Part shown: one piece after another, positions 1-64,000 of the stretch
Layout: every line of letters starts with the position of its first letter
Numbering within the stretch: the stretch's first letter is position 1
Source of the DNA: Gemmata palustris
Lineage (GTDB): Bacteria > Planctomycetota > Planctomycetia > Gemmatales > Gemmataceae
Reading direction: 5' to 3'
Length of the DNA: 64,000 nucleotides
Assembly: GCF_017939745.1 (NCBI RefSeq)
Contig: NZ_JAGKQQ010000001.1
Coordinates: 1,364,001 to 1,428,000 of the forward strand
Program-made: the position numbers and the translations under genes
The notes under the pieces: model-generated
Told to the model about the DNA's origin: nothing
Databases searched by the model: none
Seen by the model: only the letters and a program-made list of their open reading frames with translations

Positions 1-1257
1 ACCGAAGCCGGTGAGCCGAAGATCGCCGATTTCGGGCTGGCGAAAGTGGCTGACGTCGGGGCGAGCCTGACCGTGACCGGCGCGGTGATGGGTAGCCCCA
101 GTTACATGGCGCCCGAACAGGCGCGCGGGGACGGCAAGAGCGTCGACGCGGCCGCGGACGTGTACGCGCTCGGGGTGATCCTGTTCGAGTTACTCACCGG
201 GCGCGTTCCCTTTGTTGCCGAGACCACGGCCGCGCTCTTGCGCATGGTCGAGAGCGAAGAGGCTCCCGCGCCGAGGTCGTTTTCCCCCGCGGTGCCAAAA
301 GAGCTGGAGGCGGTCTGTCTGAAGTGTCTGGAAAAGGAGCCGAGTCACCGGTACCCAACCGCGCTCGCGCTCGCAGAAGACGTCGCCAACTTCCTCGCCG
401 GGAAGCCTATGGCTCACGTCAAAGTACCCGGTGCTTGGGCACGGTTCCGCCGGCGGTGTCGGCGCAAGCCGGTGCTCACGAAAATAGTGAGTTTTACCGG
501 CTTCTTCAGCCTCGTCGCGCTGGTCGCACTCGGAGTCACTCTACCGCCCCGCGATGATTCCCTCTGGCGCGTCCAGCGCTCCCACAAGCTGACCGTCGGC
601 ATCGATCCGAATTGTCCGCCTTACGCCTTCAAGAAAGACGGCCAGCTCACGGGGTTCGACGTGGAACTGGCGCGCGCGATCGCCGCCCGATTAGGGGTGG
701 AGGCGGAGCACCACGAGTTGTATTGGGATTGGGCCGGGATGAACCGCGAACTTAAGACCCGGCGCCTTGATGTTCTCCTTTCGGCCACGACCATCACCGA
801 GGAGCGGAAACAGCAGGTCGCGTTCATTGAGTACGCGCGCGACCCGCTCGTGTTCACCGCGCGCCCCGGAGCGCTCTTCGCAAGTCCGCGCGACTTGGTT
901 GGTAAGATCATCGCGGTGCAGGAGGGTACCACCGCGCAGGACACCGTCGAGCGCTTGCAGCGCGAGGGTTTGGGGAGCAAGGAGATCGTGCGCTATCGTA
1001 GTTCACCCGAACCGTTCGCCGCCGTTCAGTCCGGGACTGCCGACCTCGCCCTGGATCACCAGTTGATCGCCCGGTACGCGAGCCGGGAGCGCAAACTGGT
1101 GATCCAGGGCGAGGTCGGGTGTGCCCTCGACTCCGAACCGCTCGGGATCGCGCTCCGAACGGAGGCTCGCGCGCTCCGAAAAGCGATCGAGGACGCGCTC
1201 CGGGCCATGAAAGACGACGGCGAATTCGATCGGATTCGCGACCAGTGGGCGCGCTGA
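1..1257 (+). CDS. Ser/Thr protein kinase C-lobe fused to a solute-binding (SBP_bac_3) domain, 5' partial
   Basis: The reading frame is open from the first base, so the gene starts left of the window. The first residues contain the kinase DFG motif (IADFGLAKV), followed by the APE-type motif (MAPEQARG) and the DVYALGVILFELLTG helix, so only the second half of a eukaryotic-type kinase domain is present. A single hydrophobic segment (about 485-550: TGFFSLVALVALGVTL) follows. The last ~230 residues match the family 3 periplasmic amino-acid-binding fold (KLTVGIDPNCPPYAF, GFDVELARAIAARLG, LDVLLSATTITEERKQQV). I infer a membrane kinase whose extracytoplasmic sensor is a captured ligand-binding domain, so ligand binding outside could set kinase activity inside. 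Polar amino acids or similar small molecules are the usual ligands of this fold; the actual ligand is unknown. The downstream gene is convergent. Confidence 0.88.
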   Translation, partial: TEAGEPKIADFGLAKVADVGASLTVTGAVMGSPSYMAPEQARGDGKSVDAAADVYALGVILFELLTGRVPFVAETTAALLRMVESEEAPAPRSFSPAVPKELEAVCLKCLEKEPSHRYPTALALAEDVANFLAGKPMAHVKVPGAWARFRRRCRRKPVLTKIVSFTGFFSLVALVALGVTLPPRDDSLWRVQRSHKLTVGIDPNCPPYAFKKDGQLTGFDVELARAIAARLGVEAEHHELYWDWAGMNRELKTRRLDVLLSATTITEERKQQVAFIEYARDPLVFTARPGALFASPRDLVGKIIAVQEGTTAQDTVERLQREGLGSKEIVRYRSSPEPFAAVQSGTADLALDHQLIARYASRERKLVIQGEVGCALDSEPLGIALRTEARALRKAIEDALRAMKDDGEFDRIRDQWAR

Positions 1258-1273
1258 CCGATCACGTCGCGAA

Positions 1274-4200
1274 TCACTTCTTCTGCTTGTCGAACCACTC
1301 CTTTGCTTTCTTGTGTGCCGCAACGCGATCGGCGTCGCGCAGGAACCCAACCGAGTACGGGCCGAATCGATCTTCGGGATTCATGCGCTTCCCGGCGTCC
1401 GGGCCGTGGGGCCAGCGCCAGTAGAAGCCGAAGTCGTCCGGGTCTTGGCCGAGTAGGTGCAGCCGCATCGCGGTGGCCACGTCGCGCAACTGGGTCGTGG
1501 TGTCCTGCCCCTCGACTGGTGTCCGGTAGATGCGGAAGACCGGTTCGCCCGGTTTCGTCGGCGGATCGTGGAGGAAGACACCGGACTGGGCACCGTTTGC
1601 CGCGTGTGCCTCCAGCAACGGGAGATCGTCCTTCGTGCCGAGTTTGCCAACAGCGAGAATTGCAAGCCCGACATTCCGCGCCGTGTTTCCCGGGTACGGG
1701 TCGTCCTTGACTTTCGCTCGAACGGTCTCGCGCGCGGCGGGGAGCACCTCTTCGATACCAAAATCGAGCGCGAGTTGGAGGCCATGCGCGCGGCCGGTGT
1801 AATCGACCCGCGCCGCAGTCCATTTACCGACGAGTTGACGAATCGCGGGCGCAACAGTTTTGTCCTTGAGTGCGGCCGCAATCGCATCATTTGAGTGCTT
1901 CCCACCGGGCAGGAAGTCGAGGCTGTGGGACGTGTGGAACGCCCCTTCCGTGCCGGGGAAGGTACCCAAATACATCCATCCCACCACGTCCGCGAGCGGC
2001 GCGGCAACGAGCTGGAACGATCCGACCCCGATCGGGATGCGCGCGGCCTTGTTCAGTTCGGCCCAGCGGTCGTGGTAGAGTTTGCCGGCCGTGCTCGGGT
2101 CCGCGGCAACGGCGTCGAGCAACGCGACGTTGTGGGGTAGGCTCCGAATGCGCTCGAAGAGGGCACGACTCGGCTTGTCGTCGCCGATCACCTTTGCGAA
2201 CCGCTTCCAGTGTGTCGCGTCGAACTCGGCGCGGAACAGTTGGTCGAGCAACTCGCGGCACCGCTTTGTGATCTCCGCGTTCCCGGACTTCAGCCCAATT
2301 TCGAGAGCGGCACGGGCTTTCGATCCGAGTTCCTTCAGCTGTTTCTGCGCCGCCTCCCGCTCGGCGAAATCCTCGCTGCCGAGTTGCTCGACGAACTTCA
2401 TGTGCGCCGGGTCCGGTTTCACTACGTCCTTCTGCTTATCGAGGAACGCTCGCGCCTTCGTGTGGGCCGCGGTGCGAGCTTCTTCGTTGGAAAAGCCGAA
2501 CGGCTCCCCGAAGTAGACCGCGACGACCGGGCGGCCGTTCTCGCGCGCGAAACGGTTCTGTGCGTAGGGGAACCCGAACTCGAACGGGTCTTGATCGCAC
2601 AGTAAGAGCGCGAGACCGATGGCGTGGTCGCTGACCTGCATGCGGCGCGAGCGCGGGCCGAGTCCGACCGACGGCGAAGGGGGAACGACGAGAGCCGTTG
2701 GGTCGTCGTAGAGCGGGGTGAATAGCGGTAGGTCCGCGATATTGCCGAACTGGGCGACGGCGTGCAGGGCGGCGCACCGGGAATCCGGTCCGCGGCCCTT
2801 GTCGGCCGCGATGGTTCGAGCCGCGGATAACACGTCTGCTATGCGCCACTTCACGGCCAGCTCGAACGCACAGTAGATGACGGCCGGTTCGGTCCGGTGG
2901 GTGAGCCACGATGCGAGCAATTTTCCAAAAACGCGATTCATTCCCGGCGCTGCATCAACCGCATCGGGGCGAAACTTGGGGCTCTGTTCGAGTATCTTAC
3001 CCTGGAGCCCGAGTTCCAATCCGCGTGCGAAGTGGACGCGCCCCTCGCCGTGCAAGAGCAGTTCAGCCTCTTCACCGGCACATTTGGACCGCGCCTTTTC
3101 GGTGCCGGGGTAACTGCCGAGGAGCATCAGGTACGCGGTCTCTTCGCCACGGTCGCACGGCCACACCGAGATCTCGAAGAACACGCGCAGGTTGCCCAGG
3201 AAATGCCGGCCAACGTGAACCATTGCCTCACGGTATTGTTGCTCCGCTGATTCGGGACCGGCTTCCGCGGTGTCGAGCCGGTGCAGCCAGTCCGCGTGCT
3301 TAACGATCAGTGCGAACAAATCGCGGCTCGCACGGGTGTTCCCGGTGATGGCCCGGTAGCGCTTCCAGATGGGGTGGCTCGGTTCGTCGTCGGCTTTAGT
3401 AGGGTCAAAGGTTTTTACCAGATCATCGAGCGCGGTCTTCCGGGCCACAGTCAGGATCGCTGCGGCGCGTGTGCGCACTTCGGGGTTTTCGGACTTCAGA
3501 CCGGCTTTCAGCGCGGGTTCGGCTCTCGAGCCGAGTTTGCGCAGTTCTTTGTCCGCGGTCTCGCGCTCGTTGAAGTCTTCGCTGCCGAGTTGTTTTACCA
3601 GCGGGGCGGCCGGGTCTTCGGCGAGACGCGGAGCGGGTGCGAGGGGCTTCGCGTCCGAAGGGGAGCCGGGCGAAGTCGTCATCGCGTATCCGCCACACAC
3701 GACAGTAGCGACCAGTGCGGCGGTGAGCGCAACGGCCCTCAGTTGGTCGAATAGCATTCCCTTGAGCACCGTGGACGCGGCCGCGTTCGCCACGCCCCCC
3801 GCGGCCCCGCGCACGGCGGCCGTCGTCGTTCGGAGCAACCCGGCGGACACCGCGACGGACGGGAGCAGTGCGCTCAGCGCGACGGCGGACGTTACACCCC
3901 GCGCCGATAGACGCTCCGCGAGTTTCCGTTTCGCGGCGGCGAGCCGACTGGAGAGGGTACCTTCGGCGATGCCCAGCTCGAGCGCGGCCTGCTTGCGGGA
4001 CAGCCCACGCAGTTCACACATCACAACGGCTTCACGCAGGAAATCGGGGAGTTTCGCCAGTTCCTCGTCAATGATGGCGGCTTGCTCCGTGACGACGAGT
4101 GCGTCCGGGGTTGTGGGGGCGCTGGCTCTGGTTCCCGGAGCCGTGAGTAGGTGTTTCCGCCGATCGCGCATGATGCGTACTCCCCGGGCGGTTCGCACGG

Positions 4201-4477
4201 CCACGCTGTAGAGCCACCCCGCCACGTTCGACCCACGAACCGCGCCCGCTTTGCGCGCGAGTACCAGGAACACGGCTTGGAAGGCGTCTTCCGCGTCGTG
4301 CGCGTCGGACAGAATGCGGCGACACACCGCGAGCACCATCGGCCCGTGCCGCCGGACCAGTTCGGCGAACGCATCGTCGGTGCGCGCGCTGATGAACGTG
4401 CGGAGGAGTTGAGTGTCCGTGGTTCTGGACGCGGGCGGTGCGGCAAAGCGCACGAGCGCGACGGCGGAGCGGGGCAT
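1274..4477 (-). CDS. ECF sigma-70 factor with transmembrane segment and long HEAT-like C-terminal extension
   Basis: The 1067-residue protein starts at ATG 4477 with a GGAGGG ribosome site about 8 bases upstream. Residues ~20-200 are an ECF sigma factor: region 2 (AFAELVRRHGPMVLAVCRRIL..AEDAFQAVFLVLARKA) and region 4 with its helix-turn-helix (LSRKQAALELGIAEGTLSSRL). A hydrophobic stretch (AVALTAALVATVVCGGYAM) follows, and then ~800 residues. These contain two copies of a HEAT-like unit, VKQLGSEDFNERETADKEL and VEQLGSEDFAEREAAQKQL, each heading a separate ~350-residue block. Usual ECF factors are under 250 residues, so the extension is most of this gene. Such fused ECF factors are known from planctomycetes, where the extension is thought to replace a separate anti-sigma factor. 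I infer a membrane-tethered, self-regulated sigma factor; the signal is unknown. Confidence 0.88.
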   Translation of the reverse strand: MPRSAVALVRFAAPPASRTTDTQLLRTFISARTDDAFAELVRRHGPMVLAVCRRILSDAHDAEDAFQAVFLVLARKAGAVRGSNVAGWLYSVAVRTARGVRIMRDRRKHLLTAPGTRASAPTTPDALVVTEQAAIIDEELAKLPDFLREAVVMCELRGLSRKQAALELGIAEGTLSSRLAAAKRKLAERLSARGVTSAVALSALLPSVAVSAGLLRTTTAAVRGAAGGVANAAASTVLKGMLFDQLRAVALTAALVATVVCGGYAMTTSPGSPSDAKPLAPAPRLAEDPAAPLVKQLGSEDFNERETADKELRKLGSRAEPALKAGLKSENPEVRTRAAAILTVARKTALDDLVKTFDPTKADDEPSHPIWKRYRAITGNTRASRDLFALIVKHADWLHRLDTAEAGPESAEQQYREAMVHVGRHFLGNLRVFFEISVWPCDRGEETAYLMLLGSYPGTEKARSKCAGEEAELLLHGEGRVHFARGLELGLQGKILEQSPKFRPDAVDAAPGMNRVFGKLLASWLTHRTEPAVIYCAFELAVKWRIADVLSAARTIAADKGRGPDSRCAALHAVAQFGNIADLPLFTPLYDDPTALVVPPSPSVGLGPRSRRMQVSDHAIGLALLLCDQDPFEFGFPYAQNRFARENGRPVVAVYFGEPFGFSNEEARTAAHTKARAFLDKQKDVVKPDPAHMKFVEQLGSEDFAEREAAQKQLKELGSKARAALEIGLKSGNAEITKRCRELLDQLFRAEFDATHWKRFAKVIGDDKPSRALFERIRSLPHNVALLDAVAADPSTAGKLYHDRWAELNKAARIPIGVGSFQLVAAPLADVVGWMYLGTFPGTEGAFHTSHSLDFLPGGKHSNDAIAAALKDKTVAPAIRQLVGKWTAARVDYTGRAHGLQLALDFGIEEVLPAARETVRAKVKDDPYPGNTARNVGLAILAVGKLGTKDDLPLLEAHAANGAQSGVFLHDPPTKPGEPVFRIYRTPVEGQDTTTQLRDVATAMRLHLLGQDPDDFGFYWRWPHGPDAGKRMNPEDRFGPYSVGFLRDADRVAAHKKAKEWFDKQKK

Positions 4478-4999
4478 GATCGACCCTCCGAATTACGGTT
4501 CGCCCCAATAGTGTGTGGCTGATCGCCGGCGCGTCGCGCGTTTCGCACGCGACCAGCTAAATCGACAGCGCCGCACGCGATAATCTATCGTTGGGTAGAG
4601 CTTCGGGCGGCTAACATTCGCTAACATTTTCGGACCCCAAGCCACGTTAGCGAATTGGCGTAATCGCTTACCCGAAAAGCGATTACGGATCAGTCGCTGG
4701 AACACGGGATGTTAACCTGAAATCCCGTGTTCCGCCGGCCATCTCAAGTGTTGTTCGTGTGTAAATCTCTCGACCGTTTTGAGAAGAGATTCTCCCTATT
4801 CAAGCGATGTTACCAGAGCTAAAAATATACGCAAGTTCAGTTGTGACGAAATGGGTTTGTGGCGCGGCTACCGGGAGAATATGGATTGGATGGGCACATC
4901 CCGCTTCGGTGTGGCTGGTGCTGTAAGATGTCTGAACGATCAAGAATTTGACCTTGTCGGGGTCGGCGTGAGGCTTGCGGTAAAATTTGGGAGCGAACC
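4478..4999. other. Divergent intergenic region with two adjacent hairpins
   Basis: This 522-base gap separates two divergently transcribed genes. It holds two strong inverted repeats side by side: 11-base arms at 4659-4669 and 4677-4687 (CGTAATCGCTT), and 12-base arms at 4699-4710 and 4722-4733 (GGAACACGGGAT). No coding frame with recognisable similarity is present. Because no gene ends here, ordinary termination is not the obvious role. Operators, a small RNA or a remnant of a mobile element are possible. Confidence 0.6.
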
Positions 5000-6169
5000 A
5001 TGTCCGACGAACTGGCTTTTCTCCGCGGGCTGCTCGCGAGCCCGGAAGAAGACACCTTACGGTTGGTCTACGCCGACTGGCTGGAAGAATGCGGTGATCC
5101 GCGCGCCGCGTTCCTGCGGCTCGAGGTCGCGTTGCACCGAACCGAAACCGACGCCCGAACCCGCAAACAGCGCGAGCGGCTCCACCAGGCCCGGAGCGCA
5201 CTCGACGCCCGCTGGTTAGCGCAGGTCGACCGCCCGCAGGCCGGTTGGCGGATCGTCCGAACGAAGCCGGCACCGAAGACCTACGGTAAGGCGATCTCGG
5301 CGTTCATCCACAACGGCAGCTATTTCCTCTCGACGGTTGACGTGTTCGCCGACGGCGCGATCAACTGCTGGGGCTTCGTCGATTTAGCGCTTTTTCGGGA
5401 CAAACTCGCTCAGGGTTGGGTGGTGCCGCGGGCGCGAGTTGGGGGAACCGTCAGTATCCACAATCTGGGCCAAGCCCGTGTGGTCGCCGCGAACTGGGGA
5501 CGTACTCGCCGGGACATCCAACGCGAAGTGATGGAAACTCTGAGTGAGTTGAACCCGTCGTTGGAAGGGTTACTCGATATGCAGGGGACGGACATTGAGG
5601 TACGCAACGGCGTGCGCTACGCCAAACTCGGTCTGGGCCAAGCGAAGCCGTATCGCATCTCCCCGGAGGGCGATGAGATCGCGGGCGCGGAACTCCCCGT
5701 GCTCGAAGTCGTCGCAGACGGTTATCGACTGCGCCGCTGGCTCATCTACGCCGACGGCCTCTCGCAACTCGGTTACGCCAACGAACTGTTCCCGCTGGGA
5801 GCGGTCGCGCGGATGTTCGAGGAGGGCCGGCTGACGCTGTCGGTGCCGGCGGGGGCGTGGGTCACTCTGGACGGGCTCGGGCGCTTCCAGGCCGGGGAAG
5901 GGTACTGGTCCACTAAACCCGCCGAGCGCCTGCGTGAAGCCGCTGACATCCTCGATCAGTTGAACGGCCGCCCGGGTGCGATTCAGCGCTGCATCGAAGC
6001 CCACCAAGCCTACCGGTCGGACCCGAGCCGGGACCGGCGCAAGACCCTGCGCGCGGCTTACGCGGCCGTGCCCGAGCACTTGCGCCGGTTCTGCGGCGAC
6101 ATGGACTCGAAGGACGGGCCGATCCGAAGCATCCTCGCTCGCTTCCAGCGCGAAGACGAGTCGGAATAA
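5000..6169 (+). CDS. TIGR02996-domain protein (Gemmata repeat-companion family)
   Basis: The 389-residue protein starts at ATG 5000 behind GGGAGCGAACC. Residues 1-45 are the TIGR02996 domain (DELAFLRGLLASPEEDTLRLVYADWLEE..AAFLRLE), a short N-terminal module seen in dozens of paralogues in Gemmata-type planctomycetes, usually in front of repeats or lineage-specific domains. The rest is a soluble, mixed-charge region with no repeat or catalytic motif that I recognise and no signal peptide or membrane segment. A perfect terminator-like hairpin follows 36 bases after the stop, so the gene is probably monocistronic. Function is unknown. The domain is a good lineage marker. Confidence 0.85.
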   Translation: MSDELAFLRGLLASPEEDTLRLVYADWLEECGDPRAAFLRLEVALHRTETDARTRKQRERLHQARSALDARWLAQVDRPQAGWRIVRTKPAPKTYGKAISAFIHNGSYFLSTVDVFADGAINCWGFVDLALFRDKLAQGWVVPRARVGGTVSIHNLGQARVVAANWGRTRRDIQREVMETLSELNPSLEGLLDMQGTDIEVRNGVRYAKLGLGQAKPYRISPEGDEIAGAELPVLEVVADGYRLRRWLIYADGLSQLGYANELFPLGAVARMFEEGRLTLSVPAGAWVTLDGLGRFQAGEGYWSTKPAERLREAADILDQLNGRPGAIQRCIEAHQAYRSDPSRDRRKTLRAAYAAVPEHLRRFCGDMDSKDGPIRSILARFQREDESE

Positions 6170-6204
6170 ATCCGTGTTCGTATTTCTGCCGTTATTTAGA
6201 ACGA

Positions 6205-6236
6205 AACGACGCGCTCACTCAAGTGAGCGCGTCGTT
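6205..6236 (+). terminator. Terminator-like hairpin after the TIGR02996 gene
   Basis: There is a perfect 15-base inverted repeat (AACGACGCGCTCACT) with a 2-base loop, 36 bases downstream of the stop at 6169. No clear T tract follows, so it could act on both strands or need Rho. Confidence 0.7.
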
Positions 6237-6314
6237 GAGGCACGGCTTGTGTGCCCGGCGATCAATACTGTCCGGGCACCCCCGCTCAAAATTGTCTTTG
6301 TGTGTTCGCGGCGG

Positions 6315-6641
6315 TTATCGCGTCCGCCCGCGCGTCGGGGTGCTTTGGGCCGCGCCCGGTTCGGGGCGCTTGAGATCGAACTCGTATTCGCCGTACTCGG
6401 CGGCGAACTTTCCCTTTTCGGTGAGCGTGTAGGTCGCCTCGAAGGGATCGGCCTCGGAGCCGGTCGCGCGCTCGAGGAGCCCGTCCGCGACCAGGGCCGT
6501 CAGGAACGTGCCGTCCTTCGTGTTGCGCGTGGGGACCAATCGCAGGGCGCGCCCGTTCAGGGCCTTCTTGCTGCGCTTGGCGGTTCGGAGCACTTGCCAG
6601 GTGAAATGGGATGTGGGGCGTACGGGCACGGGCATCTCCAT
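6315..6641 (-). CDS. Small winged-helix-like hypothetical protein
   Basis: This 108-residue basic protein has central sequence that reads like a winged helix: a helix pair (LRTAKRSKKALNGRALRL), then GTFLTALVADGLLERA and a hairpin-like stretch ending YTLTEKGKFAAEYGEYEFDL. The pattern 'LVADGLLE...YTLTEKG' is typical of PadR/MarR-like wing regions. It probably binds DNA or a regulatory partner, but this is inference from shape. It lies alone between convergent TIGR02996 and tail-to-head dehydrogenase genes. The proline-rich last 15 residues look disordered. An alternative is an uncharacterised planctomycete-specific protein without DNA binding. Confidence 0.6.
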   Translation of the reverse strand: MEMPVPVRPTSHFTWQVLRTAKRSKKALNGRALRLVPTRNTKDGTFLTALVADGLLERATGSEADPFEATYTLTEKGKFAAEYGEYEFDLKRPEPGAAQSTPTRGRTR

Positions 6642-6855
6642 GCGATGTGGAAAAAGAAGGTTTGCATGAACGCGAGTTCGACGTTGGGCGAATATTGCGA
6701 GTTGAGGTGGAATTTAACCTCACGAACCGCGGAGAGCAAGAGGTGACTGCCAGGGGAAGTGTAATTCTTTTCTCACAATGGCCGTGCGAAGCGAACGGCA
6801 CGGCACGGCGGAGTGCTCGCGGGGGAGTGCGACGGGCTGAATCTGAGGGAAGTGT

Positions 6856-6902
6856 ACCGCATTTTGCTTGGTGAGAACCGGTCTCACCAAGCAAAATGCG
6901 GT
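6856..6902 (-). terminator. Strong 21-base hairpin downstream of the CotH/cytochrome c gene
   Basis: Perfect 21-base arms (6856-6876 and 6882-6902, ACCGCATTTTGCTTGGTGAG...) surround a 5-base loop, 17 bases past the minus-strand stop at 6919. This is very likely the transcription terminator of the large gene. The remaining part of the 6642-6918 gap holds nothing else recognisable. Confidence 0.8.
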
Positions 6903-6918
6903 GCGAACGAGCGCGGAA

Positions 6919-9900
6919 TTATTTCAACGATTGCAAGTAGGCAATGAGGTCCGCGAGATCGGCCGGCGTCAGGTTCGCAGCAAGGCCCTCCGGCATCGCC
7001 GATTGTTTCTGTTGCTGGCGCGTCGCAATTTCGCTGCGCTTGAGTTCGCGCTGCACCCCGGTCGATTCGCGGATGATTGTGGCGTCGGCCCGTTCGCTGA
7101 CGACGAAACCCTGGAACACCCGGTCGTCGGTGGTCACGAACCGGTACGTCTCGTACCCCTGGGCGAGTTTCGCACTCGGTTTCAGGATCGATTCCACCAG
7201 TTCGTCCGCCTTGTACCGCTTGCCGATGTCCGCCAGGTGCGGACCTTTCGGGGTTTGGCCGTCGGCGGTCGTGTGGCACGCGATACACGACTGCGTCTTG
7301 AACAGTGCCTCACCCTTCTTGCCGTCGCCTTTTGCCGTAAGGGTCAGCTTTGCCGCTGCCTCATAGGTCGCGTTACCGATCTGGTCCGGGTTCTTCGGGT
7401 CGGCCTTCGGCAGTACGATCGGGTTCTCCTTCTCGACTTTCGCGATTTCGGACCCACTCGGCACGCCCGCGAGCGCGACTTTGTGCCGCGCGAGTTCGCT
7501 CTTGAGGAACGCGACCGTCTCCTTATCGCCGTCGAGAACTGCTGCGGTAATAACGCTGCCGATCCGCCTGCTCATCTCCCACTCGACGCGGTCGTAGTAC
7601 GGCCCCGTGTTATCGGGCCGGATGCCCCACCACGTTCCCTTGTAATCGGCCTCGCGGTGGTACAGTCGAATCAGAGTGACCAGGATTCCGCGGCGCAGTT
7701 CGGGTGTGCGTGCTGTAGCGAGTTTCTTGATGAGCCCCTCGACCGCCTTCGGATCGTGCATGTACCGCAGTGCCCATAGCGCGCCCTCCGAGTGCGGGCC
7801 GTCGAGCGCTTCGAGGCACGCATCGGTTGCGTTGAGTGCAACGAGCGCGCGAACGGCCAGGTGCGGGACGACGCGATCCGGGTCCGGCTGATTCTGGAGC
7901 GGCTTCGCGGTCGGTATCGCCGACCCCTTTGGCCGCGCCGTCAGCGGAATGATGCTCTTGATCGCTCCCGCGTCATTCAGCCTGCCCAAACTGATGAGCG
8001 CCTGTGCCCGCACGCGGGGCGATTCATCGGTCAGGGCGGTTACGAACGCTTTTGTCTCGAGCTCCGCGAATTCTCCCTTTCGATCCGTGAGTGCTCGCAA
8101 CGCGGATTCGCGGACGACCGTGTCTTCGCTGAGCTTCAGAAGCGCGGCGTGCGAATCCTTACCGTCGAGTTGCTTCAGAGTGTAGATCGCTGCAACGCGG
8201 CCCTCGGGGGCTGCGGTCGCATCTGAGGCCAAGGCCACCAGTGCCTTCGAGGTGTCGGCGCTCTTTCCGCGGCGCAGCACTTCGCCCTGTGTGTGGAAGC
8301 GCGTCACGGAGTTCGGCGACCCCAGGAGTTCGATGAGTTGCGCGGGGCCGGCGCTCTTGAGATCGGGGAACGGTTCCGCTTTGAACCCTTTGGGAGTGAC
8401 GCGGGCCACGAACCCGATGTTCGGTCCCTCGAACCCCACCGCCGAGCCGTTGCGCCAGCTCGCCACGAACAACCGACCGCTGCCATCAATGTCCATGCCG
8501 GTGGCACGCGGCATCTTCATGAACACGTCCTGCTTCAGATCGAACGTCGGGCCGTTCGGCTTCAAGTCGTGGAAGTAGACCTCGCTCCGGCCCCAATCCC
8601 CGGTAAACAGCGCGTTACGGTACTGGGACGGCCAGCGCGCGTCCTGCACGAACAACCCGCCCGTAGCCCCGCCCCCGCCGAAGGTGCCGAGCGCGGGCAT
8701 GATTTCGTCGGTGAAGTTGGCGAACAATTGCGTGTAGCCGTAGAGCGCGGATTGCCGGAGCAGGCTGACGCGGGTATCCCACCCGGCGCCGTCGTTCGTG
8801 TTGTCGCGTGCGAACACGTTCATGAACGGGTCGATCGCGATATCGAACGGGTTCCGCAACCCGGTGCAGTAGACTTCCAGGTCCGTGCCGTCGGGCCGCA
8901 CGCGGACGATGCCCCCGCCGCGCTGCACAATCGTTTTGCCGTCTTTTCCTTTGGCCTCCTTGATGCCGTAGTCGCCGACGCCGATGTAGAGCCAGCCGTC
9001 AATGCCCATGCGGACACAGTTGGTCGTGTGGTCGCCGCCGCGGGTGGTGACCTGGTCGGTCGTGAGCCCGGTGACGAGCACTTCCTGTCGGTCGGATACG
9101 CCGTCGCCGTTGTCGTCGTGGAAGACGGAGAGCGTGGGTGGGTGCATCACCCAGACCGAGCCGTTCCGGTAACACACCCCGCGCGGGTGCTCGACCTTCG
9201 CGAACACGGTCACGTCATCCACCTTGCCGTCGCCGTCCTTATCGACGCAGCGCAGGATCTTCCCGCCGCCGGGCGTGCGGCCGAGCGACCCCTGTTCGTC
9301 CACCGCGACGTAGATCGCTCCCGTCGGCTCGGCCGCGATCGCAACGGGGTAGTTCACCTTCGGCGGGATCGCGAACAGCGTGGCCTCGAACTCGGGCGCG
9401 ACTTGCACAGTGTCGCGGAACGATTTCTCGTCGATCGGCTGGGCGTTCCCGCCCCCCGGTCCGCCACCCCCGCCGGGCGGGGGGCCGAAGTTGAATTGCG
9501 GCACGTAGCCCTTGCTCTTCCCCGCAACTTGTGCGGCGATGGACGCGGTTCGCTTCTCGGCGAACGTCTTGATGTCGGGCGCCTGCGGTCCCATTGCCCC
9601 GGGCGGTCCGAAGGCGGGCGCGGGCTCCTTGCGGGCCGCGACCGCCTTTGTTTCCTTCTCTCGCGCGGATTTCGTCGCTTTGTCGATGGCTTCCATGTCC
9701 TTCAGGAGCCGTTCCTTCGTGAAGACGGTCGTGGAAAGCTCCTTAACCAGCTTCTGATACTTCTCGTTGACCTCTTTGATCGCGAGCAACCGGTCGGGCA
9801 GTTTGTTCTCCCCCGGGTACGGCTTCGCGAGGCTCAAGTCCATGAGCTGCTCGGGCGTGCCCAGGAACGAGACACTCGCGAAGGTGCTTTCCAGATCGCC

Positions 9901-10908
9901 CGGAATGAACGCGAACTTGTTAGTTTTCGGGTCGAGGTAGAGCGTGTAGTTCCACCCCACCGCGAAGAAACTGTCCAGGTTCGAGATGAATGCGTTCGCG
10001 GCTAAAAAGCGCAGGAACGTATCGACGTCGAGGTACGAGTCGATTTGCTTTTTGAACTCTTCGTCCGTGGACTGGTTGACGAGTTTCGCGAAGCCGATGA
10101 CGCGCTGCGATTCGTCCTTCGTCGCGGCGCGGTGCGGCTGATACTGCCCCTTGTACTGCTCCCAGTCGTCGCCGAGGGCATCAATTCCGCGCACGCGGAA
10201 CGGCTTCATCAACAGGCCCTTATCGCTCGCGAAGTGGTCATTAAGGAATTGCGCGTCCACGTTCTCGACTACCGTGTAGAGCCCCACGAACTCCTTGTCG
10301 TACTTGCCGGGGACGGTGAGGGTGACTTCCGCGAACGCGGTTTGCGGGGCCGGTACGCCCATCGCGCGGAAGACCGCGTTCGCGAGCGCCGCGCGCGCTT
10401 TCGTGGCGTCGAGCGGCATCGCGTTGAGCTGAACGGCGGAGAGCCCACCGAACTGCTGCGAGCCGAACTTGTCGAACGCGATCTTGAGTGGCCGTTTGAG
10501 CCCGCGCGCGGAGACGAAGTAGCTCATGTCGCCGGAGTAGCGCACCCCGACCTTTTTCAGCGTCTTGCCTTCGATCGTGACGTCGCTTTCCACCCACGGG
10601 AAATCGGTCCCGAACAGGTTCTTCTCGGTGTCGCGCTTTTTGTCGTCTTTCTTTTCTTCCTTCTTGGGTGGCGGGCCACCGGGGAACCCGAACCCGCCGA
10701 GTGCGGGCGCCAGCGCATCAAATTCCTTCGCGGATAAATCGAGATGAACGGTCCACACCTTGGTTAGCCCGAAGGCGTTCGTGACCTCCGCCTTCGGGTC
10801 TTCCGCCGCCGCGGGTCGCACGGGTTGCGCGCCGCCGAGCAGCGCGGCGAGCAAGAAGCCGCAAATTGGCACGGGAACTCGTGCCATAAATCGTCTAATC
10901 ATTGTCAT
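6919..10908 (-). CDS. Secreted CotH-kinase / PVC-type dehydrogenase beta-propeller / HEAT / cytochrome c protein
   Basis: The 1329-residue exported protein has an N-terminal signal sequence ([23 protein letters not shown]). Residues ~45-470 match the spore-coat CotH family ([58 protein letters not shown]). A glycine-rich linker leads to a six-bladed propeller of the membrane-bound dehydrogenase type (~505-860: [36 protein letters not shown]). HEAT-like repeats follow (~870-1080), then a C-terminal heme-binding module with one c-type heme site, CIACH (about residue 1208), of the TIGR02603 type. Planctomycetes carry many propeller-heme proteins thought to oxidise sugars or polyols in the periplasm; the CotH fusion is a less common start. 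CotH domains phosphorylate proteins or act on coats elsewhere. Substrate and electron acceptor are unknown. The gene stands alone, with a strong terminator. Confidence 0.87.
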   Translation of the reverse strand: [1329 protein letters not shown]

Positions 10909-10960
10909 TTACTCCCGGAGTTCGTCTCGTGGGATCGCGACGGGAACGAGGGAAACGAGG

Positions 10961-13165
10961 TTACTGCGCGTTCTTGGAGTGCCCTTTCGGGCCTTTCTTC
11001 GGAGCGGCGGGAACGGGCGCGCCGAACGGAAGGAGCGGTTCCTTGAGAGGGGAGCCGGTCATCTCGCGCCACTTCTGGGCTTGCGCCCCCGTTAGCACCG
11101 CGAGGATGCGCTCGTTGGGCGATGGTTCCTGGACTTCTGGCGGCGACTCGAAATTGTTGCGGTTCATGCCCCGCGCCCAGGCGAAGGTGGCCGCGTCCTC
11201 GATCACCCGGATGCGCTCGCGCTGGTCCAACGTGAGACCCAGAACCGCGGCCACTTCGGGGTCACGAAACGCGCTCGGGCCTTCCGACTGCAACCCGATC
11301 TGGCGGAGCCGAACTTGTTGGGCGTGGTCGAGGATCGCGTTGAGGCCCGTTTCGTTGCCCCGCGCCTGGGAGATCGCGCGTCGGCCCCGCTCCGTGGGTG
11401 GCATACGGCCGACGTCGCGGAACCACTCCCCCCACTGCTTACCCACGCGCGCGGTGAGTTCCTTCATCGCAGTTCGCTGGTCGGAATCGAGTCGGAGTTC
11501 GTCGAGAACGGCCGGCTGACAGAGCAGATAGAAGTGCGTCGCGGCGCGCAGGACCGCGAGATCGGCCAGAATCGTTTCCACGCGCCGGGTAGCTTCCAGA
11601 AGCTCGGCCTGTGCCCGGGAGTTGTCCCGCAGTTCGACGAGAAGTTCCTGATAGTACGCGAGGGCGGACCGTAGGAGGCGCTTGCGGAGGTGTTCGGTTC
11701 CGGGGCGGTCGGCGAGTTCTTCCTCGCTCGCCCGGAACAGTTCGTCGACGGCCCGGCGCGCGAGCACGAGCCGCGCTTCGGCCTCTTCCGCGCGCTGGCG
11801 CTCGCGCTGGTACGACTCCTCGGCCCGGTGGTGTTCCGCGCGCGTCCGATCCCGCTCCGCGCTCACGAGCGCAGCACTCACGAGCGAACCGGCGGTCACG
11901 AGGAGCAGAACGGCCGCGCAGACGAAAAACGTGGACGGGTGCCGGCGCGCCCACATGCGGAACCGCTCGGCGGAACTCGGCGGGCGGGCCAGAATCGGCC
12001 GGCGCTCGATGAACCGTTGAAGGTCGTCGGCCAGTTCTTGAGCGGTCGCGTAGCGGTCGGCGGGTTCCTTCCGCAGTGCTTTGAGGACGATCGTCTCCAG
12101 GCCCGTTGGTACCGCGGAGTTGATCGACCGGAGCGGCGCCGGGGCTTCGTCGGCGATTTGTCGAAGGAGTTCGTGCCGGTCACGGCCCTCGAACGGCGGG
12201 CGGAGCGTCAGCAGTTCGTAAAGCGTCGCGCCGAGAGAGTACACGTCGCTGCGGTGGTCGACGACCCCGCGCCGGCCGAGCGCCTGTTCCGGGCTGGCGT
12301 AACGCAGCGTGCCCAGGAGTTCGCCCGTTGCCGTGAGCCCACTGTCGCCGACGACTTGAGCGAGTCCGAAATCGGCGACCCAGAGTTGCCCGCGTGGGTC
12401 GAGGAGCAAGTTCCCGGGCTTCACGTCGCGGTGAACGATGCCCATTTGGTGCGCGTGTTCGAGGGCCAGCGCCGATTGCCTCCCGAGTCCGGCGACGCGG
12501 TCCCAGTACGCGGGTCCACCGGACTCGCGCTCGGTCGCGAATTGAGCAATCGGGGCGGTACTTCCGGTCGGGGGCGCGCCGGGAGCGTCTGTTTTGGGCC
12601 GCCGTAGTTCCGCGATTAGCGCTGCGAGGCTTTGTCCTTCCACGAACTGCATCGCGTAGTAGTGAACGCCGCGCTCGGAACCGACCGCGAACACCGGAAC
12701 GATGTTTTCGTGGCGCAAGTGGGCGGCGGCCGTGGCCTCGTTCTTGAACCGCTGGAGCTGCCTGGGGTCAACGGCTGCCGCGAAGGGAAGTACCTTCAGG
12801 GCCACCCGGCGGTTCAGAGAAATCTGCTCGGCCTCGTAGACCACCCCCATTCCCCCGCGACCCACCTCGCGAATGAGGTGGAAGTCGCCCAAACACCCGA
12901 GTGCGGAGCGCGGAACGGCGCGCGAAGATCCGGGCGCCGGTTTCGGACTTTCCGCACCCGCTCCGAACTCGCGTGCGGGAGCGGTCAGGCGCTCGACTTC
13001 GTCGTGGCTTGCGAAAAAGGCGCCGAGGTCGTCTCGGAGTTCGGGGTGCGCGGTCAGGAGCGCGGCCCGGTCCGGTTCCGCACCCGTTTGGCGCGCCTCC
13101 AGGTACGCGAGCAGAACTTCGTTCAACCGGTCCTCGTGGCCGGCATCGGCCGGGTTTCGAGTCAC
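10961..13165 (-). CDS. Membrane Ser/Thr protein kinase with C-terminal LTxxQ-like region
   Basis: The 734-residue protein starts at a GTG that overlaps the upstream sigma-factor stop (GTGA). Residues 1-60 are the planctomycete kinase N-terminal helical region (LNEVLLAYLEARQTGAEPDR..LLTAHPELRDDL). The kinase domain runs ~94-390: glycine loop GRGGMGVVY (102-110), Lys124, catalytic HRDVKPGN (245-252), DFG (265-267) and SPEQA. It is complete and probably active. One membrane segment (~411-435) is followed by a coiled-coil-rich region, and a C-terminal part has two LT-x-x-Q-like stretches (GLTLDQRERIRVIED and VLTGAQAQKWREMTG), which recall Spy/CpxP-type domains. I infer cytoplasmic phosphorylation linked to an extracytoplasmic sensor. 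Overlap with the sigma gene suggests translational coupling and possibly control of the sigma factor by phosphorylation. Confidence 0.9.
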   Translation of the reverse strand: MTRNPADAGHEDRLNEVLLAYLEARQTGAEPDRAALLTAHPELRDDLGAFFASHDEVERLTAPAREFGAGAESPKPAPGSSRAVPRSALGCLGDFHLIREVGRGGMGVVYEAEQISLNRRVALKVLPFAAAVDPRQLQRFKNEATAAAHLRHENIVPVFAVGSERGVHYYAMQFVEGQSLAALIAELRRPKTDAPGAPPTGSTAPIAQFATERESGGPAYWDRVAGLGRQSALALEHAHQMGIVHRDVKPGNLLLDPRGQLWVADFGLAQVVGDSGLTATGELLGTLRYASPEQALGRRGVVDHRSDVYSLGATLYELLTLRPPFEGRDRHELLRQIADEAPAPLRSINSAVPTGLETIVLKALRKEPADRYATAQELADDLQRFIERRPILARPPSSAERFRMWARRHPSTFFVCAAVLLLVTAGSLVSAALVSAERDRTRAEHHRAEESYQRERQRAEEAEARLVLARRAVDELFRASEEELADRPGTEHLRKRLLRSALAYYQELLVELRDNSRAQAELLEATRRVETILADLAVLRAATHFYLLCQPAVLDELRLDSDQRTAMKELTARVGKQWGEWFRDVGRMPPTERGRRAISQARGNETGLNAILDHAQQVRLRQIGLQSEGPSAFRDPEVAAVLGLTLDQRERIRVIEDAATFAWARGMNRNNFESPPEVQEPSPNERILAVLTGAQAQKWREMTGSPLKEPLLPFGAPVPAAPKKGPKGHSKNAQ

Positions 13166-13740
13166 GCAGCACCCTCCTCCGGTTCGCGGAGCAACTCACG
13201 GAGTTTCTTCAGCCCGCGGAAGAGAAGCCCGACAACGGCCGGTCGCGTGCGGCCGACGTGCGCTGCGACATCGGCGACCGGAAGTCCTTTTAAATAATGC
13301 AGTTCCACCACGATCCGTTGGTCGTCCGGGAGGCGCCCCAGCGCCCGGGCCAGGTGGAGCAGGTCTTCTCTGCGGGTGGCCCCCGCGCTCGGGGACGACT
13401 GATCGGCCGCGAGCAAGCATTCCAGCCGGGCCGAAGACTGTTCCAGTTCGGTTTCGAGCGAGCGCTCGCGACTCAGATCGCGCGCCGCGGTCTCGAACTC
13501 CCTCACAACGCCCGCGAGCGTGTTCGCCAGGATGACGCGGAGCCAACCGAGCCACTCGGCCTCGCTCGACCCGCGGAACTGCGTTTTGTGCGTGTGGGCC
13601 TGGAGGATCGTTTGCTGCACGATGTCCGAGGCGTCGAGTTTGGCCCGCAGGCGCGCGCCCAGGTGGAGACGGGCGAGCACCAGGAGGTAGTCGCGGTACC
13701 GTCCCAGCGTGCGATCGTTGGTCGTTGGTGGGTTCTCCAC
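13162..13740 (-). CDS. ECF RNA polymerase sigma factor coupled to a kinase
   Basis: I place the start at GTG 13740, behind GGAGAGGAGGGC about 12 bases upstream. The frame stays open to 13938 but the extra N-terminus looks noncoding. The ~192-residue product has sigma region 2 (RYRDYLLVLARLHLGARLRAKLDASDIVQQTILQAH, AEWLGWLRVILANTLAGVVREF) and region 4 with a helix-turn-helix (LPDDQRIVVELHYLKGLPVADVAAHVGRTRPAVVGLLFRGLKKL). It resembles the planctomycete ECF groups that sit next to protein kinases. The stop overlaps the start of the downstream kinase gene by 4 bases, so the two are one transcript. I infer that the kinase is the sensor and the sigma factor the output; target promoters cannot be read from the window. 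Confidence 0.87.
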   Translation of the reverse strand: MENPPTTNDRTLGRYRDYLLVLARLHLGARLRAKLDASDIVQQTILQAHTHKTQFRGSSEAEWLGWLRVILANTLAGVVREFETAARDLSRERSLETELEQSSARLECLLAADQSSPSAGATRREDLLHLARALGRLPDDQRIVVELHYLKGLPVADVAAHVGRTRPAVVGLLFRGLKKLRELLREPEEGAA

Positions 13741-14136
13741 AGTAGTGCGCGCCCTCCTCTCCTTGACTAGATGCGGCACCGGCGCCGGCGCAGCGCGCGA
13801 GGAGTTTTTTCGATCCGCGCTCTTCCGAATATCATTGAGTGGCCGAACTCGTCTCGCCAGACTTTTGGTGGTGAGAAACAGCTCCCGTTGAACGCACCGG
13901 CAAAAACAAATCGCGCGCCGGGCACGAGGGCCGCTCACCGTCTTTCTTCAGCGAAAGGAGTGGAAACAACATGATAGCTGACCGGGACTTGGGGAGTTGT
14001 GTTACACACGGTTAATCCGGTTGTGCGGTCAAGTCCTGTCCGTGCGAATTCTGGTTTGTAATCTTCTCACCTCCGACCCGCCCGATCGGTCCCGTGGGTG
14101 GAACCGCGGACCGCTGGGTACCTGTGAGGCACGCGG
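13741..14136. other. Intergenic region between the sigma gene and 14137
   Basis: About 400 bases separate divergent genes. Apart from the sigma-factor ribosome site at its left edge I see no gene, strong hairpin or repeat. Promoters for both directions should lie here but cannot be picked with confidence. Confidence 0.5.
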
Positions 14137-14523
14137 ATGCGATCCGTTCGGCTGAAGATGACACAAGTCCCCGGGGTGTTCTGGGGTGACGATAGCCGGG
14201 TGTACGAGTTGCAGGTTGGAACCGAGGTCCGGTGTTCTCGGTGCGGGCAGTGGGCACAGACCGTGTTCCGGTGGGGGCAGGAGAGCGTTTGCGGCGAGCA
14301 CGTGCGGGTCACGTCCCGCACGCGGATTCGGGTGACGACCACGTTCGCTTGGCGCGCGTATCGCACGGGGACCACGGAACCGCCGGCCGCGATCGTGATG
14401 CGGCGGGGCGACGAGTTCGCGGTCGCGGGGCCGCCGGAGCGCTGTGGCAAGTACGACAAGTTCATGACGCCGGACCGGGACGGGTTCGTATTGGTCCCGC
14501 GGAGCCGCTGGGCCTGGGCATAG
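14137..14523 (+). CDS. Hypothetical small protein with a CxxC zinc-ribbon-like motif
   Basis: The 128-residue basic protein contains one CSRCGQW motif (residues ~33-39) and two more cysteines (SVCGEH and ERCGKY), enough for one zinc site. No signal peptide or membrane segment is visible. I do not recognise the family. It is followed 18 bases later by another small gene with a clear ribosome site, so the two may form an operon. The C-terminal half has no recognisable motif. Start at ATG 14137 or, less likely, the in-frame ATG at 14158. Confidence 0.55.
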   Translation: MRSVRLKMTQVPGVFWGDDSRVYELQVGTEVRCSRCGQWAQTVFRWGQESVCGEHVRVTSRTRIRVTTTFAWRAYRTGTTEPPAAIVMRRGDEFAVAGPPERCGKYDKFMTPDRDGFVLVPRSRWAWA

Positions 14524-14541
14524 TAACGCAAGGAGCAAACG

Positions 14542-14742
14542 ATGAGCGACGAAGCCGAGGTGCTGACACTCGAGCGGCGGCGGGAACTGTTCGTGGCCGT
14601 GGTCGCGGCGCAGGACGAGGGACTGAGCGTCTGGGACTCGCGGGAACTGATCGCCCGCCGGTTCGGGGTCGATGTCGAGGTGGTGCGCGCGGTCGAGAAC
14701 GAGGGCCTCAATCGGAAGTGGCCCCCGTTCGGTAAGGGATGA
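14542..14742 (+). CDS. 66-aa helical hypothetical protein
   Basis: This small gene has an AAGGAG ribosome site 7 bases before ATG 14542, directly after 14137-14523. The product begins MSDEAEVLTLERRRELF and contains a helix-turn-helix-like stretch (DSRELIARRFGVDVEVVRAVENEG). That pattern, a helix ending in RRFGV followed by a short second helix, suggests a small DNA-binding regulator. The family is not recognised, and the assignment rests on shape only. Confidence 0.6.
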   Translation: MSDEAEVLTLERRRELFVAVVAAQDEGLSVWDSRELIARRFGVDVEVVRAVENEGLNRKWPPFGKG

Positions 14743-14838
14743 GTGCGATCGGTGGGTTATACTCTTCGCGGTCAGGAATGAGGTCTATCTCTGGGTGAGT
14801 CGATGTGGTGGAATGAGCGGGCCTCTGAGGATTCTCCG

Positions 14839-14941
14839 ATGCCCCGTCCCACCACCCTCACGATCACCATTGCCGACCTCCCGCCTGGCGAAGTCATTCC
14901 GCGCTTGGCCCACGAGTTCCGCGTTCGCCTTGGGGAGGATC
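14839..14941 (+). pseudogene. Truncated N-terminus of an unknown gene
   Basis: An ATG at 14839 begins a plausible protein start (MPRPTTLTITIADLPPGEVI..RLAHEFRVRLGEDQEP) that runs into an oppositely oriented IS630 fragment at about 14940. The frame continues into the transposase antisense and is not meaningful after that. The gene was probably cut by the IS. Confidence 0.4.
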
Positions 14942-15173
14942 AGGAACCGGCTGCGCCCGCTCTGGGGTGCGCGAACCCGTACACGAACAGGGACTCGAAC
15001 TTGTGCCGCCCGTTGCTCGCCGGGCGCCTCCCCGCGAGCGCCCACACGCGCCGGGCCACGGGCTTGAGCCCGAGCCGGGCCTCGTCCTCGCACCACCGTT
15101 CGACCTCCTTGTCGGGGTGGCCTCGGCGCAATTCGGCCATGAGACCACTTTGCATTGAGTCATTACTTTTCAA
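14907..15173 (-). pseudogene. IS630-family transposase fragment (internal DDE piece)
   Basis: On the minus strand the frame reads ELRRGHPDKEVERWCEDEARLGLKPVARRVWALAGRRP..., the first catalytic Asp region (EDEARLGLKP) of an IS630-type transposase, followed by the LFVYGFAHPRAG strand. Both the N-terminal helix-turn-helix and the C-terminal catalytic Asp/Glu are missing, so this is a remnant. It is distinct from the larger IS630 copy immediately to the right, which carries its own version of the same motif. Confidence 0.75.
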
Positions 15174-15740
15174 GGTTGACGGCCCAGTGGAACCCGATGG
15201 CCCCTTTCACGGTCGCTGGGTCGGCCGCCCGTCGCTGGCATCGGCGGACGACGCGCCGTCGCAGGTCGGCGAGGTGAGCGAACGTGTCGTTGGCCAGCGC
15301 CTACCGAACCCGCACCCAGAACGGCTCGACCGGTTGCAGTTCCGGCGTGCAGGGGGGAGGACATGCAGCCGCACGTCGCCGGGGACCGCCAGGCGCTTGG
15401 CCCGATGCCACCCGGCGTTGTCCACCACCCGGACCACGATCTTGGTCCGGCCCGGGTCGGCGCGGGTGGCGAACGCCTCCCGCGCCTCGGCCATGTGCTC
15501 GGTCTTCACGCGGGGGAGGATCACCGTGAACGTCCCCCCGGTGGCCGGGCGGGCGATAATATACACAAAGGCACTAGCGCTTGGTCCGGCCGCACGACCC
15601 CGGTCGGCATCCCTTGCGCCACCACACCCGGCGCGTGATGGGCTTCAATCCGAGCCGCGCCTCGTCTTCGGCCCACACCTCGACGGCCTTCCCGGGGTTC
15701 GCCGCCCGCACGCGCCTTACCGGTCGTCGTAAGTTTTTTT

Positions 15741-17415
15741 CTATGCCGGCAAGCCTGACTGGTGGTGCAGAAGGCGTTGAGTGATGATGGGTTGCGCCTC
15801 CACGGAGTGTTCGTATGGCCCGTCGCACCTGTCGTCCCGCGCCAACCGCCGAGCAAACGCTGACCCCGGTCGCCACCGCGTGTGTGGCGTGCGGGCATCA
15901 CCTGTACCTCGACTACTCCAACTTCCGCACCGTCACCACGCTGGCCGGCGTCGCCCGGTACACACTGCGCATCGGCCGCTGCCGTCACCGCCCGTGTGAC
16001 CTGTATTCGGTCCCGTTCCGACCCGAGGCCGAAGGCCGAATCGCCCTCCCGCACCACGAGTTCGGGCTCGACGTCGTCGCGTACGCCGGCAACCGCCGGT
16101 ACACCGCGCACCGGACCGCGCCCGAGATCCACGCCGAACTCGTTGCCCGCGGTGTGGCCCTGTCAGTTCGCACGGTCACCAACCTGCTCCACCGGTTCGA
16201 CGAGCTGCGCACCTTGGGTGCCACCAACCCGGACCGGATGCGCCCGGCGTTCGAGAAGCAGGGGCGGGTATTACTCGCGCTCGACGGGCTCCAGCCGGAC
16301 GTCGGGCACGAGGTGCTGTGGGTGATCCGCGACGTGCTCAGCGGGCGTGTGGTCCTGGCCAAGTCGCTGCTGTCGGCGTGCCGGGCGGATCTGGCCGCCT
16401 TGCTGGCCCAGGCCGCCGAAGCCGTCGGGGTGCCGATCGCCGGGGTCGTGTCCGACGGGCAGCACTCGATCCGCAACGCGGTGGCCCAAGCGCTGCCCGG
16501 AGTGCCGCACCAGTTGTGCCAGTTCCACTACCTGCGGGAGGCGGCCGGGCCGGTTTACGAGGCCGACCGGCACGCCAAGAAGGAGCTCAAGAAGCGCGTC
16601 CGCGGGGTGCGCGAGGTCGAGCGTCGAGTCGAGGACCGGAGCGATGCGGAGGCGGAGGTCGTGCGCGGGTACTGTTCCGCGGTCCGCAGCGCGCTGACCG
16701 ACGACGGGCGTCCGCCGCTGGACTCGGCCGGGCTGCGGCTGCGCGGGCGGCTCGACGCGGTGGCGGGGAGCCTGAAGAAGCTGGGCGCGGGGAAAAAGGG
16801 GCGGGCCGGGAGCTGACCCGGTTGCACGGAATGATCACACGCGGGCTCGAAGGGACGGCGGCACTGTTCGCGCCGGTGAAGGAGCTGTTCGATCGGGTGT
16901 ACCGGGTCGCCCACGAGCTCTCGAACTACGACGGCCGGACCGGGGCCGGGGTCCGCGCCCGGTGGGACGAACGGGTCCGGGAGATGGACGCGATGAGCCG
17001 ACAGCGCCCCGACCTGTCCGAGCCGCTGGATCACTTCGTGAAGGTGAGCCGCAGTTACGAGCCGGGCTTGTTCCACACCTACGACGTGGGGGACCTGCCG
17101 CGGACCAACAACGACCTGGAGCAACTGTTCGGGAGCCACCGGCACCACGAGCGGCGGTGCAGCGGTCGGAAAGTGGCGTCGCCGGGGCTGGTCGTGCGCG
17201 GGAGCGTGCGGCTGGTGGCCGGGCTGATGACGCGGCTGGGCGAGGCGACGGCCGAGGAGTTGGCACCGACGTCGGTGCTCGCCTGGCGCGAGTTGCGAGA
17301 GGAGCTCGGGTTTCGTGAAGCGGCCCGGACCCAACAGCGGCAGTTCCGACGCGATCCCGCCAGCTACCTCAAAAGCCTGGAAAACCTGGCCCGCCAGTCA
17401 GGCTTGCCGGCATAG
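15741..17415 (+). mobile_element. Unassigned DDE insertion sequence with 22-base inverted repeats
   Basis: Perfect 22-base terminal inverted repeats lie at 15741-15762 and 17394-17415 (CTATGCCGGCAAGCCTGACT...). The transposase stop codon forms part of the right repeat. Both outer flanks are short T runs (left 15734-15740, right 17417-17422), compatible with insertion into an A/T run of the IS630 gene, so the exact target duplication cannot be read. The element is nested in the IS630 copy. Confidence 0.85.
15815..17415 (+). pseudogene. DDE transposase of the nested IS, two frames joined at GGGGAAAAAGGGG
   Basis: The first frame (15815-16816, 333 residues) has an N-terminal zinc-finger-like CVACGHH..C pair, a helix-turn-helix (ELVARGVALSVRTVTNLLHRF), the first catalytic block (LLALDGLQPDVGHEVLWVIRD) and SDGQHSIRNAVAQALPGVPHQLCQFHYL, typical of MULE/ISL3-like transposases. 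The C-terminal third (LTRLHGMITRGLEGTAALF...TNNDLEQLFGSHRHHERR) continues in the -1 frame from about 16795 to 17415. The switch occurs in a run of 4 G, 5 A and 4 G. This could be programmed -1 frameshifting, as in several IS families, or a damaging indel. I could not place it in a named IS family. Confidence 0.7.
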
Positions 17416-17987
17416 CTTTTTTCCAGGCTCGGCGCGTCGGGGATCGGCCGCGCTCGGATGGCTCGGTCGTGGCACCTGAGGAGAGAACCCCAACTCCACC
17501 AGCCACCGCCACCCGGTCTCGGAACGGACGGTCACCTGCCACCGCGTTCGGACGTAGAGAGCGACATTGGGACCGGTCCAGAGCCCGCCGCCCGGGGCCT
17601 TTTCTGGAGCGCCGCGTACAGCGCGCCTCGCCGCCGGGTGGTCAACTTCGGCTCGGCTCCGTTGCCCCGACGCCGATCCACCAGCCCATCGGGTCCGTGT
17701 TCATTCCAGTGGTGGAGGACGGCCCGGACCGTGACACCCGATGGGCCCACGAGGTTGCCGACTTGGCCCGACGTCCGGCGCTGACCTTCTCCATCGGCCC
17801 CTCGACGCGGTGGTTGTTGCTGTATCGAGTTTCATGATACCGCCGACGGCCCCCGACTCCAATCGGACCGGCCGATTGCAGATTTCGGGGGGTGTAGGAC
17901 TGGGTTTGCGTCTGGTCGGTGTTGGAACATCTTGCCGGATAGCAAATCACTCCGGATGTTCGCCCCAGGTGCAAGGCGGGACGGCCG

Positions 17988-18830
17988 ATGGTGAAACGCA
18001 AACTGACACCCGAGCAACTGGCAGCGGTGGAAGAGTTCGCCCAGCAGTGGGGCAAAATCGTCGCCAAGAACGCCTACGGACCGGGCGGCCCGGGGCTCGA
18101 CGTGGACTTCGACGAGATGGAGCAGATCGCGGCCGCCGCCACACGGGGGCTGACACGAGGAACCCTCGAACACCTCGCGCGGCAACAAGCCCAACAACTC
18201 CCCGCCGAGTTACCTCGTCCCACCTGTCAGAACCTCTGTCCGGCCCAAATCCGGTCACGCCAAGTCGTCGCACGCGGAGCCACGGTCACGCTCCAAGAAC
18301 CAGTGGCCCACTGCCCCGTGTGTCGCCGGGACTTTTTCCCCCCAACGGACCAACCTCAAACTTGAGGCCCACGGGTACAGCCCCTCGGTGCTCGCCAAGA
18401 TCGTCCACGCCGGGGCCGTGCTCCCATCGTTCGAGCTGGCTTCCAAGACGCTCGGACTTCTGGCCGACATCTCGATCAGCGGGCGCCACGTCGGGCGACT
18501 GACGGAGGCCATCGGTGCCGAATTGGTTGCCGCACGCGACGCACGTACCGAAGCTCATCGGCTCCGTAAACTCGAGCCCCAGGTTCCGAACGTACCGGGT
18601 GTGGTGGCCGTCGAGGTCGATGGCGGTTGTTACCAGCGCCGCGCCGAGGGGCAAGGTTGTGGGGCACGAGCCCCGCATTGGCGCGAGGACAAGGTCGCGT
18701 CTGGTCACGCTCACCAGCCGCCCAACCTTCGGCATCCATCGCCGGGTCCGCACGTTTCGTGGGAGCATGTGGGGCCGGTCTTTGACGTGGATCTTTTCGG
18801 TTGTGCGCCGTGTTACAGGCACGAAAGCCG
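17988..18830 (+). pseudogene. ISKra4-type transposase, frameshifted and 3'-truncated
   Basis: The first 125 residues (17988-18365) begin MVKRKLTPEQLAAVEEFAQQ and end at a zinc-finger-like pair (CPVCRRDFFP). The frame shifts by +1 at a run of six C (about 18332-18337) and continues NLKLEAHGYSPSVLAKIVHAGA, FELASKTLGLLADISISGRHVGRLTEAIG and VEVDGGCYQRRAEGQG. This order is characteristic of ISKra4-family transposases, which are abundant in Gemmata relatives. Further small frameshifts follow after 18690, and the homology ends near 18830, just before a dispersed repeat. The catalytic C-terminal part is lost. Confidence 0.72.
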
Positions 18831-18847
18831 GCGAATTTGGAGTATGT

Positions 18848-18972
18848 GGTTCGGGGTGCGAGACGAACCCAGTGTTAACCCGTGTGTTGCTCTCTCGGCG
18901 AGACTCCGAGACTTTTCCGAAGAGAAATTCGGGGTCCGAGCTTAACCCCCTGGGTTCGGCTCGCACCCCGAG
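18848..18972. repeat. Dispersed 69-base repeat, copy A, with internal inverted repeat
   Basis: Bases 18848-18916 match 58355-58423 at 66 of 69 positions (GGTTCGGGGTGCGAGACGAA...CCGAGACTTTT). In this copy the left part is also repeated in reverse at about 18942-18972 (TGGGTTCG-CTCGCACCCCGA), so the unit could fold into a ~28-base imperfect stem. It lies at the broken end of the ISKra4 pseudogene. It codes for nothing recognisable and may be a MITE-like or structural repeat. Confidence 0.7.
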
Positions 18973-19406
18973 ATGTCTCGCTCGAACCCGAGACTTTTGC
19001 CGTGATTGGAATGTAGACCAAAGTGCTTGAAAACGTGGAGAAAACGACGGCAGCCGGGATCACTCACTTCCTGCCGCGTGAGTTAACCTCTGTGTGCGCT
19101 TATTCCGCACCTGCGGACTCAGCTCCCCGAGCACAACACTCCTCGAACTCGCACACCTCTGCACGCGAGAGAATTTTCGGTGACACACCTCGTCGAAGCA
19201 CTAGAAATCGTAGTGTTTCGTGCGAAGCGGGTACGGACGTGTGCTATTGTGTGATCGCGAATCCGGATCTCGTTCAATGACCAAGATGGACACTCCTCGA
19301 ACCTCTCTCACTCTCACCGCGGTTAACCGGCAGGTTCGGTTGTAATGTCAGAAAAACTGTCACTGGATCGGTTAACCGCGTGAGAGCGTCTGGCCCGCGA
19401 CCGGGG
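18973..19406. other. Intergenic region ending in a terminator-like hairpin
   Basis: No gene is recognisable in these ~430 bases. An imperfect hairpin lies at the right edge (19311-19386, listed separately), downstream of the minus-strand gene that ends at 19407. Confidence 0.5.
19311..19386 (-). terminator. Hairpin downstream of the 19407-20606 gene
   Basis: Arms at 19311-19329 and 19369-19386 pair over 18 bases with one bulged C (CTCTCA-CGCGGTTAACCG). They lie 20 bases beyond the stop. The 39-base loop is longer than usual, so an alternative is a protein-binding palindrome. Confidence 0.5.
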
Positions 19407-20606
19407 TCAGTTGAACCGGGCGGCGTAGGCGAACCCGAACGGCCCGTCGAACAGCCGGGCCGCGTTCAGAATCGCGTTGAGGTCGAGTGCCTTCTTGTCC
19501 TTCTCCGGTTCCAGGTACTTGGCTTCAAGCCCCTTTTCTCGGATCCGTTTTTCGTTCAGGAGATCGGGCGGCGGATCGTCCAGTAGTGTCTTCAGGTTCA
19601 GTCCCATCCCCGCGCCGTGGTTGTTGGAGACGAACGCGAGCAAGAAACTGGGTACCAGACGTTCTCCCTTGAGCAGGCCCTCCAACTGCTCCATCATCGC
19701 GAGCCAGCCGTCGATCTGCGCCTTGGTGATCGGCAGTCCCAGCTGATCCGTCTGTTTCGGGTTGGGCAGCCACTCGTGGTCGTCGTCCGTTTCGGCCAGG
19801 ACGTGTTTCCACGTCTCCCGGTTCAGTTCGCACACCGCCACCAGGTGCAACCGGGCCCGGCGCAGGCGCGGAGCGTCCACCACCTTGAGCCCGCCCACCG
19901 GGTCCTGCTCGTCGAACTTCTTCGCTCCCGGTTCCACCTTCGGGAAGATGCCCCGGACCCGGTCCTCGAACCCGATCTCCTCGTCCACCGCCCGGTACCC
20001 ATTCACCATTGCCGACAGGAGGTGGCAGTACCCGCGCAGCCAGGCCACGTCCCCGCGATCGAACCGCACCTCGAACTCCGGGTTCTTTTTCAAGAATTCG
20101 AACCGGCCGCCGTTGAGCCGCTCCAAAACCTGCACCAGTGTGGTTCGGTCGGCCCCGGTTCCGGTGAAGTCGAACGACACTTTGGCCAATCGCAACCGCA
20201 GCCCCACCTTGTCATCCCGGATCGCCGCGAGTGTGGCCTCGGCGCGCCCGAGGTCCGTGGCGAACGTGTCCAGCACGCGCCCGAGAGACCGGTAACTGAT
20301 TGCCGACGGCTTGTCGTTCTTGGGCACCGGGAGGCGCAGGAAGGGCACGTTCGTGTTCTTCGCCTCGGCCCCGTACTCGTATAGGGCCCGGCCCAAGTTC
20401 TCGACCGCTCGGGCGAACTGGATGACCCCGAGCCCGAACCGGGCCGAGTCGTCGGCCGGTGCAGCGTCCAAGGCACGCAGAGACGCGGATTCGCCGTCAG
20501 CGAGCCGGCCTTCGTGCAGGTACTTCTCGGCCGGCGGGGGTGCTTCGGCGCCCGGGGCGGGGGTGGCCACCGCCCACGCGATGACCAGGGGTAAGAGTCG
20601 GACCAC
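19407..20606 (-). CDS. Secreted planctomycete hypothetical protein
   Basis: I start the gene at GTG 20606 (AGGAG 7 bases upstream), which places a clean signal peptide first: VRLLPLVIAWAVATPAPGAEA. The frame extends 14 codons further upstream. The ~399-residue product has TPR-like helical stretches near the start (GRLADGESASLRALDAAPADDSARFGLGVIQFARAVENLG) and long amphipathic helices throughout, but no catalytic motif. Related secreted proteins of unknown role are common in Gemmata genomes (my recollection, not checked). It is flanked by IS remnants but the frame itself is intact. A hairpin follows its end. Confidence 0.75.
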   Translation of the reverse strand: MVRLLPLVIAWAVATPAPGAEAPPPAEKYLHEGRLADGESASLRALDAAPADDSARFGLGVIQFARAVENLGRALYEYGAEAKNTNVPFLRLPVPKNDKPSAISYRSLGRVLDTFATDLGRAEATLAAIRDDKVGLRLRLAKVSFDFTGTGADRTTLVQVLERLNGGRFEFLKKNPEFEVRFDRGDVAWLRGYCHLLSAMVNGYRAVDEEIGFEDRVRGIFPKVEPGAKKFDEQDPVGGLKVVDAPRLRRARLHLVAVCELNRETWKHVLAETDDDHEWLPNPKQTDQLGLPITKAQIDGWLAMMEQLEGLLKGERLVPSFLLAFVSNNHGAGMGLNLKTLLDDPPPDLLNEKRIREKGLEAKYLEPEKDKKALDLNAILNAARLFDGPFGFAYAARFN

Positions 20607-20766
20607 GGGCGGCTCCTGGGTGTGGGGTTCTCGGGCATGCCTCAACAATAGAGGATGGCATGCTCGCGGTTACGGCCAGATCGGTTCATGATCCTCAAAT
20701 GGATACGCGCGTACAACAGAGCATTTGTGACTCCCAAGCAAAGCGGAGGCGCTGAGGTGGAGACGT

Positions 20767-20988
20767 TTCGATCACTCCCCGATCTTCGGCGAGGGCCACT
20801 TGGGGCACCGGTTGCGCGAGTTCGTGACGCATTTCAACGAGGAGCGCCCGCATCAAGCGAAAGGCAACGTGCTGCTCCCCGAAGCCGCCGCCGACGAGCC
20901 GCGGATCCTCACGTTCCCGACCGGTACGGTGAAGTGTAAAGAGCGCCTCGGCGGGCTCCTCAAACACTACCACCGCGCCGCGGCCTGA
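20767..20988 (+). pseudogene. C-terminal remnant of an rve (IS481/IS3-like) integrase
   Basis: Only the last ~73 codons remain. They read DHSPIFGEGHLGHRLREFVTHFNEERPHQ, then EPRILTFPTGTVKCKERLGGLLKHYHRA. The HFNEERPHQ segment is the end of the retroviral-type integrase core, where the final catalytic Glu helix leads into N-x-x-R-P-H. The rest of the transposase is absent upstream, where the sequence changes to unrelated intergenic DNA. Confidence 0.72.
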
Positions 20989-21000
20989 CGCAAGTTCCCG

Positions 21001-21253
21001 CCACTACAAAAAACCGCGATTCCGCACGATCACTGCCTTCGGTGAACTGTGCCCGCACGCGCCGCGGGCCGCTTCTGTGCGTCGGACCACAGTTCTGGAC
21101 TCGTACCACCCGATTTCGCCCCCCGCGGGTTCCGAGCCCCGACCACGTCCTCCTTCCGTGACAGCCAGTTGGCCGCGGACATAGTTTTTGCACAGGAAGG
21201 CCGAAGCCCAGTGCTGGCACCTCGCCATCCGCCGGCTTCAAGCTCACACGAAT
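21001..21253. other. Unassigned sequence
   Basis: Short open frames exist on the minus strand (for example 21004-21228), but none has a convincing start, ribosome site or recognisable protein. I treat it as noncoding or decayed. Confidence 0.4.
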
Positions 21254-21292
21254 CGCGAACGGCGAACGACAGAATGTCGTTCGCCGTTCGCG
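21254..21292 (-). terminator. Perfect 18-base hairpin
   Basis: Arms 21254-21271 and 21275-21292 (CGCGAACGGCGAACGACA) are fully complementary with a GAA loop. The hairpin begins 10 bases past the minus-strand stop at 21302 and is a good terminator candidate. Confidence 0.75.
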
Positions 21293-21301
21293 CTCCGGCG
21301 G

Positions 21302-21706
21302 TCACTTCGGCAGATCCGGGATCACGCACCCGACGGCATCGGTTCGCGGGGTAGCGACCGGTTTGCCGTCTAGGATCGCGGTCAGTGCATCGCGGAGGTC
21401 CTGGGTCTGCGGCGCTGGACGCTTCTTGCCCAGGCCCGCGTACAAATCGTTGACCCGCCCGCAATATGCGGCCGTCCCATCGGGGAGCACAACTGCCGCT
21501 TCCCGTATGCGGGTGACCCACTTGTCTTCGAGCAGGTGCAGTGGAATGACGAAGTTCTGATAAATGTCCTCGCCTTCGGCGGGGACCACCAACGGCCGGT
21601 CCATCTTCACGATGAGGTCCGGCTTACCCAACTGCCAACCCTCTGGGAACTTGGGCACGGTCCGGAACGGGAAGAGCCGGTCGCGGGTTCCTCGATTGTC
21701 GCCCAT
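21302..21706 (-). pseudogene. Redoxin-associated planctomycete protein fragment with rearranged domain order
   Basis: The frame is open upstream of the ATG at 21706 (QFPDWMGDNRGTRDRLFPF precedes). Two segments are recognisable from Gemmata redoxin-domain secreted proteins. FPEGWQLGKPDLIVKMDRPLVVPAEGED and YQNFVIP belong to the C-terminal copper/ascorbate-type part. YCGRVNDLYAGLGKKRPAPQTQDLRDALTAILDGKPV with CVIPDL belongs to the end of the redoxin domain. As I know this family, the redoxin segment comes first; here it comes second and they join at about 21530. So this is either a deletion between tandem genes or a different architecture. No thioredoxin-like catalytic cysteine pair is present. 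Confidence 0.55.
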
Positions 21707-21763
21707 CCAGTCGGGGAACTGCGGCCGATCCGGTGAATTCTACCGCGATCAGTGCCGGGCCTC

Positions 21764-22180
21764 TCACGGCCCCGCATTCTCATCGGTTGAGGGCTCACCT
21801 TCGGCCGCCATCCAGTCAAACGACCACCCGCCAGCGGCCCGGTACATCTCGTCCCCGGTGTGCTGGGTGAACTCAATCACCAGTCGGTCGTCTCGCAGCC
21901 CGAGGAGTTCGACGCAAACGGCGACCAGGCCTTGCGCGAGTTCGGCTCGTTGGTTCGGAGCGCGACCGGCTCGGACGTCACACATCACGATCGCTCCCGG
22001 CTCCCCGGTCCCATCCAGAGCGGTCCACAAATTCCCCTCGCCGAGTTCCCGGAACCCGACGGTCACCCTCGCCGGGGTCGTGCCCATAGTTCGCGCGTAC
22101 AGTGCCGCGATGCAGACCGCCGCCGCGCGCTTCACCTCGGTCGGATAGCGATTTGGCACGTCCAGTTGAAGGTACGGCAT
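21764..22180 (-). CDS. Tautomerase-superfamily protein
   Basis: The start at ATG 22180 gives MPYLQLDVPNRYPTEVKRAAAVCIAALYA. After removal of the initiator Met, this leaves an N-terminal proline, the catalytic base of the 4-oxalocrotonate tautomerase/MIF superfamily. The product is ~138 residues, twice the size of a 4-OT subunit, in line with the MIF-like or fused forms. The second half carries GEPGAIVMCDVRAGRAPNQRAELAQGLVAVCVELL, which looks like the second beta-alpha-beta unit. The frame is open upstream to 22366, but without the N-terminal proline logic. It likely catalyses a keto-enol tautomerisation; substrate unknown. It overlaps no neighbour and has no visible operon partner. Confidence 0.8.
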   Translation of the reverse strand: MPYLQLDVPNRYPTEVKRAAAVCIAALYARTMGTTPARVTVGFRELGEGNLWTALDGTGEPGAIVMCDVRAGRAPNQRAELAQGLVAVCVELLGLRDDRLVIEFTQHTGDEMYRAAGGWSFDWMAAEGEPSTDENAGP

Positions 22181-22797
22181 TGCAGCGTCCGTCGAGTTGA
22201 GGGCGACGGGTATTCTACGCCGCGCCATCAGCTCGTGATTGTTCGACTGACGATGGTGCTGGTCAGGGTCGCGTTCGCGGGCCGGCCGAGGTCGCGGCTT
22301 CGTCGAGGGCGTCGAGAACGAAGAGGCGTTCGAGGTCGAATCGGAGAAGGGGCAACCGAAGCGCAAGGCGTTCTGCGGGTAAGGAGCAGTTCACGGGCAT
22401 CTAACTGGTCAACAAGGCCGTCACGCAAATGGACGCCGTGACCAGAAGAACGCCTCGAAGACCGAAGAGATGTCAGCGACCGCGCAAACGCGGACCGGCC
22501 AGGTCGTCCAATTGCGCGACCTTGGTTGTGCGACTCAAGTTCGGTGAATCCGGAACCCCGGTGCCCAGAAATGCGCGTGCCACAGCCCCCGTGACCAAGC
22601 CCCGGCACGCGGTGGCCCGGGCACTCAAGAACGGGCACGCCAATGGCAACGCGCGTACTCGCGAGCTCGACCGGCTCGGGAACGGGGACCAAGACGGGTT
22701 TATCGAGTTCTAAAATCTGTCCGCGACCGCCCGGATCGTGACACCTGTCCGGGAACGAACTCGGGTACCGTCATGTCCCCATCGCTTGATCCGACCT
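22181..22797. other. Gap without a recognisable gene
   Basis: This 617-base gap holds a 94-codon plus-strand frame (22429-22713) rich in Arg/Pro with no recognisable similarity or ribosome site. I do not call it a gene. No repeat or strong hairpin was seen. Confidence 0.45.
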
Positions 22798-23364
22798 TTA
22801 TCTCGAGTGGGATTGATCCAACTGGACCGCGCGGCGACGGGCCCAGCCCCAGCCCAAAAAGACCGGAAGTCCACTTGCGAGCATCACTAGAGCCGTGGGC
22901 CCGGGGGTCGGCTGGACGCCTGGCACTGATCCGGGGGAGGCGACCACGCCATCGGCGAAGGCGAAATCGCCGGTGCCCGAGTTGTAGCCGAACGAGGAGT
23001 ACGCCTTCGACTCGGGGCCAAAGGCACTGGTGAACGAAAAGGTCGCGCTAGAACCGGGCGAGACATCGAAGCTTCCGTCTAATGGCGCGAACCAGTAGAT
23101 GAGGGAATCGCCCGAGGTATAGGCGACCGACCACCCCGTCGGGATGGAAATGTTTGTGAGATCGGCGCCGGGAGCGATGTCGAGTGCGAAATCGGTGGCG
23201 GAGAGGTCACTTAACGCATCGACCGTGAGGGTGTACTCGTAGATGTAGCCGCCGGGGTTCGCGGTGACCTGGTCGGAGACGGTCACGATAAAGCCGGCCC
23301 GGGCCGGCGCGTTGGAGGCGCAAACGGTAGCGAGCGCAGCGAGGCCAAAAACGAGCGATCTCAT
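22798..23364 (-). CDS. Exported PEP-CTERM-like anchored protein
   Basis: The 188-residue product has a signal peptide (MRSLVFGLAALATVCASNAPARA) and an all-beta middle part rich in Ser, Thr and Gly (YTLTVDALSDLSATDFALDI). The C-terminus has the order expected of PEP-CTERM sorting signals: a Pro-containing motif (PTPGPTALVMLASG), a hydrophobic segment (LPVFLGWGWA) and a basic tail (RRRA). Such proteins are processed by exosortase and reach the cell surface or matrix. The canonical PEP triplet is replaced by PGP, so the match is imperfect. The gene follows the truncated beta-rich gene 23441-25180 on the same strand, with a hairpin between them. Confidence 0.72.
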   Translation of the reverse strand: MRSLVFGLAALATVCASNAPARAGFIVTVSDQVTANPGGYIYEYTLTVDALSDLSATDFALDIAPGADLTNISIPTGWSVAYTSGDSLIYWFAPLDGSFDVSPGSSATFSFTSAFGPESKAYSSFGYNSGTGDFAFADGVVASPGSVPGVQPTPGPTALVMLASGLPVFLGWGWARRRAVQLDQSHSR

Positions 23365-23395
23365 GACAACATCTCGGGGATCGAAACGAGGGGGA

Positions 23396-23416
23396 CCGGG
23401 GCGGGGTTCGCCCCGG
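23396..23416 (-). terminator. GC hairpin after the 23441-25180 gene
   Basis: The 8-base arms CCGGGGCG and CGCCCCGG surround a 5-base loop, 25 bases past the minus-strand stop at 23441. It separates this gene from the PEP-CTERM-like gene. Confidence 0.55.
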
Positions 23417-23440
23417 CAAGGGGGGTGATTTCAACTCGGG

Positions 23441-25180
23441 CTACTTAATCTCGATGCCGAACTGTTGGTTGAGGATCTCGTCGATCCGGGCGATCTCGTC
23501 CGTCTTGCCGAGCCACGTCATGAGCACGCGCCCGCTCACCGCCAGACTCATCGTCGCCTTTTCCACTGTGCTCTTCTGCGGGTTCATCAAATCGATCTTC
23601 GCCCCGAACGCGAGTTCGCCATTGGCCCTAAGGCTCATTTTGAATGTGGGGACGACACCGACGTACTGCAAGAACTCGACCAAGTAGCTCCCCAGCGCGC
23701 TGGGCAACGGCGCGGTGCCGAAGAGCCTGGCAGCGGCTTGGAGGGTCCGAAGGAGGTACTTGTTATTGATGCCTGCGTTGAGCAGATCTCCGGCCAGAAC
23801 GCCCTTCATCCCGACGTCAATACTACCCGCGGTCATCTTGCCGTCGGTACCAAAGGTGGCACTGAGAACGAGCCTCTGGAGCGAAGGTGTGAACACAATT
23901 TTCGACTGGGCCTGGTACCACGTGGTGGTCAAGAATTTGTTCCCGAAGTCGAAATTCACGGGTTCCAGCACGACCGGTCCCGGCAGCGTGTAGGTCGCAG
24001 TGGCGTCCGTCAGTTCGAGCGTTTGCCCGTCGAGTTTAAAAGTGAGCGCGAACGGGTCGTTACTCGGCGAGTGGTACTGCTTGAGTTTGGTGATCGTCTT
24101 CCCAAGTAGTTCGGCCGCTACGTCTAAAGTCCCGGAAACGTCCGGCGACTTCTTGGGGTCGAGGTCGGCGACAACCTTCACACCCAATTTGGCGACGACT
24201 TTACTCTTGAGGTCTTCGGCCCCTCCCAGCCACACGCCGTCGGGGATGTCAAGCAGAGCCGGGGTGTTCACGTCCAGAAGTCGGCCCTCGATCTGGTACT
24301 CCAACCCGCCGCTCGCGGAGCGCGCCCAGGCGAGGGTCTTGCCCTTGCCCAGTTTGGAAACCCACTCCGGCAGGGGTTCCGTGTCGAGCGTCCCCTTCCA
24401 CGTCTCGCCCTGCGACGCGCCCCCGATGGTCGCCTTGACCTCAATGATCTTGTCGCCGACGAATTGTCCGGGGTCGATGGGTTCGGTCCGGTACGTGACG
24501 CCGTCGGCTTGGCGGGTGGCGACGAACGGCTGGCCGCCGATGCTCACCGTGACCTGGGGTTTGAACGCGGCGAGGGAGTCGGAGAGAACGGCGGAGTAGG
24601 TCTGATCGATCGGATTGAACCGGAGTTTGGGGTCGGAGCCGGAGAAGAACCGGCCGATGACCGTGTCGGCAGTACCGGTCCCATCGTATTTTGCCGTGAA
24701 CGAGTTGACCGCCGGGGCGTAAGCGATCAGCCGGGTGTTGTTGGACCGGTTTTCGCCCGCGAGGCCACCGGAGTTGACCTCGTAAAGCAACTGTGTCGCG
24801 TCCGGTGGGGGCGCACCGATCGAGATGACGTACTCGGAGTGCGGCCCTTTCCCCCGATCCATCGCCAGCCCGGCCCCCAGAAGCCCCTCGCTAATCTTCT
24901 TCCCGGTCCGGTCGGCCCAGAAAAGGTTGTACGTCCAACGCTGACCCGCGGGCGGAGCGGGGAGGGCCTCGCTATTGGTGTAGCTCAGATTCACGCCCCC
25001 CTTCACCGCGTCCCACGCGCGCGACGTGGGAGACACGTCGCGCGAGAGCGGTTGGATCGTGAGATCGGCCTGGAGCGTGGCGCCGGCGTCGCGGATGAGG
25101 GGGAGTCCCTCGCCTTGAACGGCCTGGCCCCGGGCCCCGATGACCAGGGTCACGAACGAGCCGATCTTCTCCCCTTTTAA
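23441..25180 (-). pseudogene. Large beta-rich secreted/surface protein, 5'-truncated by IS701
   Basis: About 579 codons are intact and read as an extracellular protein: Ig-like/CARDB-like strands (LTIQPLSRDVSPTSRAWDAVKGGVNLSYTNSEALP), then a long region without a known motif, ending DEILNQQFGIEIK. The apparent GTG start at 25183 lies inside the IS701 inverted repeat, and there is no signal peptide, so the true N-terminus has been removed. Frames on the other side of the IS (26613-26696) are beta-helical and do not join in frame, so more was lost than a simple insertion would cause. The function is unknown; a surface or S-layer-associated role is a guess. Confidence 0.7.
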
Positions 25181-26612
25181 CACTACTCCGTTAGTAGTCG
25201 TGCGTGCTGGCCGCGGCAGTGTGGGCAGTCGGGTTTGGCGAACGGTCTGAGCAACCGCTGGAGGGCGCGACGGATGCCCGGTACCGTGAGGGGGCGTTCG
25301 GTCGCCCCTTTTTACCCGAGCCAGTTGGCTCGGGTAAAAAGGGGCGCTTGTGTTCGAGCAGCAGGAACCCGTAGGCCAGCAGAACCATAGCCGCGTGGTG
25401 GTGGAACCCGCGCCAGCTCCGACCCTCGAAGTGATCCAGGCCCAGCTCTTCCTTCATCTGCTGATGCCCCTGTTCCACGCGCCAGCGCTGCTTCCACAGG
25501 CGCACCGCCTTCAGCCGCGATGTGTTCGGCGCCAGGTTCGACAGCGCGTACTGGATCTCGCCGTCGTCCCGGCTTTCGACCAGCAGCCACGCGGGTGCCG
25601 GTTGGGCGCTCACCCCGCGGTGCCAGTCGGCACCCGGCCACACCCGCACCCAGGCGAACCGCGCCGACAGTCGACCCTTGGTGCCCTGGCGCCACGACAC
25701 GCGCCGCAACGGCAGCCCCTTCGCCAACTCACCAACCGCCACCGGGCGAGGTGAGCCCGCGGCCAGCGCCCACCGATCCGATACGCGCCCTCGTCGCGCC
25801 CGCGGTGGGCGGACCCAATGCGGTTGTTGCGCGAAGACGACCGTACTGGGCACCACGCCGATCACATATCTCAGCCCCCGTACCGCCAGCCCCTCACGGA
25901 ACGCTCCGGAATTCCCATACCCTGCGTCGGCCACAACGGCGTTGCCCGCAATCCCCTCGGCCCGTGCTTGATCGAGCAACTCCAACGCGAGTTGCCCCTT
26001 GGTCTTCGGTGACCGGAACTCCTCGGGCACACCCGCCGCGTCCATCCGGGTGGTGTCGGTGGTCCAACTCTCGGGCAGGTGCAGGCGCACGGTCAACGGG
26101 AAGTGCCCGCGCGGGCCGGAGTAGTGAAGCGTGACGGCGACCTGGCAGTTGGCTTGCTTGCCCAGCGCCCCGCAGTACTGGTGCTGGACCCCAACGGAAT
26201 GGCGGCCCCGCTTGGGAAAACTGGTGTCATCGACAACGAACACGCCCTCGGGTGAACCGAACGGTTCGGCCATGAGGGCGCGGTACCGGGTCAGAACCTT
26301 CCGGTCATCCCAGGGACTCTGGTTGACGAACTGTTGGAGCGCCTGTTCGGGATCGTTGGTGGTCAACTCGGGCGGCAGTACGACGCGGTGAGAAAGAGGC
26401 TCGATGCTCTTGCGCTCGCCGTCAAGGAGCAACCCTTGAAGGTAGACACCGGCCCAACGCGCGGGTTTCGACTGAGGGAAATCGGGCACGAAACGGGAGG
26501 CGTACTCACGCAGGCGCTCGAGAACCGCCGGATCGAGATCGGGAGTGAACGTCTTCATAACCCGTTAGAGGGCTGAAACCAAAGGGCGATGCACACCTCT
26601 AACGGAGTAGTG
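25181..26612 (-). mobile_element. IS701-family insertion sequence
   Basis: Terminal inverted repeats CACTACTCCGTTAG at 25181-25194 and 26599-26612 are perfect over 14 bases. Flanking tetranucleotides are TTAA (left) and CTAA (right), a near but imperfect target duplication. The single transposase gene is intact. Confidence 0.85.
25191..26558 (-). CDS. IS701-family transposase
   Basis: The 455-residue protein is full length for the family. It starts at ATG 26558 (MKTFTPDLDPAVLERLREY). The catalytic blocks are visible: VFVVDDTSFPKRGRHSVGVQ (first Asp), NAVVADAGYGNSGAFREGL (second Asp) and WKQRWRVEQGHQQMKEELGLDHFEGR (Glu). The C-terminal ~40 residues are basic and low in structure and end inside the left inverted repeat. 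This is one of the few transposases in the window without any frameshift, so the element may be active and recent. Confidence 0.9.
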   Translation of the reverse strand: MKTFTPDLDPAVLERLREYASRFVPDFPQSKPARWAGVYLQGLLLDGERKSIEPLSHRVVLPPELTTNDPEQALQQFVNQSPWDDRKVLTRYRALMAEPFGSPEGVFVVDDTSFPKRGRHSVGVQHQYCGALGKQANCQVAVTLHYSGPRGHFPLTVRLHLPESWTTDTTRMDAAGVPEEFRSPKTKGQLALELLDQARAEGIAGNAVVADAGYGNSGAFREGLAVRGLRYVIGVVPSTVVFAQQPHWVRPPRARRGRVSDRWALAAGSPRPVAVGELAKGLPLRRVSWRQGTKGRLSARFAWVRVWPGADWHRGVSAQPAPAWLLVESRDDGEIQYALSNLAPNTSRLKAVRLWKQRWRVEQGHQQMKEELGLDHFEGRSWRGFHHHAAMVLLAYGFLLLEHKRPFLPEPTGSGKKGRPNAPSRYRASVAPSSGCSDRSPNPTAHTAAASTHDY

Positions 26613-26696
26613 CTAACCGCCGTTCGCCTTGTCGTGGTTGACTTTGCTGTCCCGCACGCCCACGACGCTGTCGAGCGCGTAGATGCCGCCGCCCCG
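26613..26696 (-). pseudogene. Beta-helix repeat fragment beside IS701
   Basis: The frame reads RGGGIYALDSVVGVRDSKVNHDKANGG and stops at the IS701 boundary. The GGGIYALDSxVxVRDSxVxxNxA pattern is one coil pair of the polymorphic outer-membrane/pectate-lyase-like beta-helix seen in planctomycete surface proteins. The rest of that gene is not found nearby. The 26697-26892 stretch between this piece and the RTX-type gene has no recognisable feature. Confidence 0.6.
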
Positions 26697-26892
26697 GGCG
26701 GTGGACAGCGGCGCGAAAACGGCGATCGAACCGCGCCGGACAATCGCAGAAACCCGCGGACGCGCCGCCCATGCCGAGCCCGAGCCGCTTCTCACCCGTG
26801 AGAGATGCAACTCGGACACGCTATGGCCCTCCCAATTACGGCTGCGGGACGTCCAACTCCTCCGTGAACTCGCTGTCGTTCGGCCCGTTGGT

Positions 26893-28089
26893 TCAGTCCA
26901 CGAACGGGCCACTGAACAGATCGTCAAAGTACCAGTGCTTCCCCGAGCCACCGCTCAGCACATCGACGGCGTCATCATCGAACACCGTCGCGGCCGGACC
27001 AGCGACCGTGAGGAACACGTTGCCGTTGGCCCGCGGGCCGATGCCGGTCCCGCTCAGGGCGGTCACGCGTTCCTCGATACTCCGCTCCGAGGCCCACTCG
27101 GCCATGATCGCGCCGAGCGCCGACTGGTTGTTGTCGAAGGCCGTCGCCCCGCCGATCAGCAGGTCGTCGCCACTGTTGCCCTGCAGTTGGTCGGCCCCGG
27201 GGCCGCCGATCAGCAGGTCGCGCCCTTGACCGCCGTGCAGCTGGTCCTTGCCCGCGCCGCCCAACACCACATTGGCTCCGCCGCCGCCCTTGAGCCGATC
27301 GTTGCCGTCGCCGCCGTACAGCCAGGCGGGTAACGTGATGGCGCCGGCGACCTGGATGTCGTCGGCGCCCGCTTCGCCCGCGGCGATCAGCCGGCCGGTG
27401 GGGCGGAACGTGCCCTCCGCTACGTCGTTGACCAGAACATTCACGGTGCCGCCCGCGCCCCCGCCCGGGGTGAAGAGGACCCGGTCGTTGCCCGGGGTGC
27501 CCGTGACGACCAGGGTCCGCACGCGGGGGTCCAGCGCGTCGGCCCGCTGTGTCAGCACGGGGCCGTTCTCGAAGTCGACGGTGACCAGTTTGCTCCCCGC
27601 GTCGTACTTCTGGTACGAGCCGGCCTCCACGTTGACGGTGCCCCCGGCGGCAACGGCGTCGATGCCGCGCTGGATGCTGCCGCCACTGCCGACGGTGACG
27701 AAGGCGCTACCCGGGACGTAGGTGACCAGCCCGCCGCCACCGGCGTTGAGCGCGTCGAAGATCTGGTCCTTGATGCGGTACGGCGAGGTCAGCGTGCCCC
27801 CGTCCACCTGGAAGGTGTTGCCCACGGCGGCGACGCCGTTGCCGCCGGCGTTGTGGATCAGCTTGCCGCGGCCGTTGGTGTTGATGCGGTTGCCGCCGGG
27901 GCTGGCCGCCGTTCCCAGGTCCACGGTGCCGCCGGTGACCAGCACGGCCGACTGGTCGAAGGCGCTGCTCTTCTCGATGACCACGTTGCGGAGGATCAGT
28001 GTGCCGTTGGACACCTCGACGGTCGGGGCATCGGTAGCGTTGGTCAGGGTCACGTCGCTGAGGAAGACGGTGCCCGAGGTCACGTTTAG
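26893..28089 (-). CDS. Surface protein with beta-helix and RTX-type calcium-binding repeats, 5'-truncated
   Basis: About 396 codons are intact. The N-terminal part has beta-helix coils (VSNGTLILRNVVIEKSSAFDQSAVLVTGGTVDLG, VGSGGSIQRGIDAVAAGGTVNVEAGSY). The C-terminal part has RTX nonapeptides GGDGNDRLKGGGGANVVLGGAGKDQL and GGPGADQLQGNSGDDLLIGG, which bind calcium and typify type-I-secreted or surface proteins. The end (KHWYFDDLFSGPFVD) is natural. The 5' side is cut by the DDE_5-type IS at 28090, so the signal sequence is missing. The gene is probably inactive. Confidence 0.72.
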   Translation of the reverse strand, partial: LNVTSGTVFLSDVTLTNATDAPTVEVSNGTLILRNVVIEKSSAFDQSAVLVTGGTVDLGTAASPGGNRINTNGRGKLIHNAGGNGVAAVGNTFQVDGGTLTSPYRIKDQIFDALNAGGGGLVTYVPGSAFVTVGSGGSIQRGIDAVAAGGTVNVEAGSYQKYDAGSKLVTVDFENGPVLTQRADALDPRVRTLVVTGTPGNDRVLFTPGGGAGGTVNVLVNDVAEGTFRPTGRLIAAGEAGADDIQVAGAITLPAWLYGGDGNDRLKGGGGANVVLGGAGKDQLHGGQGRDLLIGGPGADQLQGNSGDDLLIGGATAFDNNQSALGAIMAEWASERSIEERVTALSGTGIGPRANGNVFLTVAGPAATVFDDDAVDVLSGGSGKHWYFDDLFSGPFVD

Positions 28090-28114
28090 CTCGACTGGTG
28101 CCGATTCTCGGTGC

Positions 28115-29543
28115 TCATGCCGCCGGCGCGAGCGTAGTCAGTAGCAGTTCGCGGATGGGGTCAGGTAGTTTCTGAAGGGCCGTGCCGTCCCCGGCCTGTG
28201 GCAAAACGGCTTCGGCCCACAGCCACCGGCGGACGGCGCACAGGGCGTCGGAGAACGTGACCGTCGCCTTGCCCGGCCACGCGCCCGCTCCCGTTCGCTT
28301 CGCCGCCGGCAGCGCGTGGAACAGGAGCGCAACCACGGTGTACAGCCCGAACAGGCACGGGCCGGCACGCAGGACGGTGTTCTTGCACCACCCGCGCGTG
28401 GTCTCCAGCCCGAGAGCGGACCGGGCTTCCTGAAACGTAGTTTCAATATTCCACCGACCGCAGTAATGGCCGATGACGGCCGAAGGGGTCAGCTCCGGAG
28501 CGGTGGTGAAGAAGTACTCGTCGCGGTGCGTGCCGCTCACGTCCCGGACGAACACCCAGCGCAATGGGACCAGCCCCTCACCGGCCTTGTACCAATGCCC
28601 GGTGCCGTCGAGGGTCTCGACGCGCCGCTTCCCGCCCCCGTACCACCCGACCTCTGATCGGGCGAAGGCCGTGGCCGCGACAACGGCCTCTCGGGGCTGA
28701 GTGACTGTCCCATATGTGCGAAAAAGCCTGAGAAATCGTGGGTGACAACTCGAAAATACGGCGATTTCGAGGCATATGGGACAGTCACTTAGGGCGACGC
28801 TTGCCCTTAACCCGTGGCCGCCCCTTGCCCGTGTACGGCGGGGGCGGGTCGAACAGGTTGGCGTCCGGGTGCAGTTTGCTGACCAGCGTCAGCCGGGCAC
28901 GGTGGCGGTAACAGAATCGCGCCACTTCATGGGTGCCGTACCCCGAATCCCCAGTGAATACGAAGGCCCGATCCGGGAACCGGATGAGGAGCACGCGCAA
29001 CAGCCCGCACATGATCCGCGCCGGGGTCCGGTGCCGCCTGTTACGGGCGCGGTCGTCTTGGGCCGAGCGATACAGGTCGATGAGTATCGGCAGAGCCCAC
29101 GGGCGCGTCGCGAACGGGAACTTGACGAGGATGGCGAGCACGACCCACTTGTGCCCGTACCGAAATGCGGTGTAGCTGTGGGTCGAGCGCACGGCGTCTC
29201 GGTGCCGGGCCTTGCCGTACACGTTCGGCCCCTTGTGCCCATCGACGGTGTCGTCGCCAACCAGGCACACCGGCCCGTCGGGAACGAGGTGGTCGAGCAC
29301 CAACCGCATCAGGGCGCACCCGAGTTCGAGCCCGGACCACGGGGCCCGGGAGAGCACCCGCCGGTAGTCGGTGGGATGCCCCGGAGCCAGGTGCCGAAGC
29401 GCGCGCAACAGGTTCGCCACCGTCCGCCGCCCGGTCGTCACAAGTGCCCCGACCAGGAGTGTGGAGAACCGTTGGTACGTGGGGCTGGTGAAGTGCAACC
29501 CGAGAACCTGCACCAGGTCGTGTGCCTCAGGTGGTAGAATCAT
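28115..29543 (-). pseudogene. DDE_5-type transposase split by MITE copy 1
   Basis: The N-terminal part (29543 to ~28789) starts MILPPEAHDLVQVLGLHF and carries the first two catalytic blocks: CLVGDDTVDGHKGPNVYGKARH and FVFTGDSGYGTHEVARF. An 88-base MITE then interrupts. The C-terminal part resumes at about 28697 (PREAVVAATAFARSEVGWYGGGKRRVETLDG) and ends with the Glu block (GHYCGRWNIETTFQEARSALGLETTRGWC) and LLLTTLAPAA at 28115. Removing the MITE and one target triplet restores one frame of about 445 codons (KRRP-x-PREA). The copy is inactive as it stands. Confidence 0.78.
28701..28788 (+). repeat. 88-bp MITE, copy 1
   Basis: The 88-base unit begins GTGACTGTCCCATATG and ends CATATGGGACAGTCAC. 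It is inserted in the DDE_5-type transposase gene. Left flank TGA and right flank TTA do not match, unlike most other copies. Confidence 0.85.
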
Positions 29544-29637
29544 GGCGGCCGTCCGTGGGCGAGGACCACGGGAGCGTCAGCAACTCCATGATACTTCACC
29601 ACGGACGGCCACTGAGAATCGGCACCAGTCGAGTTTA

Positions 29638-29725
29638 GTGACTGTCCCATATGTGCGAAAAAGCCTGAGAAATCGTGGGTGACAACTCGAAAATACGGCG
29701 ATTTCGAGGCATATGGGACAGTCAC
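29638..29725 (+). repeat. 88-bp MITE, copy 2
   Basis: It has the same sequence and orientation as copy 1. The flanks are TTA on both sides (29635-29637 and 29726-29728). The right TTA is shared with the left flank of the adjacent IS5-family element. Confidence 0.85.
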
Positions 29726-29802
29726 TTAGTGACTGTCCCATAAGGGGCAGTTGGGGTGGGTAAAATGGTTCATGAGAACCCAATCCTACCCGAGCGATGT
29801 AA

Positions 29803-29890
29803 GTGACTGTCCCATATGCCTCGAAATCGCCGTATTTTCGAGTTGTCACCCACGATTTCTCAGGCTTTTTCGCACATATGGGACAGTCAC
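29803..29890 (-). repeat. 88-bp MITE, copy 3 (reverse orientation)
   Basis: Inverted relative to copies 1, 2 and 4. It has a perfect TAA duplication on both sides (29800-29802 and 29891-29893). Its position inside the IS5 element changes the start of the transposase. Confidence 0.87.
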
Positions 29891-30687
29891 TAAGCGACGA
29901 GCAGTGGAGGTTAATCGAGCCTCACATCCCGGTCTATCCGGGCGGTCGGCCCCGCACGACCGACCTGCGGGATGTCGTCGATGCCGTGTTCTACATCTTG
30001 CGCACCGGGTGCCAGTGGCGCTACTTGCCCAAGGACTTCCCGCCCAAGTCCACGGTCTGGCGGTACTTCGACGAGTGGCGTCACAACGGTACCCTCGACA
30101 CCATACACGACCTGCTCCGCAAGAAGGTCCGCACCCAGGAGAAGCCGTACGCGCCGCGCACCACGGCGAGCGTCGATAGCCAGTCGGTGGACACGACCTC
30201 CGGCGGCGAGCAGCGGGGCCGGGACAACGCCAAGAACGTCGACGGGCGGAAGCGCCACATCGTCGTGGATTCCTTGGGGTTGCTGCTGGCCGTGCTGGTG
30301 ACCGCCGCGAGCGTGGACGATGCCCAAGCCGCGCAGGAACTGTTCCCCCGCTTGGAGGGACAGCCGGTCGGCAAGGTGGTGCGGATGTACGCGGACAGCA
30401 AGTACCACAACTTCGCCCTCTACGCGTGGGTCGAGGACAACGCCCGGTGGGATCTGGTCATCGTGCGCCGCCCGGAGGGGTCGAAGGGGTGGGTGAAGCT
30501 GCCGATCCGGTGGACCGTGGAGCGCACGTTCGCGTGGCTGGGCACGTGCCGGCGGCTCACCAAGGACCGGGAGGAAAGCGTGATGTCAGCGGAGGCGTTC
30601 ATCAAACTGGCCATGATCCACCTCATGCTCAACCGACTCGAACCCAAATATGCCGACCCCGAATTCCAATATCACAAAGCCGCGTGA
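29803..30687 (+). CDS. IS5-family transposase with a MITE-derived N-terminus
   Basis: The frame starts with GTG at the first base of MITE copy 3, which supplies about 30 residues (MTVPYASKSP... to MGQSL). The conserved transposase then begins with SDEQWRLIEPHIPVYPGGRPRTTDLRDVVDAVFYILRTGCQWRYLP. The catalytic residues are present: VDSQSVDTTSGGEQRGRDNAKNVDGRKRH, MYADSKYHNFALY and the Glu in RWTVERTFAWLGTCRRLTKDRE. The original start was probably ATG 29772 (MRTQSYPSDV, then SDEQW); after the 91-base insertion that start is out of frame. The catalytic domain is therefore intact, but only the MITE-borne start reads into it. Whether it is translated is unknown. Confidence 0.82.
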   Translation: MTVPYASKSPYFRVVTHDFSGFFAHMGQSLSDEQWRLIEPHIPVYPGGRPRTTDLRDVVDAVFYILRTGCQWRYLPKDFPPKSTVWRYFDEWRHNGTLDTIHDLLRKKVRTQEKPYAPRTTASVDSQSVDTTSGGEQRGRDNAKNVDGRKRHIVVDSLGLLLAVLVTAASVDDAQAAQELFPRLEGQPVGKVVRMYADSKYHNFALYAWVEDNARWDLVIVRRPEGSKGWVKLPIRWTVERTFAWLGTCRRLTKDREESVMSAEAFIKLAMIHLMLNRLEPKYADPEFQYHKAA

Positions 30688-30712
30688 CAACCCCTTATGG
30701 GACAGTCACTCA

Positions 30713-31409
30713 GGTGTCCCAGCGCGTTGCCCAGCGCGGACGCCAGGAACGTGCGGTACTGCTCGGCGGTCATGTCGTCGTTGGCGATCGTCAGCGCGTC
30801 GGCGGTCTTGCCCGAGTACGCGACGTTGTACGGCGGGTCCGTGAGCAGCGTGTCGGCTGGTCCGTCGGGCAGGAGCCGGGCCATGTCCTCGGGCTTGGTG
30901 GCGTCGCCGCAGAGGAGGCGGTGGCGCCCGAGGAGCCACAGGTCCCCGGGCCGGGTGACGGGCTCGGCGGGCGGTTCGGGCACGTCGTCGGGATCGCCGG
31001 TGAGTTCGGCGGGCGGTGTGGTCAGGAGCCGGAGCAGCTCGTCCTCGGGGAACCCGGTGAGCGACAGGTCGCAATCGGCGTTCTGTAACGCGACGAGCTC
31101 TTGGGTGAGCCGGTCGTCGTCCCAGGTCGCGAGGGTGGCGGTCTGGTTGTCGGCGATGCGGTACGCGCGGGCCTGCTCGGGCGTGAGCCCCCGGGCCACG
31201 TGCACGGGCACCTCGGTGAGCCCGAGCTGACGCGCGGCCTTATACCGGGTGTGGCCCGCGATGATCACGTCGGATTCGTCGACTACGATGGGCACACGCC
31301 ACCCGAACGCGCGGATCGACGCAACGACAGCCCCGACCGCGCCGTCGTTGGTGCGCGGGTTGTTCTCGTAGGGCCGGATCGACCCGACCGGGCGCATCTC
31401 CACGTCCAT
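30713..31409 (-). pseudogene. ParB-like/DNA methyltransferase, 3'-truncated by IS5
   Basis: The start is ATG 31409 with GGAGG 8 bases upstream. Residues 1-100 are a ParB/Srx-like nuclease-type domain (VGSIRPYENNPRTNDGAVGAVVASIRAFGW, VIIAGHTRYKAARQLGLTEVPVH). Residues ~155-232 begin an N4-cytosine/N6-adenine methyltransferase of the beta class, with catalytic DPPY at 191-194 (LLTDPPYNVAYSGK). The frame then runs into IS5 after GHL. The SAM-binding motif I normally lies near the C-terminus in this class and is lost, so the enzyme should be inactive. Full-length relatives have ~400 residues and are frequent on phages and plasmids, where they protect or mark element DNA. Confidence 0.82.
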
Positions 31410-31442
31410 TCCGTACCTCCGCGTGCTCGTGCGATGTGTGCC

Positions 31443-31477
31443 TACCAGAGAACTACACCGAACGCGCACGAACTGTC
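31443..31477 (-). promoter_or_regulatory. Conserved element motif, copy 1 (upstream of methyltransferase)
   Basis: On the minus strand the core is GCGCGTTCGGTGTAGTT followed 6 bases later by GGTA, 34 bases before the methyltransferase ATG. It matches copies 2-4 in sequence and internal spacing. It is probably a promoter or operator of the element. Confidence 0.65.
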
Positions 31478-32004
31478 GGGGGTGGGGGATAAAATTTCGG
31501 GTCACTTTTCCGCGGAACGTGTGCGCGCACGTGCCCCCGTGAAAACGGTGGACGCCCCGGTTGCCTGTGGGAGCGAGAGGCGCCGTGCGGTGTTGACGCC
31601 CGGTCACCGCCCGGGACGCCACGAGCGGTGACCGGGCACCGGAGGTGTCGGCCGGACGCGCAGTGGCCGCCGTGAGCTCGGACGGGGCACCTGGTCCAAA
31701 GAACTCCGCGCGGCTTTGGAGCCGGGCCGGAACCACCAAGGTGGTTCCGGTGCCCGCTCGCGTTCCCGTTTCGCACCCGGTTGGGGCCGTGCCGAACCTG
31801 CCGGACCTTGCCGAACCTCAGTTTCACCAGAGGTTCGGCACCGTTAACTATTGCAGCCTCATGTTGTTACGGCGCGCGTGCCGAGCCTTGCCGAACCTTT
31901 TCCTGACCCCTACGTGTGCGCGGGCGCACGCACGCACGGGCGCAGGTGTACGGAGCCGCTTACCAAAAAGGTTCGTCAAGGTTCGGCAGACTCGTCACAA
32001 GTGA
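31478..32004. other. Noncoding hairpin- and iteron-rich region, left part
   Basis: Perfect 11-base hairpins lie at 31600-31635 (CCGGTCACCGC arms) and 31727-31750 (CCGGAACCACC arms). Beyond them, nonamers of the form GGTTCGGCA and close variants cluster at 31792-31845, 31880-31900 and 31970-31990. One 50-base block (31799-31848) is repeated in reverse at 32817-32866. No gene is visible. Together with the primase gene, this looks like an origin region. Confidence 0.6.
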
Positions 32005-32810
32005 CTGTGGGATCAGGTAGTGGCCCTAATGTCGGGATTCGTTGTACAGGCGTATGAAATACCACAAGGCGCCGAGGTGGTTCCTGGGGCACTTGGAGAA
32101 CGTGAGAGTCTTGCGCACGAGTCGGGCGCATCGTTGTCTCAGGGTAAGCCAGAACCGTTCGATGTGGGCGGTGAGGCCCGTGTCCTTGCCCACGGGTCGA
32201 TGCCGGGCGCGTGGGATCACGCCACGGTACGAGGCGAGGAAGTCGGTGTACACGGTGACCCCGGTCCGGTACCCGCGCGGGAGCGCGTCCCAGAGCCGTT
32301 GGGCCGTGGCTGCGGACCGGTCCCCGAGAACCATTGCGAGCACCCGCCGGGTGCCCAAGTCCAGGGCTACCCAGACCCAATGGACATCACCCTTGGAACC
32401 CACGAAGCTCCACAATTCGTCGGCCTCGATCACGACCGGGCCGCACTTTTTGGGGGCGGTCCCGGCTCGTGTGGGGTCTCCTGTCGATACAGCTCGTTGA
32501 CGAACCCTTGGAGCCACGACCGGGACACCCCGACGGCCCGCGCGATGGCCCGGATTCCCATGCGCTCGGCCAACAGGCGCCGCACCAGATCCTTCGTGGC
32601 CTCCGGGACCGGTCCGGTCTTCGGGTCCGCAACGAACCGCCGGTCGCACCCCCGGCACCGGAACCCCGGAGTGCCCGAGTGGGTGAGACCGTTGCGCACC
32701 ACATGGGTCGCACCGCACCGGGGGCACGGCGGAATCGGGGGACGAGGGGGTGTTGCGTCCAGCATCCCAACACTTTAGAGCAATCCCAACCGGTGGGCCA
32801 CTACCTGGGA
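32005..32810 (-). mobile_element. IS1-family insertion sequence
   Basis: The ends share CAGGTAGTGGCCC in inverted orientation (left near 32014-32026, right near 32794-32806), with GATC-rich outer bases. Size (~800 bases) and the two-frame gene with a slippery heptamer fit the IS1 family. Exact outer ends and target duplication were not resolved. Confidence 0.75.
32026..32765 (-). CDS. IS1-family transposase made by -1 frameshifting
   Basis: The first frame starts at 32765 (MLDATPPRPPIPPCPRCGATHVVRNG) and has two zinc-finger CxxC pairs and a helix-turn-helix (GIRAIARAVGVSRSWLQGFVNELY). At 32448-32454 the minus strand reads C CCA AAA, a standard X-XXY-YYZ slippery heptamer. The -1 frame then continues PKKCGPVVIEADELWSFVGSKGDVHWVWVALDLGTRRVLAM, VYTDFLASYRGVIP and the Glu block HIERFWLTLRQRCARLVRKT, and stops at 32026. 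Programmed -1 frameshifting between InsA and InsB' is established for IS1. Here both frames are otherwise intact, so I call the gene functional in principle. Confidence 0.82.
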
Positions 32811-33040
32811 TCAGGCGTTAACGGTGCCAAACCTCTGGTGAAACTGAGGTTCGGCAAGGTCCGGCAAGGGGCTGGAGGTTCGGCACCGGACCGGGATCAG
32901 TGGGGTACAGGATCGGTGTACTCGGCAAAATTGGTTGAAACGCAATATCCGGGGTCGACACCGCGTGGAATCGATCGCGGCCCCGGGTTGAGAGGCGTTT
33001 GCCGGTCGGAGCCGTTGTACGAGATGGGTCGGGCGGGGGC

Positions 33041-35729
33041 TCAGGCGGCCCGATGGCACGGATCCGCGTCGTCGATCACGGCCACCCGGTACGCGCTCCC
33101 CTTGCGCTCCTCGGTCCGCTGGAACACGGCCCCGCGCGTGCGCGCGAGCGGGAACCGGACGCCCACGAACCGGCCCGCGAGCATCCCCAACTTGGTCGCG
33201 GCGGCGCGCGCGGACAGGCCCTTGAGCTCGGTGGGGAACAGCCCGTGGTCCGCGGCCAGTGCGACCAGTTCCGCGGCGGTCCAGGTGCCCTGGGGGTGGT
33301 CCGCGAGGACACCCACGAGGTACGCGAACTCGCGCCGCGTGTCGTCCAGCTCGGCGGCCGCGGTCTCGGCGTTGGCCAGGAACCCGGGGAGCCCGGCGTG
33401 GGCCAGGATCCCCGCCCACGATCCGGCCCCACCCCTTCTTGTTGAACCGGGACGCCACGTCCGCCTCCGGGGCCCCGGCCGCGCGCCAGCGCGCGACCAT
33501 GCCGACCAGCTCCCCGAGCAGTTCGGCCCGGTAGTCCCGGGCGTACCCTTCGGGGTCCGGGTACGTGAACGCGCGCCGGGCCGGATCGCCCTCGTGGAAC
33601 AGGTCCACGAGGGCGCACCGGGTGACCAGGTCCCGGCTCACCTCGGGGGTGTTGGCGGTGAGGCAGAAGATGTGCGAGTTCTCGGCCCGGATCTCGCGCG
33701 AGTGCCCGAGGAGCCGGAACGAGAGGGTGGCGTCGGTGATCGAGCGCTCGAGGCACGCGGAGTCGATCCGGGCGGCGCGCCCCTTACCCTTGGCGTTGTC
33801 GACGATGATGGTGGTGGCCCCGCGGTGCACGACGGCCCCGAGGCGCTTCTCGAACTCCTCGTCGTTGGGGTTGTACGTGGCGGTTTCGGCGGGCCGGCCG
33901 TCGCGCAGGGTGGCGATGACTTGGGCGAGGACGGTCTTGCCCAGTCCGGGCTGGTTCCCGGCGAACAGGACCGCGGGCTTGGACCCGACGAAGTGGGGCA
34001 TGAGGATCGTGGTCAGGAGCACCCCGAGGTAGTTGGTGCGGTCCCCCGGGGTGCGGAAGCAGAAGTCCGTGAGGAGCGCGTCCAGGTGTTCGGTGCCGGC
34101 GCGCGGTTCGACCGCCGGCCCGGCGTAGTAGATCCCCGAGGCGGGATCGAACCCGGGCGGCGCGAGGCGCCAGTCGGTGGCGAACACGGGGTTCTGGGTG
34201 AACAGGGCGATGGCGGGCAGGCGCGCGGCCTCGCCGGGGTGGTTGAGCCAGGTGTTGGCATAGTTGACCGGGAGCGGCTTGTACTCGCTCCCCTGCGTGC
34301 CGACGACGAGGACCTCGGCGTGGTGGTTCAGGAGCCCGGCCAGTTCGGGCGCGGACAGGACCGGTTTGATGGCGGTTCCGGTGACGCGGACCAGTTGCCC
34401 GGCCCGGTGGTAGCACTCGCGCGTGCCGATCAGAACGTCGGTGAGCGCGCACATGGTGCGGGCCACCGGGGTGGTCGCGGGTTCGATCACGATCTCCGGA
34501 CGCGCCCCGGCACGGGTTCCTTCGTGCCCGGGCTGGTTCGCGTCGGGCGGGGCGCCCGGTGGTCCTTCGTGGCGCGGAGGGGTCGGGCGTTCCGCGCGTT
34601 TCTCGCGCCCCCGGGTCGTGCGCGTCAGGGGCGGGTCGTAGTGGTGCGGCTCGGGCGCGCCGATCACCTGTTTGAACGCGTGCCACCCGTGCCCGATGCA
34701 CCCGTTGTGGAAGCAGTGGGCGGAGAGCTGGCCGTTCGGGGCTTGCATGACGCACGCGTCGGGGGCCGCGTGGGCCGGATCGAACGGGCAGGCCGCGAGC
34801 ACGTACACGGTGCGCCCGCGCGCGTCGGGCTCGGGCTTGGTGCGGAACGCGAGCCCGCGGTCCGCGAGCCATCGGTCCACCATCAGGCGTGATGTGAAGC
34901 GCCCACCGGATGGTGCCGCGGCTCCCGCCGGAGGAGGTTCCGGTGCCGGTCCGTCGGTGGCGAGGTGTTGGAGGAGCGCGAGTGGGACCGGTTCGAGGGT
35001 GTCGGGGATCTCGAGCAGTTTGGCCCGGCGGTGCGGGCGCGTGGGGGTGCTGTCGCCCTTGCGCGCGAACGTGCCCGGGAGCTTGCAGATGCGCCCCGGG
35101 TTGTGGACCGCGCGGTCGATCGTCACGGCCGGGGTATCGAACTGTGCGGCCAGGGCCCCGAGGGCCCGCTTGACCAGTCCCCCGTCGTCGGCCGGCAGGT
35201 CGACCCGGTACAGCAGGTGAAACCCGTTGCCGCTGTCGGCCAGGACCGGGTCGGGCCACCCGCTTTCACGCAGGAACGTGCGCACCGACTGAGCGGTTTC
35301 TCGGGCCCGGGCCTTCTCATCGCCGGTAGCGCTGATGTGGGGATCGCGCACGGGATCCGCGTCGACCAGGAGCCAGCGCCGGGCGGTGACGTCCCTGTCC
35401 CTGGCGAGCTCACCCTCGCCGGCCCAGTCGGTGCGGTTCGCGCGCCGGGCCAGGAGGTCGGGCGCGAGCGGGTTGAGGGTGAAGTACACGCCCCGCGCGT
35501 GGTCCGTGAGGTCGAGCGCGGCCCGGGCCATGTCGGGCAGGTGGTCGGCGTCGAAGAACCCGGCCTCGGTGTGCGGTCGCCCGGTCCCGCGTCGGACCCG
35601 GAGGGCACGCAGCTCGACCACCTGTCCGGGCGCGACGAGAACCCGGTACCGTTCGGCCAGGAGCGCGACGGCCTCGTCGCGTGTGAACGCGCGGGGCGGC
35701 GGTTCGCCCGGATTTGGGGGTGCGGACAC
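33041..35729 (-). CDS. PrimPol/primase-helicase of the element, with one apparent frameshift
   Basis: The N-terminal region has an archaeo-eukaryotic primase-like core: acidic RRWLLVDADPVRDP (119-130), SGNGFHLLYRVDLP (166-179) and ICKLPGTFARKGD (~214-226). A Cys/His cluster (CPFDPAH..CVMQ..HCFHNGCIGHGWHAF, 314-352) suggests zinc binding. The helicase part has Walker A GNQPGLGKT (591-599) and Walker B TTIIVDNAK. At about 33432 one extra G in a GGGCGGGG run shifts the frame. Reading -1 restores a normal end with ELVALAADHGLFPTELKGLSARAAATKLGMLAGRF (a winged-helix-like tail) and a stop at 33041. Such proteins start replication of phages, satellites and plasmids. Confidence 0.8.
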
Positions 35730-35814
35730 GGGGCTCCCCTCGCGGCACGCGCGATCGACGACCCGCGCGAGGCGGGCCGGTTCGGCGCACGGACGTGGGC
35801 GGTCGATTGGTCGG

Positions 35815-36132
35815 TCAGGCGGTCACGGGTTCGGCTCGTCGCGCCCGGGCGCGCGGGGCCGATTTCGGGCGGCGCGTGACGCGGACCGCGTCGGGTCCGA
35901 ACTCACGGGTGACGAACCCGATGAACAGGCGGTTCAGGTCCCGGCCCACGGGGGTGCCCGCGTCGATGGTCACGGTGCGCGCCTTCGGGTCGAACGTGTG
36001 GGCCGCGTCGAGCCGGGTTTGGGCCGCGCCGTGGAGCGCCTCGGCCCCGAGGAGCGAGAGGATCAGTGTGGCCCCGATCTCGTCGGCCGGGAGCCCTTTG
36101 TCGAACCGGTACCGGTACAGATCAGTCACCAT
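35815..36132 (-). CDS. Small element protein of unknown function
   Basis: The product has about 105 residues, starting at ATG 36132 (MVTDLYRYRFDKGLPADEIGATLILSLLGAEALHGAAQTRLDAAHTFD) with a basic tail. The order 'helix, then TFDPKARTVTIDAGTPVGRDLNRLFIGFVTREFG' gives an alpha-beta profile without catalytic motifs. It lies 85 bases upstream of the primase in the same direction and is preceded by copy 2 of the element motif. It may be a primase partner or regulator; I do not recognise the family. Confidence 0.65.
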   Translation of the reverse strand: MVTDLYRYRFDKGLPADEIGATLILSLLGAEALHGAAQTRLDAAHTFDPKARTVTIDAGTPVGRDLNRLFIGFVTREFGPDAVRVTRRPKSAPRARARRAEPVTA

Positions 36133-36262
36133 CACGGGTCCTCGTGTGACGTTTAACGCTCCGGAACGCCCGGTCCGAACACGATGTGTTCGGCCGGTTC
36201 GGGTGGATCGTTGCCGGCCGTCTCCCGTACCGGGCGGACCGTGCGCGCATACGAGATCCCTC

Positions 36263-36300
36263 TACCCAAATAACTACACCGAACGCGCGCGAAGTGTTCA
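36263..36300 (-). promoter_or_regulatory. Conserved element motif, copy 2
   Basis: The minus strand reads TGAACACTTCG, then CGCGTTCGGTGTAGTT, and after 6 bases GGTAGAG. It overlaps the stop codon of the sigma gene and lies 130 bases upstream of the 36132 start. Confidence 0.65.
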
Positions 36301-36828
36301 GCGCGGGTCACAATAAATGTCGAGCCCGGCCCATTCGGGGCGCGCGCGGACCTTCCGGAGCCGCGCGTACACGGCCGGGCGCGAGATCCCCAGCACGCGC
36401 GCCGCTCAGGCGACACCGTGCACCAGAACGTGTTCGACCGTTGCGCGGAGATCGTCGGGCAGCGTCCCCAGCGCCCGCGCCAGGTCCGCGGTGCGGGCGG
36501 CCTGTTCGGCCCGGTCGGGCGCGGACGCGCTCTCGGGCTCCGGTTTCGCCGGTCGGGGCGCGCGCTTGGTACGGCCCCGGGCCCGGAGCACGTTGTCCCC
36601 GGCGCGCTCGACGACGCGCCACACGAACGCGGCCCACGTGCCGCGCGCCGGGGCGAACCGCTCCCGTTGCTCGAGGACCCGAACCACGAGGTCGTGCTCC
36701 AGGTCCTCACGGTCCTGGGGTTGTAACCCGGCGCGCCCGATCATGCGGTTAGCCTTGTGCCGGATGATGCGCGCGATGATCGGGTCGATCGGGTCGTCGG
36801 AACCCGGGCGGGTGTGATCGTCGGACAA
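36298..36828 (-). pseudogene. Element-borne ECF-type sigma factor with an in-frame TGA
   Basis: The likely start is TTG 36828, 6 bases after GGAGGAG. The region 2-like part reads DPIDPIIARIIRHKANRMIGRAGLQPQDREDLEHDLVVRVLEQRERFAPARGTWAAFVWRVV, typical of phage-associated sigma factors. Region 4 begins LARALGTLPDDLRATVEHVLVHGVA. A TGA (36406-36408) follows. The same frame then continues AARVLGISRPAVYARLRKVRARPEWAGLDIYC to a second stop at 36298. The second part is the recognition helix-turn-helix, so termination at the TGA would remove promoter -35 recognition. One base change (TGA from TCA, CGA or TGG) explains it; recoding or read-through is possible but unsupported. Confidence 0.75.
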
Positions 36829-36997
36829 ACTGAGCTCCTCCCGGCCGGGAGGGGCGGTGGGCACGGACCCGGACGCGCGCGCCCGCAACGCACGCGGGCA
36901 CGAGGCAAGCACCGGGACGGTGCCCACAAGCGCCTCCGCGGTGCGGCCGGCTGAACGTCGGGTCGGTGGGGTTGGAACGGGTGAACGGGACCGCGGG

Positions 36998-37315
36998 TCA
37001 GCCGGGAACCTCGGCCGAGAACGGGAGCCCGTGCTTGACGGCCAGCACGGTGACCGTGCCGTTTCCGATTGCGTCGAGCAGGGCCATCAGGTCCAGGTGC
37101 TGGGCCTTGAGGACGACGTCGGGGCGCCCGGCCTCGGGGCGCGGCCCGTTCTCGCCGGCGAACTTGTGTTCGCGCACAGTAGCAGGGGGCGGGTCGAACA
37201 CGGGTTCACCGGCGCGGACGTGCAAATTCTCGACGCGCCCGAAGTTGAGGCGCTGGAGGAGCTCGATGAGGCGCTGGCGCGGGGTGCTGAGGGCCGATTT
37301 GTGTGTGGACATCAT
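36998..37315 (-). CDS. Small element protein of unknown function
   Basis: The likely start is ATG 37315 or the next ATG (MMSTHKSALSTPRQRLIELLQRLNFGRVENLHVRAGEP). The product has ~105 residues. The pattern of an N-terminal helix followed by 'RVENLHVRAGEPVFDPPPATVREHKFAGENGPR' and a C-terminal helix (LMALLDAIGNGTVTVLAVKHGLPFSAEVPG) is known to me from phage/plasmid-associated planctomycete proteins without assigned function. It lies 170 bases upstream of the sigma gene in the same direction. Confidence 0.65.
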   Translation of the reverse strand: MMSTHKSALSTPRQRLIELLQRLNFGRVENLHVRAGEPVFDPPPATVREHKFAGENGPRPEAGRPDVVLKAQHLDLMALLDAIGNGTVTVLAVKHGLPFSAEVPG

Positions 37316-37444
37316 GTCCTCGACGGTGCCGTGTGGCACGGGATGAGGCGCCGCCCTCGTGGCGGCGCAGCGGCCCGCGCGGGGCTGCCAATAATGAGGC
37401 GTTACAGCGCCCGTAACAGTGTTACGCGCGGGATAACAAATCGG

Positions 37445-38641
37445 TCACGCGACCCAGTCCACGTCCGGGTCCGGGGCGTAGCACACGTTCGCGCCGGTCC
37501 GGACGAACAGCTCGAAGTGACGCGCGAGCTCGGGGAGCAGCGTCTGGAGTTTCTCGATGACCGCGTCGATCGCGTTCTTGATGGACGTGCGGACGCTCGT
37601 CGATTCGTCCCCGACGCGCCGCACCCGCCCGCCCAACCCGCGCGCCGCTTGGACGCGCACGGTGACGACGTGGAGTTGTTCCTGTAGGCGCTCCACCCGG
37701 ACCGGATCGTGGTCCCTCCGGGCCCGGTCGATTTCTTCAAGCAACTCCTGGCACACGCGCTCCTCGGCCGCGGCCGCACTCCGGTCCACGGCCTCGACGC
37801 CCGGGAAGGGCTCGGGACCCGTGCGCCCGTGGACCCGGTCCCGGAGTTCCGAGGCGCGGAGCTCCTTCCCTTTGGCCTGGATCAGGTGCGACAGGTACCA
37901 GAGCCCGATCAGGTCCTTGAAGGGCACCGTTTTCCCGGCGAACGTCACCAGCCATGCCTCGCCCGCGCGCCAGAGCGCGTTCGGGGCACGGTCGGGTGAC
38001 GGCCCCGGCATCAACGGCTGCGCGGTCCAGGCGAGGGACGCCTCGAGCGGCGAGAGCGGGTACAAGCGCCCCGGGCCATCGGCCGTAACGACCGTTGCCA
38101 GGGGAACGAGTGTGACTCCACTGCGCCGGGCATCCGAACCGACCGCAGCGACCGCGCGCCGGCTCGTACAGAGCAGGAGCAACGGTCCGTGGCACCGGAT
38201 CCGAAGGCACTGGACCAGGGTTTGGAGCTCGTCCGCGCTTGCGGTAAAGGTCAGGAAGCACGTGTACCGGGTGCCGTCGGCGGCGCTAAACGACCCGAGG
38301 TGAGTGGCCCCGCGCTCATCCGGCTCGCTTACCGGTTCGGGGCGGAACCCGAGCGCGTCCGCGACCGCGCTCGTCAGCGCCTGGTGATCGTTTGGTGTGC
38401 CGAGTTGGTGCGGGCGCGAATCCCGATTCGGCGCAAACGGGTGGAGCTGCAGGAACGGGCGCAGGTCGAGCCCGGACACGAGCGGGAGCTCCGGGCGCGT
38501 GTCGGGGCCTTCTGGGAGGTGGCACCGGGTTGCGGGCGTAGTTCCCGGGTCGGGAGGGGCCGGTCCGGCAGACGCGTCCGCAGTTACGGCACACGGGGGA
38601 ATCGGTTCGTCCGGGGCGGTCGTCGGATTCCGAGTAACCAT
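37445..38641 (-). CDS. Element protein with the C-terminal domain of AAA/LuxR-type regulators
   Basis: I start at ATG 38641 (MVTRNPTTAPDEP). The frame is open to an ISH3-like insertion at 38701, and a 5' extension may have been lost. The N-terminal ~90 residues are proline-rich. The middle (DGTRYTCFLTFTASADELQTLVQCLRIRCHGPLLLLCTSR) is alpha-beta. The last ~190 residues read WLVTFAGKTVPFKDLIGLWYLSHLIQAKGKELRASEL, a coiled coil (ERVCQELLEEIDRARRDHDPVRVERLQEQLH), and VRTSIKNAIDAVIEKLQTLLPELARHFELFVRTGANVCYAPDPD. This C-terminal block occurs at the end of large AAA and adenylate-cyclase-like regulators in other bacteria. A regulatory role is inferred. Confidence 0.65.
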   Translation of the reverse strand: MVTRNPTTAPDEPIPPCAVTADASAGPAPPDPGTTPATRCHLPEGPDTRPELPLVSGLDLRPFLQLHPFAPNRDSRPHQLGTPNDHQALTSAVADALGFRPEPVSEPDERGATHLGSFSAADGTRYTCFLTFTASADELQTLVQCLRIRCHGPLLLLCTSRRAVAAVGSDARRSGVTLVPLATVVTADGPGRLYPLSPLEASLAWTAQPLMPGPSPDRAPNALWRAGEAWLVTFAGKTVPFKDLIGLWYLSHLIQAKGKELRASELRDRVHGRTGPEPFPGVEAVDRSAAAAEERVCQELLEEIDRARRDHDPVRVERLQEQLHVVTVRVQAARGLGGRVRRVGDESTSVRTSIKNAIDAVIEKLQTLLPELARHFELFVRTGANVCYAPDPDVDWVA

Positions 38642-38700
38642 TTGTGGTGATTGGTCATGGTGTTGGGCATGATGCACGAGATAATGTCCGTAAGCATCCA

Positions 38701-39950
38701 CAGTAGTTTCAAGTGATTTGGCAGTGCCGCATGGGAGTTCCTAAGTTCAAGGTTCTCAGGCACTTGAACGGAGCCTCCCATGCGACGTGGTTACTCTACG
38801 ATCACCCCGGCGGTGGTCCACGCACTGACGCGCCGAACGTTGAACGGGCCCTGGGTTGGACCGACTACAAGCGGTCGGTCACGCGCACCCAGTTGCTCGA
38901 CCTGGTGCTGTTGATCGCGGGCACCACCCGCACGTTGTTCGCGGTAGTGACCCGGTACTTCGGGTTCTCCCACGAGACCGCGCGACAGGCGATGCACGCC
39001 AACCGGGGTTCCAGGACCAACTCACGGCCCGGTTGGTGGATGCCCTTCACCAGGTGGCGGGGTTCACGCGCCGGGACCGGAGGCGCCGGTGGACGTGTGC
39101 CATCGATGTGCATTACGTCCCCTTTATGGGGATCGCAGCACCCCGGGGATCATCGGCGGACCCAAGAAGGCCGGGACCTCGTTCTTTCACGCGCACGCCA
39201 CCGGGGTCCTGATTCACAAGCACCGGCGGTACACCGTGGGGCTGATGAGCGTGACGAAAGGAACCAAGCCGCACCAGCAGGTGCAGACCCTTCTGGACCA
39301 GGTGGCGGCCCGCGGGCTCACGGTCCGCGGGGTGGTTCTGGACGCCGGGTTCGACAGCGGGGAGACCCTGTTGCTGTTGCAGGAACGGAACCTGAGCTAC
39401 ACGGTCCCGATGCGCAAGAAGGGCACCGGTACCAACCGCCGCAACGCCAGCTACACCCAACCCCACGGCACCATCACCACCATGGGTGGGTCACCGAGAA
39501 GAGCCGCAAGGCGGTATCGACTCGGGTGCTCGTGTGGCAACGGAAGGGCGAATCGCACGCCCGGGTGTACGCGTTCCGCGGGTGGGGCGATGCGACCGCC
39601 GTGTCGGAGGCGAACCGGGCTCGGTTGGGGCGCCGGCGGTACCGAGAGCGGTTCGGGATCGAGACCAGCTATCGGCAGAAGAACCAGGCCCGCGGGTACC
39701 ACCAGCACCAACCCCGAGTACCGGTTGCTGCTCGAGGGCGTGGCCCTGCTGTTGCGCCAGGTGTGGGTGTACCTGACGCCCGGATCGCTCGGGCACGCGG
39801 GCTCGCGCCGACCGCCTGGGTCGCCCAGTTCCCGTTGGCCGAGATGCTCGACTGGCTCACGCAACGGATCCGCTCACGATACCCACGCACACGATGTATT
39901 ACCCTGCCACACAATACACTTACAACCAACGCAACGCCTTGAAACTACTG
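38701..39950 (+). mobile_element. ISH3-like insertion sequence
   Basis: The terminal inverted repeats CAGTAGTTTCAAG (38701-38713 and 39938-39950) are perfect. A 5-base target duplication ATCCA flanks both sides (38696-38700 and 39951-39955). Both features fit ISH3. The insertion separates the 37445 gene from the upstream HTH gene. Confidence 0.85.
38779..39840 (+). pseudogene. ISH3-like transposase with several frameshifts
   Basis: The protein can be followed through three frames: MRRGYSTITPAVVHALTRRTLN (38779), LGWTDYKRSVTRTQLLDLVLLIAGTT, TCAIDVHYVPF then GDRSTPGIIGGPKKAGTSFFHAHATGVL, VRGVVLDAGFDSGETLLLLQERNLSYTVPMRKKG (second Asp block), and KSRKAVSTRVLVWQRKG..RRYRERFGIETSYRQKNQ (Glu block). 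At least four single-base shifts interrupt it, so the copy should be inactive, even though the ends and target duplication are perfect. That contrast makes sequencing error worth considering. Confidence 0.75.
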
Positions 39951-40413
39951 ATCCAGGTTACGGACGTACACATCGAACAGCAGACTGCACCCGCACCATC
40001 CGCACAATCTGAGTTGCCCGAAAAAGGTAAAATGGTTCCCGGGTTCAGGCGCCCGTGCGATTGGTTCCGAGTGCGGCCCACATCTTGCGGCTGGCTGGCG
40101 GCGCCAGTCGGGCGTGACGGCGATCGGGCGCAAGTCCCGGAGTACCAACGGGTCGCGCCCGCGCGTCACCTTGGTGAGGAACAGGAGCGCCTTCTGGATG
40201 TCGGGCGCGAGGTGGAGCAGGGCCATGATCTGGCTCACCCGGCCCGGGTCACGTGCCCGAGGCGCAAGCTCCGCGTGGTCGGTCACCTCACCGGCCCGGA
40301 TCAGGTCCTCGAACCGCAGGGCCAGCGCCATGAGCCGGGCTGGTAATCGGCATTCAATCTAGGTCCACCATCGGCGCCGAATCCCGGTCCACCGGCCGAG
40401 GTGAGGGGTCAGG

Positions 40414-41198
40414 TCATTTCCCCTTCTTGGGGTCGTTCTGTTGCTTGGCGGTCATGGACTCGCGGAACCGGTAGCTCGCCGTTCATCTCGAAGATGTCGC
40501 ACCGATGGGTGAGCCGGTCCAGCAGAGCCGCCGTCATCCGGTCCCCCTGGAACACGGTGCCCCACCTCGCTGAACGCCAAGTTGCTCGTCACCAGCACGC
40601 TGCGCCGCTCGTACCGGTCCGCGAATACCTGGAACAGGAGCTCGGCACCACCCCGACTGAACGACAGGTACCCCAGCTCGTCGATGATCAGCAGATCGAT
40701 GCGGTCCAATTGCGTCAGCACCCGGTCCAGCCGGTGGTTCTGTTGGGCCTCTTCCAACTGCGTCACGAGTGCCGCGGCCGTCACGAACTTCACGCGCCGG
40801 CCGAGCCGACACATCGCGAGCCCGAGTGCCGTCGCGAGGTGCGTCTTGCCCGTTCCCGCGTTGCCGATCAGGCAGCAGTTGGCGTGCTCCTCGACCCACG
40901 CCCCGCGCGCGAGTTCCAGCACCTTCTGCTTGGGCACCGACGGGAGCGTGCTGAAGTCGAACGTGTCCAGATCCTTGATCACCGGGAACCCGGCGGCGCG
41001 GATGCGTGAGGCCAGCGCGTTCGCGGATCGCGTGGTCACCTCGGCCTCGGTCAGGCGCAACAGGTAGCCCTCGTAGGATTCGTTCTTCGCGTCGGCCTCA
41101 CGGGCCAGCTTCTCCCACTCGCTGAGCATCGTCGGCAACTTCAGGTGCTTCAGGTTGGCCTTGAGCAACAGCGGGGTCGTCTCGGCGGGCATCGGCAT
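40414..41198 (-). CDS. istB: IS21 helper ATPase, two indels near the 3' end
   Basis: The start is ATG 41198 with AAGGAG just upstream. The DnaA/DnaC-like ATPase has Walker A GNAGTGKTHLATAL, Walker B LLIIDELGYLSFSR, sensor 1 VLVTSNLAF and the N-terminal region typical of IstB (LKLPTMLSEWEKLAREADAKNESYEGYLLRL). One extra G after SNLAFSE (about 40566) and a 2-base deletion near 40482 take the last ~50 codons out of frame; the normal end would be FEMNGE-SYRFRESMTAK and a stop at 40414. IstB assists IstA in target capture. The damage affects only the C-terminal arginine-finger region. Confidence 0.8.
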
Positions 41199-42708
41199 CT
41201 CCTTGGGACGGGGAACGGGTCAGCAGGCGATCGAACTGGGCGAGGTCGGCGGGCTGCACGGTCACGGCCGCGAGGCCGAGCGACATCGCGTTGTCACTCG
41301 ACGACGGTGCGATGTCGCAGCGGAACGGTCGGGCCGCCGCGGTGATGGTCGTGGCATCGAGTTCGCCCCGCGCCAAGCACCCCGTGACGACGGACGCGAG
41401 GCGCTCCACCGGGTGGCTCGCGAGCAACTGCAGCACGCGGATGTGGTGCCGCGTCCCGACGCACGATCCGAGCCGCGCGACGAGGGCCGCGCGCAGTTCG
41501 GTGAACACGGGCGGCAGTTGCCAGTCGCGATACACCGGCGCGTGATCGAGCGCCGCGGGCTTCTTCTCCAGGGTTCCGAGGAAGTGGAGCGGGTCGAGAA
41601 CCTTCTGGCCGCTCCCGTAACTCCGGGCGTGAGTGGCGACCGTGGCCCCGTCACCGACGACCTCAACTCGGTCCACGTACCCCTTCGCGGTCACCACGCG
41701 GAACGCCCACCGGCGCGGCACGCTGTAACTGTTGCGGTCGAACCGGACCGTCTGGTACTTGTCCACCTGGCCCGGTTGGAGGATGCACGCATCGAACCGG
41801 TGCGTCGGAACGGGCAACGCGGCCGCACGGTCGCGCTCGAAACGCGCGGACACGGACAGCGCGTTGTCACCGCACGTACGGTCCCGCGCCGCGAGGTACT
41901 GGCGCAGCAGATGTGCGTTCAACTCACCGAGGTCGGCGACGCTTGGCACGGGCGTCGCCCACTGCCGTTCGAGATCCTGCACCCGCTTCTCGACGCGCGG
42001 CTTCTCGGTCGGGGTCGCGGGCATGCAGAACCGGGGCGCGAACGTGTAGTGGCTCGCGAGCGCCGCGTACCGCGGGTGCGGGGTGCGCTCCCGGCCCTTG
42101 TGGATGCGGACCGCGACGGTCCTGGGGTTGTCCCACCACAGCTCGCGGGGCACGCACCCGAAGAACGCGAACGCCTCGACGAGTCCGTGCAGAACGGCTT
42201 CGGTGCGCTCGGTCGGGAGCGCAATGGCGAACGGGCAGTTGGAGTAGCTCCAGGTGACGACCAGCACGGGCATCAGCCGGCGCCCGTCGGGGAAGTCCAC
42301 GTGGATGTGCCCGAAGTCGGCCTCGGCGCGATGACCGGGCGGGTGCTCGAGCGGGATGAACGTCTCGCGACGATCGAGGCGGTGCTGCTTCAGGTAGCGC
42401 CGCACCTGGTCATAGCCGCCCGCGTAGTTGTTCTCGGCGACGAGTCGTCGGAAGATCTGACTGGCGGTGTGCCGCTGCTTGGGTGGCGCGGTCCGATCGG
42501 CGACCAAGATGTCATCAACGATGGCTCGGAACGCCCCGAAGGTCGGAGCCGGGCGCGGCTGGGCGAGCGTGTAGGGCACCGGCGCGGGGTTCGCCAGCGC
42601 GTGGCGAACCGTGTCACGCCCGAGGCCCAGTTGACGGGCGATCTTCCGGGCGCTGAGGCCGTTGCGGTGCAACCGCCGGATCTCTGCGAAGTCGTCCACC
42701 GTACGCAT
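41098..42708 (-). CDS. istA: IS21 transposase
   Basis: The 536-residue protein starts at ATG 42708. It has an N-terminal helix-turn-helix (EIRRLHRNGLSARKIARQLGLGRDTVRHAL), a second DNA-binding helix pair (RQRHTASQIFRRLVAENNYAGGYDQVRRYL) and the DDE core: RAEADFGHIHVDFPDG (first Asp), CVPRELWWDNPRTVAVRIHKG (second Asp) and a Glu helix downstream (PTEKPRVEKRVQDLERQW). The 3' end overlaps istB by 101 bases, unusually long but conserved in the other copy. The gene is intact. Confidence 0.9.
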   Translation of the reverse strand: MRTVDDFAEIRRLHRNGLSARKIARQLGLGRDTVRHALANPAPVPYTLAQPRPAPTFGAFRAIVDDILVADRTAPPKQRHTASQIFRRLVAENNYAGGYDQVRRYLKQHRLDRRETFIPLEHPPGHRAEADFGHIHVDFPDGRRLMPVLVVTWSYSNCPFAIALPTERTEAVLHGLVEAFAFFGCVPRELWWDNPRTVAVRIHKGRERTPHPRYAALASHYTFAPRFCMPATPTEKPRVEKRVQDLERQWATPVPSVADLGELNAHLLRQYLAARDRTCGDNALSVSARFERDRAAALPVPTHRFDACILQPGQVDKYQTVRFDRNSYSVPRRWAFRVVTAKGYVDRVEVVGDGATVATHARSYGSGQKVLDPLHFLGTLEKKPAALDHAPVYRDWQLPPVFTELRAALVARLGSCVGTRHHIRVLQLLASHPVERLASVVTGCLARGELDATTITAAARPFRCDIAPSSSDNAMSLGLAAVTVQPADLAQFDRLLTRSPSQGDADARRDDPAVAQGQPEAPEVADDAQRVGEAGP

Positions 42709-42934
42709 CCTTCCCCCCTGCGGCCGGCCGAAATGCCGATCGCAGGGGCTGTGCTACGGTGGACCTGAATTCGATGCCGAAGTGGACCTGGATTACGCGC
42801 CGATTACCACCGGGCGACCCGCGGGACGCGCCCGGGCTCGGGTGGCACGGGCGCCGGACCGGGCCGCAACTCCTTGGCGCGCCCGCGCCGGGCGAAGTGG
42901 ATCGTGCCCGCCACGGTCAGTGCGCTTGTGGTGC

Positions 42935-44557
42935 TCATGCGATCTCCCGTTGATCCGGGCGCGCGGCCCACTCGTCGGCGAGGGCCTTGATCCCGGTCGG
43001 GTGGAACGACACGGTGACCTGCCCGTCGCGCCCGTCGTACTCGACCTTCTCCACCAGGAGTGCGATGACCCGGGCCCGTTCGAGCGGGGTGAGCGTGCCC
43101 CAGACCGGATCGAACGCCGCGAGCGCGCGGGCCGCGTCGTCCTCGGGGATCAGTTGGCTCGTCACGGTCCGGATGTGCTCGCGCACCTTGGCGGCGCGGT
43201 GCTCGGCCGCCTCGATGCGCGCGTGCAGGTCCGCGAGGCGCGCCACGAGCGGCCAGTTGTCCTCCCCGGGTTTCAGCTGGACCGAGAGCCGGCGCACCTC
43301 CCCGTGCCACGCGCGCAGGTCCTTCTCCAATCCCCGGTGCTCGGCCTCGAGTTCCGCGGTCCGGGCCGCGCCCTTCTCCCGCGCTTGCTCGAGCACCTGA
43401 CGGAGCAACTCGGGGTCGCGCCCGACGCCCCGGACGCGCTCGACCACGAACCCCTCGATCGGTTCGGCCGGGATCGATTTGGACGGGCACGCCCGGTACC
43501 CGCGCTTCTGGGCCGTGCCGCACACGTAGTACCGGTACCGCTTGTTCCCCTTGGTGCTGTGGCTCGGGGTCATCGCGCACCCGCACGGCCCGCACCGCAA
43601 CAGGCCCTTCAGCAGCGCCCCGAATGGGTTCCGCACCAGGGCCCCGCCCGTGCGCCCGTTGCGCGTCAGGGCGTGCTGCACCGCGGCGAACACGCCCGGG
43701 TCCACGATGGCCGGGTGCTCGCCCGCGTGGACCTCGTCCTTGTACCGCACGTGCCCCACGTACAGCGGGTTTGTGAGCAGGTTGTACAGGTTCGTGCGGT
43801 CGAACGGCTTGCCGCCCTGCTCCGGACCCTTGCGCGTGGCCCAGCGCTTGGTCGTCCACTGGCGCCGCTCGAGTTCCGTGACCACCGGCACGAGCGCCCC
43901 GTGCTCCAAATACAGTGCGAAGATCTGGCGCACGCGCTCGGCCTCGGCGGTGTTGAGTGCGAGCTTGTACCCGCCCGGGTCGATGTCGTACCCGAGGACC
44001 GGGTGGCCCCCGGCCCACTTGCCCTTGCGCCGCGTGGCCGCGATCTTGTCCCGGGTCCGCTCCGAGATGATCTCGCGCTCGAACTGCGCGAACGACAACA
44101 AGACGTTGAGCACGAGCCGGCCCATGCTGGTCGCGGTGTTGAACTGCTGGGTCACCGAGACGAACGCGACCTTTTTGTCCTCGAACGTGCGCATCAGCTG
44201 GGCGAAGTCGAGCAACGACCGGGACAGGCGATCGACCTTATAAACGATGATGCAGTCCACCTTCCCGTCGGAGACATGTTCGAGGAGCTTGTGCAACCCG
44301 GGGCGATCGGTGTTCCCGCCCGTGTACCCCCCGTCGTCGTACTTCTCGGGCGACAGGGCCCACCCCTCGCCGGCCTGCGAGCGGACGAACGCTTCCCCGG
44401 CCTCGCGCTGTGCGTCGAGCGAGTTGAACTCCTGCTCGAGCCCCTCCTCGGTGGACTTGCGCGTGTAGATCGCGCACCGCACCCGTTTCACCGGTTCTCG
44501 GTCCGCGGGCTTCGGTTGGGGTTGCGGTCGGTTGAGTCGGGTCGTGTGCGAGGTCAT
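42935..44557 (-). CDS. Large serine recombinase (site-specific integrase)
   Basis: The start is ATG 44557, overlapping the DUF2924 stop (ATGA); the frame is open further upstream, but the overlap fixes the start. The ~540-residue protein has the resolvase catalytic domain (RCAIYTRKSTEEGLEQEFNSLDAQREAGEAF with the active Ser in RKST-type context, IVYKVDRLSRSLLDF), the recombinase domain (GYDIDPGGYKLALNTAEAERVRQIFALYLEHG), a zinc ribbon (LLRCGPCGCAMTPS...YYVCGTAQKRGYRACPS) and a coiled coil (LRQVLEQAREKGAARTAELEAEHRGLEKDL). This is the architecture of phage and ICE integrases that join attP and attB. It sits between DUF2924 and a KorB-like gene in an overlapping operon, and most likely integrates this element. 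Confidence 0.9.
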   Translation of the reverse strand: MTSHTTRLNRPQPQPKPADREPVKRVRCAIYTRKSTEEGLEQEFNSLDAQREAGEAFVRSQAGEGWALSPEKYDDGGYTGGNTDRPGLHKLLEHVSDGKVDCIIVYKVDRLSRSLLDFAQLMRTFEDKKVAFVSVTQQFNTATSMGRLVLNVLLSFAQFEREIISERTRDKIAATRRKGKWAGGHPVLGYDIDPGGYKLALNTAEAERVRQIFALYLEHGALVPVVTELERRQWTTKRWATRKGPEQGGKPFDRTNLYNLLTNPLYVGHVRYKDEVHAGEHPAIVDPGVFAAVQHALTRNGRTGGALVRNPFGALLKGLLRCGPCGCAMTPSHSTKGNKRYRYYVCGTAQKRGYRACPSKSIPAEPIEGFVVERVRGVGRDPELLRQVLEQAREKGAARTAELEAEHRGLEKDLRAWHGEVRRLSVQLKPGEDNWPLVARLADLHARIEAAEHRAAKVREHIRTVTSQLIPEDDAARALAAFDPVWGTLTPLERARVIALLVEKVEYDGRDGQVTVSFHPTGIKALADEWAARPDQREIA

Positions 44558-45045
44558 GCGCGCTCCGGTTTGTTGAGTTTGAAGAAGTGGAACCCGTTGC
44601 AGTGGGTGCCGGTGACGGCCTTGGCCACGGCGCTGAGCGAGGGGAACACGCGCCCGTCGTACTCGAACCCGGTGGGGAGCACCTTCACGTGGACCGTGGC
44701 GCCCTTGTACGCGCGGGTAATCACGCTCCCGGGCGGGGGCAGGCGCGCGTCGCTCGTGTCCCTGGGCACGGTGCCGGTATGCACGGGTCCGGCGGAAGCG
44801 GTGCTCCCCTTGGGCGGGATCAGGCGGATGTCCGCGTCCCGGGCCAGTTGCACTGCTCGGGTCCGGGCCCGGGCCGAGAGGTCGCCCTCGGCGAGCACTT
44901 GCAGGCGCCACGCGATGCGGCGCACGAGCCACGTGCGGTTCCCGGTCGTGGTCGGCTCCCCGAACACCTCCGCGTACCGCGCGCGCAGGTCCGTGGGCGT
45001 GAGCCGCTGGAGCGCGGCGAGTTCCTTGGCGACATTGATCTCCAC
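44554..45045 (-). CDS. DUF2924 protein of the recombinase operon
   Basis: I choose GTG 45045 (behind GAGGAGATTGCG); an in-frame TTG two codons upstream is possible. The ~163-residue product matches DUF2924: an N-terminal helical region (ELAALQRLTPTDLRARYAEVFGEPTTTGNRTWLVRRIAWRLQVLAEG) and a C-terminal part with PGSVITRAYKGATVHVKVLPTGFEYDGRVFPSLSAVAKAVTGTHCNGFHFFKL. DUF2924 genes are regular neighbours of large serine recombinases in alpha-proteobacteria and planctomycetes. The stop overlaps the recombinase start, so translation is coupled. It may be a recombination directionality factor or DNA-binding accessory; this is not proven. Confidence 0.85.
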   Translation of the reverse strand: MEINVAKELAALQRLTPTDLRARYAEVFGEPTTTGNRTWLVRRIAWRLQVLAEGDLSARARTRAVQLARDADIRLIPPKGSTASAGPVHTGTVPRDTSDARLPPPGSVITRAYKGATVHVKVLPTGFEYDGRVFPSLSAVAKAVTGTHCNGFHFFKLNKPERA

Positions 45046-45090
45046 CCGCAATCTCCTCGAAAATCCTGGGAATCTCTGGTTCCGGCGGTG

Positions 45091-45300
45091 TTAACCGCCG
45101 GTCCCAGTGACGCTCTTCCGAGGGCCCGCAGCAAGTCCATTCGCGGCAGATTCTGAAGGTTTTTCTGACGTCAGAGGTGGATCGATAGGTGACGCGAGGA
45201 GGTCCGAGCCGAGGCGCACGAGCCCGGTCGCGAGGAGGCGCGCGAGCTCGCGAGTGCGTTCGTCGGGCGTGAGGGTGGACGGATCGCGTGTGGACGGCAT
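45091..45300 (-). CDS. 69-aa leader gene of the recombinase operon
   Basis: The product starts MPSTRDPSTLTPDERTRELARLLATGLVRLGSDLL at ATG 45300 and ends in a Ser/Gly-rich tail. The helical middle (DERTRELARLLATGLVRL) suggests a small accessory protein. Its 5' end and upstream DNA are duplicated at 53723-53862, which shows that the leader and start are conserved as a unit. It is the first gene of the operon and is transcribed from the motif at 46457-46493, now 1.1 kb away because an IS inserted between them. Confidence 0.65.
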   Translation of the reverse strand: MPSTRDPSTLTPDERTRELARLLATGLVRLGSDLLASPIDPPLTSEKPSESAANGLAAGPRKSVTGTGG

Positions 45301-45386
45301 CGGGGCACCTCGGGGTAAGCCCCAGCGCCCTTCGCGTCGCGACCGGCGGGCTGGCGGATGAATGGGAGAAAAGTCTCTACCTTAGA

Positions 45387-46452
45387 TGTTACGCAGTGCG
45401 GCATTTTTGGGCCTTGCGCGGGTGTGGGTGTGGGTCTACGATCGTGTCATGAGCGTGCCCAAGGTGTTCCCGCAGGACTACATCGACTTCTTGATCGCGA
45501 CCCCGAAGGGGTACTCGGGTACGGAGGCAGCTCGGGTACAACCGAGCCAACCCGACCCGCCGGCCCACGATGCGTTTACCCGTCTGCTCGCGCGCGTGGA
45601 ACCCGATCCCGACACCCTTTGGGCCGAAGCACGAACCCAGGTCCGGCGCGACGACGGGGTGCTGGTCGTGGACGATTCGACCCTGGACAAGCCCTACGCC
45701 CGAGCCATCGAACTGGTCACCCGGCACTGGTCCGGCAAGCACCACGCGGTCGTTCGGGGGATCAACCTAGTGTCCCTGCTGTGGACCGACGGGGACCGAC
45801 ACATCCCGTGCGACTACCGGATCTACAACAAGGACGCCGACGCGCGCACCAAGAACGACCACTTCGGGGACATGATCCGGGGCGCCTATGCCCGGGGCTT
45901 CAAGCCCCGGGGCGTCGTGTTCGACGGGTGGTACAGCAGCCTGGATAATCTGAAACTGATCCGCAACTGCGGGTGGGTGTGGCTCACCCGGCTCAAGTCG
46001 AACCGGCTCGTGAACAAGGATCGAGAGGGCACACGGGCGCTGGAGCACACGACCATCGCGGCGACCGGCACGGACGTGTGGCTCACCGGATTCGGGTTGG
46101 TCAAGGTATTCGGGATTGCCACCCCAGACGGGGGCACCGCGTATTGGGCCACCAACGATCTGGGGATGACGGACCTGACCCGGGTGCAACTCGCCGAGTT
46201 CAGTTGGGCCATCGAGCACTACCACCGGGGGATCAAGCAATGCACCGGGATCGAGCGGTGTCAGTGCCGAACGGCCCGCGCCCAGCGCAACCACATCGGG
46301 TTGGCCCTGCGCGCGTTCCTACGGTTCGAGGCGCATTGTTTTGCGACGGGCATCAGTTGGGTCGAAGCCAAAACCGCGATCATTCGTGAGGCCGTGCGAG
46401 ACTACCTGACACGACCCCACATTGGCTTCCCAAACCACCGCACTGCGTAACA
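45387..46452 (+). mobile_element. DDE_5/IS701-like insertion sequence between operon and promoter motif
   Basis: Inverted repeats TGTTACGCAGTGCGG lie at 45387-45401 and 46438-46452 (perfect over 15 bases). No clean target duplication is visible. Comparison with 53821-53835 shows it interrupted the DNA just downstream of the element motif, so the recombinase operon has probably lost its own promoter. Confidence 0.8.
45443..46450 (+). CDS. DDE_5/IS701-like transposase
   Basis: The start is ATG 45443 (MSVPKVFPQDYIDFLIATPKGYSG). The 335-residue protein shows VLVVDDSTLDKPYARAIELVTRHWSGKHHAVVRGINLVSLLWTDGD (first Asp), GVVFDGWYSSLDNLKLI (second Asp) and LAEFSWAIEHYHRGIKQCTGIERCQCRT (Glu). The stop codon lies within the right inverted repeat. 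The frame is intact. It is only distantly related to the other IS701 transposase at 25191. Family assignment is from motifs only. Confidence 0.8.
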   Translation, partial: RVMSVPKVFPQDYIDFLIATPKGYSGTEAARVQPSQPDPPAHDAFTRLLARVEPDPDTLWAEARTQVRRDDGVLVVDDSTLDKPYARAIELVTRHWSGKHHAVVRGINLVSLLWTDGDRHIPCDYRIYNKDADARTKNDHFGDMIRGAYARGFKPRGVVFDGWYSSLDNLKLIRNCGWVWLTRLKSNRLVNKDREGTRALEHTTIAATGTDVWLTGFGLVKVFGIATPDGGTAYWATNDLGMTDLTRVQLAEFSWAIEHYHRGIKQCTGIERCQCRTARAQRNHIGLALRAFLRFEAHCFATGISWVEAKTAIIREAVRDYLTRPHIGFPNHRTA

Positions 46453-46456
46453 CCTA

Positions 46457-46493
46457 TACCTGTTAATTACACCGAACGTGACCAAAGTGTTCA
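46457..46493 (-). promoter_or_regulatory. Conserved element motif, copy 3 (recombinase operon)
   Basis: The minus strand reads CTGAACACTTTGGTCACGTT, then CGGTGTAATT, with GGTATAG 6 bases on. It lies upstream of the 69-aa gene but is separated from it by an IS. Confidence 0.65.
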
Positions 46494-47084
46494 GAGAAGT
46501 GCGATCGAGGTGTTGATCGCCCGACGACCGTGGCTCACGCTCTCAGCGTCAGCTGAACCTGAGTGGCGCAGAGGAAAAATTGCCGGACGCAGCCGTGTCG
46601 GGGGTAACGCTCGTCGGATGAGATGCTCCATCCGGTGTGTCGGACCGGAGCGCGCAACGGACATGCGTTTGGGCACAGCTGTCGATTAGATCCAGGGGAG
46701 CACTTCCGGATTACCTCGGCACTACTTTCCGGTGCAGAAGCGGCGTCGCCGGAGCATGGGGTGCGTAGGATACACGAAATCAAGCGGTAATTGAGGCTGC
46801 GGGCCGAAACGGGCCGCAACCGCAGTGCCCGTTTCGGCCCGCAGCGCAGGCAATTCCCTTCTCTTTCCCTTCTGGCTCAAACTGGTCTTCGAGCCGCGCT
46901 CCCGGCACCGTTCGCCGCTGATTCGTGAACGCGTGCCCGATCCGACCGGTCTTCCGTCTCGTCTCGGACGGCGGCAGGAACGTGCAGGCGGACTCGATGC
47001 GAAAGTCGCCGCCCGGGCAAAAGTTGCGGTCCGACTTGCGCGACGCGGCACACGGGAGGATGCGGGCGTCGAGATTGAGCTCGC
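46494..47084. other. Intergenic region upstream of the SASA gene
   Basis: About 590 bases hold no recognisable gene. Frames on both strands are open because of composition but lack starts and motifs. The long plus-strand frame that enters the SASA gene from 46825 is not coding before 47290. Confidence 0.5.
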
Positions 47085-47189
47085 TCAATCGCCCCGCAGC
47101 TGCCGCTGCTTGCGGTACTCGCCGGGGCTCACACCGAGTTCGCGGCGCAAGACCTCGTACAGTCGCTGGATGTTGTCGATTCGGGCCAT
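47085..47189 (-). pseudogene. C-terminal remnant of an AraC-family regulator
   Basis: Thirty-four codons read MARIDNIQRLYEVLRRELGV, then SPGEYRKQRQLRGD and stop. RELGVSPGEYRKQR is the end of the second helix-turn-helix of AraC/XylS regulators. The rest of the domain is absent, and sequence to the right is the SASA gene leader. AraC regulators often sit beside carbohydrate-active genes, so it may once have controlled the neighbour. Confidence 0.55.
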
Positions 47190-47289
47190 AAGGTGGATTC
47201 CCAGATTCGTTACCATTTTTCCCCGGAACGATACTCCGGAGTGCGAGGATGACGAGTACTATCCCGGTTACGTCGCCCGAGGTGCCCGC

Positions 47290-50200
47290 ATGATTCGCCG
47301 TCAAATTTTCGTCGTCGCGGCCCTCGCCGCTCTGTCGGTTCCCGCGGGAGCGGCGGACAAGCCCGTGAAGGTGTTCGTCCTCGCCGGGCAGTCGAACATG
47401 GAAGGGCACGGGTTCATCGCAGCCGACCCGAAGCGGAACGAGGGCAAGGGCAGCCTGGAGTACGTGGCCAAGCGGCCCGACACCGCCGCCAAGTTCAGGC
47501 ACCTACTCGGCGAGGACGGCAAGTGGGCCGTCCGGGACGACGTGTGGATCCACTACCTCGACCGCAAGGGGAAACTCACCGCCGGGTTCGGAGTGAAAGA
47601 GGACCGCATCGGCCCGGAACTCGGGTTCGGGTGTGTGGTCGGCGAGGCCTACGAGGAGCCCGTCCTGCTCATCAAGCTGGCGTGGGGCGGGAAGAGCCTG
47701 GCCGTGGACTTCCGCCCGCCGAGTTCGGGCGGGGAGGTCGGGCCGTACTACAAGGAGATCGTGGCCCGCACAAAAGCCGTGCTGAAGGACCTGAATAAGG
47801 AGTTCCCGGAGTTGGGCGACCGCGGGTACGAACTGACCGGGTTCGGCTGGCACCAGGGGTGGAACGACCGCGTGAACCGGGCCTTCAACGACGAGTACGA
47901 GAAGAACCTGGCGCACTTCATCCGCGACATCCGCAAGGACCTCGGGGCGAAGAACCTGCCGTTCGTAATCGCCGAGACCGGCATGAGCGGCCCGGAAGAG
48001 AAGCACCCGCGGCCGCTCTCCCTGATGAAGGCGCAGGCGGCGGTGGCCGAGTACCCGGAGTTCAAAGGGAACGTCGCGTTCGTCGGCACCAAGGCGTTCT
48101 GGCGGGCCGATGACGTCTCCCCCAGCAACCAGGGCTACCACTGGAACACCAACGCCGAGACGTACTACCTGATCGGCGAGGCAATGGGTCACGCCATGAA
48201 GAAACTGTGCGCGCCGCCGCCCGCCGCCAAGAACCCCCTCAGCGATTGGAAGCACTCGGGAACGCTCACGCTGTTGACCACACCGGACGGGGCGAACCTG
48301 CCCCCGACGGCCGCCGTGACGGATTTCCCCGTGCTCGTCCGGCTGCACCGCGACTGGTTCGACTTCACCCAGGCGCGCCCCGATGGTGCCGACGTGCGGT
48401 TCACCACCGCCGAGGGCGCGCGGTTGGCCCACCAGGTCGAGGAATGGGACGTGAAAGCCGGCACCGCGAGCGTGTGGGTGCGGGTGCCCAGCATCAAGGG
48501 CAACTCGCGGCAGCCGCTCCGGATGTACTGGGGCAAGGGCGACGCCGTGAACGAGTCGGACGGCACGGCAGTGTTCGCCCCGTCGAACGGCTACCTGAGC
48601 GTGTGGCACATGGGCGAGGCGGTCGGCGACGACGCGGGGACGCTGACCACGAAAGACCTCGGCACGACCCCGGCAAAGGGGGTCATCGGGGGCGCCCGGC
48701 ATTTCGACGGGAACGCCCGCGTCACTTGCGGTGACAAGATCACGAACTATCCGACCGGGGACGACCCGCACACCACCGAGGTCTGGTTCCGACCCGAGAC
48801 GTGTAACACGACGCTCATCGGCTGGGGCAACGAGAAGCCGCAGGGCAAAGTGGTGATGCAGTTCCGCGGCCCGCCCCACGTCCGCATGGACTGCTGGTTC
48901 TCCGGGGCCAACGTCGAATCCGCCGGGCCGATGAATCTGAACGAGTGGGTCCACGTCGCGCACGTCTGCCAGCGCGGGGATTCTCGCCTGTACGTGAACG
49001 GCGTGCTGGCGGGGGCGTCCGCCCGAAAGGACTCGCCGCTGAAGATCGCCGGTCCCGTCGGGCTGTGGATCGGTAACTGGCACGACCAGTCCCGGTTCAA
49101 GGGAGATCTGGACGAGGTGCGGGTCTCGCAGGTGGCGCGCTCGGCCGACTGGTTGCGGCTGCAGTACGAGAACCAGAAACCGCTGCAGACCCTCGTGGGG
49201 CCGCTCGTGAGTGCGGGAACGGACTTCTCGGTCGAAGCACAGAGCGCAACGGTCCGGGAGGGCGGGAGCGTCCGCGTGACCGCCCGGGCGGGCGGGGCGC
49301 AGAAGCTGTCCTGGTCGGTGGTGAGGGGTGACCGGGAGGAGGTTCTCGCGGTCGATCGCTCCGCCGTCGAGTTCGCGCCCGGCCGCGTGACCGGGGACAC
49401 GGCGGTAAAGCTGCGGCTCAGGGCCGTGTTCCCGAGCGAGGTCAAGATTCGCGACATCGGCCTGACCGTCCAGGAAGCGATCCCCGACCCGGAGTTCACC
49501 CTGCACATCCCGACCGAGTGGGACGGGCGCAAGGAACTCGTCCTTGAACCCCAAATCACGAACCTCGCCGCCCTGAAGGCGGCCGGCGGCGGGGCGACGG
49601 ACGTGCGGGTGGAATGGTCCGCGGGGCCGCTGGCCGTGATCAAGGAAATCGTGGCCGGAAAGCTGCGCCTGCTCCGGGCACAGAACAGCGGCCCCCTCAC
49701 GGTCACGGCCACGCTCAGCAACGGCGGGCGGGCCGTCACCCGGTCCGCTACGATCACCGTCAAAGAACCGGCGACCGATGCGTGGGTTCAGCGCGTCCCG
49801 GAGCGCGACGAGAAGCCCGAGGAGGGCCAGTTCTACGCCCGGGACGACCGCAACGAGGGCACGCTCCACTACCGCGGCACGCTGGACAAGCCTGCGGACG
49901 AAGTGTTCCTGAAGGTGTACTGCGACGACAAACCGTTCGCGACCGAGACCGGCAAGCCGGGCCGGGACCTGAGCTACGCGCTCGCGGCGAAACTGAAACC
50001 GGGCCTGGTGAAGTACCGTGTCGAATTCGGCACGCGGAGCCGCGGCACGGACACCGTGCTGCACAAGGTCGGGGACCTCGTGTGCGGCGATGTCTACCTG
50101 ATCGAGGGCCAGTCGAACGCGGAGGCGCTCGACCTGCCCGGGGAGACGCCACGGGAGACGAGCCAGTGGGTTCGCACGTATGGCGGCCCCCTGGGGCGCG

Positions 50201-51204
50201 ACACGGACGGCGCGGGCTGGGTGCGCGAGCGCACGAAAAAGGCGGGCGGCAAGGCACCGAATCTGTGGGGGCTGGCCGTCTGGAAGTCCAAGCCGCCCGA
50301 GCACGAGGCGTTCGTCGGCTGGTGGGGGATGCAACTGGCCAAGCGGCTGGTCGAGAGCCAACAGGTGCCCGTGTGCATCATCAACGGCGCACTCGGCGGC
50401 ACGCGCATCGACGAGCACCAGCGCAACCCGGCCGACCCAGCCGACCTCTCGACGATTTACGGCCGCTGGTTCTGGCGGGTGCAACGGGCGAAACTCACCC
50501 ACGGGGTCCGCGCGGTCATCTGGCACCAGGGCGAGAACGACCAACCGGCCGACGGCCCGTCGGGGGAGTACGGGTGGAAGAACTATCACCGCTATTTCGT
50601 CGAAATGGCCGCCGGGTGGAAGCGGGACCTCCCGAACGTCCGGCACTACTACGCCTTCCAAATCTGGCCGGACTCGTGCGCGATGGGCGGGCGGGACGGC
50701 GCGGGCGACCGCTTGCGCGAGCAACAGCGCACCCTCCCGGACCGGTTCTCAAACCTGAGCGTCCTGTCCACGCTCGGCATCCGTCCGGGGGGCGGCTGCC
50801 ACTTCCCAAGGGAGGGGTACGACGAGTTCGCCCGGTTGCTGCAACCGCTCATCGAGCGCGACGTGTACGGGAAGAAACCGACCAAGTCCATCACGCCGCC
50901 GAACTTGAAGCGGGTCGCCTTTGCCAACGCCGAGCGGGACGCGCTGACGCTCGAATTCGACCAACCCATCGTGTGGAAGGAAAAGCTCGCCGGCCAGTTT
51001 TACCTCGACGGGGCGAAGGACCAGATCGCCACCGGCAGTGTTGAGGGCTCGACCCTCACGGTGAAATTGAAGGCCCCATCCGCCGCAAAAAGTATCACCT
51101 ACCTGAAGGAAAGTGCGTGGAGCCCGGACGCCTTGCTCGTTGGGAAAAACGGCATCGCCGCCCTGACCTTCTGCGAGGTGCCCGTCTTGCCCTGGCGCCG
51201 CTAG
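47290..51204 (+). CDS. Secreted double SASA (sialate O-acetylesterase-like) protein with DUF2341 and LamG domains
   Basis: I start at ATG 47290, which gives a signal peptide (MIRRQIFVVAALAALSVPAGAA); the frame is open further left but not coding. Residues ~25-310 form a first SASA/CE6 domain with FVLAGQSNMEGHG (nucleophile Ser) and GFGWHQGWND. Residues ~330-440 resemble DUF2341 (FPVLVRLHRDWFDFTQARPDGADVRFT). A LamG/concanavalin-like domain follows (~450-630: HMGEAVGDDAGT...WVHVAHVCQRGDSRLYVNGV). After Ig-like strands there is a second SASA domain (~930-1200: YLIEGQSNAEALD, VPVCIINGALGGTRIDEHQ, AVIWHQGENDQPADGPSGEY). SASA enzymes remove acetyl groups from carbohydrates. Two catalytic copies in one 1304-residue protein suggest action on acetylated polysaccharide. 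The next gene is 57 bases downstream. Confidence 0.88.
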   Translation: MIRRQIFVVAALAALSVPAGAADKPVKVFVLAGQSNMEGHGFIAADPKRNEGKGSLEYVAKRPDTAAKFRHLLGEDGKWAVRDDVWIHYLDRKGKLTAGFGVKEDRIGPELGFGCVVGEAYEEPVLLIKLAWGGKSLAVDFRPPSSGGEVGPYYKEIVARTKAVLKDLNKEFPELGDRGYELTGFGWHQGWNDRVNRAFNDEYEKNLAHFIRDIRKDLGAKNLPFVIAETGMSGPEEKHPRPLSLMKAQAAVAEYPEFKGNVAFVGTKAFWRADDVSPSNQGYHWNTNAETYYLIGEAMGHAMKKLCAPPPAAKNPLSDWKHSGTLTLLTTPDGANLPPTAAVTDFPVLVRLHRDWFDFTQARPDGADVRFTTAEGARLAHQVEEWDVKAGTASVWVRVPSIKGNSRQPLRMYWGKGDAVNESDGTAVFAPSNGYLSVWHMGEAVGDDAGTLTTKDLGTTPAKGVIGGARHFDGNARVTCGDKITNYPTGDDPHTTEVWFRPETCNTTLIGWGNEKPQGKVVMQFRGPPHVRMDCWFSGANVESAGPMNLNEWVHVAHVCQRGDSRLYVNGVLAGASARKDSPLKIAGPVGLWIGNWHDQSRFKGDLDEVRVSQVARSADWLRLQYENQKPLQTLVGPLVSAGTDFSVEAQSATVREGGSVRVTARAGGAQKLSWSVVRGDREEVLAVDRSAVEFAPGRVTGDTAVKLRLRAVFPSEVKIRDIGLTVQEAIPDPEFTLHIPTEWDGRKELVLEPQITNLAALKAAGGGATDVRVEWSAGPLAVIKEIVAGKLRLLRAQNSGPLTVTATLSNGGRAVTRSATITVKEPATDAWVQRVPERDEKPEEGQFYARDDRNEGTLHYRGTLDKPADEVFLKVYCDDKPFATETGKPGRDLSYALAAKLKPGLVKYRVEFGTRSRGTDTVLHKVGDLVCGDVYLIEGQSNAEALDLPGETPRETSQWVRTYGGPLGRDTDGAGWVRERTKKAGGKAPNLWGLAVWKSKPPEHEAFVGWWGMQLAKRLVESQQVPVCIINGALGGTRIDEHQRNPADPADLSTIYGRWFWRVQRAKLTHGVRAVIWHQGENDQPADGPSGEYGWKNYHRYFVEMAAGWKRDLPNVRHYYAFQIWPDSCAMGGRDGAGDRLREQQRTLPDRFSNLSVLSTLGIRPGGGCHFPREGYDEFARLLQPLIERDVYGKKPTKSITPPNLKRVAFANAERDALTLEFDQPIVWKEKLAGQFYLDGAKDQIATGSVEGSTLTVKLKAPSAAKSITYLKESAWSPDALLVGKNGIAALTFCEVPVLPWRR

Positions 51205-51261
51205 CGGAGGAAACCGCACCGCCGCACACGCACCCCCGATTGACCCGAAGAGGACGCCAAA

Positions 51262-52893
51262 ATGAATCGTTTGATGTTCCGCCCGCTTGTGGCGGCCGGC
51301 CTGATACTGTTGTTCTCCACCAGAGACGTGACAGCGGCCGACCCGTCACCGCAGAATGCGGAGATGGCCGGCTACTTGCTCGTGCCGCACGGCAGGGTGG
51401 ACGCGAAGTACAACGCCGGCTTCTCGATGTACGTGGCGGCGTGGCCGCTGCTGAAGAACTACCCGGGGCAGGACTTTCAGAGCGGGCTGTTCGGCACCTG
51501 GATGTTCTCCCAGTACGACGGGCCGAAGCCGGAGAAGGCGTACTCGGACATCGAAGGCGGGCTCGGCTGGTGGCGCGACACCCGCTTCGCCACCGAGACG
51601 CCGAAGTTCATCATGGGCGGGGTGGCGCTCGAGTTCAGCGAGTGGGCGAACGGCCCCGGCGCGGGCAAGGGCCGCGACTGGAAGAAGCCCGCCGGCAAGT
51701 ACGCCGTCGCCCAACTCAGCCCGTGGGTGCTCTGGCCGCCGGACGGGTTGAACCTGAAGCCGGGCACGAACGGCGAACTGTTCGGGTACGGCTACCTGCC
51801 GCTGCCGCTGACGCCGGCCAAGAAGACCACCGCCGGAAAGGGCGTGCCGACCGGCGGTCAATGCTGGACGCTGTTCCTGAACACGGGCACCTTCAAGGGG
51901 CCGGTGGCGTTCTTTACGCCGCACTTCTGGTCGCGGCCGACCGTCGAGAAGCCCGAACTGGGCGGGCTGTTCCTCGACACGCGCCCGTCCGATCCGAATA
52001 AGGCCGTACAGATGGAGACGCAACACGTCCCGGCGTACATCGCCGTGGACGCGAAGGGCACCAGTTACGCCCGCGTCGCACCCACCCAGTTCCCGGCCAG
52101 CGCCGATAAGGACGCGCCTCTGATTCACCGCATCACGGCCTATAACAAGTCGGCGCTGTGGGACGGCGTGCAAGCGTGGTTCGCCGGCGGCAAGGAGGTG
52201 TCGGGCACCATCGACCCGAAGGCCGCAGTCGTTCAACCCTTCGAAAGCAAGGGCGGGGCGACCTGGCGGATTTACCCGCCGAACAAGGAGCGAGACCGCC
52301 GCGCGCAGGTGGCCTGGGGTTCGTTCGCCACGCCCACCGCACTCGACGAAACCACCTACGGGTACAAGTGGTCGGACGCCGTGATGAAGAGCGATGTGCT
52401 CGTCACCCTGCCCGAATACTACCGCCTTGAGAAGGACAAGAACGACAAGGAGCGGTGGGTGGTCGTGAGCGCGAAGGACGTGCCGGTCGAAACCGGACTG
52501 GCGAGGGCCGAGTTCCCCCGTCGTCGCACCGCCAAGCCGCAACCCTACGTCACGCCCGACGAGGCCGGGAGCAGCTGGAAGAAGCCGGGGCCGGCGGCCG
52601 GACCGTTCGAGGCGAAACTCGGCGACGGCAGCGTGGTCACGTACTACTGGTACCGCTTCGCCGACCAGCCCGCGCTGTTGAACGCCGACCTGACCCAAGC
52701 CGAGCGGGAGGCGCTTCAGAAACGCGTCGAGTTGCTGCACAAGAGCTGGACGAAGGACCGTGAGTACCTCCCGCCGCCGACCGTCGGCAAGCTGGCCGAC
52801 CTCGACCCGGCCGTTCTCGTCACCCCACCAAAAGGCCTGGAAATCGGGTACGTGCCGATCGTCACCCGCCAGGCCAAAGCCGAGGAGAAGTGA
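51262..52893 (+). CDS. Secreted protein of unknown function, SASA neighbour
   Basis: The 543-residue product has a signal peptide (MNRLMFRPLVAAGLILLFSTRDVTAA). It contains FSMYVAAWPLLKNYPGQDFQSGLFGTWMF, PKFIMGGVALEFSEWANGPGAGKGRDW, QCWTLFLNTGTFKGPVAFFTPHFWS and a C-terminal helix region (LTQAEREALQKRVELLHKSW). The aromatic-rich beta content suggests carbohydrate binding or an uncharacterised glycoside-active fold. I cannot name a family. It lies in an operon-like row: the SASA gene 57 bases upstream and a decayed SASA gene immediately downstream, so a shared polysaccharide substrate is likely. Confidence 0.7.
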   Translation: MNRLMFRPLVAAGLILLFSTRDVTAADPSPQNAEMAGYLLVPHGRVDAKYNAGFSMYVAAWPLLKNYPGQDFQSGLFGTWMFSQYDGPKPEKAYSDIEGGLGWWRDTRFATETPKFIMGGVALEFSEWANGPGAGKGRDWKKPAGKYAVAQLSPWVLWPPDGLNLKPGTNGELFGYGYLPLPLTPAKKTTAGKGVPTGGQCWTLFLNTGTFKGPVAFFTPHFWSRPTVEKPELGGLFLDTRPSDPNKAVQMETQHVPAYIAVDAKGTSYARVAPTQFPASADKDAPLIHRITAYNKSALWDGVQAWFAGGKEVSGTIDPKAAVVQPFESKGGATWRIYPPNKERDRRAQVAWGSFATPTALDETTYGYKWSDAVMKSDVLVTLPEYYRLEKDKNDKERWVVVSAKDVPVETGLARAEFPRRRTAKPQPYVTPDEAGSSWKKPGPAAGPFEAKLGDGSVVTYYWYRFADQPALLNADLTQAEREALQKRVELLHKSWTKDREYLPPPTVGKLADLDPAVLVTPPKGLEIGYVPIVTRQAKAEEK

Positions 52894-53263
52894 GTTACGC
52901 GCCTCCGCCTGTTCGCCGTCGTCACCCTGATCGCGTTGGCCGGCACCGCGCCCGGCCAGAAGGTGCCCGACGTGAACCTGAAGCCGGACGACCCGCCCGG
53001 AGGCGCCGGCAAGCCCGTCAAGGTGTTCATCCTGATGGGCCAGTCGCACGTGGTCGTCACGGGCGACATCGGCCCGGAGTCGGCCAAAGGGGTCTCTGAC
53101 GTACCTGACGAAGACGGACAAGAAGTACCCGTGGCTGGTGGACGGCGACAAGTGGGCCGAGCGGAAGGACGTGTACTACGACGCCCGCGTGAAGAAGGGC
53201 GCCGCACTCAGCCCGGTGGCGAATAACGGCAAGGCCATCGGTCCGGAAGTCGGGTTCGGGTAA
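52894..53263 (+). pseudogene. N-terminal remnant of a third SASA gene
   Basis: Directly after the stop at 52893 the DNA encodes a signal-peptide-like stretch (RLRLFAVVTLIALAGTAPGQ), then GGAGKPVKVFILMGQSHVVVTG, the SASA nucleophile block with His in place of Asn after GQS. One frameshift (about 53090) leads to LTYLTKTDKKYPWLVDGDKWAERKDVYYDARVKKGAALSPVANNGKAIGPEVGFG and a stop at 53263. There is no start codon in this frame, and all later domains are missing, so it is not functional. Confidence 0.65.
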
Positions 53264-53722
53264 CGGTGTCCACCTCGCGTAAGACCCGCGGGACGTAGTC
53301 CACGACCAGGTCGAACGGGACCACGGTCAAGGGCGGCGCGCCCCTGGATCGTCCTCGGCCTGATGAAGGACCGGACCGAGGACACCGCCGGCGGGAACCC
53401 CCGGCTGGCGGAGAAGCTGCGGGAACAGACTGCCGGGGCGCCGGTCGGGTACATGGCGACCAGCCCCACCCGGCTGCCAGTCTCACCGCGCCGGCTCTGA
53501 TCTTCCTGGCCAATTGATGCGCGACCGAGTTGGCGTCGGTCGCCTCGACCTCAAGTTTCAAAACAGCGAACGGAACCCAGCCAAGCCAGTTCGCTCACCG
53601 CGGGCAAAACAGGTCAGCGTGGAAACTTGCCCGAATCCGTCCGTGGCGGAATGCAACAGCGATGTTTCCGCGCGAGAATACGAAACGATTGTCGCGCCGA
53701 GTACACGGCTCGGCGGGTGTAA
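53264..53722. other. Decayed sequence after the SASA remnant
   Basis: One frame (about 53330-53500) reads GGAPPWIVLGLMKDRTEDTAGGNPRLAEKLREQTAGAPVGYMATSPT, which looks protein-like and could be a further SASA-gene piece, but has no start. A short palindrome (GCGACCGA/TCGGTCGC) lies near 53520-53541. Nothing else is recognisable. Confidence 0.4.
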
Positions 53723-53862
53723 GTGTGGACGGATCGCGTGTGGACGGCATCGGGGCACCGGGTGGTTGGCCCCAGCGCCCTTCGCGTCGCGACCGGCGGG
53801 CTGGCGGGAGAACCGAAAAAGTCTCTACCTGTCAATTACACCGAACGCGACCGAAGTGCTCA
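53723..53862 (-). repeat. Solo copy of the recombinase-operon leader with element motif, copy 4
   Basis: On the minus strand this segment carries the element motif (53826-53862: CTGAGCACTTCGGTCGCGTT, then CGGTGTAATT and GGTAGAG), the same ~75-base leader and the first codons of the 69-aa gene (MPSTRDPST, ATG at 53750). It matches 45275-45385 joined to 46457-46493, that is, the arrangement before the IS inserted. The match ends abruptly on both sides. It is a remnant of a second copy of the element, or an end product of excision or recombination. Confidence 0.7.
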
Positions 53863-54014
53863 GTTCGGGGCTGGGGGCCGAACGCGCGAGTGAGCGCCGG
53901 AATGTGGCGCAAGTTTTGCTGTAGTTGCTATTTCAGAACGGCTCGGTGAACCGGTAAGCTGTGCCAGCGGAGGCGCCGCTTCGCTGCCGTCAGACATCGA
54001 GGGGCATCGTACCT
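53863..54014. other. Short leader of the RND operon
   Basis: These 150 bases should hold the promoter of the efflux operon. No operator-like palindrome stands out, and no regulator gene lies next to it. Confidence 0.4.
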
Positions 54015-55163
54015 ATGCGAGACGCGTTCCGTTCCGCGATCCTCCTTGGCTTCGCGGCCCTGTCCGGCTGCGCGAAGCTGCCACACGGGAAGGGGGAACA
54101 GCCACCTGCACCGGTGACTGTAGCCACCGCCGGAAAGAAAACGGTTCCGATCCGGGTCCGCACCATCGGAACGGTCAAAGTGGTTTCTACCGTCGCCATT
54201 CGGGCACGCGTCGGCGGGCCGCTGACGGGCGTGTTCTTCAAGGAGGGCGATTCCGTGAAGGAGAACCAGAAGCTCTTCACGATCGACCCGGCGCCGTATG
54301 AGGCCGCGGTGCGCCAGGCGGAAACGAACATGGCGAAGAGTACGGCACTCCTCAATGGCGCGGAACTGGACCTCGCACGTGCGGAGAAGAGCAGGAAGAG
54401 CGGGGTGGGGTCGGACGTCGATTACGACTCGGCCCTCACGGCCGCCTCGAGTGCGCGGGCCGCCGTTGAAGCGGACCGGGCCGCGATCAATACGGCCAAA
54501 CTGCAAGCGTCCTTCACCACCATCACCTCGCCGCTCGACGGTCGGGTCGGCGAACTCCTCGTCAACCGCGGCAACTTAGTGGACGCGAACGGGGTGAGCC
54601 CGCTGGTGGTCATTAACCAGATCAGCCCGATCTACGTCGCGTTCACGCTCCCCGAACAGCAACTGCCGGTCGTGACGGAGGCCCGTAAGAAGGGGCCGCT
54701 ACGGGTCGAGGCGGACCTGCGGAGCGGCGGCGCCCTTGCGGTCGGGGAGTTGGCGTTCATCGACAACACCACGGACCCCCTGACCGGAACGATCCAGTTC
54801 AAGGCCGCGTTCGAGAACGCGGACCAGAAGCTCTGGCCGGGGCTGTTCGTGGACGTGGTGCTGACCCTTGGGGACCGGGCCGACAGCGTCGTCGTCCCGA
54901 GCGCGGCACTCCAGTCCGGGCAGAAGGGATTGTACGTTTACGTCGTGACCCCGGACAACAAGGCCGAGATGAAGCCCGTCGTCGTGGCGTTCGAGGTCGG
55001 CGGCGAGGCGGTGATCGCCTCGGGCTTGAGCGGCGGGGAGGCGGTCGTCGTGGAGGGCCAGTTGCGACTGGCCCCCGGCGCGCGAGTGGATCCGAAACCC
55101 GCCCCGGGGCTCGCGGGCGCGGCTCCCGCGGTTCCCGCTCTGGTTATTGAGGGGGCCAAGTGA
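54015..55163 (+). CDS. RND efflux periplasmic adaptor lipoprotein (membrane fusion protein)
   Basis: I start at ATG 54015, which gives a lipoprotein signal with lipobox LSGC (MRDAFRSAILLGFAALSGCAK; Cys19). The ~382-residue protein shows the barrel-sandwich half-motifs (IRARVGGPLTGVFFKEGDSVKENQKLFTIDPAPYEAAV and FTTITSPLDGRVGELLVNRGNLVDANG), a coiled-coil hairpin between them, a beta-barrel domain and a membrane-proximal end (SVVVPSAALQSGQKGLYVYVV). It belongs to the MdtA/AcrA family. The stop overlaps the GTG of the next gene by 4 bases, so adaptor and pump are translationally coupled. No TolC-type outer-membrane partner is encoded here. Confidence 0.92.
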   Translation: MRDAFRSAILLGFAALSGCAKLPHGKGEQPPAPVTVATAGKKTVPIRVRTIGTVKVVSTVAIRARVGGPLTGVFFKEGDSVKENQKLFTIDPAPYEAAVRQAETNMAKSTALLNGAELDLARAEKSRKSGVGSDVDYDSALTAASSARAAVEADRAAINTAKLQASFTTITSPLDGRVGELLVNRGNLVDANGVSPLVVINQISPIYVAFTLPEQQLPVVTEARKKGPLRVEADLRSGGALAVGELAFIDNTTDPLTGTIQFKAAFENADQKLWPGLFVDVVLTLGDRADSVVVPSAALQSGQKGLYVYVVTPDNKAEMKPVVVAFEVGGEAVIASGLSGGEAVVVEGQLRLAPGARVDPKPAPGLAGAAPAVPALVIEGAK

Positions 55164-58100
55164 ACATCTCGGCCCCGTTCATTCTCCGCCCGGTGATGAC
55201 GACCCTACTCACGATCGGGATCGTCCTGGCCGGGGTACTCGGGTACTCCTCGCTCGCGGTCGACGCCCTCCCGCGCGTCGATTTCCCCACCATCCAGGTG
55301 ACCGCCGGGCTGCCCGGGGCCAGTCCCGAGACGATGGCGTCGTCGGTCGCCACGCCCCTGGAGAAGCAGTTCACCGCGATCCCGGGGCTGGAGAAGGTCA
55401 GTTCCACCAGCGCCCTGGGCACCACCTCGATTACCCTCGAGTTCTCGCTGAACCGTGACATCGACGACGCGGCGCTGGACGTCCAGTCGGCGATCTCCAA
55501 GGCGTCCCGGTCGCTCCCGACCGACATGCCGTCCCCGCCGTCGTTCCGGAAAGTGAACCCGGCCGACTCGTCGATCCTGGTGCTCGCACTGCGGTCGGAC
55601 GCGCTCCCGCTGTACGAGCTGAACGAGTACGCCGACACGGTCCTGGCCCAGCGACTCTCGATGGTGCAGGGGGTGGCCCAGGTGGTCGTGTTCGGCGAGC
55701 AGAAGCGCGCGGTGCGGGTGCAGGTCGACCCGGACGTGCTGGCCGCCCGGCGGATCGGCATCGACGAGGTGTCGCTGGCGATCAAGGACGCGAACGTGAG
55801 CCTGCCGACCGGGACGTTCCAGGGGGACCGGCGCGCGTTCAACATCCAGTCGAGCGGGCAGCTGATGAGCGCCCGCGAGTACCGCCCGGTGATCGTCGCC
55901 TACCGGGGCGGCAAGCCGGTCCGGCTGGGCGAACTCGGCGCGGTGGCCGACGGGATCGAGAACGACAAGTTGGCCGCGTGGTTCACCGAGCGCGCCGCGG
56001 ACGGCGCCCCGGGCGAGATGCCCCGTGCGGTCGTGCTCGGGGTCCAGCGCCAACCGGGCGCCAACACGGTCGAGGTGGCCGACGCCGTCAAGGCGCTGCT
56101 CCCGACCCTTCAGGCCCAGCTCCCGCCGTCGGTCCGGCTCGCGGTCCAGTCCGACCGTGCGACCCCGATCAAGGAGTCGATCGAGGACGTTCAGATCACC
56201 CTGATCGTGGCGTTCGTGCTGGTCGTGCTGGTGATTTTCCTGTTCCTGCGGAGCGTGCGCGCGACCGTGATCCCGAGTCTGGCGCTGCCGGTGTCCGTCG
56301 TCGCCACGTTCGCTGTGATGTACCTGTTCGGGTACACGCTCAACAACCTGTCGCTCCTGGCCCTGACGCTCGCGGTCGGGTTCGTCGTGGACGACGCGAT
56401 CGTGATGCTGGAGAACATCGTCCGCCACCTGGACACGGGCAAGTCGCCGCTCCGGGCGTCGCTGGACGGGGCGCGCGAGGTCGGGTTCACGATCGTTTCG
56501 ATGACCGTTTCGCTGGTCGCGGTGTTCATCCCGGCACTGTTCCTTCAGGGGGTGGTGGGCCGGTTGCTGCGGGAGTTCGCGGTCACCATTTCGGTGGCGA
56601 TCGTCATCTCGGGGCTGGTGTCGGTCACCCTCACCCCGATGCTGTGTGCGCTGTTCCTCCGCGGCGGCCACGGGGCACCGGGGCGCGCGCGGCCGGGGCT
56701 CGTGTACCGGGCCACGGAACGGGTGTTCGACGCGGCGCTCGCGGGGTACGCTCGGACCCTGAAACTGGCCCTGCGGTTCCGGCTCGGGATGCTGGTGTTC
56801 TCGTTCGCGTTCGTCGCGGGCACCGCGTACTACCTCGTCGTGCTGCCGAAAGGGTTCCTCCCCAGCGAGGACACCGTCGACATCTCCGTGACGACCGAGG
56901 GACCGGAGGACGTGTCGTTCGAGGGGATGGTCGACGCCCAGCAGCGGGTGGCCGAAGTGCTGCGGCAGGACGAGAACGTAGAGGCCCTCAGCAGCACGGT
57001 GGGCGCGAGCGGCGGGAGCGGGGCGGGTAACGCCGGGCGCATGTTCGTTCGGCTCACGCCGCGCGCGACGCGCGACCTGTCGGCCGATCAGGTGATCGCG
57101 CGGCTCCGGAAGAAGACCGCGTCCGTGCCGGGCATTAAGGTCTACTTCCAGAACCCGCCGCCGATCCGGATCGGCGGCCGGGTGGCCAAGAGCGCGTACC
57201 AGCTCACGGTCCAGGGACCGGACACGGCGGAACTGTTCGCTGCGGTGCCCCGATTGGAAGAGCGGCTGAAGGCGATGCCGGAGCTGGCGGAGGTGTCCAG
57301 TGACCTCCTCATCCGAAGCCCCCAGGTCAACGTGCGGATCGACCGCGATAAGGCGACGAGCCTGGGCGTGAGTGCCCGACAGATCGAGGACGCACTGGCC
57401 AACGCCTACGGGTCGCGCCAGGTGTCGACCATCTTCGCGCCGACCAACGAGTACCGGGTGGTCCTGGAAGCGAGCCCGGAGTTCCAGCGCGACCCGGCGC
57501 TGCTGTCGCGGCTGTACGTCCGGTCCGCCGGCGGGAGCCTGGTCCCGATCGACTCGGTCGTCACGATGGGCCGTGGGGTCGGCCCGCTCACGGTCACTCA
57601 CGCCGGTCAACTGCCGGCGGTGACGATCTCGTTCGACCTCGCTCCCGGTGTGTCGCTCGGGGACGGGCTGGCGAAGGTCGAGCAAGCGGCGCGCGAGGAG
57701 CTCCCGCCGACGCTCACCACCGGCTTCCAAGGGGCGGCCCAGGAGTTCCAGAAGTCCGCGCGCGGGCTCGGGCTGCTCCTCGTAGCGGCCGTGGTCGTCA
57801 TCTACCTGGTGATGGGGATGCTGTACGAGAGCTTCGTTCACCCAGTCACGATCCTGTCCGGGCTACCGTCGGCCGGGGTCGGGGCGCTGCTGACGCTGGC
57901 CGTCTTCAAGAGCGAACTGAACCTGTACTCGATGGTCGGGTTGATTATGCTCATCGGGATCGTGAAGAAGAACGCGATCATGATGATCGATTTCGCGCTC
58001 GACGCGGAACGGGCGCAGAGCAAGTCGGCCGAGGAGGCGATCTACGAGGCGTCGCTGGTACGGTTCCGTCCGATCATGATGACGACCATGTGCGCCCTTC

Positions 58101-58300
58101 TGGGGGCGCTGCCGATCGCGCTGGGGTTGGGCGCGGGTGCGGAGTCCCGTAAGCCCCTCGGTCTCGCGATCGTCGGCGGCTTGCTGGTGTCCCAAGCGCT
58201 GACGCTGTACTTTACCCCGGTCTACTACATCTATCTCGACAAACTGCGGTTCGGTCGCCAGTGGTCGGCGGGTGACGCCTCCGCGGATTCCGCTCCGTGA
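55160..58300 (+). CDS. RND multidrug-type efflux pump, inner-membrane subunit
   Basis: The start is GTG 55160 within GTGA of the adaptor stop. The 1046-residue protein is full length for the HAE1/MdtB-MdtC-type RND family. It begins NISAPFILRPVMTTLLTIGIVL (TM1) and ALPRVDFPTIQVTAGLPGASPETM. TM4 has the proton-relay acids in LALTLAVGFVVDDAIVMLENIVRHL. The second half repeats the fold (EDTVDISVTTEGPEDVSFEGM, VGLIMLIGIVKKNAIMMIDFALDAE). Substrates could be drugs, detergents or metabolites; the MdtBC-like sequence favours bile-salt/novobiocin-type compounds, but this is only family knowledge. No regulator is adjacent. Confidence 0.93.
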   Translation: MNISAPFILRPVMTTLLTIGIVLAGVLGYSSLAVDALPRVDFPTIQVTAGLPGASPETMASSVATPLEKQFTAIPGLEKVSSTSALGTTSITLEFSLNRDIDDAALDVQSAISKASRSLPTDMPSPPSFRKVNPADSSILVLALRSDALPLYELNEYADTVLAQRLSMVQGVAQVVVFGEQKRAVRVQVDPDVLAARRIGIDEVSLAIKDANVSLPTGTFQGDRRAFNIQSSGQLMSAREYRPVIVAYRGGKPVRLGELGAVADGIENDKLAAWFTERAADGAPGEMPRAVVLGVQRQPGANTVEVADAVKALLPTLQAQLPPSVRLAVQSDRATPIKESIEDVQITLIVAFVLVVLVIFLFLRSVRATVIPSLALPVSVVATFAVMYLFGYTLNNLSLLALTLAVGFVVDDAIVMLENIVRHLDTGKSPLRASLDGAREVGFTIVSMTVSLVAVFIPALFLQGVVGRLLREFAVTISVAIVISGLVSVTLTPMLCALFLRGGHGAPGRARPGLVYRATERVFDAALAGYARTLKLALRFRLGMLVFSFAFVAGTAYYLVVLPKGFLPSEDTVDISVTTEGPEDVSFEGMVDAQQRVAEVLRQDENVEALSSTVGASGGSGAGNAGRMFVRLTPRATRDLSADQVIARLRKKTASVPGIKVYFQNPPPIRIGGRVAKSAYQLTVQGPDTAELFAAVPRLEERLKAMPELAEVSSDLLIRSPQVNVRIDRDKATSLGVSARQIEDALANAYGSRQVSTIFAPTNEYRVVLEASPEFQRDPALLSRLYVRSAGGSLVPIDSVVTMGRGVGPLTVTHAGQLPAVTISFDLAPGVSLGDGLAKVEQAAREELPPTLTTGFQGAAQEFQKSARGLGLLLVAAVVVIYLVMGMLYESFVHPVTILSGLPSAGVGALLTLAVFKSELNLYSMVGLIMLIGIVKKNAIMMIDFALDAERAQSKSAEEAIYEASLVRFRPIMMTTMCALLGALPIALGLGAGAESRKPLGLAIVGGLLVSQALTLYFTPVYYIYLDKLRFGRQWSAGDASADSAP

Positions 58301-58354
58301 CTTGCACTTTAAATTCACTGCTCCGGAAGGAGCGGCACGCCAATTTGTAGAAGC

Positions 58355-58423
58355 GGTTCGGGGTGCGAGACGAACCCGGTGTTAACTCGCGTGTTGCTCT
58401 CTCGGCGAGACTCCGAGACTTTT
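58355..58423. repeat. Dispersed 69-base repeat, copy B
   Basis: It matches 18848-18916 at 66 of 69 positions and in the same orientation. Unlike copy A it has no inverted partner next to it. It lies between the RND pump and MITE copy 4; the rest of 58301-58552 has no recognisable feature. Confidence 0.7.
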
Positions 58424-58552
58424 GGGGCGAGAAAATCGGGGCGCGGGCGAGTGGAAGGACGCCCCCAGGTCATCCGCGGGGGTGTTCCGCATAGCACCGG
58501 CTCGGTCAACAGCAGACGAAATCAACCGTAATCTGCGCGCGACAAGGGCTTA

Positions 58553-58640
58553 GTGACTGTCCCATATGTGCGAAAAAGCCTGAGAAATCGTGGGTGACAA
58601 CTCGAAAATACGGCGATTTCGAGGCATATGGGACAGTCAC
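58553..58640 (+). repeat. 88-bp MITE, copy 4
   Basis: It has the same orientation as copies 1 and 2. Left flank TTA (58550-58552) and right flank TGA (58641-58643) differ, the mirror image of copy 1 (TGA left, TTA right). Confidence 0.85.
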
Positions 58641-58726
58641 TGAGAAGGGAAAGCGCGATTAGCGTCGAAAAGGGAAACACCGTAGCACAGCCCCGCGAGC
58701 GACCCGTTGGTCGGCGGGGGTGGAGG

Positions 58727-60195
58727 ATGCTCACGGTGGACGACTACGCACAAATCCGAGAAGCCCGGCGCGACGGACTCACCATCCGCGAACTCGCCGT
58801 GCGGTTCGGCCGCTCGCCCAAGACCGTCCTCAAGGCGCTGGCCGACCCTCAACCCCGACCGTACACCCGGACCGCGGTGCGGTCCGCGCCGGTGTTCGAC
58901 CCGTTCCGCGCGATCGTCGATGACATCCTCGTAGCCGACCGGACCGCGCCGCCCAAGCAGCGCCACACGGCCACCCAGATCTTCCGGCGCTCGTCGCCGA
59001 GCACGGGTACACGGGCAGCTACCACCCGATCCAGCGCCACCTGAAGCAGCACCGCCTCGACCGCCGGGAGACGTTCATCCCGCTCGCGCACCCGCCGGGC
59101 CGTCGCGCCGAGGCCGACTTCGGGCACATCCACGCGGACTTCCCCGACGGGCGCCGGCTGGTACCCGTGCTGGTGGTCACCTGGAGCTACTCGAACTGCC
59201 CGTTCGCGCTGGCGCTGCCGACCGAGCGCACCGAGGCCGTACTTCAGGGGCTGGTCGAGGCATTCGCGTTCTTCGGGTGCGTGCCCCGCGAGCTGTGGTG
59301 GGACAACCCCAGAACGGTCGCGCCCGCATCCACAAGGGCCGGGAGCGCACCCCGCACCCGCAGTACGCGGCGCTCGCGAGCCACTACACGTTCGCGCCCC
59401 GGTTCTGCATGCCCGCGACCCCGACCGAGAAGCCGCGCGTCGAGAAGCGGGGTGCAAGACCTCGAGCGCCAGTGGGCCACACCGGTGCCGCGCGTCGGTG
59501 CCCTCGGTGAGCTGAACGCGCACCTGCTGCGGCAATGCCTCGCGGCGCGGGAGCGCACGTGCGGTGACAACACGTCGTCCGTGGCCACACGGTTCGAGCA
59601 CGATCGCGCGGCCGCGCTCGCGGCTCCGGCCCGGGCGTTCGATCCGTGCGTGATCCAGCCCGGTCAGGCGGACAAGTACCAGACGGTGCCGTTCGACCGC
59701 AACCGCTACAGCGTGCCGCGCGGTGGGCGTTCCGCACGGTGAGCGTGAAGGTACGTGGACCGCGTCGAGGTCGTCGGTGACGGCCACGGTCGCCGCGCGC
59801 GCGCTGTTACCGGACCGGGCAGAAGGTCCTCGACCCGCTTCACTTCCTCGGAACCCTGGAGAAGAAGCCGGCCGCGTTGGACCCACGCGCCGGTGTACCG
59901 CGACTGGCAACTGCCCGCCGCGTTCGCCGCGTTGCGCGCGCGCTGGTCGCTCGGTTGGGGTCGTGCATCGGTAACCGGCACTACATCCGCGTGCTCCAAC
60001 TGCTCGCCAACCACACGGTCGATCACATGGAGGGCGTCCTCGCCGGGTGCCTGTCGCGCGGCGAGCTCGACGCCGCAACCATCACGGGCGCGGCGCGCGG
60101 GGACGCTCGACGCGCCGTCCATCAGTGACCGCGCGTCGTCACTGGCTCTCGCCACTGTGACCGTGCGCCCCACCGACCTCGCCCAGTTTGATCGC
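58727..60195 (+). pseudogene. istA: IS21 transposase, frameshifted
   Basis: The start is ATG 58727 (MLTVDDYAQIREARRDGLTIRELAVRFGRSPKTVLKAL). Conserved blocks follow in shifting frames: VADRTAPPKQRHTATQIFRR, RAEADFGHIHADFPDG (first Asp), CVPRELWWDNPRTVA (second Asp), PTEKPRVEKR, LERQWATPVPRVGALGELNAHLLRQC and VHYIRVLQL-like C-terminal parts. Shifts lie near 58990, 59325, 59450, 59725, 59745 and 59815. Protein identity to copy 1 remains high in each segment. The gene cannot make IstA as written. Confidence 0.75.
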
Positions 60196-60223
60196 CTGTT
60201 GTCCCGTTCCTCGTGTGAAGGAG

Positions 60224-61004
60224 ATGCCGATGTCCGTCGAGACGACCCCGCTGTTGCTCAAGGCCAACTTGAGGCAACTGAAGCTGCCGACGATGCTCGG
60301 CGAGTGGGAGAAGCTGGCCCGTGAGGCCGCCACCCAGAACGAATCCTACGAGGGCTACCTGTTGCGCTGACCGAGGCCGAGGTGACCACGCGATCCGCGA
60401 ACGCGCTTGCGTCGCGGATCCGCGCGGCCGGGTTCCCGGTGGTCAAGGACCTGGACACGTTCGACTTCACCGCGGTCCCGTCGCTGTCAAGCACAAGGTG
60501 CTGGAACTGGCGCGCGGGGCGTGGGTCGAGGAGCACGCCAACTGTTGCCTGATCGGGAACGCGGGCACGGGGAAAACGCACCTGGCGACCGCGCTGGGGC
60601 TGGCGATGTGTCGGCTCGGCCGCGCGTGAAGTTCGTAACGGCTGCGGGCCTGGTGACCCAGTTGGAGGCGGCCCAACAGCAGCACCGGCTGGACCGGGTG
60701 CTGGGCCACCTGGACCGCGTGGACCTGCTCATCATCGACGAGTTGGGGTACCTGTCGTTCAGTCGGTGGTGCCGAGCTCCTGTTCCAGGTATTCGCGGAC
60801 CGGTACGAGCGGCGCAGCGTGCTGGTGACGAGCAACTTGGCGTTCAGCGAGTGGGGCACCGTGTTCCAGGGCGATCGGATGACGGCGGCTCTGCTGGACC
60901 GGCTCACCCATCGGTGCGACATCTTCGAGATGAACGGCGAGAGCTACCGGTTCCGCGAGTCCATGACCGCCAAAAAGCCGAACGACCCCAAGAAGGGTAA
61001 GTGA
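60224..61004 (+). pseudogene. istB: IS21 helper ATPase, frameshifted
   Basis: The start is ATG 60224 (MPMSVETTPLLLKANLRQLK) behind GAAGGAG. Segments: YEGYLLR, LTEAEVTTRSANALASRIRAAGF, Walker A GNAGTGKTHLATALG, Walker B LLIIDELGYLSFSR and an intact C-terminus SNLAFSEWGTVFQGDRMTAALLDRLTHRCDIFEMNGESYRFRES. Shifts lie near 60366, 60485, 60627 and 60766. It is a useful reference for the damaged C-terminus of copy 1. Confidence 0.75.
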
Positions 61005-61073
61005 CCCGCTCGAACACGGACTTGGTGTTTCCCTTTTCAAAGCTCAACACGTTTCCCCTTTCAAAGCTAATCA

Positions 61074-63651
61074 CCATGGGGTCGTGATCCAATTCACCGG
61101 GGGTTCAGTGACTGTCCCATATGCCTCGAAATCGCCGTATTTTCGAGTTGTCACCCACGATTTCTCAGGCTTTTTCGCACATATGGGACAGTCACTCAGT
61201 CCCAGATGGACGTGTCCGGGCTCGCCATCGACCAGCTCGAACTGCTCGGGAACGATAACCGAGTGGAAATCGCCTCCAATACCGTGCTTCGGCTCAACGG
61301 CGGGGTGCTGACCGAGAACGTGATCAGTAGCGGCACGGGGAACATGCTGGTCAACCAGGACCTGTCGATCGACTCCACGAGTCAGCTCGACCTGACGGGC
61401 AAGCGCCCCGGTGCTCCGGGTGGACGGCGGCGCGCCGAGCTGACGGTCCGGGCGTACATCACGGGCACCGTCGGGCTCACGAAGACCGGCGGCGGGCCTG
61501 GACCTCCATAATAAGGTCATCTCGTACAGCTTCTCCGGGCCGGTCCAGCTCCTCGACGGGACCACGTACCTGGGGCGCAGAACTCGAACTCGATCGGCGG
61601 GTACGTGTACGGCACCACCGTGCGCGACAGCCTGACCGTCGGCGCCCGGCGCCCGTGTGGTGGTCCAGGGGATGAACCAGTTCGGAGAAGGCCCCGGTGT
61701 GCCCGCGTACAACGGGCGCACGCTGCGGCAGGGGACCGCTACCGTGGCGCTGGGTGCGGGGCCACACTCGAGCTGGGTACCCAGCTCGTCGCCGTCAAGT
61801 CCCTGGCCGGGGACGCGGGGAGCGTCGTGGTGCTGGGGGCGTGTCCGACTTCTACGTCGGGGCCCGTATGATCCGGCAACGGACACCGAGTTCGCCGGGT
61901 CGCTCACCGGGACCGGGCAGGTGCTCTACGCGAACCTGGGCACCTGGACGCTCTCCGGTGTGAGCACGTTCGATGGGTCCGTTTACGTCAACGCGGGCGC
62001 GCTCCGGGCCGGCGCCGCCGGGGCCTTATCGCCCAACGCACAAGTGTTCCTGTTCGATACGACCCTGGACCTGAACGACTTCGACCAGACCGTGCGGGGC
62101 GTGGCCGACGAGCGCGCCCCGGGCCCCTCACGAGCACCGCGCAGGTGCGCCTCGGTGCGGCACGGCTGACCATTAACTCGATCCTCCCCGAGGCCTCCAT
62201 CAGCGGGGTGATTAGCGGGACCGGCGGGCTGACGCTGTCCGGCCCCGGGCGCCTGGGCCTGGTCGGTGCGAACACGTACACCGGGGAGACGGTGGTGCGG
62301 GACGGGGCGGTACTGAACGTCAACGGGACCACGTTCACCGACATCGTCCTCGACAACTCGATCTTCCAGGGGCGCGGCTCGGCAGGGAACATCGGGTCCA
62401 ACGGGGACGGTGAGCTCAGTCCCGGCAACAGTCCCGGGCGGCTGAGCATCGGGACACTGACCATGGGGCCGACCGACACGCTGACGATCGAGCTCTCGGG
62501 AACGGTCCCGGGCACCGAGTACGATCAGGTCGCGACCCGCGGGGCGGTGACACTCGCGGGGTGCGGCTGAACCTGCGGGTCGGATTCGCGCCCGCGCCCG
62601 CGCCCGGTTCACCATCGTGCAGAACGGCTCCGGGGCTCCGGTTTCTGGGGCGTTCGCCGGATTGCCCGAGGGGCCGTGTTTACGGTCGACGGGGTCACGC
62701 TCCAGATCACCTACCGGGGTGGTTCAGGCCGCGACGTGGTGCTCACGGTTCCGGGTGGCGCGGCCCCGGCACCCCAGGCGCCGCGCCGAATTCCCGAGTG
62801 CTGGTGCCTTCCCGGGCGGTTCGGGTACGGCCCGTGTGTTCGATCCGGAGACCGGCGCGGTCGGTCCGCGAGTTCGCACCGTTCGCGGGTTATTCGGGCG
62901 CGTGGCCCTGGTTACGGCCGACGTCACCGGGGACGGGATCGCGGACACGGTGGCGGCGACCGCCGGGGCGGGCGGGCACGTGAAAGTGTTCGACGGGGCG
63001 ACTGGTGCCAAGTTGATGAGCTTCCGGCCGTTCGCGGGGTTCTCCGGCGGTCTGAGTGTGGCCGCCGCGGACCTCGACGGGGACGGGCGCGCGGACCTGG
63101 TGGTCGGGGCCGGTGCGGGCGCATCGGGCGGGCACGTGAAGGTGTTCAGCGGGGCCGACGGGTCGCTGCTCCGGGCTGCACTGGCATTCGAGGGATTCAG
63201 CGGCGGCGTCCGCGTGGGGACCGGGGACGTGAACGGTGACGGGCGCGCGGACCTGATTGTGGGGGCCGCGACCGGGAGCAGCCACGTCAAGGTGCTCGAC
63301 GGGCTCGACGGGGCGGTGCTCCAGAGTTTCTTCACGTTCGAGGGGTTCGGGGCGGCGTGTTCGTGGGCGGTGCGGATCTCGACGGGGACGGGGCGCGGAG
63401 CTGATTGTAGGAGCAGGTGCGGGCGCGGCGGGCGGGCACGTCAAGGTGTTTGATGGGGCCGGCGGGTCGGTGCCCGGAGCTTCTTCGCGTTCGACCGCGG
63501 GTTTGTGGGTGGTGTCCAGGTCGGGGGCGTGGATCTCGACGGGGACGGGCAGAGCGACATCGTGGCCGTTTCGGTGTCGGAGCCGGCCCACGTCGAGGTG
63601 TTCCGGGCCACCGATTTGGCCCTCGTTCGGAGCACCCGGCCGTTCGGATGA
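61074..63651 (+). pseudogene. Autotransporter-associated/FG-GAP surface protein, 5'-truncated and frameshifted
   Basis: The coding segments form one secreted protein. Beta-strand repeats of the autotransporter-associated type come first (VEIASNTVLRLNGGVLTENVISSGTGNML, LYANLGTWTLSGVSTFDGSVYVNAGALRAG, LTLSGPGRLGLVGANTYTGETVVRDGAVLNVNG). A beta-rich end follows (LSPGNSPGRLSIGTLTMGPTDTLTIELSGT). Several FG-GAP/VCBS repeats close it, each with a calcium-loop-like DxDGDGxxD (VTADVTGDGIADTVAATAGAGGHVKVFDGATG, AADLDGDGRADLVVGAGAGASGGHVKVFSG). At least eight single-base shifts interrupt it. The start is missing (IS21 copy 2), a MITE sits near the 5' end, and the natural stop is at 63649-63651. Role: surface or adhesion, inferred. 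Confidence 0.7.
61108..61195 (-). repeat. 88-bp MITE, copy 5 (reverse orientation)
   Basis: Perfect TCA duplication on both sides (61105-61107 and 61196-61198). It is inserted in the 5' part of the broken surface-protein gene. Confidence 0.87.
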
Positions 63652-63658
63652 CGAGCGG

Positions 63659-64000
63659 TGGTAATCGGCGCGTAATCCAGGTCCACTTCGGCATCGAATT
63701 CAGGTCCACCGTAGCACAGCCCCTGCGATCGGCATTTCGGCCGGCCGCAGGGGGAAGGATGCGTGCGGTGGACGACTTCGCAGAGATCCGGCGGTTGCAC
63801 CGCAACGGCCTCAAGCGCCCGGAAGATCGCCCGTCAACTGGGCCTCGGGCGTGACACGGTTCGCCACGCGGCTGGCGAACCCCGCCGGTGCCCTACACGC
63901 TCGCCCAGCCGCGCCCGGCTCCGACCTTCGGGGCGTTCCGAGCCATCGTTGATGACATCTTGGTCGCCGATCGGACCGCGCCACCCAAGCAGCGGCACAC
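63659..64000 (+). mobile_element. istA: IS21-family insertion sequence, copy 3 (partial at window edge)
   Basis: From TGGTAATCGGCGCG at 63659 the DNA is nearly identical to the reverse complement of the right end of IS21 copy 1 (42370-42809), including the multiple terminal repeats and the istA start (ATG 63759, RAVDDFAEIRRLHRNGL). Compared with copy 1 there is an extra A after 'CTCA' in codon ~18 and an extra G near 63870, which break the frame. The element continues beyond the window. It inserted 8 bases after the stop of the FG-GAP gene. Confidence 0.85.

Follow-up and report, generated by a model that had tools for sequence, protein, structure and literature searches.

A predicted single-pass Ser/Thr kinase with a C-terminal solute-binding domain, encoded beside an ECF sigma-factor gene in Gemmata palustris

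Introduction

Family-3 solute-binding domains are usually parts of ABC transporters, and they are also common in histidine kinases, among which we presume BvgS and the protein of PDB entry 3h7m to be examples. Such histidine kinases share the sensor family with the protein described here, but they belong to another kinase superfamily and use other phosphotransfer chemistry. A Ser/Thr kinase joined in one chain to a Glu/Gln-type solute-binding domain has been described in Streptomyces coelicolor (gi|21223285; Krupa and Srinivasan 2005, PMC1262709). This protein comes from another phylum and is compared here by description only, and the accessible part of that paper (PMC1262709) mentions no ECF partner. 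In Actinobacteria, a polar-amino-acid-binding protein has likewise been proposed to control a Ser/Thr kinase, in the GlnH-GlnX-PknG system (PMC6069109), but through three separate proteins (a solute-binding lipoprotein, the membrane protein GlnX and soluble PknG without a transmembrane helix), whereas the Gemmata protein is one chain with a transmembrane helix. The accessible text on this system mentions no sigma factor (PMC6069109). It reports that Ser164, Arg169 and Asp250 of mycobacterial GlnH contact the amine and carboxyl groups of the ligand and that these residues are conserved across specificities (PMC6069109).

Hanks-type kinase genes located beside ECF sigma-factor genes, as in Gemmata, are represented by PknT-EcfP and PknS-EcfK of group ECF43 (PMC8999054, PMC13147305), and kinase-ECF pairing is therefore already known. 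PknS carries periplasmic TPRs (PMC13147305). Sigma factors of ECF43, which are activated by kinase phosphorylation, have no acidic motif in sigma-2.2 (PMC8999054), in contrast to the Gemmata sigma factor. Other kinase-linked groups keep a DAED-like motif, as is seen in non-ECF43 groups, and may work differently; four of them with planctomycete example members (ECF59, ECF61, ECF62 and ECF217) have been proposed to be phosphorylation-regulated (PMC8999054). The Gemmata sigma factor is compared with these groups at the level of its Pfam Sigma70_ECF match, which is present in four of four orthologs. PMC13147305 cites a survey for a wide variety of sensor domains in ECF43-linked kinases, and a flytrap sensor in a kinase-ECF pair is not described in the accessible parts of PMC8999054 or PMC13147305. 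Gemmataceae proteomes contain 98 to 140 Ser/Thr kinases (PMC11032199), and the stimuli of bacterial protein kinases are considered an outstanding question (PMC6069109). The kinase plus solute-binding-domain architecture reported below is thus rare but not new, having been described in other bacteria; its lineage, the overlapping ECF sigma-factor gene and an unusual pocket are what is distinctive here.

Results

The window, that is, the whole stretch of 64,000 nucleotides that was analyzed (G000:C1:1364001-1428000), lies in the 9.2-Mb genome of G. palustris (G000). Its positions 1-1257 (+ strand) are the 3' part of a 669-residue gene (G000:C1:1363248-1365257; L009:9248-11257), whose GTG start is located 753 bases before the window. 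The features of the gene are as follows, in window coordinates unless stated otherwise.

G000:C1:1363248-1364000 (before the window), + strand: first 251 residues, comprising the N-terminal extension, the kinase N-lobe and HRDLKPGN (translation)
1..363, + strand: C-terminal part of the Ser/Thr kinase domain, residues 252-372 (Pfam; DFG, APE)
439..474, + strand: Arg/Lys-rich juxtamembrane stretch, predicted cytoplasmic (translation ARFRRRCRRKPV)
484..540, + strand: predicted transmembrane helix, residues about 413-431 (Kyte-Doolittle 2.15)
589..1248, + strand: SBP_bac_3 domain, residues 448-667, predicted periplasmic (Pfam E 9e-30; PDB relatives to E 6.1e-30)
613..615, + strand: Cys456, which replaces the pocket Tyr14/Phe13 of ArgT/HisJ and GlnH (MAFFT alignment)
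790..807, + strand: Thr515 to Arg520, including the equivalents of ArgT Ser72 and Arg77 (alignment)
1054..1059, + strand: Asp603-His604, at the place of ArgT Asp161, in two registers (MAFFT versus profile HMM)
1255..1257, + strand: stop codon TGA (sequence)

A Pfam scan of the whole protein placed Pkinase at residues 121-372 (E 3.7e-51, above the curated cut-off) and SBP_bac_3 (PF00497) at residues 448-667 (103.6 bits against a gathering cut-off of 26.4). The Hanks-type motifs read in the translation were intact, including GRGGMG (Gly loop), VALK (Lys), HRDLKPGN, DFG and APE. Hydropathy yielded a single transmembrane window at residues about 413-431, the highest in the protein; the other three of the four most hydrophobic 19-residue windows were located inside the kinase domain (two) and inside the binding domain (one, 0.91). 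The sequence RRRCRRKP precedes this helix, and the basic flank of a transmembrane helix lies on the cytoplasmic side according to the positive-inside rule, so the kinase would be inside the cell and the binding domain in the periplasm. In the PDB, the sequences closest to the binding domain were those of amino-acid-binding proteins (AncQR 4zv1, 6svf and 4prs), and entry 3h7m, named 'Sensor protein', was also related to it. PASTA repeats were absent from the whole-protein Pfam scan, indicating that the protein is not a PASTA kinase (PknB/Stk1), and the window-encoded part scored 138.8 bits with NCBIfam PknB_PASTA_kin against a cut-off of 450. The protein is thus, as predicted from its sequence, a Hanks-type Ser/Thr kinase with one predicted transmembrane helix and a C-terminal family-3 solute-binding (Venus-flytrap) domain. 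The initial annotation had proposed this one-chain order from the window, and the Pfam scan of the full gene confirmed it, with no differing architecture.

To place the gene among its relatives, 59 genomes (the own genome and relatives) were searched. The full-length matches among those listed were G000 itself, G008 (83%), G010 (82%) and G009 (59-60%), and the same layout was observed in the three genus-mates. Three other genomes share this layout at identities of 83, 82 and 60%, which rules out a chance fusion or a frameshift product. The four orthologs retained the kinase motifs with minor variation, for example, GRGAMG and VAIK. Two loci of a named-genome scan were the orthologs G010 and G009, and Gemmata sp. 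IIL30 contributed one record with an ortholog. The binding domain was 88-90% identical to those of the two closer orthologs (G008 and G010). Pairwise dN/dS against G008 and G010 was 0.12 and 0.17 for the binding domain, 0.09 and 0.09 for the kinase, and 0.32 and 0.30 for the N-terminal extension, respectively. As judged from these sequence ratios, purifying selection acts on the binding domain relative to the two closer orthologs, and the domain is not debris. Values against G009 are rough, many synonymous sites having changed; they were 0.27 (binding domain) and 0.11 (kinase) from G000, and 0.21 and 0.16 from G008, pointing to faster change in the binding domain than in the kinase at this distance.

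A perfect 25-base inverted repeat (window 1040-1064 and 1094-1118) was also noticed within the kinase coding sequence. It is absent from the three orthologs, in which the longest perfect inverted repeat of the same 160 bases was 5-8 bases. About 18 bases differ there as a block with the length unchanged, encoding VIQGEVG instead of the VVVDTAG of G008 and G010, and a template-switch (quasipalindrome) mutation may have produced the difference.

The pocket was compared with the fetched sequences of E. coli GlnH, HisJ and ArgT by using MAFFT. The ligand-contact positions, with numbering and roles that we assume for these three proteins, were Arg77 (carboxylate), Ser72 and Asp161 (ammonium), Tyr14/Phe13, Asp11 and the aromatic residue at 52. 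A further comparison set comprised 43 solute-binding fragments from 43 loci (30 from the family and 13 from the phylum), of which five were kinase fusions and 38 were others, some nearly identical. R520 is the equivalent of Arg77 and T515 that of Ser72, and Arg and Ser/Thr were kept in all five fusions; Asp11 is kept as D453 and the aromatic residue at 52 as W495. Asp453, Trp495, Thr515, Arg520 and Gly-Thr-Thr 560-562 were invariant across the four orthologs. Position 14 was occupied by Cys456 in all four orthologs and by Tyr in the more distant fusion of G095, described below. Among the 38 other fragments, none had Cys at this position; the missing aromatic residue is nevertheless not unusual by itself, as far as the alignment goes, because 15 of the 38 had a gap, nine had Gly and two had Ser.

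The column of Asp161 was read in two ways. MAFFT placed His604 there in all four orthologs, with an Asp one residue before. A profile HMM of non-ortholog sequences placed Asp603 in the column for G000, G008 and G010 through a one-residue deletion with middling confidence, and His without a gap for G009. The column contained Asp in 36 of the 38 non-fusion fragments and Glu in one, and the remaining fragment did not reach it; Asp was also found in the three E. coli proteins and in the G095 fusion. AlphaFold2, run on the binding domain with a three-row alignment, gave a model of low quality (mean pLDDT 55.6), which was not used. From these residues, the ligand is likely to be a carboxylate and could possibly be a standard amino acid. 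The initial label 'amino-acid-binding' is accordingly only partly supported by the sequence: R520 and Thr515 are kept, but Cys replaces Tyr14/Phe13 in all four orthologs and the Asp column holds His or is shifted by one. The ligand residues are thus lacking only in part: position 14 differs, the reading of the Asp161 column depends on the alignment, and the Arg and Ser/Thr are present.

An ECF sigma-factor gene (201 aa, L009:8646-9251) is located directly upstream of the kinase gene, outside the window. The two genes overlap by four bases (GTGA) in G000, by four in G008 and G010, and by eight in G009. Adjacency of the kinase gene to an ECF gene, as in ECF43 pairs, was thus found in all four orthologs, here with an overlap. 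Each of the four upstream sigma genes gave a Pfam Sigma70_ECF match, and the sigma-2.2 position has the sequence ADEEDAALSAFD in every one of the four proteins, with the acidic DEED motif kept. The replacement by STTA or QTTA that marks ECF43 was absent from all four translations. Judged by this motif, the partner sigma factor falls outside ECF43; because the acidic motif is kept, it probably works by a switch other than the charge-supplying type of that group (EcfP, EcfK). The 'one-component' description given earlier held in that the sensor and kinase share one chain, but it was incomplete, since this sigma-factor gene overlaps the kinase gene beyond the window.

On the other side of the sigma gene, upstream of it and divergent from it, a Lipid_desat (PF10520) gene was located before the window (L009 7265-8011, - strand). 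A fatty-acid hydroxylase gene occupies the corresponding place in G008; similar frames were readable in the G008 and G010 loci, and no lipid-desaturase-like frame was seen among the frames listed for the G009 locus. The other neighbors read in G009 differ as well, and the sigma overlap is kept. Downstream, the window contains a gene on the - strand (1274-4477) whose 1067-aa product has both sigma-70 regions 2 and 4 and also matches a HEAT repeat. This gene is convergent with the kinase gene, with 16 bases between the two stop codons, and a similar frame adjoins the orthologs in G008 and G010. A location of the kinase gene within an ABC transporter operon was rejected, because inspection by eye of the surrounding frames that reach 200 aa or more revealed no transporter gene.

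To determine how widespread the fusion is, the binding-domain profile was run at E 1e-20 over 95 genomes of the family. It matched in five, namely four of the 19 genomes in the genus, counting G. palustris itself, and G095, which belongs to a different genus. The G095 protein (655 aa from the first possible start) is a more distant fusion of Pkinase and SBP_bac_3 in one chain. Any SBP_bac_3 match was found in 88 of the 95 genomes, and the one other family-3 protein of the family that was scanned (L050) was an SBP-permease. A kinase domain in the same frame as SBP_bac_3 was detected in the five known fusions only, over 30 SBP_bac_3 loci and all 18 other listed places with frames of at least 600 aa. 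Two shallow searches covered phylum samples of 392 genomes, with at most seven candidates scored per genome for the solute-binding profile and three for the whole-protein profile. The former yielded 13 loci besides the own one, none with a kinase in the same frame; for the latter, among the matches listed, the binding domain was covered only by the window's own match. Of 2155 matching plasmid records, none had a place covering 80% of the query. The initial annotation had called a binding-protein sensor 'rarer' than the usual extensions of such kinases; the five of 95 family genomes agree with this, but a Streptomyces coelicolor protein of this architecture was already on record in 2005 (PMC1262709).

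A tree of 45 binding domains united the five fusions in a single clade (99/97), separate from the remaining SBP_bac_3 domains of the family. This agrees with the view that the domain was 'captured', as it had been called, but long branches were flagged in the tree. A tree of 54 kinase domains separated the kinase of G095 from those of the other four fusions; two changes were needed, and 0% of 200 bootstrap trees had one. A single kinase clade was not rejected by the AU test (p 0.069). In direct searches, four G000 paralogs outscored the G000 fusion against the G095 kinase, and six G095 paralogs outscored the G095 fusion against the G000 kinase. These sequence comparisons lead us to lean toward one sensor module on two kinase backbones, which is not proven. 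According to PMC11032199, kinases of similar architecture may have evolved more than once in the phylum.

At the G095 locus (L077, G095:C266:1-6000), an Asparaginase_2 gene (E 1e-97) is located about 100 bases downstream of the fusion on the same strand, which hints at a link to Asn/Asp metabolism in one genome and on a short contig. Pfam scans of four neighboring frames on this contig detected no sigma gene beside the fusion. Beyond the Asparaginase_2 gene, a frame matched the Mu transposase C-terminal domain (PF22483, E 6.5e-22), possibly a sign of mobility. Other arrangements of the domain were encountered in the searches. Four other Gemmataceae have frames of 774-915 aa in which SBP matches occur three times in tandem (L129, L131, L133 and L134, of G090, G066, G021 and G068, respectively), and the kinase profile detected no kinase domain in them. 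In L086 (G152:C143), a frame with a kinase domain lies right before an SBP_bac_3 gene on the same strand; the two are separate frames and represent neighbors, not a fusion.

Elsewhere in the window, five short elements with inverted arms around AGTGACTGTCCCATATG were observed, at 28697-28792, 29635-29728, 29800-29893, 58549-58644 and 61095-61208, each holding one pair of the 17-mer. The exact 17-mer occurs in the genome 26 times forward and 27 times in reverse (the reversed control had 0 matches). All but one of these copies are paired, giving 26 pairs whose starts lie 73 bases apart (74 in one pair). The pattern resembles that of a small palindromic or MITE-like element dispersed in the genome. 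A 94-base inverted repeat with 100% complementarity (29635-29728 and 29800-29893, 71 bases between the arms) has one copy of this element as each arm.

Discussion

We consider it fairly probable, reading from the sequences, that the protein is a single-pass periplasmic small-carboxylate receptor Ser/Thr kinase with control over the sigma factor encoded beside it. In this model, the flytrap would close in the periplasm on a small carboxylate, either an amino acid or a related compound; closure would alter kinase dimerization or autophosphorylation across the membrane; the kinase would phosphorylate or otherwise control the co-translated sigma factor, and the sigma factor would switch on a nutrient-response regulon. 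The control of the sigma factor is the least certain of these steps. Precedents for such a route are found in PknT-EcfP and PknS-EcfK (PMC8999054, PMC13147305), in the other kinase-linked ECF groups that include planctomycete members (PMC8999054) and in amino-acid sensing by GlnH-GlnX-PknG (PMC6069109). Against it stand the different residue at position 14, the two-way register at Asp161, the faster evolution of the binding domain relative to G009, a sigma factor that is not ECF43, and the lack of a sigma gene among the frames scanned at G095.

The strongest alternative, which shares the receptor part of this explanation and is not exclusive of it, is that the receptor kinase does sense an amino acid or a similar ligand but acts mainly on other proteins, with the sigma overlap reflecting co-expression only. 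We regard this as a plausible reading with less than an even chance. The sigma factor keeps DEED and so may need no phosphorylation, following reasoning in the accessible part of PMC8999054, and the G095 fusion has the Asparaginase_2 gene downstream with no sigma gene found beside it. However, the sigma overlap is kept in all four orthologs down to 60% identity, although the other neighbors read in G009 differ.

It is unlikely, in our estimate, that the binding domain does not bind a free ligand and instead serves as a docking or dimerization module, for example, one that senses the cell wall or whether a partner protein is loaded or empty. Such a role would fit the Cys at position 14 and the ambiguous Asp161 column in all four orthologs, as well as the faster evolution of the binding domain than of the kinase in the G009 comparisons. 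It is harder to reconcile with the invariance of Asp453, Trp495, Thr515, Arg520 and Gly-Thr-Thr 560-562 and with the purifying selection seen against the two closer orthologs; moreover, position 14 is non-aromatic in many SBP_bac_3 domains (the Gly and Ser fragments above). A binding domain that belongs to a transport system, with the kinase regulating uptake, is very improbable: family-3 domains are usually transporter parts and L050 is an SBP-permease, but the domain is tethered to the kinase, and neither a permease nor an ABC ATPase was recognized by eye among the surrounding frames of at least 200 aa.

Returning to the receptor kinase with its partner sigma factor, a bolder form of this reading is speculative, and we would give it limited credence. 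It describes a one-operon route from nutrient to transcription, in which a flytrap kinase with an odd pocket would sense a carboxylate other than a plain amino acid and directly control a DEED-keeping ECF sigma factor by an undescribed switch, since the sigma factor keeps the acidic motif, and in which the sensor module would have moved onto at least two planctomycete kinase backbones.

A solute-binding sensor with a recognizable pocket and an overlapping, likely output gene makes both the ligand and the target of this kinase testable by a few ordinary assays. The conserved sigma-factor partner, more than the fusion itself, is what makes the locus worth bench work.

Follow-up and report, generated by a model that had tools for sequence, protein, structure and literature searches.

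Downstream of a PrimPol-helicase gene, the window (the whole 64-kb stretch of DNA analysed here, G000:C1:1364001-1428000) contains an array of short repeats. A preliminary description had proposed this array as a candidate replication origin. Is it an origin, and by which protein would its repeats be read? On the minus strand the genes follow the order serine recombinase, small genes including that of a sigma-like protein, PrimPol-helicase, array and ParB_N-DNA methylase. The features are listed in Table 1.

Table 1 Features of the array and its neighbourhood (positions in the window)
Feature	Position	Strand	Basis or remarks
ParB_N-DNA methylase, across the array from the helicase	30672-31412	-	PF02195
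Left outer cluster, four decamers	31790-31840	31790-31799 (-), 31799-31808 (-), 31809-31818 (-), 31831-31840 (+)	Site scan; layout common to paralog and relatives
Left spacer, 38 nt (48 bp start to start between sites)	31841-31878		GC 0.55, contains GTTAAC
Left inner decamer pair	31879-31898	-	Site scan
Mirror centre, 70 nt	31899-31968		GC-rich, alternating purine-pyrimidine runs, longest 15 nt
Right inner decamer pair	31969-31988	+	Site scan
IS1-family insertion element, 790 bp, within the right 48-bp spacer	32016-32805	-	DDE_Tnp_IS1, PF03400, E 2.6e-20
Right outer cluster, four decamers	32825-32885	32825-32834 (-), 32847-32856 (+), 32857-32866 (+), 32876-32885 (+)	Site scan
Helicase C-terminal winged helix, last 91 residues, frame differs from main ORF	33041-33316	-	ORFs, relatives, C-terminal alignment
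PrimPol-D5-type helicase, main part	33317-35729	-	ORFs, relatives; fold of a relative

For both the window and the genome the frequency of the repeats was investigated. Seven exact copies of GGTTCGGCA were found in the window, every one within 31790-32885, compared with 1.15 expected from shuffles (shuffle maximum 5). Copies with one mismatch were dispersed over the window (59 in total, 29.9 expected). Thus, the signal of GGTTCGGCA is meaningful in the cluster only. With the decamer AGGTTCGGCA and at most one mismatch, 12 sites were detected at 31790-32885, in four clusters and several in tandem at 9-10 bp. This agrees with the former count of about a dozen nonamers or one-base variants in four clusters, several with a 10-base period. 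Start and extent given before need small corrections: the array starts at 31790, and without the insertion its length is about 300 bp instead of 1.1 kb. In the two flanks without the insertion element (327 bp) the most frequent 9-mer occurred seven times, versus at most twice in 2000 dinucleotide shuffles. Chance clustering was excluded by these shuffle comparisons of window and flanks. The density elsewhere was assessed by searching the whole genome of 9.23 Mb. The tandem pattern AGGTTCGGCAAGGTNCGGCA, with at most two mismatches, gave six matches, four at the array of the window and two in one paralogous locus. An equal density of the nonamers elsewhere in the genome, a point raised in the preliminary description, was not observed, and a dispersed genomic repeat was rejected since the matches are confined to these two arrays.

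The sites are arranged as a mirror. With insertion and duplication discounted (798 bp), the spacings are 9, 10, 22, 48, 10, 80, 10, 48, 22, 10 and 19, which is near-perfect symmetry, and the strand order ---+--++-+++ is mirrored about the 70-bp centre. The 50-base inverted repeat noticed before (31799-31848 / 32817-32866) is real, with 98% complementarity, and represents the outer arms of this mirror. The GC content of the centre is 0.66 in the window and 0.74 in the paralog, and the alternating purine-pyrimidine runs of the window centre exceed those of shuffles (P 0.0006). The 48-bp spacers are less GC-rich than the centre and often contain TTAA. Between the array and the start of the methylase lie two strong hairpins, possibly a terminator, for which no counterpart was seen by eye in the paralog. 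Both had been described: the one near 31600-31635 was located at 31598-31637, and that of 31727-31750 is visible in the sequence as a palindrome.

The array is interrupted by the IS1-family element, as stated earlier. The limits in Table 1 are the best for this element, with an 8-bp target duplication, TGGGATCA, on either side (32008-32015 and 32806-32813). A gap of 155 bp separates the array from the winged-helix frame at its end. Compared with the paralog, a one-base length difference near 33.41 kb breaks the frame of the helicase; possibly this frameshift is a sequencing error. A further insertion, near 30.69 kb, truncates the methylase, whereas that of the paralog is intact. Because of the broken helicase frame and the truncated methylase, with the IS insertion also counted as decay, the copy in the window is probably not functional. 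The element looks like a relic of a terminase-bearing prophage lineage, or a reduced relative. Around transposase genes, three near-identical units of about 90 nt with inverted ends AGTGACTGTCCCATATG were observed (28700-28791, 29637-29729 and 29803-29893), resembling either the termini of insertion elements or a MITE family.

When the genome was searched at the DNA level, one further array came to light (G000:C1:1543891-1544082). It adjoins a helicase with 73% identity to that of the window, and the same type of methylase is located on its far side. The repeats of this paralogous locus (L010) are ACGTTCGGCA, with one base altered array-wide and unchanged positions and strands. A search for att sites of the paralogous element gave only chance repeats of 12-13 nt. 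At 15680-17470 (-) of L010 a protein with QueC-like and Trans_reg_C domains is encoded, reminiscent of anti-phage cargo of the QatC type. It is extremely improbable that the array serves recombination (as an attachment site) or packaging (pac), or that a dispersed repeat is found there by accident. The elements do encode serine recombinases or integrases, and a weak small-terminase match lies near the array of the paralog, but the recombinase genes are several kilobases off, the repeat is limited to two arrays genome-wide and the array trails the helicase gene in unrelated contexts.

Relatives of the helicase were gathered at genus, family, order, class and phylum level, from GTDB contigs and from viral contigs; those of the window genome are Gemmataceae. 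Gemmataceae loci amounting to 714 kb gave 18 strong two-strand repeat clusters. Sixteen of them have their centres 138-1363 bp past the helicase stop; the remaining two are of low complexity. Arrays adjoin the homologous primase-helicases of dozens of relatives, which come from the genome of the window, from Gemmataceae at large, from further Planctomycetota and from viral contigs. Relative to the helicase stop these arrays mostly lie at -117 to +480 bp, and in most close relatives from GTDB and IMG/VR the array is found at or right after the stop. The preliminary description had recommended a search for the same nonamers beside related primases. Geometry and position are kept there, and the letters are element-specific; besides AGGTTCGGCA and ACGTTCGGCA, the repeats include AGGTTCCGCA, ACGTTCCGCA, ACGTCCGGCA, AACGTCTGCA, ACTATCCGCAC, AACGTAGGGAA, AAGGTAGGGAA, GAAACCTGC and AGGTCCACCA.

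The spacing is nearly constant. In most of the family one half is close to '< 19 < 11 < 21 > 47 < 9 <', followed by a centre of about 55-110 bp and by the mirror half (Gemmataceae) or a variant right half (elsewhere). The commonest site count in the Gemmataceae set is twelve, six per half. In most elements tested, the centre contains alternating purine-pyrimidine runs of 15-38 nt, exceeding shuffles; such runs were absent in L049, L102 and L134 and weak in L098. The array as such, its geometry, position and conservation are established by these computations. No array was found with the helicase relatives L131 and L146. Three others had first been scored as array-less: an array of AACGTCTGCA type was found for L141 and L143, and a thin one of AGGTTCAGCA for L299, whose wing is RQG. 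Displaced arrays were detected for L147 (6030-6232, 3.1 kb from the helicase) and L148 (16788-16996, 7.4 kb from the helicase).

Several of these elements are phage-like. L158 encodes an integrase, a serine recombinase, a ParB-methylase and a terminase large subunit, L291 an HNH endonuclease and a terminase large subunit, and L295 a terminase large subunit. These three are prophages or phages. Among annotated phages and plasmids only distant relatives were found, with at most about 32% identity. Two further scans of viral contigs resulted in one weak addition (L219) and the order-level search in zero new elements.

The repeat sequence covaries with the C-terminal winged helix of the helicase, a domain evident from an alignment of the helicase C-termini. 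A residue of the recognition helix varies with base 2 (C/G), and the wing, RKG or RNG, with CGGCA or CCGCA. In the AlphaFold model of the L130 fragment, residues 451-464 are the probable recognition helix and residues 476-497 the wing strands. L098 and L100, encoded in one genome, have nearly identical C-terminal domains except for four residues of the recognition helix (4/15 changed versus 44/480, Fisher P 0.04), and their repeats differ in a single base, AACG versus AAGG. In the control pair L096 and L097, also of one genome, recognition helices and repeat are identical. L163 and L171 share the recognition helix and differ in the wing (14/50 residues of the reading region versus 105/889 overall, P 0.001); the repeats of the two elements have a common 5' half and different 3' halves.

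Before further elements were fetched, a rule was fixed for residue X in T[RK]xGX, with M, A or T for G at base 2 and I, V, K or R for C, and for the wing, with RKG for TTCGGCA and RNG for CCGCA. Among the elements fetched later, the wing part was correct in 9/9 and the helix part in 6/6 of the covered cases, the effective numbers being lower than 9 and 6 because L293 and L294 are closely related. The helix rule is silent on the residues of L290, L295, L296 and L300. L288 and L298, near-duplicates of known elements, and L148, found before the rule, are left out of this count. In the complete set, base 7 matches the wing in 22/22 cases and base 2 the helix class in 26 of 27 (G and S added post hoc), with L090 as the exception. 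The displaced arrays fit the wing rule (L148 with RNG and GTTCCGCA, L147 with RKG and GTTCGGCA), and L141, L143 and L299 are further fits. In a tree from which the winged helix was left out, base 2 changed at least eight times and base 7 at least five times. A phylogeny-strict test on well-supported branches gave four independent pairs for base 2 and three for base 7, too few for significance; nearly all pairings agree and zero point in the opposite direction.

This covariation also bears on the assignment of the array to another protein of the element. As an operator or partition-like site of the ParB_N-methylase or the sigma-like protein, the array would control the methylase operon or segregation. 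ParB_N domains are found in centromere-binding proteins, and the methylase is kept across the array from the helicase in several elements; hence its promoter is probably near the array. We nevertheless consider this function unlikely, as the repeat letters track the winged helix of the helicase and diverged helicases adjoin arrays, too. Furthermore, the flanking methylases of L163 and L171 are 90% identical and differ no more than the rest, whereas the wing is a hot spot.

No family was assigned to the primase-helicase by a Pfam search. Since sequence comparison of the helicase with the PDB gave no match, the fold was compared. The AlphaFold model of the relative L130 (pLDDT 87) has an AAA+ helicase fold with a C-terminal winged helix. 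Best matches with VIA-align were SaPI5 PriRep1 (7ola; Z 13.9), NrS-1 (13.7) and vaccinia D5 (12.9); papillomavirus E1 matched over the ATPase core with a Z of 10.9. The fold is thus closest to that of SaPI5 PriRep1, with 8-11% sequence identity in structural alignments.

The alpha protein of satellite P4 is a primase-helicase-initiator with cognate repeats in ori and crr. By description, the planctomycete system resembles it in this combination (PMC6092414). The P4 analogy drawn in the preliminary description is reasonable, but PICI/SaPI origins and those of D5-type self-loading helicases are closer in the evidence at hand. In PICIs the origin directly follows pri-rep on its 3' side, and an AT-rich region is enclosed by two sets of iterons (PMC6092414). 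The pri-rep-ori systems of SaPIbov1, SaPI5 (PriRep) and EcCICFT073 share with the planctomycete elements a primase-helicase with a C-terminal DNA-reading domain (PMC6092414, PMC7581432), an array directly 3' of the initiator gene and two sets of element-specific iterons around a centre. In contrast to the PICIs, the planctomycete centre is GC-rich with alternating purines and pyrimidines. The strict mirror spacing, the internal inverted site and the 48-bp spacers are further differences, and several of the planctomycete elements are terminase-bearing prophages, not satellites, in planctomycete hosts. For SaPI Rep and for the D5-type helicase Cch2 of SCCmec, the C-terminal domain reads repeats downstream of their own genes (PMC7581432). 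Cch2 uses three direct repeats of 5 nt, whereas about 12 decamers in mirror order are present here.

In pRN1 (BIP-1), AEP primase, helicase and winged helix are likewise combined in one protein, and an essential stem-loop element is located 3' of the replication gene (PMC4234260). Unlike the planctomycete array, this stem-loop has, by description, no conserved sequence and no iterons. An origin acting via such a DNA stem-loop, with the repeats as arms only and their base identity unread, would suit a large mirror repeat with hairpin-forming arms next to a protein similar to that of pRN1, which requires its stem-loop. This mode is very unlikely here, since tandem same-strand decamers at 9-11 bp are unnecessary for a stem-loop and all repeats shift at one base in concert with winged-helix residues.

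The arrays beside homologous helicases and the winged-helix covariation thus support the candidate origin. We consider it highly likely, by analogy with PICI, SaPI/Cch2 and pRN1, that a planctomycete element of the temperate-phage type, decayed here, has its replication origin in the array, with decamers read by the winged helix and two rings assembled. The widespread array family very probably serves planctomycete phages and their relics as replication origin. Points against the origin reading are the centre, which is not AT-rich, L090, which breaks the helix rule, L131 and L146 without array and the displaced arrays of L147 and L148.

From the precedents we infer binding of the decamers by the helicase, the number of rings, the melting site and replication. 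The PrimPol-D5-type helicase would recognise the decamers through its C-terminal winged helix, the recognition helix reading the 5' half (base 2) and the wing the 3' half. Two mirror half-origins, with six sites each in the window, flank the alternating centre, and this layout would let two helicase rings assemble head to head (face to face). The rings would open the duplex, perhaps at the 48-bp spacers with their TTAA; the left 38-nt spacer is a possible melting site. The fused primase would then start both forks.

More tentatively, and with slightly less than even confidence, the arrays may form a class of origins with a fixed template. Here, a six-site half (< 19 < 11 < 21 > 47 < 9 <) would be mirrored about an alternating, Z-DNA-prone centre, with one winged helix per decamer and a 6+6 double hexamer. 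A modular code, in which the recognition helix would set base 2 and K, N and perhaps Q of the wing would set G, C and A at base 7, might keep the replication of related elements separate even in one chromosome.

The new findings are that the mirror geometry is conserved and widespread in Planctomycetota and that the repeat letters follow two winged-helix positions. The co-change of initiator and origin specificity keeps sister replicons from interfering, and such changes are hard to study because intermediates are rare. With dozens of natural initiator-origin pairs of one geometry, one or two bases and few residues apart and some of them in one genome, the recognition code becomes directly testable. 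Six sites per mirror half offer a testable picture of how self-loading helicases of the D5/SaPI type place two rings. Furthermore, the array supplies a predictable origin for the little-known planctomycete phages.

Other arrangements were observed as well. With the more distant primase-helicases L056, L058, L112, L122 and L126, the gene itself contains compact +++--- repeats, confined to 60-125 bp of its final 100-180 bp; these may represent a second type of origin, built into the gene. L116 (6730-6930) and L108 (7802-7952, both oriented) carry two-strand arrays with AT-rich motifs just 3' of the primase gene; their primases are joined to ATPases that seem to be of another kind (in L116 a RecA-like one).
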